Source of the DNA: Actinomycetota bacterium
Lineage (GTDB): Bacteria; Actinomycetota; Actinomycetes; Actinomycetales; Microbacteriaceae
DNA length: 43,530 nucleotides
Assembly: GCA_005777405.1 (NCBI GenBank)
Contig: SXMH01000166.1
Location: 1 to 43,530, forward strand
Direction of reading: 5' to 3'
The notes beneath the pieces were generated by a model. The model did not search any database, had not been told where the DNA came from, and saw nothing but the letters and a program-made list of their open reading frames with translations. Shown here piece after piece: positions 1 to 43,530 of this stretch; position 1 is the first letter of the stretch, and the number at the start of each line of letters is the position of its first letter. The position numbers were made by a program, and so were the translations under genes.

Positions 1-118
1 AGGCGATGCCGACGCGCTCGCCGACGGGCAGGGAAGTCAAGACCTTGGACACGCATCAAGCCTATCGGCGTCAGATCGTCGCCAGACCCCTGGCGCTTGC
101 CAGTGGCAAAGCCGCTCG

Positions 119-2149
119 CTACGACTTCTCGATCGCTGCGGGGAACGTCACCGTGAAGCGCGAGCCAGCACCCAGCTCGCTCGTCACCGTCAGCCCTCCG
201 CCAAGAAGATCAGCGAGGCGTCGGCTCAGGGCCAGCCCGAGACCCGTGCCGTCATGTCGTCGCGAGAGCGAGGCGTCGGCCTGCTCGAATGGCTCGAAGA
301 TGCGCTCAAGATCGTCGGCCGCGACGCCGATGCCCGTATCCCATACCGTCACGGCGACGGCACCCTTCGCCGGCAGAGCCTCGATTCCGATTCGGCCACC
401 CGTCGGCGTGACCTTCAGCGCATTCGAGAGCAGGTTAAGCAGGATCTGTCGAGCTCGGAGCGCGTCGACGTGCACGAACGGAAGGTCGTCGGCGACATGC
501 ACACTCACCGTCAGACCTTTGCCCGCGGCGAGCTCGCCCACAAGGCCGAGAGCACTGGTGACAATCTCATTCGGGTCGACGTCGGCGAAGACCGGTTGCA
601 GCTTATGGGCTTCTGCCTTCGCCAGGTCGAGGATGGTGGAGATCACGTCGAGGAGGTGACGCCCGCTTGACTCGATCTGCTCCAGATACCCCTGCTGCTT
701 GGGGGTGAGTTTGCCGTGTGTCCCGCGTTGGAGCACAGCCGACAGCCCAATGACAGCGTTGAGTGGAGTTCGAAGTTCGTGGCTCATGCCCGACAGCAAC
801 TCGTCCTTCGCGCGAGCAGCGCTCTGGGCGATGTCTCTCGCCGACATCAAAGCCTTCTCGATCTCTTTGCGCGCAGCGATGTCACGAGCAATGAGGGTGG
901 TCACACTCGAGTCGTTGTACTCTCCGTGCACGAGTGTCGCCTCGATGGGCCGGACAACGCCGTCGGCGCGCAGCAACGGCAACTCGACAATCTCGCCGCG
1001 CTCAAGAGCGAGGAGAGAGTGCTCTACTGTCTCCCGGAGCCGCTCAGGTGGAATGAATCGGCGGAGCGGGGTGCCGACGATGTCGCTGGCCTCCAGACCC
1101 ACAAGCTGCGCCGCCGCACGATTCGCGAACAGGATCGTGCCGAAGTCGCGAAACGTCACGATAGCGTCGGCGGCCTGTTCGACGATCGAGCGATGCAGTG
1201 CTTCCTGTCGTTTGTTCCGCTCATGAGCCTTGACCCGCTCACGCTCGATGGTGGCTGCCTCGATCAGGCTTCCGACCGTCGATGCGAGCGGGGCCAAGAA
1301 GTGCACCAGCTCGTCATCGAATCCGCCTTCGCGATTCGCGAGCGCGAGCATTCCCATGACTTCGCCGCCCTTGCGAATAGGGAGACCGAAGAACGTGGTG
1401 AGAGGTGGATGACCGTGTGGACGTCCTGCGGCCCGCGTGTCGGTCGAGACGCTGTTGGAAATGACGGGCGCGTCGTCGGTGATGACGCGGCCGAAGAGCG
1501 TGTCGAGATTGTGAAACTCCATACCGCGAGGACCGTGTTCGGCATACATGGCGCGGGTCACATCGTTCCATGAGATGTCAGACATCGCCCACGTGCGCAG
1601 GAAGGGGCCGTCGTCATCGTGCAGCAGCTGCGCGATGAAGCCGTACTCGCTGCGAGTCGTGCGCAAGAGCTCATCGAGCAACCCGTCGAACAGCTCCCCC
1701 AGGTCGACGCCGGCCAGGTAACGATCTTGCATGCGCGTGAGCGAATCGAGTAGAGCGTTCGACTGTTGCAATCGAGCGTCGACGGCGTGCAACGAGCTGA
1801 CGTCCTCCATGACGCCCTCGAAGTAGGCGACAGATCCATCTTCTTCGCGCACAGCATGAGACGACACGCGCACCCACCTCGTCGAGCCGTCGAGACAGTG
1901 GAGCTCGAGGTCCTCGACGGGAATCTCCATTCCCGCTTCCGCTCGCTGTACGAGCCAGTCTCGTCGTGCAGGATCGGCGTAGATGCTGCGAACGTCGAGG
2001 GCAGCGAGCTCGTCGAACGATGTCGCACCCAGAAGTTTGACGAGCGCTCGATTGCCCGCGACGAAACGGCCTTCGGACGTGGTGCGATACACGGCGGCGG
2101 GCAATCCGGCGACGAGCTCGCCCAGCACCTCCGGTCGCAGCCCGGTCAC
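119..2149 (-). CDS. Sensor histidine kinase (PAS - GAF - PAS - HisKA - HATPase_c)
   Basis: 676-aa ORF; H-box SGMSHELRTPLNAVIGLS, N box NLLSNALK, G boxes DTGIGV / GTGLGLALSRRL; PAS-like segments; start overlaps stop of upstream RR gene. Confidence 0.93.
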   Translation of the reverse strand: MTGLRPEVLGELVAGLPAAVYRTTSEGRFVAGNRALVKLLGATSFDELAALDVRSIYADPARRDWLVQRAEAGMEIPVEDLELHCLDGSTRWVRVSSHAVREEDGSVAYFEGVMEDVSSLHAVDARLQQSNALLDSLTRMQDRYLAGVDLGELFDGLLDELLRTTRSEYGFIAQLLHDDDGPFLRTWAMSDISWNDVTRAMYAEHGPRGMEFHNLDTLFGRVITDDAPVISNSVSTDTRAAGRPHGHPPLTTFFGLPIRKGGEVMGMLALANREGGFDDELVHFLAPLASTVGSLIEAATIERERVKAHERNKRQEALHRSIVEQAADAIVTFRDFGTILFANRAAAQLVGLEASDIVGTPLRRFIPPERLRETVEHSLLALERGEIVELPLLRADGVVRPIEATLVHGEYNDSSVTTLIARDIAARKEIEKALMSARDIAQSAARAKDELLSGMSHELRTPLNAVIGLSAVLQRGTHGKLTPKQQGYLEQIESSGRHLLDVISTILDLAKAEAHKLQPVFADVDPNEIVTSALGLVGELAAGKGLTVSVHVADDLPFVHVDALRARQILLNLLSNALKVTPTGGRIGIEALPAKGAVAVTVWDTGIGVAADDLERIFEPFEQADASLSRRHDGTGLGLALSRRLADLLGGGLTVTSELGAGSRFTVTFPAAIEKS

Positions 2150-2712
2150 CGCGCTGAGACCTCCGACAGCGACTGGGCGATGACAGACGTGAGTGTGTCG
2201 AGTTCAAGCGGCTTGGCGATGACGGCGTTGCCCAGCGCGGCGGCTCGAGAGAGAACGTCAGGGCTCTGAGACGCAGTGACGAACACCACACGAAGCTCTC
2301 CGAGGCCCTCCACCGATGGCAGTCGTCGCGCAACCTCGAGGCCATCGATGCCGGGCATCATGATGTCAAGGAAGAGCAAGCTCGGTTGCAAGGAGCCGCA
2401 TTTCACGAGCCCCTCCCACCCGTCCAGCGCCGACTCGACCGAGACCGCTGCGTCGAGATCGGTCGCCGCTGCCCGCACCAGCTCAGCGGTCACGGGATCA
2501 TCATCGATCACCAGCACGACCAACTCATGCACGATATCGAGCTCGGCGGCGAGTTCTTCGAGAGTGCGGCGATGTCGCGGAGTCGGCTCGCTGCGACCGC
2601 GCTCCCACGCGTTGATGGTGGGGTACGACACGCCCAGCCGACGAGCCAAACCTTCCTGAGTGTCGCCATTGGCCGCTCGGATGCGAGATACCAGGTCAGT
2701 GGTGGGAAGCAT
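2146..2712 (-). CDS. Response regulator: N-terminal XRE/Cro HTH fused to C-terminal receiver domain
   Basis: N-term ...DTQEGLARRLGVSYPTINAWERGRSEPT (HTH_XRE), then VLVIDDD...LLFLDIMMPG...VTAS...IAKPLE receiver with acidic pocket, phospho-Asp, Thr/Ser and Lys. ATG at 2712; alternative GTG at 2721. Confidence 0.9.
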   Translation of the reverse strand: MLPTTDLVSRIRAANGDTQEGLARRLGVSYPTINAWERGRSEPTPRHRRTLEELAAELDIVHELVVLVIDDDPVTAELVRAAATDLDAAVSVESALDGWEGLVKCGSLQPSLLFLDIMMPGIDGLEVARRLPSVEGLGELRVVFVTASQSPDVLSRAAALGNAVIAKPLELDTLTSVIAQSLSEVSAR

Positions 2713-2722
2713 GATTCCCACT

Positions 2723-3940
2723 CTACAAAACTTTATGAACTAGCTGCTCCACCGAATCGCAGGCTTCCCCATGCAGAAGGGCTGTCGGTGAGCCGTGAAC
2801 GATGGCACCGATGTGCAAGAGATACCAATCGGTCACTTCGTCGAGCGACAGACCCATGGCGGCCGTGTGATTGGTCGCTGCAATGCGCGCTCTTTGCTCA
2901 GGGTCGTCGAGGAGGGCGGCGATCGCTCGAGCGAGATCAGCGGTGTCGTGGGGCTCGAAGAACGCGCCCGTGTAGCCCTCGTCGACAATGAGATCTTCGA
3001 GGTCGCCGAGTCGCGGAAGGATGGGAGGGCATCCGAACGCCCCCGCCTGATGCAACACCCCGGAGCTGCCCGTCGTGGCGGTATAGGGAAACACCGTCAC
3101 CGTGGCCCCGCGGAAGGTGCGCTCGACGGATTCTTCTGGCACGTAGCCGATGAAAAGCACGTCGTCACCTCCGAGCTCTTCTTCGACCCGCGCGAGGTAA
3201 CCGGGAGTGTTGGGGCTATCGGTGCCCGCGATGACGAGCGTGAGGCCAGGTCTCCGCAACAAGCGCACTGCCTCGATGAGCGACTCGACCTTCTTGTAGG
3301 TGCCGAACTTGCCGAACGTCATGACAACGTGTTCAGCATTGCCACCGTGAGCGGGCGCCACGGGTGCACCAAAGGCGCCGTGGGGAGTCAGCGCGACGTT
3401 CAACGCCCCGTACTTCGAGCGCAACACCTCGACATAGCGAGGCATCGTCGTGGTCACGAGGGTCGACCGCAGCACCAGCCAGGTGAGCAACGTGCCGATT
3501 GCGCGCAGCACCGCCTCGGTCGGTCGTGACGATCGAAAGCCCGCCGCAGCGAGGTCGACCGTCTCGACGATGTTGTGCATGAGCGTAATCACGGGCACGC
3601 CAGCACTCCTTAAGGCGAGGGGCGTGAGCAATCCCAGCGCGGCTGAGACCCGCGAGGCACCGAAACTGCCGAAGTGCGCATTGATGATGACGATGTCGGC
3701 ACCCATCGCGCGAGCCTCGCGGGCGAGTCTCACGGGGGTTGTGAGAGCGTTGAATCGCCAGGCACGACGAAGCTCGACTCCGTCGATGGACGGGTAATCG
3801 AGAGGGAGATCTTCGACGAGCGCGACGACGCGCACGCCGGTCTTGCGTCCGAGCGACGCCAGCAGGTGCAAGCCGTACTCGGCGAGCGTCGTGCCACTCG
3901 GACTCAACGCCGTCACGACCGCAATGGTCGTCTCACGCAT
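2723..3940 (-). CDS. Glycosyltransferase family 4-like (GT-B)
   Basis: 405 aa; VMTFGKFGTYKKVESLIEAV, GATVTVFPYTATTGSSGVLHQAGAFGCPPI donor-binding region typical of GT4. Confidence 0.85.
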   Translation of the reverse strand: MRETTIAVVTALSPSGTTLAEYGLHLLASLGRKTGVRVVALVEDLPLDYPSIDGVELRRAWRFNALTTPVRLAREARAMGADIVIINAHFGSFGASRVSAALGLLTPLALRSAGVPVITLMHNIVETVDLAAAGFRSSRPTEAVLRAIGTLLTWLVLRSTLVTTTMPRYVEVLRSKYGALNVALTPHGAFGAPVAPAHGGNAEHVVMTFGKFGTYKKVESLIEAVRLLRRPGLTLVIAGTDSPNTPGYLARVEEELGGDDVLFIGYVPEESVERTFRGATVTVFPYTATTGSSGVLHQAGAFGCPPILPRLGDLEDLIVDEGYTGAFFEPHDTADLARAIAALLDDPEQRARIAATNHTAAMGLSLDEVTDWYLLHIGAIVHGSPTALLHGEACDSVEQLVHKVL

Positions 3941-4718
3941 GGCGGTACGCTCCGTTCAGACTGCGGAAACGAATACGCACGATCGACAACACGAAGCGCA
4001 CTGCTTCGCGACTCGGGTGCACTGTCGAGCCCGGGGCGTCGAACCAGCGCACCGGCACCTCCGCGATGACGTAGCCGAATCTCTCGGCGAGATGCAGCAT
4101 CTCGAGATCGAACGAGAAGCCATCGACGGTCTGCGCGGTGCTGATGCGATGTGCCGCCTCAGCCGTGAACAGTTTGAAGCCGCACTGAGTGTCGGCGACT
4201 CCGATGCCGAGACCGACACGAACCAGCGCCCGCAGCCCTGCCGTGAGCGTACGACGCACGAGAGTGCGATTCGCGACATCGGCCCCGACGACCGCCCGCG
4301 AGCCGATCGCCACATCGGCGCCTGCCTCAATGCGGGCGATGAGGCCGTCGAGCTGATCGGCTGGCGTCGCATTGTCGGCGTCGGCGAAAAGCACCATTCG
4401 CCCGCGTGCGACAGCGAATCCACGCTTCACCGCCGACCCCTTTCCCTCGTTCGCGGGCGCTTCGACGACTCGTACGTTGGCATGGTCGAGTACGTCGATG
4501 AGCGCGCGCGTGGCGTCACGAGAGCCGTCATCCGACACGATGAGCTCCCAGGTCAGGGAAGAGAGTGCAAGGTGCGCGGCGAAGGCGCCGATGGTCGGCA
4601 CGATGCGCGATTGTTCGTTGTAGGCCGGGATGACGATGCTCAGATCGATCGGGCCAGTCTGTGCGATATCGCGCCAGGCCGCATAGGCCGCGTAGGCCGA
4701 TTCGGGTGTGTTGGTCAA
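3933..4718 (-). CDS. Glycosyltransferase family 2 (dolichyl-phosphate beta-glucosyltransferase-like)
   Basis: DLSIVIPAYNEQSRI...VSDDGSRD...FADADNATP...GSRAV; TTG start at 4718 preceded by GGAGGG. Confidence 0.9.
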   Translation of the reverse strand: MTNTPESAYAAYAAWRDIAQTGPIDLSIVIPAYNEQSRIVPTIGAFAAHLALSSLTWELIVSDDGSRDATRALIDVLDHANVRVVEAPANEGKGSAVKRGFAVARGRMVLFADADNATPADQLDGLIARIEAGADVAIGSRAVVGADVANRTLVRRTLTAGLRALVRVGLGIGVADTQCGFKLFTAEAAHRISTAQTVDGFSFDLEMLHLAERFGYVIAEVPVRWFDAPGSTVHPSREAVRFVLSIVRIRFRSLNGAYRHA

Positions 4719-4740
4719 AGTACCCTCCGGGTCGCATAAC

Positions 4741-4769
4741 TCTATAGCACTTTATATTGTCTAGTCAAG
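4741..4769 (-). promoter_or_regulatory. Promoter B: -35 TTGACT (4768-4763), 16-nt spacer, -10 TATAGA (4746-4741), operator-like ATAAAGTGC in spacer
   Basis: Reverse strand reads CTTGACTAGACAATATAAAGTGCTATAGA; 23/27 identical to promoter C at 12130-12156; 20-25 nt upstream of the GT2 start. Confidence 0.72.
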
Positions 4770-6023
4770 AGGTCGATCGGCACGCCGTCGAGCGCGCCGG
4801 GCGAGGGCCAGCGTCATCATCGCTGTGAGGATGGCCGCGGTGCCGACCACTTGACCTTGCGCGAGGGCTTCGGGGCTGCGGGCCCACAGCCCGAGCGCAG
4901 CAGTTTGCACGACAGCCCCCACCATGAGCACGATGGGCCCCGCGAGCCGGGCCCTCGCCAGGTCGGCGGCAGCGACGAGGTTCGCGATAGCGAAGAGCGA
5001 GGTGGCCACGAGGTACGGCACGAGCAGGTGCCCTGCGGCCGCGTAGTTGTTGCCGAACAGCGCGCGCACGAGCGCGTTGCCCTCGAGCAACGCCACCCCG
5101 ACGGCCCCTCCCCCGACGCTGGCGATGATCGCGACTGCAGTCACGAACGCCCTGCGACGATGCGATGGAGTGCTCGATCCCGAGGCGATCACCGGAAAGA
5201 CGACGTGCACGACCGACCACGAGACGAAGAACACCGACCGACCGAGCACCGCCGCCGCGGCATAGACTCCCGCGACCTGGGCATCGAGCACGGCCTTCGC
5301 GATGATGAGGTCGGCATTGTTGAGCAGGGTCTGACCCAGCAGCAGCACCATCGCCGCGATGACGGCCGGACGCACGACCGACCACGGCAGACCCTCGGGG
5401 CGGGGCGATCGGGCCTGGCGCTGGCCCCGTGCACGGGCGATCGCCGCCGAGGCAAGAAACGAGAGAAAGATGCCGACGGATGCGCCGATCACGCCGAGCC
5501 CCGCGGCGACGAGCGCGAGCACCACGACGACTCGCACGCCTGCCTCGACCCCGTAGCTCAGCGCGAGTCGCCCGAACCGCAGCTGACCTTGCAGCGCGCC
5601 GCGGTGCACCGCCTGCACGAAATAGACCGGGAGTCCGAGAGACACGATGACGAGCATCCACGGGTTGGCCACGTTCACGGCGTCAGCGAAGTGCCACGCC
5701 CCACCGCCGAGCACGAGCACTGCGAGCGCGCCGGCACCGAGAGCACCGCGCACGAGAGTGCGACGCACCGCTTCGATCGACGCGGGGTCAGCGGCGACCG
5801 ACTTCGAGGCGACGAGTTGCAAGGTGGCCGCGATGACAGCTGCCGCGAGCACGATCGTGATGGCGAGCGAAGCGTCACCGAACGCCGCAGGCTCGAGCAG
5901 TCGGGCGAGGGCAAAGTTGAGCGCGTAATTGGCCGCGCTCACCGCCAGCATCGTGGTCGACAGGAGCGCAGTGCCCGCGACCACGGTGCGCGCGCTCGGG
6001 CGACGAGGTGTCGTGGCGGTCAT
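4761..6023 (-). CDS. Polysaccharide biosynthesis / MATE-like flippase (Wzx-type)
   Basis: About 12 hydrophobic segments; VSAANYALNFALARLLEPAAFGDASLAIT N-terminus typical of oligosaccharide flippases; ATGA overlap with upstream gene. Confidence 0.85.
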   Translation of the reverse strand: MTATTPRRPSARTVVAGTALLSTTMLAVSAANYALNFALARLLEPAAFGDASLAITIVLAAAVIAATLQLVASKSVAADPASIEAVRRTLVRGALGAGALAVLVLGGGAWHFADAVNVANPWMLVIVSLGLPVYFVQAVHRGALQGQLRFGRLALSYGVEAGVRVVVVLALVAAGLGVIGASVGIFLSFLASAAIARARGQRQARSPRPEGLPWSVVRPAVIAAMVLLLGQTLLNNADLIIAKAVLDAQVAGVYAAAAVLGRSVFFVSWSVVHVVFPVIASGSSTPSHRRRAFVTAVAIIASVGGGAVGVALLEGNALVRALFGNNYAAAGHLLVPYLVATSLFAIANLVAAADLARARLAGPIVLMVGAVVQTAALGLWARSPEALAQGQVVGTAAILTAMMTLALARRARRRADRPLD

Positions 6024-7192
6024 GCGCGCACCCCCGCGAGCCACGTGCGGGCCAGATCGAAGCCCGCGCGCGCCCTCACTGTGAGCGGTTCGACCGCGCG
6101 CTCGAGCGCTGCCCTGGCATGGCGCCTGTCGTTGGCCACGCGCGTGATCGTCTCGCGCACCTGAGCCGCCGTGAAAGGTGCACCGAGATCGATGCTCACG
6201 TCGTCGAGCTCGAGCGCGCTGGCGATCTGCCGCACTTTCACGTCGTAGGCGAGGGGAATGACGGGCACGCCGAGCTTGGCACTCGTGATGATGGCGTGGA
6301 GGCGCTCGGCAACCACGAGATCGCAGTGCTCAATGATGCGTGCCACCTCGGCGATCGCATCCGGGCGATGCTCGATGAACGGCACGGGGGCGATGCGCTC
6401 GGCGAAGTCACGCAGCACGGTGGCGTCGTCGTAGGCCTTGCCGCGCGACTGCATGGGCAGCCCGTGCACCTCGATGCTGCGTTCGGCGGCGAGCTCCCGC
6501 ACCGCCAAGGCCAAAGTCTCGACGACGTGCTCCCAGGTCTCCGGCGTGTCGATGTCGTGATTGAGACTCAGCCCGATGCGCAGTGCGCCGTTCTCGACCG
6601 CGGGCTGAGCGACTGCCCCCCGCAGCCACTCCGGCTCGACGGAGAAGACCGCGTCGGTCGAACTCACGACAGAGCGACCCACACCGATGCGCTCGGAGAG
6701 CTGCGCCGATGCGGCGTCTCGCACGGTCACGAGCGTCACCTGACGCAGAATGAGCGCCGCGAGCCGACGGCCGCGCCGAGTGCGGATGGGCCCGATCCCG
6801 ATGTTGAGCATGGCGATGGGCGCGCGACCCATCCACCGCGTGGCCGTGACGACAGCGAGAATCATGAGGAGGGTTGCATAGCGAGGGCGGCCCGTGGCCG
6901 CCGACAGCTCTTTCAGAATGCTGCCGCCGGCGAACACGACAGCATCAGCTCGGCGCAGATGGCGCAGCAGCGGCAACCTGTCGCCCGCCGTATCGATCAG
7001 CTCGACTCGAGAGGTGCCGTCGAGCCGCAATGCCGTGTCTACCGGGTCGTAGGTGTTGACGACGTACTCGTGCTGCGCGCCGAGCTGCAGCAAGAAGGTG
7101 GCCAGCAGCAACTCATCGCCCAGGTTGTACTGCCCGTGCGTGCCGAGCAGAACAATGCGGGTAGGACGGTCGGGCACGCGGGGGTCAGTCAT
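6020..7192 (-). CDS. Polysaccharide pyruvyl transferase family protein (CsaB/WcaK-like)
   Basis: LGTHGQYNLGDELLLATFL, FAGGSILKE, DLVVAERLHAIITSAKLGVPVIPLAYDVKV motifs. Confidence 0.9.
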   Translation of the reverse strand: MTDPRVPDRPTRIVLLGTHGQYNLGDELLLATFLLQLGAQHEYVVNTYDPVDTALRLDGTSRVELIDTAGDRLPLLRHLRRADAVVFAGGSILKELSAATGRPRYATLLMILAVVTATRWMGRAPIAMLNIGIGPIRTRRGRRLAALILRQVTLVTVRDAASAQLSERIGVGRSVVSSTDAVFSVEPEWLRGAVAQPAVENGALRIGLSLNHDIDTPETWEHVVETLALAVRELAAERSIEVHGLPMQSRGKAYDDATVLRDFAERIAPVPFIEHRPDAIAEVARIIEHCDLVVAERLHAIITSAKLGVPVIPLAYDVKVRQIASALELDDVSIDLGAPFTAAQVRETITRVANDRRHARAALERAVEPLTVRARAGFDLARTWLAGVRA

Positions 7193-10100
7193 GAGCGGTT
7201 CCTCGTTCGGGATCGGCTGAAGTGGTCGTCAGGGTGGTCTGACGCGGTCGAGTACGCGATCGCACGGTAAGGGTCGCCGCGATCAAGAGCAGGGCTCCGA
7301 GCACGAGCACGAGCCAGTCGGCGCCGAGGCCGCCGGTGTCGTCAGGCTCGAGTTGATCCACTCCCGCGGCAGCGAGGTTCAACAACTCTTCCTGGGTCAG
7401 GTCGGCGTGCGCCTCGTTGGCGGCAGGATCGACGTAGCCTTCGCTGTCGGGACCGAACACGTCGTACGTCGTGCCGCACTCCAGCTGTGCGACATCGGTG
7501 ATGATCGTTGACGAGCCGACCTCTGCCAGCGCGGTGTACTCGACGTCGGGCACGAGCACGACTCCTTCAACGAGCAAGGGGTTGCCGTCGAGCTTGTCGA
7601 ACCGCAAGCTGTGGCTCCCCGCAGAAACGTCGAGCACACCGAGGTCGTGGTACTCGTTGCGCGAGTTCACGGCGACGAGATCGGAGTCGAGTCGCTCATT
7701 GAGTTCGGCCACCGAGAGGTCGGCGACGCTCTCCGGCACGCGATCGCTGGTGTACACGGTGTCTCGAGTGAAGAAGTCGACAGCACCCGCCGTGGGCTGA
7801 AGCTCGACCGATCGCACCACGTCGAGCGTGGGCGAGGTGACCGTGAGCGCGTTGCCCGTGGCCGCCCCCCGTAGCAGCACGCGGTATCGACCGTCGGCGG
7901 GCACCGTCACCTGAATCGTCAACCGTGTTGCGCGCGGCACGGCGACGAACGAGCCATTGAGCGTGCCGAAGACGCCTGGCGTGATCATCTCGGTGCGGTT
8001 CCACTTGGTCGTCGAGAACATCAAGAAGGCGCGGAACATGGGCGAGAGGTAGTAGCTCGAGGCCACGATGTCGCTGTCGAAGGGAAACATCTTGGGCGAT
8101 GGCGTGAAGAACGACTCTCGATGCTGCAGAGTCCACAGGTCGAGAGCCGTCTCGGGTGAATCACCGGCGTAGACGAGGGCCGGCTCCTCTCCGGCGACAC
8201 CCTCGATGACCTCGGGCTCGGCAAACGGAAGGTACTCAAGGTCGTAGCAGCGCGTGAGTTCGAGCCGGTTCCAGACGAGGGCGAGGTAGTCGCTCCAGCT
8301 CGAGTCGACGAGCAAGGTGGGGCGATCATCCGGCGCGCGATCGACCAGTTCGTACAGCACGTAGCTGTCGTTCTCGAAGCGCTGCTTGACGAAGCCCATG
8401 GCCTCTTGGCGCTCCATCGCCGGTCCGATGAAGGTCTCGACGTCGGGCAGGTACTCCGCGCCGACGCCGCGGTTGTCCCGCAGCTTCTTGTTGACGACCA
8501 TGTAGCGCAGGTCGATATCGCGCGCCACGTTGATCCACCAGTCCTGCTGGTAGTAGAGGCCTCGCAACAGCAGAAAGAACTCGAACTTGTTGTAGCTGTC
8601 GCCCGTGAGCCCGTAGTAGTAGCTCGGCAGGTCGAGGTAGTAGATGAAGAACTTGTCGATGAATTTGTGGTCGACGCCGTTGTCGTCAGTCACGAGCTTG
8701 GCGGTCTCGGTCGGCGGCAGCACCACAGTCTTGCCTTCGTCGAGTTCAAAGAGAGCGCTCTTGAGTTCGTCCAGATCGTCGACGGGATACGCCGCCAGGA
8801 AGGTACCGAAATCGCCCGAGAAGAGCACCTGCCGATAGTTCTCGTTCGAGAGCAGGGGCGCGAAAAACACGGTAGCCACGGCGACAACGGCTGCGGCGCG
8901 CAGCACGAGATCGTCGCGGCGACGGCGACCAGCGTCGTGCGTGCGCACGACCGCCGTGTTCGCTGCGATCGACGCCTCGATGACGGCAGAAGCGTCGCGC
9001 CGGCGCATCCACCGGTTCAGCAGCGCGTCGATCGTCCAGGCGATCGTCAGCGACATGACGAGCGGGGCGAACACGAAGAGCAGCAGTTGAAAGCGATGCG
9101 GAAACCGCAGTACCTGCACGATCGACGACGAGACGTCGAGCGCCAGGGATCCGAGCGGCCCCTCTTGAGCGGCGAGCGTGCGCGTGACTGCCGCGAGGGT
9201 GCGGTGAAAGCTCGGAAACCACTGCGGCTCGGCGTAGCCGATGGTCGCCCAGACCGCGAACACCGAGACCACCGCGAGAACGCCGAAAAGCTGGCGGTGC
9301 GCGCGCGTCACGAGCAGCGAGCGACGGATGCGCGGCACGACGAACGGCGCAATGAAAAGCAGCGAGTACGCGAGGTTGCTGACGCGCGGCACCTTCGCGA
9401 GGTAATCGCCGTAGAGGATCTTGTCCATGATGCCCGCGAGATCCCAACTGAGAACGTGGAGCCACGAGACGGAGGCATCACGGATGAAGTAGTAGTCGCC
9501 CGGTACGGTCTCTGACAGGTTCTCGACCCCGCGCAACGCCACGAAGTTCACGAACAGCACATACGGAATCAGCGTCACGACAACGAAGATCGCGACGGCG
9601 ACAACACCGCGACCGAGAGTCGTCTGGCCTGCGCGCTGCAGTCGGATGCGTAGGCGTCGCCAAGGTCGATGCGGTCTCGACGGGTGTCTCATCCACCCCA
9701 TGAACGAACGCACGCGATTCGGCATCCCCGACACCCACAGCACGATGCGGCTCGGGCCACCCGAGCGAATCCAGGCCGCAAGTTCACCGAGCAGCAGCGT
9801 CACGCCCGCGACAGCGATGAAGACTCCGAACAGCACCAAGTAGTGCACCGCGGGGTTGAGCAGGGTGACAACTGAGGCGATCACGGCGCGGCGTACCCAG
9901 CCGCGTCTCGAGAAAAGCAGGGCGTGCAGCATGAGCAGCACTGAGATGGTGACCATCGCCAGGCCGAGCGCGAGGGTGTAGAAGTGCGTGATCTTGGCGT
10001 ACAACGTGATCGCATAGATCAGGCCCACAGGCAAGGCTGCGCCGAGGGCCACCGTCACCGGCGAGAGCATGCGGAACACATCGGTGATGAACCACACGAC

Positions 10101-10469
10101 AGTGCGGTACGCGGCGATGACGATCGCCGGAATGACGAGGAGAATCGCGAAGGGAAGCACTTGGTAGTGCCGCAACCACGTCGTGAGAAACGAATACCGC
10201 ACTCGAAACTCATAGCCGTGGGTGAGCTGATTGAACTCGCCTGCTGCTTGCTCGAGCAATTGGCTGTTGACGTTGAAGAACGGCACGAGCTCGTCCCCGA
10301 CGATCACTGAATCGCCGCGGAGCACAGCCGGAATCGCGACGAGCACCTCACGAAAAATCACCAACGCGACCAGCACGTAGACCGCGGATACGACGTGGAC
10401 GATGAGGCGCGCGGTACGCACCTCACGGGCCCGCGCCACCGAAGGTCGCGCGAGGTCTAGGGGGGTCAT
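7185..10469 (-). CDS. Very large integral membrane protein, function unknown (GT-C/YfhO-like architecture: N-terminal TM bundle, large extracytoplasmic domain, C-terminal TM)
   Basis: About 1094 aa; ATG at 10469 in ATGA overlap with upstream gene; many TM segments to about aa 560, soluble region, final TM LVLVLGALLLIAATLTV. Confidence 0.8.
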   Translation of the reverse strand: MTPLDLARPSVARAREVRTARLIVHVVSAVYVLVALVIFREVLVAIPAVLRGDSVIVGDELVPFFNVNSQLLEQAAGEFNQLTHGYEFRVRYSFLTTWLRHYQVLPFAILLVIPAIVIAAYRTVVWFITDVFRMLSPVTVALGAALPVGLIYAITLYAKITHFYTLALGLAMVTISVLLMLHALLFSRRGWVRRAVIASVVTLLNPAVHYLVLFGVFIAVAGVTLLLGELAAWIRSGGPSRIVLWVSGMPNRVRSFMGWMRHPSRPHRPWRRLRIRLQRAGQTTLGRGVVAVAIFVVVTLIPYVLFVNFVALRGVENLSETVPGDYYFIRDASVSWLHVLSWDLAGIMDKILYGDYLAKVPRVSNLAYSLLFIAPFVVPRIRRSLLVTRAHRQLFGVLAVVSVFAVWATIGYAEPQWFPSFHRTLAAVTRTLAAQEGPLGSLALDVSSSIVQVLRFPHRFQLLLFVFAPLVMSLTIAWTIDALLNRWMRRRDASAVIEASIAANTAVVRTHDAGRRRRDDLVLRAAAVVAVATVFFAPLLSNENYRQVLFSGDFGTFLAAYPVDDLDELKSALFELDEGKTVVLPPTETAKLVTDDNGVDHKFIDKFFIYYLDLPSYYYGLTGDSYNKFEFFLLLRGLYYQQDWWINVARDIDLRYMVVNKKLRDNRGVGAEYLPDVETFIGPAMERQEAMGFVKQRFENDSYVLYELVDRAPDDRPTLLVDSSWSDYLALVWNRLELTRCYDLEYLPFAEPEVIEGVAGEEPALVYAGDSPETALDLWTLQHRESFFTPSPKMFPFDSDIVASSYYLSPMFRAFLMFSTTKWNRTEMITPGVFGTLNGSFVAVPRATRLTIQVTVPADGRYRVLLRGAATGNALTVTSPTLDVVRSVELQPTAGAVDFFTRDTVYTSDRVPESVADLSVAELNERLDSDLVAVNSRNEYHDLGVLDVSAGSHSLRFDKLDGNPLLVEGVVLVPDVEYTALAEVGSSTIITDVAQLECGTTYDVFGPDSEGYVDPAANEAHADLTQEELLNLAAAGVDQLEPDDTGGLGADWLVLVLGALLLIAATLTVRSRTRPRQTTLTTTSADPERGTAHD

Positions 10470-10885
10470 CGCGGAGTCACATCCGCGGCGTGCACGGCGA
10501 GCACCCACTCATTGCGCCCTGACGAGCGTCGATACTCGACCTCGCTGAACACGTGATCGATGATGCCGAGCCCGTAACCGCCGCGCTCAGACAGGGTGGG
10601 GAGTGCGCGTCTCGGCACCTCGGTGAGCACAGAGCCCCAGTCGGTGACCATCACCGTCAGGCCGCCGACCGACACGGTCATGCCCACGCTGATCGGACCC
10701 GATGCACCGCTGTAGGCGTGCTGGCGAATGTTGACGAGAAGCTCATGCAAGCCCAGTCGGGTTCGCCGGGCGCCGTCGGCGTCGAGCCACGGCGCGGCGC
10801 CGGCGAGCAAGGCGCTCAGTCGAGCGTCGAGCACCGAGAAGTCGAGCCCACCGTCAACGAGGAAGTCGTGGGTTCTCGAGGTCAT
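10466..10885 (-). CDS. ATP-binding protein, HATPase_c_2 (RsbW-like anti-sigma/serine kinase)
   Basis: 139 aa; GLHELLVNIRQHAYSG (N box), DWGSVL, LPTLSERGGYGLGIIDHVFSEVEYRR (G box). Confidence 0.85.
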   Translation of the reverse strand: MTSRTHDFLVDGGLDFSVLDARLSALLAGAAPWLDADGARRTRLGLHELLVNIRQHAYSGASGPISVGMTVSVGGLTVMVTDWGSVLTEVPRRALPTLSERGGYGLGIIDHVFSEVEYRRSSGRNEWVLAVHAADVTPR

Positions 10886-11685
10886 TCTTCTGACCTCACG
10901 ATCACGATCGCGCGATCGTCGACAGCATCGACGACGCCCGCGTGAGCCTCGACGCCCGCGAGCACCTGCTCGATCGCCTCGTCGGGGCTGCAGAACCGTG
11001 AGGCGTCAGCAAGACGCCCCAGTCGGGCCAGCCCGAACTCCTCCCCCGCCAGATTGGGCTGCTCGGTGATGCCATCACTCACGATCACGAGTGACGCAGA
11101 GCGCTCGAAGCTCTCAGTGAGTTCGCTGCGGCACGCCATCGCGGCCCCCAGCGGAGGGCAGGTCGGACCGAGCCGGCTCACGGCCGATGTCGTCGCGAGC
11201 ATCACGGGATGGTGGCCTGCCGACGCCAGTCGCACGGTTCGAGCCTCGGGCTCGACGACCGCAATCGCCATGGTCACGAGGGCCCCGGTGCGGTCGAGCA
11301 TGGCGCAGACCGAGTTGTCGACTGCGGCGAGCAGCGCACCCGGGCGAGCCCCCAGCAGCGCCACGTGATGCTGAACGCTCGACAGCACGACGGCCGCGAC
11401 GAGAGACGCTGCGACGCCCTTGCCCGACACGTCGCCCACGACGGCCAGCAGGCGCCCGTCGCACGCGATGAGGTCGACAAAATCACCACCAGCACCGAAC
11501 AGGCCGTTCGACCGAGAGGCCGCGCTCACGGGCCCCACCTCGAGGCGATCAGTCGTCGAGAGGGCTCGCTGAACCGAGGCAGCATGCTGCACGTCGTACG
11601 TCGGGCGACGCACGGCTCCACGAGACAGCATCCACTCGGTCGGCGCTCGGCGCGTTGCGACCGGCCTCTCAACGATGACAGTCAC
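10882..11685 (-). CDS. PP2C-family SpoIIE-type serine phosphatase (RsbU/RsbP-like)
   Basis: GGDFVDLIACDGRLLAVVGDVSGKGVAASLVAAV...LVIVSDGITE metal-binding motifs. Confidence 0.92.
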   Translation of the reverse strand: MTVIVERPVATRRAPTEWMLSRGAVRRPTYDVQHAASVQRALSTTDRLEVGPVSAASRSNGLFGAGGDFVDLIACDGRLLAVVGDVSGKGVAASLVAAVVLSSVQHHVALLGARPGALLAAVDNSVCAMLDRTGALVTMAIAVVEPEARTVRLASAGHHPVMLATTSAVSRLGPTCPPLGAAMACRSELTESFERSASLVIVSDGITEQPNLAGEEFGLARLGRLADASRFCSPDEAIEQVLAGVEAHAGVVDAVDDRAIVIVRSEE

Positions 11686-11688
11686 GGC

Positions 11689-12033
11689 TCAGGCCACCGA
11701 GAGCACTCGAGCGCGCGCGGCCGGGATCGATGGCGCGGTCGGAAAGACGGCATCGAGGCGCGTGAGCTCAAGAATGATGCGTGCTGCGTCGCTCACGTCG
11801 ACGAGCGTCATCGACCCGCGGTGGGTCATCGTGGCCTTGAGTGTTCGCACGAGGCCGGCGAGCGCGCTCGAATCCATGAACTCGACCGCGGCAAGGTCGA
11901 TGATCACGTGCGCGTGTCCGTCATCGATCAGCGCCACGACCTCGCGGTCGAAACGATCGATGCCGTGGGCGTCGAACCGACCGATGATGGCAGCGGTCAC
12001 GACGCCGGGGTCGGTGGTGACGTGCACCTGCAT
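11689..12033 (-). CDS. STAS-domain anti-anti-sigma factor (RsbV-like)
   Basis: 114 aa; FMDSSALAGLVRTLK phosphorylatable Ser motif; RBS GAGGAG upstream of ATG. Confidence 0.92.
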   Translation of the reverse strand: MQVHVTTDPGVVTAAIIGRFDAHGIDRFDREVVALIDDGHAHVIIDLAAVEFMDSSALAGLVRTLKATMTHRGSMTLVDVSDAARIILELTRLDAVFPTAPSIPAARARVLSVA

Positions 12034-12076
12034 GGTGACTCCTCGGGAAAGCGGCGCGCCGCGCCGCGGTGTCGGT

Positions 12077-12094
12077 GCGGCACGTCAGTGCCGC
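12077..12094 (-). other. Perfect hairpin in predicted 5' leader of STAS operon (GCGGCAC-GTCA-GTGCCGC)
   Basis: 7-bp stem, 4-nt loop between promoter C and the STAS start. Confidence 0.5.
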
Positions 12095-12127
12095 GGTAGA
12101 AGCGGTCGGGTGGCCGCGATGAGAAAC

Positions 12128-12156
12128 GTTATAGCACTTTATAGTGCCATGTCAAG
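12128..12156 (-). promoter_or_regulatory. Promoter C: consensus -35 TTGACA (12155-12150), 16-nt spacer, -10 TATAAC (12133-12128), spacer palindrome GCACTATAAAGTGC
   Basis: Reverse strand CTTGACATGGCACTATAAAGTGCTATAAC; inverted repeat GCACT-N4-AGTGC inside the spacer; near-identical to promoter B. Confidence 0.8.
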
Positions 12157-12183
12157 CAGCCGCTGGCGCGCTAGCCTGCAGCC

Positions 12184-12801
12184 ATGGCAGACCCCACGCC
12201 GCCGACACGCACACCGAACACCGTGCGCATCGTGCCCGCGAACCGAGCACCGTGGGCTGACCTGCAGTCGATCCTCACCGGCCAGGCCGCGCGCTGTCAG
12301 TGCACGCGCCAAAGACTCGGTGATCGCGAGTGGTGGCACCTGCCGGTCGAGCAACGCCGTTCGATCTTGCGCGACGAGGTCGGCTGCGATCGACCCGACG
12401 ACGGCCGCACCATGGGCATCGTCGCGTACCTCGACGACGAGCCGGCCGGCTGGGCGGCGGTGGATGCTCGCGCGAGCTTCGAGCGCATCAAGGGCTCTCC
12501 CGTCCCCTGGGCGGGAAGGTCAGAGCGCAAGGACGACGAGAGTGTCTGGGCGATCGCGTGCCTGGTCGTGCGCAAGGGCTACCGCGGCCGTGGGCTGACC
12601 TACGCCCTCGTCGAGGGAGCCGTCGAGCACGCTCGCGCGAGCGGGGCTGCCGCTATCGAGGGCTACCCGATGCTCACGCACGGCCGCGACGTCGTGTGGG
12701 ACGAGCTCAACGTGGGCCCGGTCGGGCCATTTCACGCCGCAGGCTTCACCGAGGTCTCACACCCGACCGTGCGTCGGGTGGTCATGCGCCTCGAACTGTG
12801 A
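12184..12801 (+). CDS. GNAT family N-acetyltransferase
   Basis: WAIACLVVRKGYRGRGLTYALVEGAVEHARASGAAAIEGYP acetyl-CoA binding motif. Confidence 0.9.
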   Translation: MADPTPPTRTPNTVRIVPANRAPWADLQSILTGQAARCQCTRQRLGDREWWHLPVEQRRSILRDEVGCDRPDDGRTMGIVAYLDDEPAGWAAVDARASFERIKGSPVPWAGRSERKDDESVWAIACLVVRKGYRGRGLTYALVEGAVEHARASGAAAIEGYPMLTHGRDVVWDELNVGPVGPFHAAGFTEVSHPTVRRVVMRLEL

Positions 12802-12807
12802 GCTGAC

Positions 12808-13845
12808 TCAGCCGTCGCTGCCCATCACTGTTGCCCTCGCGCTCACCGGCAGCACGCGTCGCAGCATGTCTTCGAGCGTCACGACGCCAAGCACCCGCTC
12901 GCCATCGAGCACGACGGCGAGCTGCTCGCTCGCGGCGCGCAGTCGGGCAAGCACTTCGAACACGGGGGTACCCGCGACGATAGTGAAGGCTGCGCGACTG
13001 AGCTCGCTCGTCGGTCGGTCGCTGGGCTCGAGCAGCGCGTCGCGCGCGTGCACGACGTGCGGAGTCTGCCGCGGGTCGCTGACAACGATGAGGCGCAAAT
13101 GGCCAGACTCGCGAGCCACGCGCAGCACGTCGCTGGCCGTCGAGTCGGCGGCCACGCTCGTGGGGGTCACCCCGGGAGCGAGCAACTGCTCGATGGGCGT
13201 GCGACCCAGGTCGAGAATGGCGCCGACCTGGCGTTCAAGCGCCGGATCGAGCGTGCCGCGTTCGGCCGAGTGCTCGACGAGTTGGCGAATCGACTCGACG
13301 TCGAGCCCGCCGGCAGCGGCGCGATCGGCAGGAGTCACGCCGCTCGCGGCAACGAGTCGGTTGGCGATGCCGTTGATCCAGCGCAGCAGCGGACGCAGCG
13401 GCCACAAGTAGGCCTGCGCGATCGGACCGATGAGCATCGCCGAGCGCTCGGGGTGCGCGATCGCCCACGACTTGGGCGCCATTTCACCGATGACAAGGTG
13501 CAGGAAGGTCACGAAGAGCAGCGAGATCGCAAACGACGCTCCCCCAGCGAGCCACTCGGCCACACCCCACCCGGTCAACACAGGGCCGAGCCAGGCGTCG
13601 ATGGCGGGCTTGGTGATCGCGCCGAGTGCAAAGGTGCAGGCCGTGATGCCCAGCTGGGCGCCGGCGAGCATGAGGGTCAGCTCGTTCATGCTGCGCAGCG
13701 CGGCTCGCGCGGACGAGCTTGTCTCGGCGAGCTCTTCGATGCGGTGGCGGCGAGCCGCGAGCAAGGCGAACTCCATGACCACGCACACGGCGCTCAGCAC
13801 GATGAGCGCCACGGTCACGATCGTCACAAGAATCGGGTCACTCAT
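12808..13845 (-). CDS. CNNM/hemolysin-family transporter with CBS domains
   Basis: DUF21 TM region followed by CBS pair (VVLDGERVLGVVTLEDMLRRVLP). Confidence 0.9.
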   Translation of the reverse strand: MSDPILVTIVTVALIVLSAVCVVMEFALLAARRHRIEELAETSSSARAALRSMNELTLMLAGAQLGITACTFALGAITKPAIDAWLGPVLTGWGVAEWLAGGASFAISLLFVTFLHLVIGEMAPKSWAIAHPERSAMLIGPIAQAYLWPLRPLLRWINGIANRLVAASGVTPADRAAAGGLDVESIRQLVEHSAERGTLDPALERQVGAILDLGRTPIEQLLAPGVTPTSVAADSTASDVLRVARESGHLRLIVVSDPRQTPHVVHARDALLEPSDRPTSELSRAAFTIVAGTPVFEVLARLRAASEQLAVVLDGERVLGVVTLEDMLRRVLPVSARATVMGSDG

Positions 13846-15209
13846 CGGTCGACCTCCGTCTCGCGCTCGACGAGTTCGACGCGCACCTCACTGGGCACGT
13901 GACGTTCGATCTCGAGAATCGTGACGTGGATGCTGCGCTCGAGCCCCGGCCTCTCGATGAGATCCCCGGCATCGACCGGAAGCGCCACCTCGAGGGTGTC
14001 GCCGCGCGCCGGCAGCGCGCCGCGCTGCTCGATGAGCAGCCCAGCGACGGTCTCCGACTCGGTCTCGGGCAGTGCGTGCCCCAGGGCACGCTCGAGCTCG
14101 TCGAGATGCACGTCGCCTCCCAAGAGCCAGACGCCGTCGCCATCCGGCCACACCATCGGTGCTTCGTCATCGTCGTGCTCGTCGGTGATCTCGCCGACGA
14201 CCTCTTCGGCAAGGTCTTCGAGCGTGACGACGCCCGTGAAGCCGCCGTACTCGTCGATGACGCAGGCGAGCTGGTTGCGATTGCGCGTGAGTTCCGCAAG
14301 AGCATCCGGGAGTGACATGACGGCAGGAACAATCGCCGCGGGTCGCATGATCGACTCGACCGGCTGCGCGCCATCGAGCGCCGGGTCGAGCAAGTCGGTC
14401 ATGTGGACAACGCCGATGGGGGCATCCTCGTCATCGATCACCGGGTATCGCGTGTGCGCGGTCGCCATGAGGCGGCGAACGTCGTCGATGGTCGCGTCGG
14501 GACGCACGACGTCGACGTGCGCTCGCGGAATCATGGCGTGCTCGACGTCTTGCTGCGGAAAGTCGAGAATGCGGTCGAGCATGATCGACAACTCGTCGGG
14601 CAGGTCGCCGCTCTCACGCGAGACGGCAACAATGCGTTGCAGATCATCGGCCGTAGCGCTGACGTCGACGTCGTGCACGGGCTCGATGCGCAGCAGTCGC
14701 AGAAAGGCGTTGGAGGAGGCGTCGAAGACCGACACCAGCCATCCGAAGAGCACGAGGTAGATGCGAGTGGGGCGCGCGAGCGCTCGCGCGAGCGGTTCGG
14801 GAGCGGCGATGGCGAGGTTCTTCGGATACAACTCACCGAAGATCATCTGCACGATCGTGGCGGCGCCGAGGGCCAGCACCGTGCCGACCGTGACACTCAC
14901 CGCTGCGGGCACACCGACCCCGCCCAGCAGCACGCCGAGGCTCGCACCCACGAGCGGTTCGGCCACGTAGCCCACGAGCAGTCCCGTGACGGTGATGCCG
15001 AGCTGCGCGCCCGAGAGCATGAACGAGGTGCGGCGAGTGATGGTGAGGGCTCGACGCGAGGGGCGATCGCCCGCCTCAGCGCGCGCCGCGAGCCGCACCC
15101 GGTCGACCGACATGTAGGCGAACTCTTGCGCGACGAAGAAACCATTGGCGGCGATGATCACGAGAATCAGCACGATGCCGAGCACGAGGGTGAGCAGCAC
15201 CTCGATCAT
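13842..15209 (-). CDS. CNNM/hemolysin-family transporter with CBS and CorC_HlyC domains
   Basis: 455 aa; DUF21, CBS (MIPRAHVDVV...TRYPVIDDEDAPIGVVHMTDLL), CorC domain. Confidence 0.93.
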   Translation of the reverse strand: MIEVLLTLVLGIVLILVIIAANGFFVAQEFAYMSVDRVRLAARAEAGDRPSRRALTITRRTSFMLSGAQLGITVTGLLVGYVAEPLVGASLGVLLGGVGVPAAVSVTVGTVLALGAATIVQMIFGELYPKNLAIAAPEPLARALARPTRIYLVLFGWLVSVFDASSNAFLRLLRIEPVHDVDVSATADDLQRIVAVSRESGDLPDELSIMLDRILDFPQQDVEHAMIPRAHVDVVRPDATIDDVRRLMATAHTRYPVIDDEDAPIGVVHMTDLLDPALDGAQPVESIMRPAAIVPAVMSLPDALAELTRNRNQLACVIDEYGGFTGVVTLEDLAEEVVGEITDEHDDDEAPMVWPDGDGVWLLGGDVHLDELERALGHALPETESETVAGLLIEQRGALPARGDTLEVALPVDAGDLIERPGLERSIHVTILEIERHVPSEVRVELVERETEVDR

Positions 15210-15278
15210 CGGTCACCGCCCGAGCACTCTGCCGCCCGGACCCAAAGACGGGTCAGAGGCGGCCAGATCTGTCTATGC

Positions 15279-15301
15279 GCGGGGTCGTTCGCCGACCCCG
15301 C
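15279..15301. terminator. Putative hairpin (9-bp stem GCGGGGTCG / CGACCCCGC, 5-nt loop)
   Basis: Intergenic, about 150 nt downstream of the SDR stop; no strong U-tract seen. Confidence 0.4.
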
Positions 15302-15451
15302 ACCTCCGTTCGGGCGTGAGCGATGATCACTGTGCATGGTTCGAAACCCTACGGGGCCGGCCTGCGCTGTCGGGCCGTCTTTGTTGGAGCACGCTGAGAA
15401 AACGCTGTGGAAACTTCAGCGAGAGTCCGCTGCACCCGCGACGCCGCTCCC

Positions 15452-16339
15452 CTACAGGTGCTTGCCGCCTGTGACCGGCACCACCGCGCCCGACACGTAG
15501 CTCGCGGCGTCCGAGGCGAGATACACATAGGCCCCCGCGACTTCGGCCGGCTGCGCGGGTCGCCCGAGCGGAGTGTCGTGTCCGAAGCTCTCGACCTTGT
15601 CATCGCTCCATCCCGTCGCAGGGATGAGGGGTGTCCAGATTGGACCGGGTGCGACGGCATTGACGCGAATACCTCGAGGTCCCCACTGCTCTGCCATGGC
15701 TCGCACGAACGCGACCTGCGCGGCCTTCGTCATCGCGTAATCAACGAGGTTCGGTGAGGGGTTGAAGGCTTGAATCGAACTCGTCACGATGACGCTCGAG
15801 CCGGGCTGCAGATGCGGCGACGCCGTGCGCGCCGTCGCGACGAGCGACACGAGGTTCGTCTCGAGAACCCTCAGCAGCTCTTCGCGCGAGACATCTTCGA
15901 GCGTCGGGCGATCTCGCTGGTACGCCGCGTTGAGCACGAGGAGGTCGAGGCCCCCGAAAGCGTCAATCGTCGTGTCGACGATGCGCTCGGCGAAACCTTG
16001 GTGCCGCAAGTCGCCCTCGAGTGGCAAGGCCGCGCGACCAGCGGCGCGCACGAGCTCGGCTGTCGATTCGGCGTCGTCCGACTCGGGTGCGAGGTAAGTG
16101 AATGCCACATCGGCACCTTCCCGTGCGAAGGCGATCGCCACAGCTCGACCGATGCCCGAGTCACCACCCGTGATGAGCGCCCTCCGACCCGTCAGTCGAG
16201 CGCTTCCGACGTAGTCGTCTTCGCCATGGTCGGGCGTCGGCGTCATGGCATCGGTGAGTCCTGGCTGCGTCGCTTGCTGCTGCGCCGAGGGGTCGTCGCG
16301 CGTCGTCATGCGCGGATCCTTCAAGTGTGTGTCGGTCAT
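15452..16339 (-). CDS. SDR family oxidoreductase
   Basis: RRALITGGDSGIGRAVAIAFAREGADV, YAMTKAAQVAF catalytic YxxxK; ATG at 16339. Confidence 0.92.
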   Translation of the reverse strand: MTDTHLKDPRMTTRDDPSAQQQATQPGLTDAMTPTPDHGEDDYVGSARLTGRRALITGGDSGIGRAVAIAFAREGADVAFTYLAPESDDAESTAELVRAAGRAALPLEGDLRHQGFAERIVDTTIDAFGGLDLLVLNAAYQRDRPTLEDVSREELLRVLETNLVSLVATARTASPHLQPGSSVIVTSSIQAFNPSPNLVDYAMTKAAQVAFVRAMAEQWGPRGIRVNAVAPGPIWTPLIPATGWSDDKVESFGHDTPLGRPAQPAEVAGAYVYLASDAASYVSGAVVPVTGGKHL

Positions 16340-16512
16340 GATGCTCCGGTCGCGATAGTGGGTGCTCGGTGTGGGGACTCTCCCCACTACCGTCGCAGTG
16401 CGATGCGATCGCCGGCAGGGGGTTGACGTTGAGCGGTGCCCGTGTCAAGCCCTCTGTGCGCTGCCCCCGGGCTTCTAGATTCGAGTCGTCACCAGAGGGA
16501 AGGAAGCACTCC

Positions 16513-16779
16513 ATGCCACGCGCACGTCAAGACAGCGTGAAAGACCGAGAGCTCTACGACGCACTGCGCCACGCCGGGGCCTCGGCAGAGAAGGCTGCCC
16601 GCATCGCCAATGCCGCCGCGCGCGACGGCCGCTCCGCCGTCGGGCGACGAGGCGGAACCGCCGACGACTACGACGATCGCACCGTGCCCGAGTTGCGCGC
16701 GCGAGCGCGCGAACTCGGACTCACGGGCTACAGCTCGCTGCGCAAAGCTGCGCTGATCGACCTGCTGCGCTCGCACTGA
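16513..16779 (+). CDS. Small conserved protein with Rho-N/SAP-like C-terminus
   Basis: 88 aa MPRARQDSVKDRELYDALRHAG...TVPELRARARELGLTGYSSLRKAALIDLLRSH; GGAAGGAA RBS. Confidence 0.8.
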   Translation: MPRARQDSVKDRELYDALRHAGASAEKAARIANAAARDGRSAVGRRGGTADDYDDRTVPELRARARELGLTGYSSLRKAALIDLLRSH

Positions 16780-16795
16780 GCGCGCCAGCGAATCG

Positions 16796-17653
16796 TCAGC
16801 GCAGGCCGAGTTCGACCGCGAGTTCGTCGCGCACGTGCTCGCGAAGCTCGACGAGTTCGGGGTAGTTCGTGAAGAAGTCGAGCTTGCGACCCGCCACAGT
16901 CTCGGTCGACCACGACTCTTCGAGCACGAAGGTCATGAAGCTCTCGGCGAAGTCTTCGCCGATGTTCGTGGCGGCATAGTCGCTGACGAAGTCTTCTTCG
17001 TGTCGCTGGTAGAACTCCCACGCCACGTCACCGTCGGTGTTCTCTAGGTCGGGATGCTCGCTGTAGCCAGTCCAGAACTCCTCGTAGAACTGCCACAGGT
17101 ACGAGGCCTCCTCCGCGCAGCCTTCGACCACGGTGAAGGTCGGGCACGAGCCGCCCTTGGGTTCGAACTGCTCGGGAGCGTACGAGAACACGTGAGCGTA
17201 CTCGTGCACGAGTGTGGCGATGAGCAGTTGCGGGTCGTTGGCCGTGTCGAGATTGACGACGAGCGTCCAATACTGCGGATCACTGTCTTGATACACGTAG
17301 GCGAGGGTGTCGCTTTCGGGGGCGTCGCCGGTCTTGTACTGCAGAATGCTGGCGCCGGCGACGTCGTCGCCCACGATGCGCGTGAAGAGGGTCCACACGT
17401 CGGCGGCGGTGCCGGTGGCGGCGGGCACAAGCGCGCCTTGCTCGTCGACGTCGTAGATGTCGACGATGCCGAAGTCGCGGTCTTCTTCGGTGGCCGGCGC
17501 GTCGCGGTTGGGAGCGGTTTCGCCCTGTTGCGAGAGCAGCGCGCCGCCGAGAAACTGCCCGAACTGCACCGCGGCGACGCCCGCGAAGCCGAGCACGACG
17601 AGCAGAGTGACGCCAGCAAGAACCGAGAGCAGAATGACGCGAGAACGGGGCAC
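16796..17653 (-). CDS. Membrane-anchored/secreted protein with HEYAH zincin-like motif
   Basis: N-terminal TM; LLIATLVHEYAHVFSYAPEQF; similar to 23727..24593. Confidence 0.75.
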   Translation of the reverse strand: MPRSRVILLSVLAGVTLLVVLGFAGVAAVQFGQFLGGALLSQQGETAPNRDAPATEEDRDFGIVDIYDVDEQGALVPAATGTAADVWTLFTRIVGDDVAGASILQYKTGDAPESDTLAYVYQDSDPQYWTLVVNLDTANDPQLLIATLVHEYAHVFSYAPEQFEPKGGSCPTFTVVEGCAEEASYLWQFYEEFWTGYSEHPDLENTDGDVAWEFYQRHEEDFVSDYAATNIGEDFAESFMTFVLEESWSTETVAGRKLDFFTNYPELVELREHVRDELAVELGLR

Positions 17654-17662
17654 GGGCTTACG

Positions 17663-18691
17663 CTAGCGCCCCCGGGCGCCCTTGCTGCGCGAGGGTTGCC
17701 CGCGACGCAGCAGCGCCACGAGAGCAGCGTCACCTGAGCGCTGCACGTCGACCGACTGCCCTCGGCGCCAACGGCTCAGCACTCTCGGGTCGACGTAGCT
17801 CGACCGCGCCACCGTGGGGGTGTTGCAGAGCACCGCGGCTGCCTCGGCGATCGCTTCGCGCTCGAGCCGGTCGGCCTCGCGCACGGTGCCGGGCTTCTCG
17901 GAGCGCGCGAGCGCCTGCGCCGCCACGACGGTGCCTTTGAGTGTGCGGAAGTCTTTCGCGGTGAACCCCGGTCGACCCGTGGCCTCGGCGATCGCGCGCA
18001 CGACCTGCGCGGGCGAGAGCGGGCGCGCGGGGCCGTCAGCACTCGGTACGGCGAGCACGTTCGAGGTGGCCGTGGCGGCGGAAGAACCGGAGCCCGACCC
18101 CGCGACAAGTCGACGCAACGCTCGCGCGAGCGGAGCATCCACCACCTCCATGACGGCACGCACTCCCGATTTCGCCGGAAAGTCGAGTTGCACACGATCA
18201 CCCGTGATCGTCACGTCGCGATGCTGCAGCGTGATGAGTCCGCGGGAGCCGTGCAGTCGGCCGTAGCGGGGCGTGCCGAGCCGTGGCGCAGCCAGGTCGA
18301 GCAGTCGCAACGCTGCCGCGAGCACGAACTCTTCGTCGATGTGCCGCGCGCGCAATCGCACCGTGACCCACCGGCGCAGCGTGGGCATCGCTGACGCGAG
18401 ATCGAGGGCCCGTTCGTACTTGCGGCGGTCTCGGCCCGAGCGCCAATCGGGGTGGTAGAGGTACTGCATTCGACCGGCATCGTCGACACCGACCGCCTGG
18501 ATGCGCCCCGCAGGCTCGGCGCAGATCCACACGTTCTGCCACGCCGGCGGAATCGCGAGACTGCGCGCGCGCTGTCGGTCGGCCTCGCTCGCGGGTGAAC
18601 CCGAGGGGTCGACGTAGCGAAACCCTGAACCCGACCGCACGCGCCGCAGCCCGGGGTCGACGTGGGGTTGAGTCTTTCGCAGCCTCACCAC
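17663..18691 (-). CDS. DNA topoisomerase IB
   Basis: IPPAWQNVWICAEPAGRIQAVGVDDAGRMQYLYHPDWR ... FTAKDFRTLKGTVVAAQAL; typical bacterial TopIB. Confidence 0.93.
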   Translation of the reverse strand: MVRLRKTQPHVDPGLRRVRSGSGFRYVDPSGSPASEADRQRARSLAIPPAWQNVWICAEPAGRIQAVGVDDAGRMQYLYHPDWRSGRDRRKYERALDLASAMPTLRRWVTVRLRARHIDEEFVLAAALRLLDLAAPRLGTPRYGRLHGSRGLITLQHRDVTITGDRVQLDFPAKSGVRAVMEVVDAPLARALRRLVAGSGSGSSAATATSNVLAVPSADGPARPLSPAQVVRAIAEATGRPGFTAKDFRTLKGTVVAAQALARSEKPGTVREADRLEREAIAEAAAVLCNTPTVARSSYVDPRVLSRWRRGQSVDVQRSGDAALVALLRRGQPSRSKGARGR

Positions 18692-18734
18692 GTCGTGACC
18701 GCATCGCTGTCGAGCCGGGTTGCTCGCTCCCCCG

Positions 18735-19901
18735 TCATGCGCGGTGCAGCACGACGAGGTGTCGCGCGATCGGGGCGAAGATCGGGGCGCCGAGCACGAG
18801 CACGAGTGCGTCGCGGGCGCGCGAGCGTGCGCCGCTCGCGGCCCTGCCGACTCTCATGAACAGTCGCGCTCGACGATGCCCGCGCAGCGCCGCGCGCCGC
18901 GTCGACCGGGCGTATGCCGCGAAGCGGGGCTCGCCGTCACGCAGCGATCGCTCGAGCGCCGGCGCGAGTCGACGCGCAGCCGCCCAGCCAAGGCTCAACC
19001 CTTGCCCGCCGATGGGGCTCACTTCGTGCGCCGCGTCACCGAGCAGCACGGCGCGACCGCGCGCGAGCGGGTGAGCGAGGTGCTGCTGCGCCGTGAACGT
19101 GCTCGCCGTGCCCTCCATGAGCTCGGGGCTCTCGCCGAGCCGCTCGCGCACGAGGGCGGCGAGCTCCGGCTCGGTAGGAGCGGGCTCGTGCGAGCCGAGG
19201 CCGACGACCCAGCGCCGACGATGGTCGGGCAGCGGAAACGACTCGACGACACCCGCTCGAGCGCCGTGCAGTCGCACCCAGGGCTCATCGCGCGGCTCGG
19301 CGGGAGCATCCGCCATCGCGTACTGACCGGCGCCGCTGCGCCGCTGCCAGCGCACGCCGAGCTGGTCGCGCAATGCGCTGCGCGTGCCGTCGCACACCAC
19401 GGCGAAACGCGCTGTCGCGGGATGCTCTCCGTGCGCATCGCGCACCACCAGCTGCACGACCTCGGCGTGCGGGGTGACGCTCACGACCGTGACACCGCGC
19501 TCGAGGGCGCCCGGCTGCAGCGCGTCGAGTCGCTCGGCGAGCAGCTGCTCCACGCGCTGCTGCGCGAGAACGAGCGGCCGCGGGCTATTCGCGTCGAAGC
19601 GCAGCACGGCGAGCACGCGACGCGCGCCCGAGCGCTGCTCGCTCGAGAACTCGCCGCCGCCGATCGCGAGTGCCTCGGCACGCACCTGCGTGCCGACTCC
19701 GGCGGCGTCGAGCGCGTCGAGTGCCGCGGGGTGGATGCCGAAAGCGCGCGGCCTCGCGGCAAGGTTCTGCCGCTGTTCGAGCACGCGCACCCCAATGCTG
19801 CGCTGGGCGAGCAGGCAGGCCAAAAGCAGTCCGTTCGGGCCGCCGCCGATGATCACGACAGGCGTCGGCGATGCTGCGTTCGCCACCCCGGCCTCAGACA
19901 T
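18735..19901 (-). CDS. FAD-dependent monooxygenase (UbiH/SrsC-like)
   Basis: VVIIGGGPNGLLLACLLAQRSIGVRVLEQ, GRAVLLGDAAHEVSPIGGQGLSLG. Confidence 0.92.
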   Translation of the reverse strand: MSEAGVANAASPTPVVIIGGGPNGLLLACLLAQRSIGVRVLEQRQNLAARPRAFGIHPAALDALDAAGVGTQVRAEALAIGGGEFSSEQRSGARRVLAVLRFDANSPRPLVLAQQRVEQLLAERLDALQPGALERGVTVVSVTPHAEVVQLVVRDAHGEHPATARFAVVCDGTRSALRDQLGVRWQRRSGAGQYAMADAPAEPRDEPWVRLHGARAGVVESFPLPDHRRRWVVGLGSHEPAPTEPELAALVRERLGESPELMEGTASTFTAQQHLAHPLARGRAVLLGDAAHEVSPIGGQGLSLGWAAARRLAPALERSLRDGEPRFAAYARSTRRAALRGHRRARLFMRVGRAASGARSRARDALVLVLGAPIFAPIARHLVVLHRA

Positions 19902-20667
19902 CGCTGCCCCGGTTCGGCGGCGAGTACTCGACGTGCTGCCGCCAGGGCGACACTCGCGTCACACTCCAGCCCGGTGGCACCACGGCCGCGAGCTCTCGCG
20001 GCAGAAAAGATCGTCGAATGCTGGCGAGCCCATCAGGCCGAATGAACGAACCACGCAGCACGGTCGGCTGCAGCGGCAGCGTCACCGCAGCGAAGGCGGC
20101 GTACGAGAGCCGACTGCGCACGAGGTCGGCGTGAATGACACGTCCACCGCGTCGAACGAGGCGCTCCGAATCGGCGAGCAGCACACCGAGCGCGTGACCG
20201 TCGAGGTGATGCAGCACATGGTTCGAGATGACGAGATCGAAGCGCTGGTCGTCGTTGGTGAGATCGCCACTCGTGAGTTCATTCACTAGCTCGCTGCTGT
20301 GCGCCCGCCGCACCGTGAGTCCAGGGGTCGGCGGTTGCCGCAGCGCCCACCACGCTGCGCGCGGGTCGGGGTCGATCGCGACGACCTCGAGCGGCACGCG
20401 ATCGCGCTGGGCACGAGCCAGCAATTCGCGCGCGACATCGGCACCCCCGGCACCGATGTCGAGCACCCGCACCGGTGCTGCGGCATTGCGGGCACGCGGC
20501 AGCACTTCGCGCCGGTAGAGGCCGCGAGCGTCGGAGAGCACGGAGTTGATGAGCGTGAAGCGCTCGTAAGTGCGGTGCAGAGTGTCGAGATCGCAGTCGG
20601 GGTCGTCCATGAGTTCGCGCACCTCGGTGTCGCGCTCACGAAAGTCGAGGCGCGCGGCTGATGTCAC
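19894..20667 (-). CDS. Class I SAM-dependent methyltransferase (SrsB-like position)
   Basis: VRVLDIGAGGADVARELLA motif I; FDLVISNHVLHHL. Confidence 0.9.
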   Translation of the reverse strand: MTSAARLDFRERDTEVRELMDDPDCDLDTLHRTYERFTLINSVLSDARGLYRREVLPRARNAAAPVRVLDIGAGGADVARELLARAQRDRVPLEVVAIDPDPRAAWWALRQPPTPGLTVRRAHSSELVNELTSGDLTNDDQRFDLVISNHVLHHLDGHALGVLLADSERLVRRGGRVIHADLVRSRLSYAAFAAVTLPLQPTVLRGSFIRPDGLASIRRSFLPRELAAVVPPGWSVTRVSPWRQHVEYSPPNRGSDV

Positions 20668-20669
20668 GC

Positions 20670-21812
20670 TCAGCCTTCCGCGACCTCGAGCAGCGCCGAC
20701 TCGACGGTGAGGCCCGGGCCGAACGCCATCGCGATGACCCGCTCCCCTGCCGCGCTCTGCCCATGGAGAATGCGCTGCATGACGAACATGACGGTGGCGC
20801 TCGACATGTTGCCGACGTCGTGCAGCACGCCGCGCGCGGGTTCGAGCTGCTCTTCTGTTAGTTCGAGCCGGTGTTGCACGCGATCGAGAATGCTGCGCCC
20901 GCCGGGGTGAATCGCCCAGTGCTCGACGGCACCGCTCATCGTGTCGGCCTCAAGGGCAGCGGCGAGCGGCTCGTGGTCGGCGAGCAGCGGGCGCAGGGCA
21001 TCCACGACGTGCTGCTCGATGATCTGCGGAACGTACGTCGAGAGCACCATCTCGAAACCTTCATCGCCGATCGTCCACGCCATGTCGCTCTCACCGAGCG
21101 GGGTGATGACCGTCTCGAAACGGTCGAGGCGCAGGCCGCGCTCGCCCGCAGCGAGGGGGCGGTTGGTGACGATGCCCGACGCCGCACCGTCGCCGAAGAG
21201 CGAGCTCGCGACGATCGTGTCGGGGTTGTTCGAAGTGCGCAAGTGCAGAGTGCAGAGTTCGACGCTCACGACGAGCACGACCGCCTCGGGGTCGGCGTCG
21301 CAGAACTGAGCGGCAGCGCGTAGCGCGGGCATCGCGGCGTAGCACCCCATGAAGCCCAAGTGATACCGCTGCACGCCGGGTCGCAGCTGCAGCTCGCGCG
21401 CGATGAGAAAATCGGGACCCGGCGCGAAGAAGCCCGTGCACGAGACGGTCACGACGTGGGTGATGTCGGCGGCGGTGATGCCCTCGGCGCCGTCGATCGC
21501 GCGGCGTGCTGCCTCGACGAAAAGCGGGCCAGCCGCCTCGATGTAGAGCTCGTTGCGCGTCTTCGTGCCGGGCGAGAGCAACAGGTTCTGCTCGCCGTCG
21601 AAGAAGCGCGGATTCTCGGGCCGGGCCTCGAGCTGCAGCTCGTCGATCACGGTGTAGCGCGTGGCGATGCCCGAAACGTCGAACGAGGTGCCGACGATGC
21701 GCTGACCCAGTCGGTTGAGGTCGGGCTGCGCGGCGAAGACGTCGCGCACCTGCTCCTGCACGAGCTGGGTGTCGGGAACGATGGTCTGCAGCGAGCGGAG
21801 CGTCGGCGTCAT
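20670..21812 (-). CDS. Type III polyketide synthase
   Basis: VTVSCTGFFAPGPDFLI active-site Cys, LGFMGCYAAMPAL, WAIHPGGRSILD; ATG at 21812 (MTPTLRSLQTIVPDT). Confidence 0.94.
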   Translation of the reverse strand: MTPTLRSLQTIVPDTQLVQEQVRDVFAAQPDLNRLGQRIVGTSFDVSGIATRYTVIDELQLEARPENPRFFDGEQNLLLSPGTKTRNELYIEAAGPLFVEAARRAIDGAEGITAADITHVVTVSCTGFFAPGPDFLIARELQLRPGVQRYHLGFMGCYAAMPALRAAAQFCDADPEAVVLVVSVELCTLHLRTSNNPDTIVASSLFGDGAASGIVTNRPLAAGERGLRLDRFETVITPLGESDMAWTIGDEGFEMVLSTYVPQIIEQHVVDALRPLLADHEPLAAALEADTMSGAVEHWAIHPGGRSILDRVQHRLELTEEQLEPARGVLHDVGNMSSATVMFVMQRILHGQSAAGERVIAMAFGPGLTVESALLEVAEG

Positions 21813-21891
21813 GGTGCTGACCCTACGGCGCGGTGCAGGCGATGTCACTGGGGTTGACGCGGCCCACGGCGTGCTCCTAGGCAGCCTCCGG

Positions 21892-22686
21892 TCAGCCGAG
21901 CGAGATGAGCTGCGTGAGGTCGTCAGTGGGCAACTCGTCAACGACCGCGCCGACCGTGAGGTCGTCGAGAGTCACCGGGGCGCCGCGCACGGTGAGAAAG
22001 GCCGTGTCAGAGGCGTCGCGGCCAGCCGCGATGCGCAGCAACGATGACCGCGGTGCGAGCGCGGTGGCATCCACGACGTACCAGTGGCCATCGATCGCGG
22101 CCTCGGCGACAGCGTGGAAGTCCATGGGCGAGAGGCCCGGTGCGTAGACCGACGCCAGCCGCGCGGGCAGGTGCATGGCGCGCAACAACGCGACCACGAG
22201 GTGCGCGTAATCGCGGCACACGCCCTCCCCCGCGAGCATCGTGCGCACGGCGCCGTCGGTCGGCAAGCTCGACCCCGGCACATACTGCAAGCGCTGCCCG
22301 ACCCACGAGCTCACCCCGAAGAGCAAATCGGTGCCGGTGAGGCCCGAGAACTCGCGCATGGCCGTCGGCACGAGCGAGTCAGACTCGCAATAGCGGCTCG
22401 GCCTCAGAAACACGATCTCGTCGAGCGCGCTCACCTCGAGCGGTTCAGCCCGGCCATCGACGGTCGCCCGGTAGCTCACGTGCACGTCGCCCTCGACGAC
22501 ATCAGCGAGGTGCAGTCGGGCGCCGTGAGCGTCGATGACTTCGGTGACGCTCACGGGCACACCGCCCTGCGTCACCTCGAGTTGCTCATCAACCGCGAGG
22601 CCGGTGGCGTTGACGGCGACCGAGAGCACGAGTCGGGCATCCCCCGCCGCGGTGAGGGCCATGTCGGCGGAAGTGTGTCTGCGCAT
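21892..22686 (-). CDS. Transglutaminase-like family protein
   Basis: GEGVCRDYAHLVVALLRAMHLPARLASVYAPGL Cys/His region; ATG at 22686. Confidence 0.88.
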   Translation of the reverse strand: MRRHTSADMALTAAGDARLVLSVAVNATGLAVDEQLEVTQGGVPVSVTEVIDAHGARLHLADVVEGDVHVSYRATVDGRAEPLEVSALDEIVFLRPSRYCESDSLVPTAMREFSGLTGTDLLFGVSSWVGQRLQYVPGSSLPTDGAVRTMLAGEGVCRDYAHLVVALLRAMHLPARLASVYAPGLSPMDFHAVAEAAIDGHWYVVDATALAPRSSLLRIAAGRDASDTAFLTVRGAPVTLDDLTVGAVVDELPTDDLTQLISLG

Positions 22687-22765
22687 GCGCTGATCATCGC
22701 AGGCCATGCTCCACTCGCGCCGCATCGCGTCACGCACGCGCCCCTCGATGCGGCACGATGAAGCC

Positions 22766-23701
22766 ATGTCTCGTCGTGGAGTTCTACTCTTCGCCGCCCT
22801 CGGCCTCATCTGGGGAATCCCCTATCTCTTCATCAAGATCGCCGTGGTCGAGCTCAGCCCGGAGTTTCTCGTGCTCGCGCGTTGCGCGCTCGCGGCCGCG
22901 CTGCTGCTGCCGATCGCGGCGCGCCGCGGTGCGCTCACGCCTGTGTTGCGGCGGTGGAAGCCTCTCGTCATCTTCGCGATCGTCGAGATCGCTTTGCCCT
23001 GGTACGCCCTCGGAGCTGCCGAAGTGCGCTTGCCGAGCTCGACCACCGGGTTGCTGCTCGCGAGCATCCCGCTCGTCGCGATCGGCGTCGCGTTCGCCTT
23101 CGGCGGGCGCGACCGCATCGGCGCGCTCAACGCTCTGGGCATCGTCATCGGCATGGTCGGCGTCGCCGCCATCGTGGGGCTCGATCTGGGCGGCTCTGAT
23201 CTCGGAAGCGTCGCGCTGCTGGGCGTCGCCGTGGTCGGCTATGCAATCGGCCCGGCCATGCTGGCACGGTGGATGCACGACCTGCCGGGCATCGGCGTCA
23301 TGGCTGCCGCGCTCACGATCTGCGCCGCGCTCTACCTACCGATCGTGGCGATCTCGGGCGGCTGGCCCACCTCGGTGCCGTCAGCACCCGTGATCGTCTC
23401 GGTGGTCGTGCTCGCTGTCGTCTGCAGCGCGCTGGCGTTCGTGCTTATGTTCGCTCTCGTCGCCGAGATCGGCCCGATCCGCATGACGGCGATCACCTAC
23501 GTCAACCCGGCGGTGGCCGTCGTCGCGGGGGCGCTCGTGCTCGGTGAACCCGTCACCGTCTGGACGATCGTCGGCTTCGCGCTCATCCTCGTTGGGTGCT
23601 GGCTCGTGACCAAGCCCGCGCCAGCGCGAGACGGTGCTGTCGCCTCGCCGTCGGCCGACGCCGAGGTCGCACCGCCCACGACGGGCGCCGCTGTGCCCTA
23701 A
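22766..23701 (+). CDS. EamA/DMT superfamily transporter
   Basis: 10 TM pattern; MSRRGVLLFAALGLIWGIPYLFIKIAV. Confidence 0.92.
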   Translation: MSRRGVLLFAALGLIWGIPYLFIKIAVVELSPEFLVLARCALAAALLLPIAARRGALTPVLRRWKPLVIFAIVEIALPWYALGAAEVRLPSSTTGLLLASIPLVAIGVAFAFGGRDRIGALNALGIVIGMVGVAAIVGLDLGGSDLGSVALLGVAVVGYAIGPAMLARWMHDLPGIGVMAAALTICAALYLPIVAISGGWPTSVPSAPVIVSVVVLAVVCSALAFVLMFALVAEIGPIRMTAITYVNPAVAVVAGALVLGEPVTVWTIVGFALILVGCWLVTKPAPARDGAVASPSADAEVAPPTTGAAVP

Positions 23702-23726
23702 GCGTGCGCTGTGCCTTAGCGCTCTG

Positions 23727-24593
23727 TCAGCGCAGCCCGAGCTCGACCGCAGCGACCTCGCGCACGTGCTCACGCCAGTCGACGAGCTCGGGATACTGCT
23801 CGAAGAACTCGACCTTGAGCGCAGCGGTGTCACCGAGATCGGCGAAGGGGTCGTCGTCGTTCGCGACCACGAACACGGTGACGCTCTCGGCGAAGTCTTC
23901 GAGCGGGTTGGTCGCGGCGTACTCGCTGACGAAGTCGGCGCTGTGGGTCGTGAAGAAGTCTTCGGCGAGCACTGGGCTGTCGTTGTGCACGTCAGGATGC
24001 TTGCTGTAGCCCGCCCAGAACTCGTCATAGAACTGCCACAGGTACGACTCGTCAGTGAGGCAGCCCTGTGTCAGCACGAGCGTGGCGCAGTCAGCGACAT
24101 CGCCCTCGAGGCTCGACTCATCGAACTGCTCGACCTCGAGGCTGAGCACGTGCGACCACTCGTGCACGAGGGTCGACACGAGCTGAGCTTCGTCGTCTGC
24201 AGCCGAGAGGTTGACCGCGAGCGTGAACTGACGGATGCCCGGGTCTTGAAAGACGTAGGCGAGAGCACTCGACTGCGGGGCTTCTCCCGCGCGGTACTGC
24301 GTCACGAGTTGCGCCACGTTCTCCTCGCCCGCAAGCCGCACCCACAGTTGCCATGCCTCTGCCGCGAGGCCCTCGGCCTGAGGTTCGAGTGAGGCGTCGG
24401 CGAGCACGTCGAACACCTGCACGTCGCTGAAGCCCTCGTCGTCGTCGAGCACGGTGAGAACGTCATCGGTCGTGCGGTCAGACAGCTCGTCGAACTCGTC
24501 AGCGAAACCGCCCGACAACAGGTCGTTCGCGACGAAGAGGAAGATGCCGGCAATGACCGCGATGACGATGAGCGGCCCGAGAAAACGTCGCAC
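23727..24593 (-). CDS. Membrane-anchored/secreted protein with HEWSH zincin-like motif (paralog of 16796..17653)
   Basis: LVSTLVHEWSHVLSLEVEQF; shared YLWQFY[ED]EFW[TA]GYS[EK]HPD and C-terminal REHVR...AVELGLR. Confidence 0.75.
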   Translation of the reverse strand: MRRFLGPLIVIAVIAGIFLFVANDLLSGGFADEFDELSDRTTDDVLTVLDDDEGFSDVQVFDVLADASLEPQAEGLAAEAWQLWVRLAGEENVAQLVTQYRAGEAPQSSALAYVFQDPGIRQFTLAVNLSAADDEAQLVSTLVHEWSHVLSLEVEQFDESSLEGDVADCATLVLTQGCLTDESYLWQFYDEFWAGYSKHPDVHNDSPVLAEDFFTTHSADFVSEYAATNPLEDFAESVTVFVVANDDDPFADLGDTAALKVEFFEQYPELVDWREHVREVAAVELGLR

Positions 24594-24597
24594 TCGC

Positions 24598-24945
24598 TCA
24601 CGCTAGCGCAGCAAGGGCCGCACGCACCTCGACCAGGCGCTCGAGAAACGCACGCTCATCGCGGCGGGTGCGCCGCAACCAACTCGTCACCTCGCTGTTT
24701 GACTTGCTCGCGTTGCACGAGCCGCACGCGGGCACGATGTTGTCGACGGTGTAGCGGCCGCCGCGCGCGATGGGCTGCACGCAGTCGCGCTGCAGGGCTC
24801 GATCAGTCGCGCCGCAGTAGGCGCAGCCGTTCCAGAGACCTTGCAGCAGCATCCATTGCTCGGCGGTCAGGTCGTGCTCGACCGCCGCCATGCGACGCGT
24901 GCGACGACGCGCCGCCCTGGCCTTGCGCGAGTTGGGGTGCGGCAC
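24598..24945 (-). CDS. HNH endonuclease family protein
   Basis: CAYCG...DCVQPIARGGRYTVDNIVPACGSCNASKSN. Confidence 0.9.
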   Translation of the reverse strand: MPHPNSRKARAARRRTRRMAAVEHDLTAEQWMLLQGLWNGCAYCGATDRALQRDCVQPIARGGRYTVDNIVPACGSCNASKSNSEVTSWLRRTRRDERAFLERLVEVRAALAALA

Positions 24946-25124
24946 GGGCCCAGCGTAGAGCGCGGGCGGAACGCTGAGGGTGAAGGCGATGCGCGATTCT
25001 CACAGCCCGCTGCCAGCCTCGCGGGAACCGATTCGCACGTGCGACTGTTGTGCTTCAGTGACGCCGCACCCAGCGGCGAACGTCACGCCGGTGACCTCAC
25101 ACCCGGTGACCTCGAGGAGGAATC

Positions 25125-25568
<444 letters not shown>

Positions 25569-25613
25569 AGCGATGACCGGTAGGTTCGCGGCCACGGGTG
25601 TTAGCGTCGCGAC

Positions 25614-26360
25614 GTGACTACGACGTCAAGCGCGGGCGGCGTGCGGCTGTTTCCGTTGCGGCCGAGCGACCCGCCGGTGGTGCGCTTCGTCACGCTCGCC
25701 CCGCTCGGTCTTGCACTCGTCGCTGGGCTCGGCCTCGCGTTCTTCGCTGAGGCCGGGCCCCTCGCACTCATCGCGGGGCTCGCGACGTTCGCGATCGGAG
25801 CCGGGGTCGCGGCGTGGCGCCTGCACCGTCGCCACCCGCACGCTCGACTCGGCTACGCCAATGCCATTACCCTGTTGCGGCTTGCTCTCGTCTCGACGCT
25901 CGTCATTCCCCTTGTCGGCGCCTCTCCCGCGCCCATTCCCATCATGATCATCGCGACGATCTCGTTGAGCCTTGACGGTGTGGACGGTTGGCTTGCTCGA
26001 CGTCAAGGCCTCGCCTCTGACGTGGGAGGCAGCTTCGACATGGAGGTCGATTCGGTCTTCGCTCTCGTGCTCGCCGCCCTCGCCGCGGTGGTCGGTGGCG
26101 CGCCGTGGTTCGTGCTGCTGCTCGGGTTGCCGCGGTATCTCTTCTGGGTGGCCGGCGCGATCTGGCCGTGGCTCTACGACCCGCTGCCGCCGCGGTACAG
26201 CGGCAAAGTGGTCTGCGTCGTGCAGCTCATCGTGCTCATCGCGCTGCAATCGCCGTGGGTGCCGACCCCGGTCGCGGTCGTGCTCATTATCGGCACGCTC
26301 GCGGCGCTTGGCTGGTCGTTCGGTCGCGACATCGTGTGGCTGTGGCGTCGACGCCGGTAG
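25614..26360 (+). CDS. CDP-alcohol phosphatidyltransferase family protein
   Basis: DGVDGWLARRQGLASDVGGSFDMEVD matches DG-x2-AR-x8-G-x3-D-x3-D; GTG start. Confidence 0.93.
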   Translation: MTTTSSAGGVRLFPLRPSDPPVVRFVTLAPLGLALVAGLGLAFFAEAGPLALIAGLATFAIGAGVAAWRLHRRHPHARLGYANAITLLRLALVSTLVIPLVGASPAPIPIMIIATISLSLDGVDGWLARRQGLASDVGGSFDMEVDSVFALVLAALAAVVGGAPWFVLLLGLPRYLFWVAGAIWPWLYDPLPPRYSGKVVCVVQLIVLIALQSPWVPTPVAVVLIIGTLAALGWSFGRDIVWLWRRRR

Positions 26361-27292
26361 AGCCTGCGGGGCGACGCCGCCGGTGGATGCTCCGCCTCGT
26401 GCAAGCACTCGTCACGGTCGCTCTGCTCGCGCTCTTGTGGCAAGTCGCCGACGGCGGGCGCGCTCTCGAGGCTCTCGCTTCAGCGCAGGCGGGCTGGATG
26501 CTCGCCACCCTTGCCGCCCTCACCCTGCACACCGTGCTCGCCGCCGAGCGCTGGCGTCTCACGGCGGCCGCACTGGGGCTGCACCTCGGTCACGGCTATG
26601 CGCTGCGCGAGTACTACTTGGCGCAACTCGTCAACTCCACCGTGCCCGGCGGTGTCGTCGGCGATGCGGGCCGCGCGGTGCGCACGCGCGAGCAGGCAGG
26701 GCTCACGATCGCGGCGCAGGCCGTGGTCGTCGAGCGGTTCGCCGGGCAGGTCGCACTGCTCGCCACGATGATCATCGCGATCACGGTCACCTGGCTCGTT
26801 CCGGGCGGGTTCGACTGGCCCCCGTGGATGCTCGGCCTCGCCGCCACGATCACTCTCGCCGCAGTGGCGCTGCTGGGTGTGTTGCTCGCCGCACGGTGGC
26901 TGCCCGGTCGCGTCGGGCCGCGCATCGCCGAACTCTCGCGCACAGCCGGCCTCGCGTTGCTCGGCCGCCGCGTCGCGCTGCCGCAACTCGCGCTCAGCGC
27001 CGGCACGACGGCGTGCATCCTGTTCGCATTCTTCAGTGCGGCGGCAGCGGTTGACCTGCACCTGTCGTTCGCCGCCGTGGTGACGCTCGTGCCGCTCATC
27101 CTGCTGACGATGCTCGTGCCGCTCACCATCAGCGGATGGGGACTGCGGGAAGGAGCCGCTGCGGCACTCTTGCCACTCGCGGGCGCGACTGCCAGCGCGA
27201 GCCTCGCGGCGAGCGTCGTCTTCGGCCTCGTCGCCCTCGTCGCGGTGCTGCCGGGTCTCGCGGTGGTCTGGGTGAGGCGTCGAGCCGGCTAA
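26342..27292 (+). CDS. Lysylphosphatidylglycerol synthase TM region / flippase-like protein
   Basis: About 8 TM; AERWRLTAAALGL...YYLAQLVNSTVPGGVVGDAGRAVRT; start (GTG 26342 or ATG 26387) uncertain. Confidence 0.82.
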   Translation: MASTPVEPAGRRRRWMLRLVQALVTVALLALLWQVADGGRALEALASAQAGWMLATLAALTLHTVLAAERWRLTAAALGLHLGHGYALREYYLAQLVNSTVPGGVVGDAGRAVRTREQAGLTIAAQAVVVERFAGQVALLATMIIAITVTWLVPGGFDWPPWMLGLAATITLAAVALLGVLLAARWLPGRVGPRIAELSRTAGLALLGRRVALPQLALSAGTTACILFAFFSAAAAVDLHLSFAAVVTLVPLILLTMLVPLTISGWGLREGAAAALLPLAGATASASLAASVVFGLVALVAVLPGLAVVWVRRRAG

Positions 27293-27834
27293 GAAGTCTC
27301 GACCGCGTCAGTGAATCGATCGCACACCATGACGAGCGTCGACAGCCCTCGCGAGGTCGCGGGCACGCCGAGCACGAACTCGACGAGCGGTGTGCCGTTG
27401 CTCTGCCGATCTCGATGATTGAGCGTCACGACCCAGCCGGGGCCCGAGTCGAGCACCGTGCAATGCGCGCGGCGCTCCGCCTCGATGAGCCGCGGGTCGT
27501 CTGACTGCAGCGCCGGGCCATCGTGCAGCGTGAGCTCGCGTCGTTCGGAGTCGCCCTCGACGCCGTGCTCGGCGACGAGAGCACGCAGGGCGTCGAGCGG
27601 CATCGAGAACGCCTCGCGCTCGACACCTGCCTCCACCGCGAGCACCTCGACCGCACGGTGCGCGATCGCCGTTGCCTCGTTGTCTGGCGCTTGCAGCACG
27701 ATGGTGCCGTTGCTGCGAACACTCGTCGCCGACACCGCGCCCGCCTTGGTGAACGCGTGCAGCACCTGCTCGGTCGACGGATGCCCTCGCTGGCCGAGAT
27801 TCACGTTGCGCACCAGTGCGACATGCAGGCTCAC
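27289..27834 (-). CDS. DUF1697 family protein
   Basis: MSLHVALVRNVNLGQRGHPSTEQVLHAFTKAGAVSATSVRSNGTIVLQA. Confidence 0.8.
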   Translation of the reverse strand: MSLHVALVRNVNLGQRGHPSTEQVLHAFTKAGAVSATSVRSNGTIVLQAPDNEATAIAHRAVEVLAVEAGVEREAFSMPLDALRALVAEHGVEGDSERRELTLHDGPALQSDDPRLIEAERRAHCTVLDSGPGWVVTLNHRDRQSNGTPLVEFVLGVPATSRGLSTLVMVCDRFTDAVETS

Positions 27835-28295
27835 CGCTCGTCGAGGTCCTCATTGAGAAAATCGTTGTCGGCAGCACTCGCCGCGGTTGCCGGGCGCTCA
27901 CCGATCGCCGAACCGGGCGGGCGACCCGTGCCGGGCGCGTGCTTCTCGCGCTCGTCTACGAGCCACTCGGGCATCTCGTCGAGCAGGGCGCGAATCTCGG
28001 CGGTCGTCATCTTGTCGCTCACTCCCCCGCGGGCGAGCGCCGAGTTCGACACGCCGAGCCTGCGCGACACCTCACTGCGCGGGTGCGGGCCTTCGCGGCG
28101 GAGGGTGACGAGCCACTCGGGCGGAGCATCCAGCATCGCCTGCAGAGCCGTGCGCGAGATCGGCGTCGCCTGAAACTCTTCGGGCGTGGCAGGGAGGAAG
28201 ATGCCGAGCTTCTTCGCGGCCGTCGCCGGGCTCAAGAGCTGCTCTTTCGGCGGCTTCGGCTGCTGGCGGCGATCTTCACGCGGGGCATCGGTCAT
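27831..28295 (-). CDS. DUF5997 family protein
   Basis: LSPATAAKKLGIFLPATPEEFQ...PPEWLVTLRREGPHPRSEVSRRLGVSNSALAR; ATG at 28295. Confidence 0.8.
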   Translation of the reverse strand: MTDAPREDRRQQPKPPKEQLLSPATAAKKLGIFLPATPEEFQATPISRTALQAMLDAPPEWLVTLRREGPHPRSEVSRRLGVSNSALARGGVSDKMTTAEIRALLDEMPEWLVDEREKHAPGTGRPPGSAIGERPATAASAADNDFLNEDLDER

Positions 28296-28349
28296 GTGTC
28301 GAGCGTACGGGAGGACGGCGTTGCCGCGACGCGCGGCTAGCCTGAAGCC

Positions 28350-28916
28350 ATGGCCGCGCCGCGCAATGCTCCTCTGCACGTGGCATTCGTGCCCGGCGTG
28401 ACGCCCACCAAGTGGGAACGCATCTGGCGCGAACGTCGACCACCCGGTCACATCTACCTTGAGCCGCACACGCAAGCCGCGGCACTCGCCGCGCTCACGG
28501 CAGGTGAGGCTCACATGGCCCTGCTGCGTGACGTCGAGGCCGACGACGAGTGGCATGCGATTCAGCTCTACCGCGAGAACCCCGTCGTTGTCGCACCGCG
28601 AGGCTCGCTCGTTGCAGGGCTCGATGACCTGTCGCTCGCCGAGCTCACGGAGCTCGGCGACATCACCGTGCACCCCGTTGACCTCATCGACAGCGACGGC
28701 AGCGACGCGATCGAGCTCGTCGCCGCCAACGTCGGTGTCGCGATCATGCCGCAATCGGTCGCTCGCGCGCTCTCGCGCAAAGACGTCGTCGCCCGCCCGC
28801 TGCGCGATGCTCCCGACACCAGCATCTCCCTCGTGTGGCCCGTCACCGGGGCGCACCCACTGTGCAACGAGTTCATCGGCATCGTGCGAGGACGCACGGC
28901 CAACAGCTCGCGGTGA
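28350..28916 (+). CDS. LysR substrate-binding-domain-only protein
   Basis: LHVAFVPGVTPTKWERIWRERRP...DDEWHAIQLYRENPVVVAPRGSLVAGLDDLSLAEL; no HTH. Confidence 0.8.
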   Translation: MAAPRNAPLHVAFVPGVTPTKWERIWRERRPPGHIYLEPHTQAAALAALTAGEAHMALLRDVEADDEWHAIQLYRENPVVVAPRGSLVAGLDDLSLAELTELGDITVHPVDLIDSDGSDAIELVAANVGVAIMPQSVARALSRKDVVARPLRDAPDTSISLVWPVTGAHPLCNEFIGIVRGRTANSSR

Positions 28917-28944
28917 GCTTCCAGCAACAGCACAATCGCAAAGG

Positions 28945-29208
28945 TCAACGCGACGCGCGATAAAAGCCCCACACGTTGTTCGAAAGCTCACCAGCTGCAA
29001 ATGTGATGCTTCGTCCATCGCGCTCGATGACGTAAACGTTGGCATCGTGAATCTGTGTGGGATACGCGGGATGACGAACCTCCACGCGTTCGTGCGCTGA
29101 GATCCACGAATGTTCCCACGGGTTGATTCCATCAATGTCGATCGGATCACCTTCGTACACAACGCCTACAGCAACCCAGTTGTCAGAAGGATCGTGCTGC
29201 ATGGGCAA
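28945..29208 (-). CDS. Hypothetical protein
   Basis: 87-aa ORF; plausible but no recognised family. Confidence 0.5.
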   Translation of the reverse strand: MPMQHDPSDNWVAVGVVYEGDPIDIDGINPWEHSWISAHERVEVRHPAYPTQIHDANVYVIERDGRSITFAAGELSNNVWGFYRASR

Positions 29209-29257
29209 AGAATACCGGGGCTCGCCTCGCAGCCGAAGCGACGACTAGCCTCGGCGC

Positions 29258-29653
29258 ATGACTGCCGCCATTCCCTCCGACGGGGTCGAGCACCGCCGCG
29301 ACGACGGCGAACGGCTCGGGTGGATTCACCCCGACGGCGAGCTGTACACCGCCGTCGACGTGCTCGGCCGCGAGATCGTGGCGCACGTCGAGTGGCTCGA
29401 CGCCGAAGCCGCCCTCGACGCGCACGGCCTCGCCTGGCTCGCCGAACCCGGGGGCATCGCGCTCGACGACGGCTCGCCCCAGCGCGTGCGCATCAGTCAG
29501 TTGAGCCCCGCCGGCATCACCGTCGTCGACGACGACTGGGGCGCTGCCGCGGCCGTCGGCAGCGGGATGCTCGAGCGCAGCCTGCCATGGCCCGCGCCCG
29601 CGGGGTTGCAGCCGTGGAGTTCGACCGGCACACAGAGCTCGACCGGCGCCTAG
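29258..29653 (+). CDS. Conserved hypothetical protein
   Basis: 131-aa acidic ORF in a gap between genes; coding-like composition. Confidence 0.65.
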   Translation: MTAAIPSDGVEHRRDDGERLGWIHPDGELYTAVDVLGREIVAHVEWLDAEAALDAHGLAWLAEPGGIALDDGSPQRVRISQLSPAGITVVDDDWGAAAAVGSGMLERSLPWPAPAGLQPWSSTGTQSSTGA

Positions 29654-29661
29654 ACGCCTCG

Positions 29662-30261
29662 CTACACGTCTTGCGGCGAGACGAGGCTCGGGCGCTGCAA
29701 CTCGTGCAAGATGATGCCTCGACCCATGGCGTTGGTGTGCCACGAGTCGGGCCCGGCAAGCGGACCCGTCGCACTGACATAGGCGGCATGCTGCAACGAG
29801 AGCGGCAGGCTCGCGTACACGTGCCTGCGGTGAAAGCCTGACGAGACGATCGCCACAGGGACCGTGCTGGGGTCGCCCAGGCGCTCGGCGATCAATCGTT
29901 CGGCGTGAATGAGGTTGCCGGGAGTGTTCGTTGAGTGCTCATCGATGAGCACACGGTCGTCGGCAACGCCGTGTCGCATGAGCACCGCCTGAATGACCTC
30001 GGCTTCAGGCACCCCGTTCGATGCGAGGTTCGCCCCGCACGCCACGAAGATCACGTTCGGCCGGGCACCGAACAACTCTGCGGCGCGCTCCGCTTTGTAG
30101 GCGCAATTGCGACTGCCGAGCACGACGCACACCTCGACGTCGGCGAGAACACTCGCGGGCGGGTCGGGCGCGAACAGCACCGCGTTGACCTCGTCGATGA
30201 GCGCTAGCGAGAGCGGAGCATCCACGTCGCCGATCGCATTCCAAGCCGGGTTGTACTTCAT
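29662..30261 (-). CDS. YdcF/ElyC (DUF218) family protein
   Basis: VCVVLGSRNCAYKAERAAELF...LIDEHSTNTPGNLIHAERLI...VAIVSSGFHRRHVYAS. Confidence 0.85.
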   Translation of the reverse strand: MKYNPAWNAIGDVDAPLSLALIDEVNAVLFAPDPPASVLADVEVCVVLGSRNCAYKAERAAELFGARPNVIFVACGANLASNGVPEAEVIQAVLMRHGVADDRVLIDEHSTNTPGNLIHAERLIAERLGDPSTVPVAIVSSGFHRRHVYASLPLSLQHAAYVSATGPLAGPDSWHTNAMGRGIILHELQRPSLVSPQDV

Positions 30262-32270
30262 GCGCCGCGCACCTGTGCTGCGCGCTTCCAGCGCTCGAAT
30301 CGCTCGAGCAGCGACTCGAACTCGGCGCGCATGCCGTGCCAGCCGAGCAGGCGCCGCGTCATGATCTGCCAGCTGTAGTGAATCATCGGCGCGGCGTTGC
30401 CCTCGACGATGACGGGGCCGCTCGGCGTGATGGCGACATCCCAGCCGATGAACGGCAGCTCAGGCACAAACCGCGCGGCATCGCGCACCAGGTCGGCCGC
30501 CTCGCGCGTGAATGGAATGACCGCGCCGCGAAAGGGCACGTTCGAATCGGGGTGACGCTCGAACACCTCGTCGGGGGTTCCGTGCTGCACCGAGCCTTGA
30601 AAGATGCCGTCGGTCTCGACCCGCCCCGTTTCGAGGTCGAAGAATGCCTGCAGCGACCACGCGTTGCTCGTGACCCCGCCCTTGCTGCCGAAACTCACCG
30701 TCGTCGGAAAGACGATCTGCACCTCGTCGCCGAGCGCGAGCGTGTGGATGCGCAACGAGGCGACGGCACTCTCATAGAAGCGGGCGAGGTCGGCATGTTG
30801 GTGCAGCAGCTCTTCGACGACGTGCTGCTTGTCGGCGAGCAATCGCTCGTACAGCTCTGCGGCGTCGAGGCCTGGCGCCGCCGTGTCGACCACGTCGACG
30901 CCCTTGCCCGAAGCGCCGTCGAAGCGCTTGACCACGATGCGGTCGCGGGTCGACGTGAACTGAGTGAACTCGTCGACCGATGTGCGCCGCAGGTCGAGCC
31001 ACTGTCGGCCGAGAAAGTCGCGGTTCGTGGCAGAGGCGAGCCGTCGCAGCAGCACCCCCTTATCGCGCACGATGACGCGAAAGCGCTCGGGGTTGATGCG
31101 GTCGAGAAAGTGCTCGTAGTCGGCGAGCAGGTAGTACCGCTTCTGCTCTCTCGTGCTCGCCGTCGTGAGTTGCAAGCGCTGCATCGCCTTCGATCGATCG
31201 AGCTCAGCGCGTCGGCGGGCGAGCGTCGTGCGGTCGTCGCGCCGCCGCAGCGTGCGGATGAGCGCGGCCGCGGCGCCCGCACTCCGCAGCCTGAGCACGA
31301 GCTGCAGCAGGCGGGCGCGGCGCGATGGCGCAGCATCCGCCGATAAGGCATCCACCGGGAACAGGGAGTGATCGAGACGAGCCGCCAGCAGCGCGCGCAC
31401 CGCCTCGCGCACGCTCGCCGCCCCGCCCCGTCGGTCGAGTCGCATGAGGTCGGCAAGCGTCTGCTCGAGCATCGAGCGCGCATCGCGACGCCGCACCGCC
31501 TCGAGTTCGGCCTCGCTCGCGCCATAGTCGCGAAAGAGCTCGAGCTTTGCCTCAGACAGCCGCCGCAACGCGTGGATGCCCTCCGCCGGCGGCACGTCAG
31601 ACAGCGTGCCCGGCAGCCCGTGGTGATAGCTGAGCAAGCGCTCGCTCATCGTCACCACGCCACCCGCGTGGCGCAGGTAGGCGAAGTTGAAGAGCCGATC
31701 TTCGCCGAAGCGCAGCTGCTCGAAGCGCAGGCCGTGAGCCTCGACGAGGCTGCGGCGGTAGAGCTTGTTGCTCTGCGAGTAGACGAGCATTTGCTGGGTG
31801 CGCAGGTATTCGCGCATGAACGCTGTGGCGCGGTCTCCCTCGCCCTCGCCCTCGAAGTAGGCGTCTTTCAGTCGCGTGAGCTTCGGCGGCCAGGCATAGA
31901 TGTAGGCGCGCACGGCGTCGATCGAGAAGATGACGAGGCCGACGCTGTCGTGCCGCTCGATGCGGTGGAGGATGGTCTCGAAGGCCTCGGGCTTGAACTC
32001 GTCGTCGGCGTCGAGAAAGGCCAGCCACTCCCCCGTCGCCACGTCGATGCCGGCATTGCGGGCGGCGCCGGGGCCGGCGTGCTGCTGGGTTCTCACTCGA
32101 ACGCGGGCGTCGCGCCGCGCCCAGAACTCGGCGATCTCGGTCGTGCCGTCGGGCGAGCCGTCGTCGACGACGATGACTTCGAGGTCAGAGTGTGTCTGCC
32201 CGAGCACCGACTCGATCGCGCGCTCGATGGTCGCCTCCGCGTTCAACGCCGGAATGACGACTGAGATCAC
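30258..32270 (-). CDS. Glycosyltransferase family 2 fused to sugar-transfer-associated ATP-grasp domain
   Basis: N-term MISVVIPALNAEATIERAIESVLGQTHSDLEVIVVDDGSPDGT; C-term VVKRFDGASGKGVDVVD...PFIGWDVAITPSGPVIVEGNAAP. Confidence 0.85.
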   Translation of the reverse strand: MISVVIPALNAEATIERAIESVLGQTHSDLEVIVVDDGSPDGTTEIAEFWARRDARVRVRTQQHAGPGAARNAGIDVATGEWLAFLDADDEFKPEAFETILHRIERHDSVGLVIFSIDAVRAYIYAWPPKLTRLKDAYFEGEGEGDRATAFMREYLRTQQMLVYSQSNKLYRRSLVEAHGLRFEQLRFGEDRLFNFAYLRHAGGVVTMSERLLSYHHGLPGTLSDVPPAEGIHALRRLSEAKLELFRDYGASEAELEAVRRRDARSMLEQTLADLMRLDRRGGAASVREAVRALLAARLDHSLFPVDALSADAAPSRRARLLQLVLRLRSAGAAAALIRTLRRRDDRTTLARRRAELDRSKAMQRLQLTTASTREQKRYYLLADYEHFLDRINPERFRVIVRDKGVLLRRLASATNRDFLGRQWLDLRRTSVDEFTQFTSTRDRIVVKRFDGASGKGVDVVDTAAPGLDAAELYERLLADKQHVVEELLHQHADLARFYESAVASLRIHTLALGDEVQIVFPTTVSFGSKGGVTSNAWSLQAFFDLETGRVETDGIFQGSVQHGTPDEVFERHPDSNVPFRGAVIPFTREAADLVRDAARFVPELPFIGWDVAITPSGPVIVEGNAAPMIHYSWQIMTRRLLGWHGMRAEFESLLERFERWKRAAQVRGA

Positions 32271-32359
32271 AACGCTGTCCTCCCGACGCGGAACTGGCTG
32301 ACGCCGACGCGGCGGTGCTCAATGGTCCTCGAGGGTTGAGCCTAGTGGGGCGTGTTCAG

Positions 32360-33016
32360 TCAGGCGCGCTTGAACCCGGCGGCAATAGCGCTCGTGACGG
32401 TGGCGACATCGAGAGAAGGCTCCACACTCCGCCCAATCCACGTCGCAAGCTTCTTCGGCCACACCACGCGCACGCCATTAACCTCGAACGCGTCGGGAAA
32501 GAAGCCCCAGTCGGCATCGACGAAACACAGCACGCCGAAGACTGGCACGTCACCAACCACGCGCCGCACGTGCTCGACCTGATTCAGAACCCCGTCAACG
32601 AGGGCAGTCTTATCGCGCCCCTTCACCGTCAGCAGCTCAACCCGCGGCCGAATGATGCCACCCTCTACGCGCTTCTGCGGGGCAGGACCCACGTAGCGCT
32701 TCGTGTCGATCACCCAGACCCCACCCGGCGTCACAACGATGTGGTCGATGTTGGCTTTCGAGCGAGGAATGCGCCGGTCATGCAAGACCCGGATGCTCTC
32801 CGACGCCAACCCGTCGAGCCGAGCCCCCACAGCTGCCTCACCGGCAGCTCCGCTGCTCCACGCTCTTGTGCTCTGCTTCTCGTCCGACAGCGCAACGGCG
32901 ATGCCGCCGAGCTTGCCCCACTTCGCGCGCAGCTTTGCTTCGTCGTTGGCTTTGCGACGTTCGTACTCGCGCTGCGCGGAGGTGCCAGCGGCGCTGTAGT
33001 GATCGTCCATCCTCAC
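32360..33016 (-). CDS. NERD (nuclease-related) domain protein
   Basis: NIDHIVVTPGGVWVIDTKRYVG (D...DxK nuclease-like core). Confidence 0.85.
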   Translation of the reverse strand: MRMDDHYSAAGTSAQREYERRKANDEAKLRAKWGKLGGIAVALSDEKQSTRAWSSGAAGEAAVGARLDGLASESIRVLHDRRIPRSKANIDHIVVTPGGVWVIDTKRYVGPAPQKRVEGGIIRPRVELLTVKGRDKTALVDGVLNQVEHVRRVVGDVPVFGVLCFVDADWGFFPDAFEVNGVRVVWPKKLATWIGRSVEPSLDVATVTSAIAAGFKRA

Positions 33017-34419
33017 CCCTCCGAGGCAGTGGTTGGCACCGGTGCTGAACTGGCCTTGAACTCCATCGCCTCCGGTTCAACGACGAACTCCAGCACTTCG
33101 ACGGACTCCTCCTTGAGCGCCTCCAACACCGCGTCGGGCGTAACCCTGAAATACTCGCGCCGAAGGTTCACCTTGTTGATGCGGTGCTCATCAAACCTCT
33201 GGTGCAGTTTCGCCTCGATACCGACAGCGTCGTCGGCGAAGAACAGCGCGTGCACGTCGAAGCGGAAGGGCACGGAGGCATCGCCCAGTTCGTTGACTCG
33301 ATCCATCGGCTCGAGTCGCCGAGTCATGCCGATCTTCACGACATCGCCACCGAACGAGCCGACGTTCGAAATGACGTACACGTACCCGGCACGGATGTTC
33401 GCCGCTCGGTAGTCGACATCATCGATGGCCTTGTCCACATCTGCCAGTCGCTCGCGCACGCGTTCGGCTCCTTCGAGATCACCCTTCGCTTCTAGAGCGG
33501 CCAGCGTGGCGAGATAGTGAGACTTCTCTTTCTCGAGCTTCTCCTTCTGACGCTGGAGTTCCTGCTCCGCTTTGCGCTGCTCTCGAAGTTCTTCGCGGTG
33601 CGCCCGCTCGAGTTCTTTCTCTCGCTGCAACGCTTGAAGGTGCTGGGCCGCCAGAGCCAGCTCCTTCATCCGCAACTGGTGGAAATGGGGCGTGATGCGC
33701 AAGTCGATCATCGTTCCCTGTCGAGCGATCTGATCGATGACAGTGTTCAAGCGCTTGGTGGCCGTTGCCAAGTTGCCGGCCTTGACCGTCTTGACGCAAT
33801 TCTCCGCCTCGGCGTTGTACGCACGCAGCAAGAGGTTCGACATGTCGGAGACAAACTTGCGACCCTTGGCGGCGGAACCATTGAAGGTGAAGTTCGACGT
33901 GGCTTGGGTCGCGCGCTTCGAACGGATCGTCTCCTTGATCTGAGAACGAAGGGCCTCTAGCTCTGCGCTCAGCATCGTCGACGACTCCGCCGGGTGCTCA
34001 TAGTCGAAGAGGCCGTACGACTGCAGTTCAACGACGGCCCGCGCGCTCAAGACTTCACTCTGCACTGAGCTCAGCTCGCGCGATGCTTCGTTGATCTTGC
34101 CGCGCGCGACAGAGATCTCCGCGTTCGCCGACTCGATCTGCTGACGCAATTCGTCTTTGACGCGATCGAGCTCTGCGACCTCGGCGAGCCCATGCTTGTC
34201 GATGAGCGACTGCAATCGTTCGTTCTCGGCTGCATACGCGAGAGCTGCCTTCTTCCCGCCAAAGAAAGAGATCTTTGGCGATGCAGAAACCTCCCGCGAT
34301 GCAGTGGTCGGCGTCGCGGCGGGCTGTTGATCAGCGAAGTGCTCGGTCCACTTCTCGCCATCCCACCAGCGCTGCCGTCCAGAACCGTCGTCGTACCAAC
34401 CCGCCGCTGCGTTTGCCAT
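33013..34419 (-). CDS. DUF2510 - coiled-coil (DUF4041-like) - GIY-YIG (T5orf172/MUG113) protein
   Basis: AAGWYDDGSGRQRWWDGEKWTEHF N-term; long charged coiled-coil; C-term AGYVYVISNVGSFGGDVVKIGMTRRLEPMDRVNELGDASVPFRFDVHALFFADDA; ATG at 34419. Confidence 0.85.
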   Translation of the reverse strand: MANAAAGWYDDGSGRQRWWDGEKWTEHFADQQPAATPTTASREVSASPKISFFGGKKAALAYAAENERLQSLIDKHGLAEVAELDRVKDELRQQIESANAEISVARGKINEASRELSSVQSEVLSARAVVELQSYGLFDYEHPAESSTMLSAELEALRSQIKETIRSKRATQATSNFTFNGSAAKGRKFVSDMSNLLLRAYNAEAENCVKTVKAGNLATATKRLNTVIDQIARQGTMIDLRITPHFHQLRMKELALAAQHLQALQREKELERAHREELREQRKAEQELQRQKEKLEKEKSHYLATLAALEAKGDLEGAERVRERLADVDKAIDDVDYRAANIRAGYVYVISNVGSFGGDVVKIGMTRRLEPMDRVNELGDASVPFRFDVHALFFADDAVGIEAKLHQRFDEHRINKVNLRREYFRVTPDAVLEALKEESVEVLEFVVEPEAMEFKASSAPVPTTASEG

Positions 34420-34510
34420 GCGCTGACGGTACTGAAAACTGAGCGTGTCTCTACAGTCCCCATCCGGGTCACACGAGCCCTCGTCACCTCTCACCGCTAC
34501 GCTGACCACC

Positions 34511-34828
34511 ATGACCGACGCCGCCCGCGACGCCCTCCGCGCGTTCGTGGCCGAGCGCGACTGGGCACAATTCCACTCCCCCGAGAACCTCGCCAAGAGC
34601 ATCTCGATCGAGGCGGCCGAGCTGCTCGAACTCTTCCAGTGGAACGCCAACGTTGACGCGCAACGCTTGCGCGACGAACTCGCCGACGTGCTCACCTACT
34701 GCATCCTGCTCGCTGACCGCATCGGCGCCGACCCGCAGCAGCTCGTCCTCGACAAGCTCGAGCAGACGCGCGCCAAGTACCCGGCAGACAAGGCGCGAGG
34801 GCGCAGCGAGAAGTATGACCATCTCTGA
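34511..34828 (+). CDS. MazG-like nucleotide pyrophosphohydrolase
   Basis: SIEAAELLELFQW (EExxE-like) and LRDELADVLTYCILLADRIGAD. Confidence 0.93.
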   Translation: MTDAARDALRAFVAERDWAQFHSPENLAKSISIEAAELLELFQWNANVDAQRLRDELADVLTYCILLADRIGADPQQLVLDKLEQTRAKYPADKARGRSEKYDHL

Positions 34829-36587
34829 GATTCACCGCATCGCCTTCGATAAGGTGGCGGTGCGCGAGTGGGCCAAGACCGACCCGCGTCACCGCAACTG
34901 GCCAGTCGTGTACCTCATCGACTCCGGGCGCACCGGGCAACGCCCTGGACTCAGCGACGTGTACGTCGGGGAGACGCTCAACGCTGAAGCGCGCATCCTG
35001 CAGCACCTCGACAACCCCGACAAGCGGCAGATTCTGGAACAGTTTCGCGTCGTGCTCGACGACCGCTACAACAAGTCAGCGTGCCTCGACCTCGAGTCGC
35101 ACCTCATCCGTTTGCTCGCCGGCGACGGCACGTACCGCGTGCTAAACCGCAATGACGGCATCACCGACTCCAACTACTACGAGCGCGATGTGTACCGCGA
35201 GTCGTTTCAGCAGGTGTTCGACCAGCTGCTCGACGAAGGCATCTTCACACGAAGCATCCCCGAGATCGAGAACAGCGACCTCTTCAAACTCTCCCCCTAC
35301 AAGGCGCTCACCACTGACCAGGCAGTCGCGGTCGAGAACATCGTCGAAGGGCTCTTTGACGGGCTCGAGCGCGACACGGGTGAGCTGCTCATCGTGCAAG
35401 GCGAACCCGGCACAGGCAAAACGGTTGTCGCGATCTACCTCATGAAGCTGCTCGCCGACATCCAGGCTTCACGCCCCGACGACGAGCCCGACGCCGACTC
35501 GATCTTCTCCGACTTCTTCACCGACGAGCACCGGCAGCAGCTCACCGACTTTCGGGTCGGGCTCGTCGTTCCGCAGCAGTCGCTGCGCAAGAGCATCCAG
35601 CGCGTCTTCAAGCGCACTCCCGGCCTCAGTGCCGACCAAGTGCTGACGCCCTTCGACGTCGGCGCGAGCGACACCCACTGGGACCTGCTCATCGTCGACG
35701 AAGCCCACCGGCTCAACCAGCGCGCCAACCAACCGTCGGGCGTGCAGAACCGCAAGTTCATCGACATCACCACCGCACTGTTCGGGACCGACGACATCAC
35801 CAAGACCCAACTCGACTGGATTCGCGCCCGTAGCCGCCACCAATTGCTCATGGTCGACCCCGAACAGAGCGTGCGCCCCGCCGACCTGCCGCCCGAACTG
35901 CTGCGCACCCTCGTTGACGAGGCGAAAGGCGATGGGCGCCACTACCCGCTCGTCTCGCAACTGCGCGTCAAAGCCGGCGACGATTACATCGCGTGGGTGC
36001 GCGGCATTTTCCGCCCCGGGCTACCCGACGTGGATGCTCCGCCTCCCGCACCCCGCACCTTCGAGGGCTACGACCTGCGGTTCTTCGACGACCTCGGCGA
36101 GATGCACGACGCCATCCGCGAGCGCGACGCCGAGCATGGGCTCGCGCGCCTCGTCGCCGGCTACGCGTGGGAGTGGAAGAGCAAAAATGACCCCACCGCC
36201 TACGACATCGAGCTCGACGGCCGCCAACTGCGCTGGAACACCACCGCCACCGACTGGATCGCCTCGAAGACCTCGCTCGACGAGGTCGGCTCGATACACA
36301 CCGTGCAGGGCTACGACCTCAACTACGCCGGCGTCATTATCGGCAACGACCTGCAGTGGGATGAAGATGCTCAGCGCCTGGTCGTCGACCGCGACAGCTA
36401 CTTTGACAAGAAAGGCAAAGAGAACAACCCGACGCTCGGCAAGACGTACAGTGATGAAGATCTGCTGAGGTACGTCTGCAATGTGTATGCGGTGCTGATG
36501 ACTCGCGGGATTCTCGGGACATACGTGCACGTGCGCGACGACTTGCTGCGCACCAGACTCAACGTATGGCTTAGCGCACATCCTTGA
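34815..36587 (+). CDS. GIY-YIG nuclease-like domain fused to DUF2075 superfamily helicase/ATPase
   Basis: N-term VVYLIDSG...DVYVGETLNAEARILQH; Walker A VQGEPGTGKTVVAIYL; LIVDEAHRL; HTVQGYDLNYAGVIIG; ATG at 34815 overlaps MazG stop by 14 bp. Confidence 0.9.
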   Translation: MTISEIHRIAFDKVAVREWAKTDPRHRNWPVVYLIDSGRTGQRPGLSDVYVGETLNAEARILQHLDNPDKRQILEQFRVVLDDRYNKSACLDLESHLIRLLAGDGTYRVLNRNDGITDSNYYERDVYRESFQQVFDQLLDEGIFTRSIPEIENSDLFKLSPYKALTTDQAVAVENIVEGLFDGLERDTGELLIVQGEPGTGKTVVAIYLMKLLADIQASRPDDEPDADSIFSDFFTDEHRQQLTDFRVGLVVPQQSLRKSIQRVFKRTPGLSADQVLTPFDVGASDTHWDLLIVDEAHRLNQRANQPSGVQNRKFIDITTALFGTDDITKTQLDWIRARSRHQLLMVDPEQSVRPADLPPELLRTLVDEAKGDGRHYPLVSQLRVKAGDDYIAWVRGIFRPGLPDVDAPPPAPRTFEGYDLRFFDDLGEMHDAIRERDAEHGLARLVAGYAWEWKSKNDPTAYDIELDGRQLRWNTTATDWIASKTSLDEVGSIHTVQGYDLNYAGVIIGNDLQWDEDAQRLVVDRDSYFDKKGKENNPTLGKTYSDEDLLRYVCNVYAVLMTRGILGTYVHVRDDLLRTRLNVWLSAHP

Positions 36588-36760
36588 TTTTCCCGCGACG
36601 CCCAAACCGCCTTCTTCAGGATGACGTCTCGCTTGAACCCATGACCGTATCGACATCGATGGGGCGCGTGCGCTACTCGCAAATGCGCTCGGCCAAGGCC
36701 GAACTCGATATCTCCGCTCGACTAGCGCAGGTTGCGGTCTGGGACAACTGCTGAGTGAGT

Positions 36761-39700
36761 TCACTGTCCATCGTCGGCTGCCAGGGAGACGTACAGGATC
36801 GACGGTTGCTCTGCGTCCACCCGTAAATCAATACTGATTCCCGTCTCTAGGATCGCTTGAGTATCCGAATGGTCACCAGTGTTCACCAGGGCAACAAGCT
36901 CCGTGTCGCAGTAGAGCCCCAGGGACGCGGGAGGCGGCTCGCCGTCTACGGGTCGCAGTGTGAGATCTCCCGAACTGAAAGCCCACGTCGATAGACCAGT
37001 AATCGAGATGCCGATTGAACCTTCTTCCAGTAGCGCACGCAACAAGCTTCGCTGCCGGGTCCGAGTGAAATCAACGAGGTCGAGTAACTCCGACGTTGTC
37101 GCACCAAAAGTGGCCCTCCACTCCGCAATGGTCAATCCTGCGAGCCAAGCCCTGGTGTCTTCCACAGACTGGAAATCATCTGGCGCCTCAGCGACAACGA
37201 CCTTCGCAAGTCGCCTGGATCGGAAACCAGACATCATCAGCTTCAGAGATCGAGAGTCGTCAACTCCATAACGGATCAGCCCGCCTAGCTCTGGGCAGAA
37301 GAACTCTTGCGAGCCTTGCGACTCTAAATGCCAGTTCACGAGATCCACTAGGGCGCCTACGGTCCAAGACAAGTAGTGCTCGAATTGCTGAGCGACCGCG
37401 GTCACCATTTGCTCGATTCGCCAACCGGGGTCTGCAACATCGGCCAAGTACGACGAAGCTAGATCTGGAAGCGAGGAGCCAGCCATCCAATCTCGCAAGA
37501 GCGAGCCCGGATCAACCGATATTTGGTCACCACGCACCGTAGTCCGGAAAAACCAAGCAGGGGCCTCTGGAAGCGCAAGCAGGCTGGCCAACTCCGGGCC
37601 GAGCAAGGTAAGCGCGTCCATGGGCGCGGAACCGTCAAACGAAGGGTCAGCCAAAACCTGATCCGCCAACGACTCTGCTATCGCGTCGAGTGAGCGAGCT
37701 GATGAAATGGAAGTCCCTGTCCGCGGCCACCTCTGTCTCGCAGATCTCTCAGTCGAGGAATAGGAATCCTTGGTTGCAGAAGCTATCGAGAGGTAGATTC
37801 GCCGCGCTTCCGCGGACTGCGACGCCATCAACGTCGAGCCCACTATCTCACCAACATCTATCGACGAGACCAGCGAGCCTTGCTTCTCCTCGGCGGCAAG
37901 CATCTGCCAGACGAAGCTTACGAAGCTAGCTGCGGAGCCAGCGGCACTGAAGATGGCATCGTGGCCGTTCCGTAGGGACGATTCGAGCGCCGCTGCGCTT
38001 TCCAAGGCGGAGTCAGTCGTCAGCGACGAAGTTATTGCCAGGTCGTCTGGGAGGGGATTCAAGTCGGCAAAGTCTTGTTCACTAGGCTCGGCCGCTCGAA
38101 CTAGAACTATCCAGCCCTCGGTCTCTCGTCCAGCCCGGCCAGCTCGCCCCATTGCATTGACCAGTCGAGCACCGCGAAGACGGCTGTCTTCGGGCTGTCC
38201 TGGATAGCTTTGGTCATAGAGCACGACTGTCCGCACTGGAAGATTGACGCCGTCGGTCAGAGTAGATGTACAAGCCAGGAAAGGAAGTTGATCCGCCTTC
38301 ACCGCATCTTCGAGAGCTTCGAGTACCTCTGTCGGTAGGCCCGCGTGATGATAGCCAACACCGCATCGAAGTGCCCGAACTAGCGGATGGTCCGACCCCA
38401 ATTGTTGACGAACGAAGTCAACGAGAGTCGTCAGTTCGCCACTCTCCTCCCCCGACATTGCGAGTGCTTTAGCTAGTGATTCCGCTTGAGATCGCGTGGA
38501 AGCCACGATGAGGACTGAGCCGGCGTGCCCCAGTGCCCGGACCATGTCAGCTGCAATTTGGTATTGCTTTGTAGATCGCGTGGAGTCTCTCGTGTATCCA
38601 TCAGTCCCGGGCGGATCCACCTTGGACTTCCTTACTAGGCGCCAGCCAGTGTCGCCGCGCGTCGACAGTGAAACAGTCTGGCCGTCTGCCGTTCGTACGC
38701 GAATCAAACCAGCCAAGTTAGTCGTGTGTCGGTAACGCCATGTGTGCCCCGCGCCACCCTCGACGGTAGTTGAGCCCCAATCGGCTCTCGTGTTGAACAC
38801 TGCGTGCAGACGGCGTGGGCCGCGCCAGTCTGACTCGTGAAGAAGCCCACTTCCTAGTGGGCTCAACCATTGAGCGATTGAACCGGCGTTTCCCATGGCG
38901 GCCGAGATTAAGGCGATTCGATGGTCAGTTCCACGTGTAAGCAGATCGAGTGCTGCGATTACTGACTCGAGAACAAACCCCCTGCCATGCTCCTTCAGGA
39001 GTTGCGCTTCGTCGAAAATGAACATTCCGAACTTGTCGACGACTGCCTCGGCATCGTGGCGAAGAAGATGGCCGAGGCGTTCAGGGGTCATGACCTCGAC
39101 ATCGGCCGGCACCGTATCCCAAGTCAGCGGAACTCCAATGTTCCAGAAGGACGAGAAATCGAGGGACTCTGCCGCGGTCTCTTTTTGCAGGAGCCGGACT
39201 CTCTGCGACATCGCTCGGCGCACTTCTCTGCCCAGGCCACGCGTCGGGACGACATAGCAGATGCTTCGATCCGTCCGGGCCAAAAATTCAACTGCCAGAA
39301 GTTGCGCGACCAGTGATTTCCCTCCGCTTGTCGGCACAGCGAGAACCATCCGCCTAACCTCCGGATCAAGAGGTGACTGTGATCCCGTCAGCAAACCCTT
39401 CTGGGGTTCCCAAAGAGTCACAACTGCAGGGCTTCCTGCGGTGAACGATTGGCGAACTATCGCGGGAACGGAAGGCGGCAGTATGTCCGGATTCCAGAGC
39501 GACCCATCGAATGCCTCCTCGGCGAACTCAAGAAGGTGCGCTGCCACCCATTTCGCATTGAGGTCCTCCGGCCCCGCTTGATCCCTTACGACAGAGAGCA
39601 GTCTTGCCCGACTGCGCTCGCGACGTTCGGAGTTGCCGCGTACCAATGCGACGAACATGTCCTCGGCCCCCAGCGTGAGCATGTGGGTGGGGCCAAAGGC

Positions 39701-40252
39701 GGTTGTCGTGAGATCGGGCAATTCGGAATCAGTGGCCAGCTTTGCCAGTTGTCGCCGCCAACCAGCGAGCCACCTGAACAGCGACCTGGACTCAAGTCCC
39801 AGAAAGGCTAGCCCGACTTCTAGGCTCATTGTCGCGAGGTGGTCCGCGAGCGGCGCTTCCTCACGGATCTCTTCGCGGAGTCGGTTCATGATCGCGGTTG
39901 CGTTGGGCTCACGTCCTCCCCTTCGATAGCCGATTGCCGCTGCAAAACCAAATGAAAGACGCTCCTCTCTGCTCAAGCTCGGCTCGAGGAGCGCCAGATC
40001 GAACACGTGCGCACTTACTAGAAAGGCTTGGCGCCGCCGTCCAGCGGGATACAAATCGCGGGCTTGGTCTACGGAAGCGATCCCGTGTAGGTACCAGGCC
40101 GTGTCCAGAAGAGAGGTGTCGATTTCGTTGCTTCGCAGTATCAGGCCTACTTCGGCTTTTGCCAAAGCCTCTTGGAGCTCTTCAGGACTCGGAAGTCCCG
40201 ATCTTCCGCCGAGGGCACCCCTCAGCAGTGCGAGGTCTAGAGCCCGCTCCAC
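36761..40252 (-). CDS. Ski2-like superfamily 2 helicase (HamB-like candidate)
   Basis: 1163 aa; LAVPTSGGKSLVAQLL, FIFDEAQLL, LISAAMG, CGVGYHHAGLP, TSTLTDGVNLPVRTVVLYD, NAMGRAGRAGRETEGWIVLV; GTG start with GGAG RBS overlapping upstream gene by 16 bp. Confidence 0.9.
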   Translation of the reverse strand: MERALDLALLRGALGGRSGLPSPEELQEALAKAEVGLILRSNEIDTSLLDTAWYLHGIASVDQARDLYPAGRRRQAFLVSAHVFDLALLEPSLSREERLSFGFAAAIGYRRGGREPNATAIMNRLREEIREEAPLADHLATMSLEVGLAFLGLESRSLFRWLAGWRRQLAKLATDSELPDLTTTAFGPTHMLTLGAEDMFVALVRGNSERRERSRARLLSVVRDQAGPEDLNAKWVAAHLLEFAEEAFDGSLWNPDILPPSVPAIVRQSFTAGSPAVVTLWEPQKGLLTGSQSPLDPEVRRMVLAVPTSGGKSLVAQLLAVEFLARTDRSICYVVPTRGLGREVRRAMSQRVRLLQKETAAESLDFSSFWNIGVPLTWDTVPADVEVMTPERLGHLLRHDAEAVVDKFGMFIFDEAQLLKEHGRGFVLESVIAALDLLTRGTDHRIALISAAMGNAGSIAQWLSPLGSGLLHESDWRGPRRLHAVFNTRADWGSTTVEGGAGHTWRYRHTTNLAGLIRVRTADGQTVSLSTRGDTGWRLVRKSKVDPPGTDGYTRDSTRSTKQYQIAADMVRALGHAGSVLIVASTRSQAESLAKALAMSGEESGELTTLVDFVRQQLGSDHPLVRALRCGVGYHHAGLPTEVLEALEDAVKADQLPFLACTSTLTDGVNLPVRTVVLYDQSYPGQPEDSRLRGARLVNAMGRAGRAGRETEGWIVLVRAAEPSEQDFADLNPLPDDLAITSSLTTDSALESAAALESSLRNGHDAIFSAAGSAASFVSFVWQMLAAEEKQGSLVSSIDVGEIVGSTLMASQSAEARRIYLSIASATKDSYSSTERSARQRWPRTGTSISSARSLDAIAESLADQVLADPSFDGSAPMDALTLLGPELASLLALPEAPAWFFRTTVRGDQISVDPGSLLRDWMAGSSLPDLASSYLADVADPGWRIEQMVTAVAQQFEHYLSWTVGALVDLVNWHLESQGSQEFFCPELGGLIRYGVDDSRSLKLMMSGFRSRRLAKVVVAEAPDDFQSVEDTRAWLAGLTIAEWRATFGATTSELLDLVDFTRTRQRSLLRALLEEGSIGISITGLSTWAFSSGDLTLRPVDGEPPPASLGLYCDTELVALVNTGDHSDTQAILETGISIDLRVDAEQPSILYVSLAADDGQ

Positions 40253-41082
40253 ACAATCTCCTTAACCCGATCGGAGAATCCTGCATAGTCAGGCATAGCA
40301 ATGACGAGCGCTTCGGTTTGCGTCGATTGGCTGAATTCGGGAAACGCAGTGCGGATAGACCGGAAAGTCCGCGGGCCGCTTGGCGCGTGGACTTCTGAGG
40401 TCCCGACTGCCACCCCCACGCCCGCGCGGTCGCTTCGATCAAACCAAAGGTCGACCATGCTGCCGTACAGTTCAGCTAAGTCGTCTTCCTCCACCATGGA
40501 CTCCGGGGCTGCAAGCTTTGCCAAGTACTCGTGGCCGCGCTGAGCGAGTTGCTTGCTGGCTCGGTTGATCGTGCCAGAGACTCTGCCAGTCGCATCATGC
40601 TTCTTGATCTCCCAAAGCCTGAAGACCAAGACTCCCTGATGGTCCGTGTAGATCACCAGACCATCACCACCGGGCTCCAACGGATCCGCCTTCACGCGGT
40701 GCACGCGCCTCAACTGACGGCCATCGGCCGTAGGCGATCGCTCGCCCAGCAAGAGGTTCCAGATGATTTCCGCGACGTGCCCTTGGAGGTGATCAGCGTT
40801 CGGCGGATTCTCCGGGCTCCCAAATCCGATGCTTGCGTAGGTTTTGACGGTGGCTAGAGCTGTTCCGACTTCTGCAGGCCCACCATCGCGCCTCCGACGC
40901 CACCGTTCCAGGACTGGAGACACGCCACACGCAACACTCATTGCGAAGTCAGCGACCAGTTGCGCAGCGAACTCTCGGTCTTGCGCACTCAACGAGAGGC
41001 CGCCGACGATGTAGGCCACAGGCGATCCGGCTGCAACGTCTGAGAGGCCCAGCAGCGGTGTCAAGCTAGGCGGAACGGGCAT
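40237..41082 (-). CDS. PD-(D/E)XK-type nuclease candidate (HamA/DUF1837-like)
   Basis: 281 aa; LQGHVAEIIWNLLLGE ... KADPLEPGGDGLVIYTDHQGVLVFRLWEIKKHDA (E...D...ExK); ATG 41082 preceded by CAGGAGGT. Confidence 0.65.
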   Translation of the reverse strand: MPVPPSLTPLLGLSDVAAGSPVAYIVGGLSLSAQDREFAAQLVADFAMSVACGVSPVLERWRRRRDGGPAEVGTALATVKTYASIGFGSPENPPNADHLQGHVAEIIWNLLLGERSPTADGRQLRRVHRVKADPLEPGGDGLVIYTDHQGVLVFRLWEIKKHDATGRVSGTINRASKQLAQRGHEYLAKLAAPESMVEEDDLAELYGSMVDLWFDRSDRAGVGVAVGTSEVHAPSGPRTFRSIRTAFPEFSQSTQTEALVIAMPDYAGFSDRVKEIVWSGL

Positions 41083-41344
41083 CGTCCTTGCACCTCCTGA
41101 TCGACACTCATTATTGCCGACGATGGACCCCCTCTTGCTCGTTCTCTGCGCAAAATGCGCGAGCCTGGGTGCGCGGTGCAAGAATGAGCCCTCCTGAGCC
41201 ACGAGACGGGAGTACTGGAGAGCTCTGCTACTGCAGCCTGAACACTCTCGCGATGTCTAGCACGCGGATCGCGGCGATCTGCGTTGCCGTCACTGGTGAG
41301 CGAAGCAAAGTTGCTTGCTCAATGTTCAACCGGCCAAGCCGACG

Positions 41345-42445
41345 CTAAGCCGCCAGCAGTCTTTCCAAGATGTCCGCTAGGTCCGCGGGAGACCTAGGCA
41401 AATGGGTATTCATCGCCTTGTCGAGGCCCGCAGTCACGACGGCATTTCGTACCGAAGCGTCTGTAAAGACGATGTCGCAATATGGAACTGCCAACGCCAG
41501 AGCAGCGATGTCGTGAAGGTCGTTGTCTGTCCACAATCGATTGGCGTCACGGTGATACTGCACCTTGAGCCCAACAAACACCGCGCTAGCTGGCATTGAG
41601 AGCGGAAGCTCCAGGAACTGGTCCGTGTGTTCCGCAATGTCCGAAAGGGTCATTCCACGAGTCATCAGCTCGAGATTGAGCATGTCAATCAACTCGAGAC
41701 TCAGGTGTCTTGCTGCCAATACGTCGAGCAAGCGACCCTTGCGCCAGTGTCTGCTCAGCAGGTGGTCCGCAAAGTACTGCTCAATCAGCACATTGTTGTG
41801 GTGACTCTCGCGCGATCGTTCAGGTTGGAAGCCGTTGGCGCGAAGCGTCGAAATCTCCGAATCTCGAGGGCCAGCGAGGAGTTCCTTCTCCGCCCTTCTT
41901 TCAAGTTTCGAAAGCCAGTCGGGGTCCCCACGGTGCGGCTCTTCACGTGCTCGATCCGTAACGTCGTTCCCGGTATCCTGATCAATCACTCGGAGCCCAC
42001 CCTTCTTGCCGAACCCGTGCAACATCGACTTACCGACCAGGTCGAAAGAGCCCCAACCAAGCCCTCTGCCACCAATCTTCTCGTCTAGAAGTGCCTGCAA
42101 TTCCAGACGGAACACCTCAGGCAAACCAGCCAGGTACTCGAAGTCTGTGAGTTCATCGATCAACTCCACTACGTCATCCCGCTGGCGCGGATTCCTGATC
42201 GCCGAAAACTCCTCTACAAAAGATGTGGTCAGGACGATCCGAACTGATCGAACACCGCGCGCTGCGCGGAGAGCAGCGAGTAACTGGTCGTAAGCGGCGG
42301 AACCTCGCCCAAGGGACGCTTTCGTGAGGTTAATCCAGTGGTTAAGGTCCAAGTACAAGAGAGGCGGAGGGCGGGAAGGTAGGCGTATCCCCGGCGGCCA
42401 GATCAGTCCGATGCCGCGGCCCACCGAGGTGCGGTCGTCTGCCAT
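41345..42445 (-). CDS. PIN-like nuclease domain protein
   Basis: 366 aa; LLYLDLNHWINLTK ... TTSFVEEFSAI ... WTDNDLHDIAALALAVPYCDIVFTDASVRNAV, PIN acidic tetrad pattern. Confidence 0.75.
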   Translation of the reverse strand: MADDRTSVGRGIGLIWPPGIRLPSRPPPLLYLDLNHWINLTKASLGRGSAAYDQLLAALRAARGVRSVRIVLTTSFVEEFSAIRNPRQRDDVVELIDELTDFEYLAGLPEVFRLELQALLDEKIGGRGLGWGSFDLVGKSMLHGFGKKGGLRVIDQDTGNDVTDRAREEPHRGDPDWLSKLERRAEKELLAGPRDSEISTLRANGFQPERSRESHHNNVLIEQYFADHLLSRHWRKGRLLDVLAARHLSLELIDMLNLELMTRGMTLSDIAEHTDQFLELPLSMPASAVFVGLKVQYHRDANRLWTDNDLHDIAALALAVPYCDIVFTDASVRNAVVTAGLDKAMNTHLPRSPADLADILERLLAA

Positions 42446-42674
42446 ACGTGAAAGCTAGAGGACTCCTACGACCTTTGAGCGATCCGGAAAGAACACCTAA
42501 GTGCAGCCGAAGCCGTCGGTGAAAACGAACCAAGAGCACAAGTCAGTTTCCCGATCTTGAACTCAAGGCAGATGGAGTAGGCAGCTAGAGCACCGCATTC
42601 GCGGCTTTCGGGGTCGAATTGACTAGCGCTTGCTCGTCGTTATGACATCGCGCGCCGACATTCGCGCAATTCAA

Positions 42675-42989
42675 CTAGGAGCGTGCGAGCCGTCGCTGGA
42701 GGAAGCGGCGCTCGGGGTCGGAGGGGGCTGACTCGAGGGCTCGACGGTAGTGGGGCAGAGCATCCGCGCGGCGGCCGGCGCGGCGGAGCAGGTCGGCGCG
42801 GGTGGCGTGCAGGAGTTGGTACTCCCCCGGCTGCGCGTCGAGGTCGAGGGTGTCGAGGAGGGCGAGGCCAGCATTCGGGCCGTCGTGCAAGGCCACGGCG
42901 ATCGCTCGGTTGAGGTCGACGATCGGCGACGGGGCCACCTGGCTGAGGTGGGGGTCAAGGGTGGCGATGCGGGCGAAGTTCGTCGCCAC
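42675..42989 (-). pseudogene. C-terminal remnant of ECF sigma factor (ECF42/SigJ-type TPR-like tail)
   Basis: SPIVDLNRAIAVALHDGPNAGLALLDTLD...YQLLHATRADLLRRAGRRADALPHYRRALESAPSDPERRFLQRRLA; sigma2/sigma4 regions absent. Confidence 0.7.
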
Positions 42990-43177
42990 TAACCCTTACG
43001 CTTCGGGTTGCGCCCAAAGAGCTTGATGATGCTCTTCCAAGCCCCGCCGGTCTTCTTAGTACCGATGTAGTCGCCGCGTTTGTTGTACTTGTCCCAGAGC
43101 CCGGTGCGTGAGTTCTGTTTCTGATAGCGGTCCTTGATGAGCCCGACCCGTTTGCCTTTGCCCGTGTTCTTCGCCAA
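42989..43177 (-). CDS. Small basic conserved protein
   Basis: 62 aa MAKNTGKGKRVGLIKDRYQKQNSRTGLWDKYNKRGDYIGTKKTGG...; TTG start with AGGAGG. Confidence 0.7.
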   Translation of the reverse strand: MAKNTGKGKRVGLIKDRYQKQNSRTGLWDKYNKRGDYIGTKKTGGAWKSIIKLFGRNPKRKG

Positions 43178-43462
43178 CGAATCCTCCTGATCAAATCGTA
43201 ATGCCGATGATCGTCGAAGGGCGAGAACACGTTTTCTTCAGGGGTGAAGGCGAAGGTCGATTCGCCCATTTCCGACTCGTGGGTCACGAGCAAAAGGCCG
43301 GTTCGGCAGCTCTCTCGTGACCCGCGCGGTGCGCCTCGCCGGATGCTGCCTGGCAGGCTTGATTTGTCCCCACCGGCTCCCCCACACGTTGCTACGCAAC
43401 GCGCGGGGCCCCTCGCGCGGCGTGGGCCCACCTGCTCGCAGGTGCAACCTTGGTTGGCCCGC

Positions 43463-43507
43463 AAAACGCAGAAACCCTCCCGCTTTGCGGGAGGGTTTCT
43501 GCGTTTT
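43463..43507. terminator. Strong bidirectional terminator hairpin (perfect 21-bp stem, TTT loop)
   Basis: AAAACGCAGAAACCCTCCCGC-TTT-GCGGGAGGGTTTCTGCGTTTT. Confidence 0.9.
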
Positions 43508-43508
43508 G

Positions 43509-43530
43509 TCGGGCTGACAGGATTTGAACC
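43509..43530 (-). tRNA. Partial tRNA 3' end, probably tRNA-Pro (truncated by window edge)
   Basis: Reverse strand GGTTCAAATCCTGTCAGCCCGA: T-arm (..AGG TTCAAAT CCTGT), acceptor CAGCCCG, discriminator A; CGGGCTG acceptor is typical of actinobacterial tRNA-Pro; no encoded CCA. Confidence 0.75.

Follow-up and report, generated by a model that had tools for sequence, protein, structure and literature searches.

Two overlapping genes on the minus strand of an actinomycetotal contig, here called A and B, probably constitute a divergent two-gene Hachiman-type anti-phage system belonging to a distinct clade. Hachiman consists of HamA (PF08878/DUF1837) and HamB (Tuck et al. 2024, PMC12278908). The genes lie in a window of 43,530 nucleotides, the whole stretch of DNA that was analysed, whose list of open reading frames contains three consecutive minus-strand frames at 42445-41345 (366 aa), 41082-40237 (281 aa) and 40252-36761 (1163 aa). 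The initial annotation had read these three frames as possibly a divergent Hachiman with an added RNase/toxin effector (the PIN protein), or a new system; family profiles and motif spacing favour the divergent Hachiman, and the PIN effector is abandoned. The features of the locus are:

40237..41082, minus strand: gene A, predicted HamA-like PD-(D/E)XK nuclease of 281 aa (open reading frame, profile match, motif spacing)
40663-40665 (D140), 40609-40611 (E158) and 40603-40605 (K160), minus strand: predicted active site of A (invariant residues)
G101-x-x-A-E105 of A, minus strand: helix motif
36761..40252, minus strand: gene B, HamB-like Ski2 helicase of 1163 aa with a GTG start (Pfam, PADLOC, profiles, tree)
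about 39314-39334, minus strand: motif I of B, PTSGGKS
about 39002-39013, minus strand: DEAQ motif of B
about 38135-38149, minus strand: GRAGR motif of B
39383..40252, minus strand: the first 290 or so residues of B, alpha-helical and by profile comparison a putative counterpart of the HamB NAH domain
40237..40252, minus strand: A/B overlap of 16 nt, in which A closes with ..VWSGL stop and B opens with VERAL..
40258..40263, minus strand: AAGGAG 5 nt before the GTG, within the final stretch of the A coding sequence and probably the ribosome-binding site of B
41345..42445, minus strand: PIN-like protein of 366 aa, a neighbour judged to lie outside the system

The three frames and the 16-bp overlap between A and B were found where the initial annotation had placed them. 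The Ski2-type motifs it had assigned to B are all present, alongside scores for PF00270 (E 6e-16) and Helicase_C (PF00271), and A precedes the adjacent helicase in the HamA-HamB gene order that had been pointed out. Gene A starts with ATG and has AGGAGG upstream. The PIN-like gene, A and B have a G+C content of about 58-60%, lower than the value of about 67% that prevails in the rest of the window.

Judged from its sequence, A is a relative of HamA lying beneath the normal level of detection. No Pfam, NCBIfam or PADLOC model matches A, and eight of its relatives return nothing meaningful from Pfam and PADLOC; PF08878 and the PADLOC HamA models detect neither A nor any of the eight. In a control, PF08878 detects five of six proteins at the HamA position of canonical loci. 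When the family profile of A (16 rows) is compared by hhalign with that of HamA (15 rows, types 1 and 2 together), the score is 33.9 with P 5.7e-4. None of 249 column shuffles comes higher than 20.9, and reversal of the profile lowers the score to 15.0; control profiles from unrelated families score 12-14. The alignment extends over about 180 columns and is in register at G101/E105, K131, G138/D140, E158-x-K160 and the C-terminal helix. The match to 12 type-1 HamA rows alone is borderline (P 0.048, reached by 2 of 200 shuffles), so the link between A and HamA rests on the combined type-1 and type-2 profile together with the motif. Shallow first profiles gave P 0.014-0.016, with significance attained only after the addition of HamA sequences, and A compared as a single sequence with one HamA protein at a time matches only weakly.

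The motif GxxGE-(28-33)-GxD-(15-21)-ExK is found in all 16 A proteins and in 13 of 15 HamA proteins, and the two families share the spacing GxxGE-31-GxD-17-ExK. The loci fetched contain 1548 open frames, in which the pattern has 38 matches, all A- or HamA-type by eye; 4644 shuffled frames have none. The pattern was devised after viewing both families, which weakens this test yet does not void it. The core E...GGDG...WEIKK, pointed out earlier in A, is present, and its residues are invariant in relatives down to 26% identity, which indicates that the core is not due to chance. The earlier reading of A as a HamA-like nuclease is thereby upheld by the sensitive family profile and the motif spacing. 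AlphaFold models of A alone and of A with four relatives are of very low confidence (mean pLDDT 36 and 40), and a Foldseek search of the PDB from these models yielded no significant match; a profile search of the PDB with A yielded chance matches only. Two unusual arrangements were observed among other loci. In Rhizobium phaseoli (L072, 1793-2701) the protein at the HamA position before a HamB-like helicase is apparently undetected by PF08878 and is possibly another divergent HamA, and in a Nostoc plasmid (L063, 1686-5915) HamA and HamB are fused in one 1409-aa frame.

Profile evidence identifies B as a HamB-type helicase with a putative counterpart of the HamA-binding NAH domain. The best PADLOC model for B is PDC-M23B (E 5e-59, residues 230-1051), followed by many HamB models at E 2e-53 and weaker, and all ten B proteins tested match both HamB models and PDC-M23B. 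In the PADLOC check that had been proposed, B is recognized by HamB models and A by no HamA model. Residues 23-1140 of B align to a HamB profile, two PDC-M23B-like rows included, with P 2.4e-86. In Hachiman the NAH domain is the part of HamB to which HamA binds, and other Ski2 helicases lack it (PMC12278908). The N-terminal region of B matches canonical HamB N-termini with P 1.4e-7 when the PDC-M23B rows are left out, and with P 3.4e-10 (0 of 150 shuffles) when they are included; shallow first profiles gave no match for this region, which became significant only once more HamB sequences were added. In the helicase-core tree, several deep branches of which are long and unresolved, B forms a single clade (99/99) apart from HamB1, HamB2, PDC-M23B and other Ski2 helicases. 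The PDB match of B to 8zue (AbpB) is confined to a part of the helicase core.

The pair thus resembles Hachiman in having two genes with the nuclease before the helicase, in the E / GxD / ExK core of A at the same spacing as in HamA, and in the HamB-type helical domain predicted at the same N-terminal position of B, where it might bind A. It differs in that A escapes the HamA models and B occupies its own clade. AbpAB of E. coli, described as a variant of Hachiman that responds to DNA damage and to phage SSB (PMC10732053, PMC12278908), likewise combines a nuclease with a Ski2-type helicase, but AbpA bears a separate Cap4-like nuclease at its N-terminus, and AbpB has 729 aa. A closer comparison is offered by PDC-M23, a PADLOC candidate system. 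Its helicase model is the best PADLOC match of B, and a PDC-M23 locus (L054) has a protein of about 270 aa with an ExK motif before the helicase. This likeness, the failure of HamA models to match A and the weakness of the single-sequence comparisons would all suit a separate nuclease-helicase system, in which a different PD-(D/E)XK enzyme is paired with a Hachiman-related helicase and works like Hachiman without descent of A from HamA. We consider such an origin unlikely: the A-HamA alignment remains in register beyond the nuclease core, into the C-terminal helix, at a score no shuffle equals, and A has the HamA-specific motif spacing. Furthermore, the PDC-M23A model PDLC04529 matches neither A nor anything in six A-bearing genomes, though it does find G179, and B joins no PDC-M23B row in the tree.

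The junction of A and B is peculiar in its constancy. Of the pairs from actinobacteria and a Deinococcus, 17 have an intact junction, and each of these shows an overlap of exactly 16 nt, whereas the spacing in the canonical Hachiman pairs sampled varies between a gap and a 17-nt overlap. The 16 nt read as WSGL-stop in the frame of A and as VERAL in the frame of B, whose start codon is GTG in 15 of the 17 pairs, ATG in one and TTG in one. Purine-rich stretches resembling AAGGAG occur near the A ends of most relatives. Such constancy, together with the placement of a ribosome-binding site within A, would fit translational coupling of the two genes, by which the nuclease may be made alongside its guard.

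A and B are a unit of two genes, not three. Relatives of A occur in Salinibacterium, Rhodococcus, Mycobacterium, Streptomyces, Deinococcus and further genomes, and the A/B pair recurs among actinobacteria and in Deinococcus. The plasmid collection has 16 records that contain A, and full-length B (coverage of 80% or more) is found in these 16 and in no other. Only A and B recur among the open frames within 6 kb at 15 A/B loci, and no recurrent third gene appears there; the simple gene caller used for this count missed A in three loci known to have it. The distribution is patchy: A is present in 2 of 250 genomes of the window's family, and A/B in 3 of 397 genomes of the phylum. Viral contigs searched with A1, A5, P0001 and a Streptomyces B contained no member of the A/B family, the search with A5 returning two distant helicase loci. 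In several Streptomyces-group genomes (L090, L093, L094) copies of A and/or B are broken by frame breaks or a missing B, as would be expected of a patchy, costly system unless these are assembly errors.

The pair is located in a variable hotspot of the window (28.9-42.7 kb). The flanks compared, at 28.9 kb and at about 42.7-43.0 kb, are separated by about 14 kb here and by only about 0.6-0.7 kb in three congeneric genomes (G531, G895, G896). Besides A and B, the interval contains genes for PD-Lambda-1 defence, a NERD protein and a Schlafen-type helicase. The first of these (33013-34500, minus strand) encodes DUF4041 and T5orf172 domains, matches PADLOC PD-Lambda-1 strongly (E 1e-105) and overlaps the downstream NERD-domain gene (32360-33016) by 4 nt. 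At 34445-36587 on the plus strand, convergent with A and B, a MazG-like gene is followed by an overlapping gene for a 590-aa protein with a possible, sub-threshold GIY-YIG N-terminus and a Schlafen-group-3 helicase domain (E 3e-64). A 104-aa frame at 42675-42989 (minus strand) resembles, by eye, what is left of the C-terminal part of an ECF-type sigma factor and has matches of 76-91% DNA identity elsewhere in the genus. A perfect 22-bp inverted repeat at 43462-43508, terminator- or repeat-like, lies at the window end, and related sequences recur in the genus.

Ski2-type helicases such as Hel308 function in repair, and many members of the A/B family are plasmid-borne; both points would agree with a role of A and B in DNA repair or plasmid maintenance instead of defence. 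The rarity of the pair across family and phylum, the broken copies in several Streptomyces, the defence-type neighbours and the position in a variable island all speak against such a role, making it quite improbable.

The 366-aa protein encoded upstream had been taken for a PIN nuclease and proposed as a third component of the system. Its identity as a PIN protein is plausible: no Pfam, NCBIfam or PDB entry matches it, and a weak collinear profile match to PF01850 proteins falls in two pieces separated by an insert of about 220 aa, the N-terminal piece with P 0.008 (0 of 150 shuffles) and the C-terminal piece with P 0.07. Residues D33, E79 and D312 are invariant in its seven relatives. Its role as a third component is not supported. 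The proposed check on co-occurrence, run as a reciprocal neighbourhood search, never found the two together elsewhere: relatives of the PIN-like protein, present in 6 of 200 genomes of the window's family, are absent from all 19 other A/B loci, and neither A nor B is present at any of the 7 loci carrying these relatives. With this search negative and no third gene recurring around A/B, the third-gene idea was rejected, and the PIN-like gene is very probably an unrelated neighbour.

Third genes are known to join Hachiman: HamMAB, a Hachiman of the protease-HamA kind, has a nuclease as its third gene (PMC12799240), which shows that the system can acquire a third effector gene. Its HamA, however, is catalytically dead and fused to the protease, in contrast to A, which keeps D-ExK and is unfused, and the neighbour found here is PIN-like and not conserved. 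Despite the HamM precedent, the shared strand and lower G+C content and the position directly upstream, a three-gene Hachiman variant with the PIN-like protein as added RNase or toxin effector is highly improbable in view of the 262-bp gap before A and the negative counts in both directions.

The mode of action proposed for the two-gene Hachiman-type system is modelled on that of Hachiman (PMC12278908). As an SF2 helicase of the Ski2 type, B would patrol DNA and keep A inactive through its N-terminal helical domain. Once B engaged DNA that is damaged or stems from phage replication and has free single-stranded ends, its ATP-driven movement would release or activate A, a presumed metal-dependent PD-(D/E)XK DNase, which would then destroy phage and host DNA and stop the phage at the cell's expense. 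The sequences document the pairing of the genes, their motifs, the kinship of both proteins with HamA and HamB, the clade of B and the constant overlap; nuclease activity, DNA sensing, abortive infection and coupling are features we infer. In a bolder form, which we regard as doubtful, the pair would be a third major Hachiman lineage with its own trigger, and the 16-nt junction would force stoichiometric coupled synthesis as a safety catch.

Public plasmid records annotate A merely as a hypothetical protein. As none of the Pfam, PADLOC and NCBIfam models tested recognizes the nuclease either, A/B loci are probably not called as Hachiman; the clade is unnamed by the standard models tested, but may already be covered by newer or unpublished ones. 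Its members would widen the known sequence range of HamA and supply divergent representatives for comparisons of structure and trigger. The conserved overlapping junction would offer a test of how bacteria pair a self-destructive nuclease with its inhibitor.
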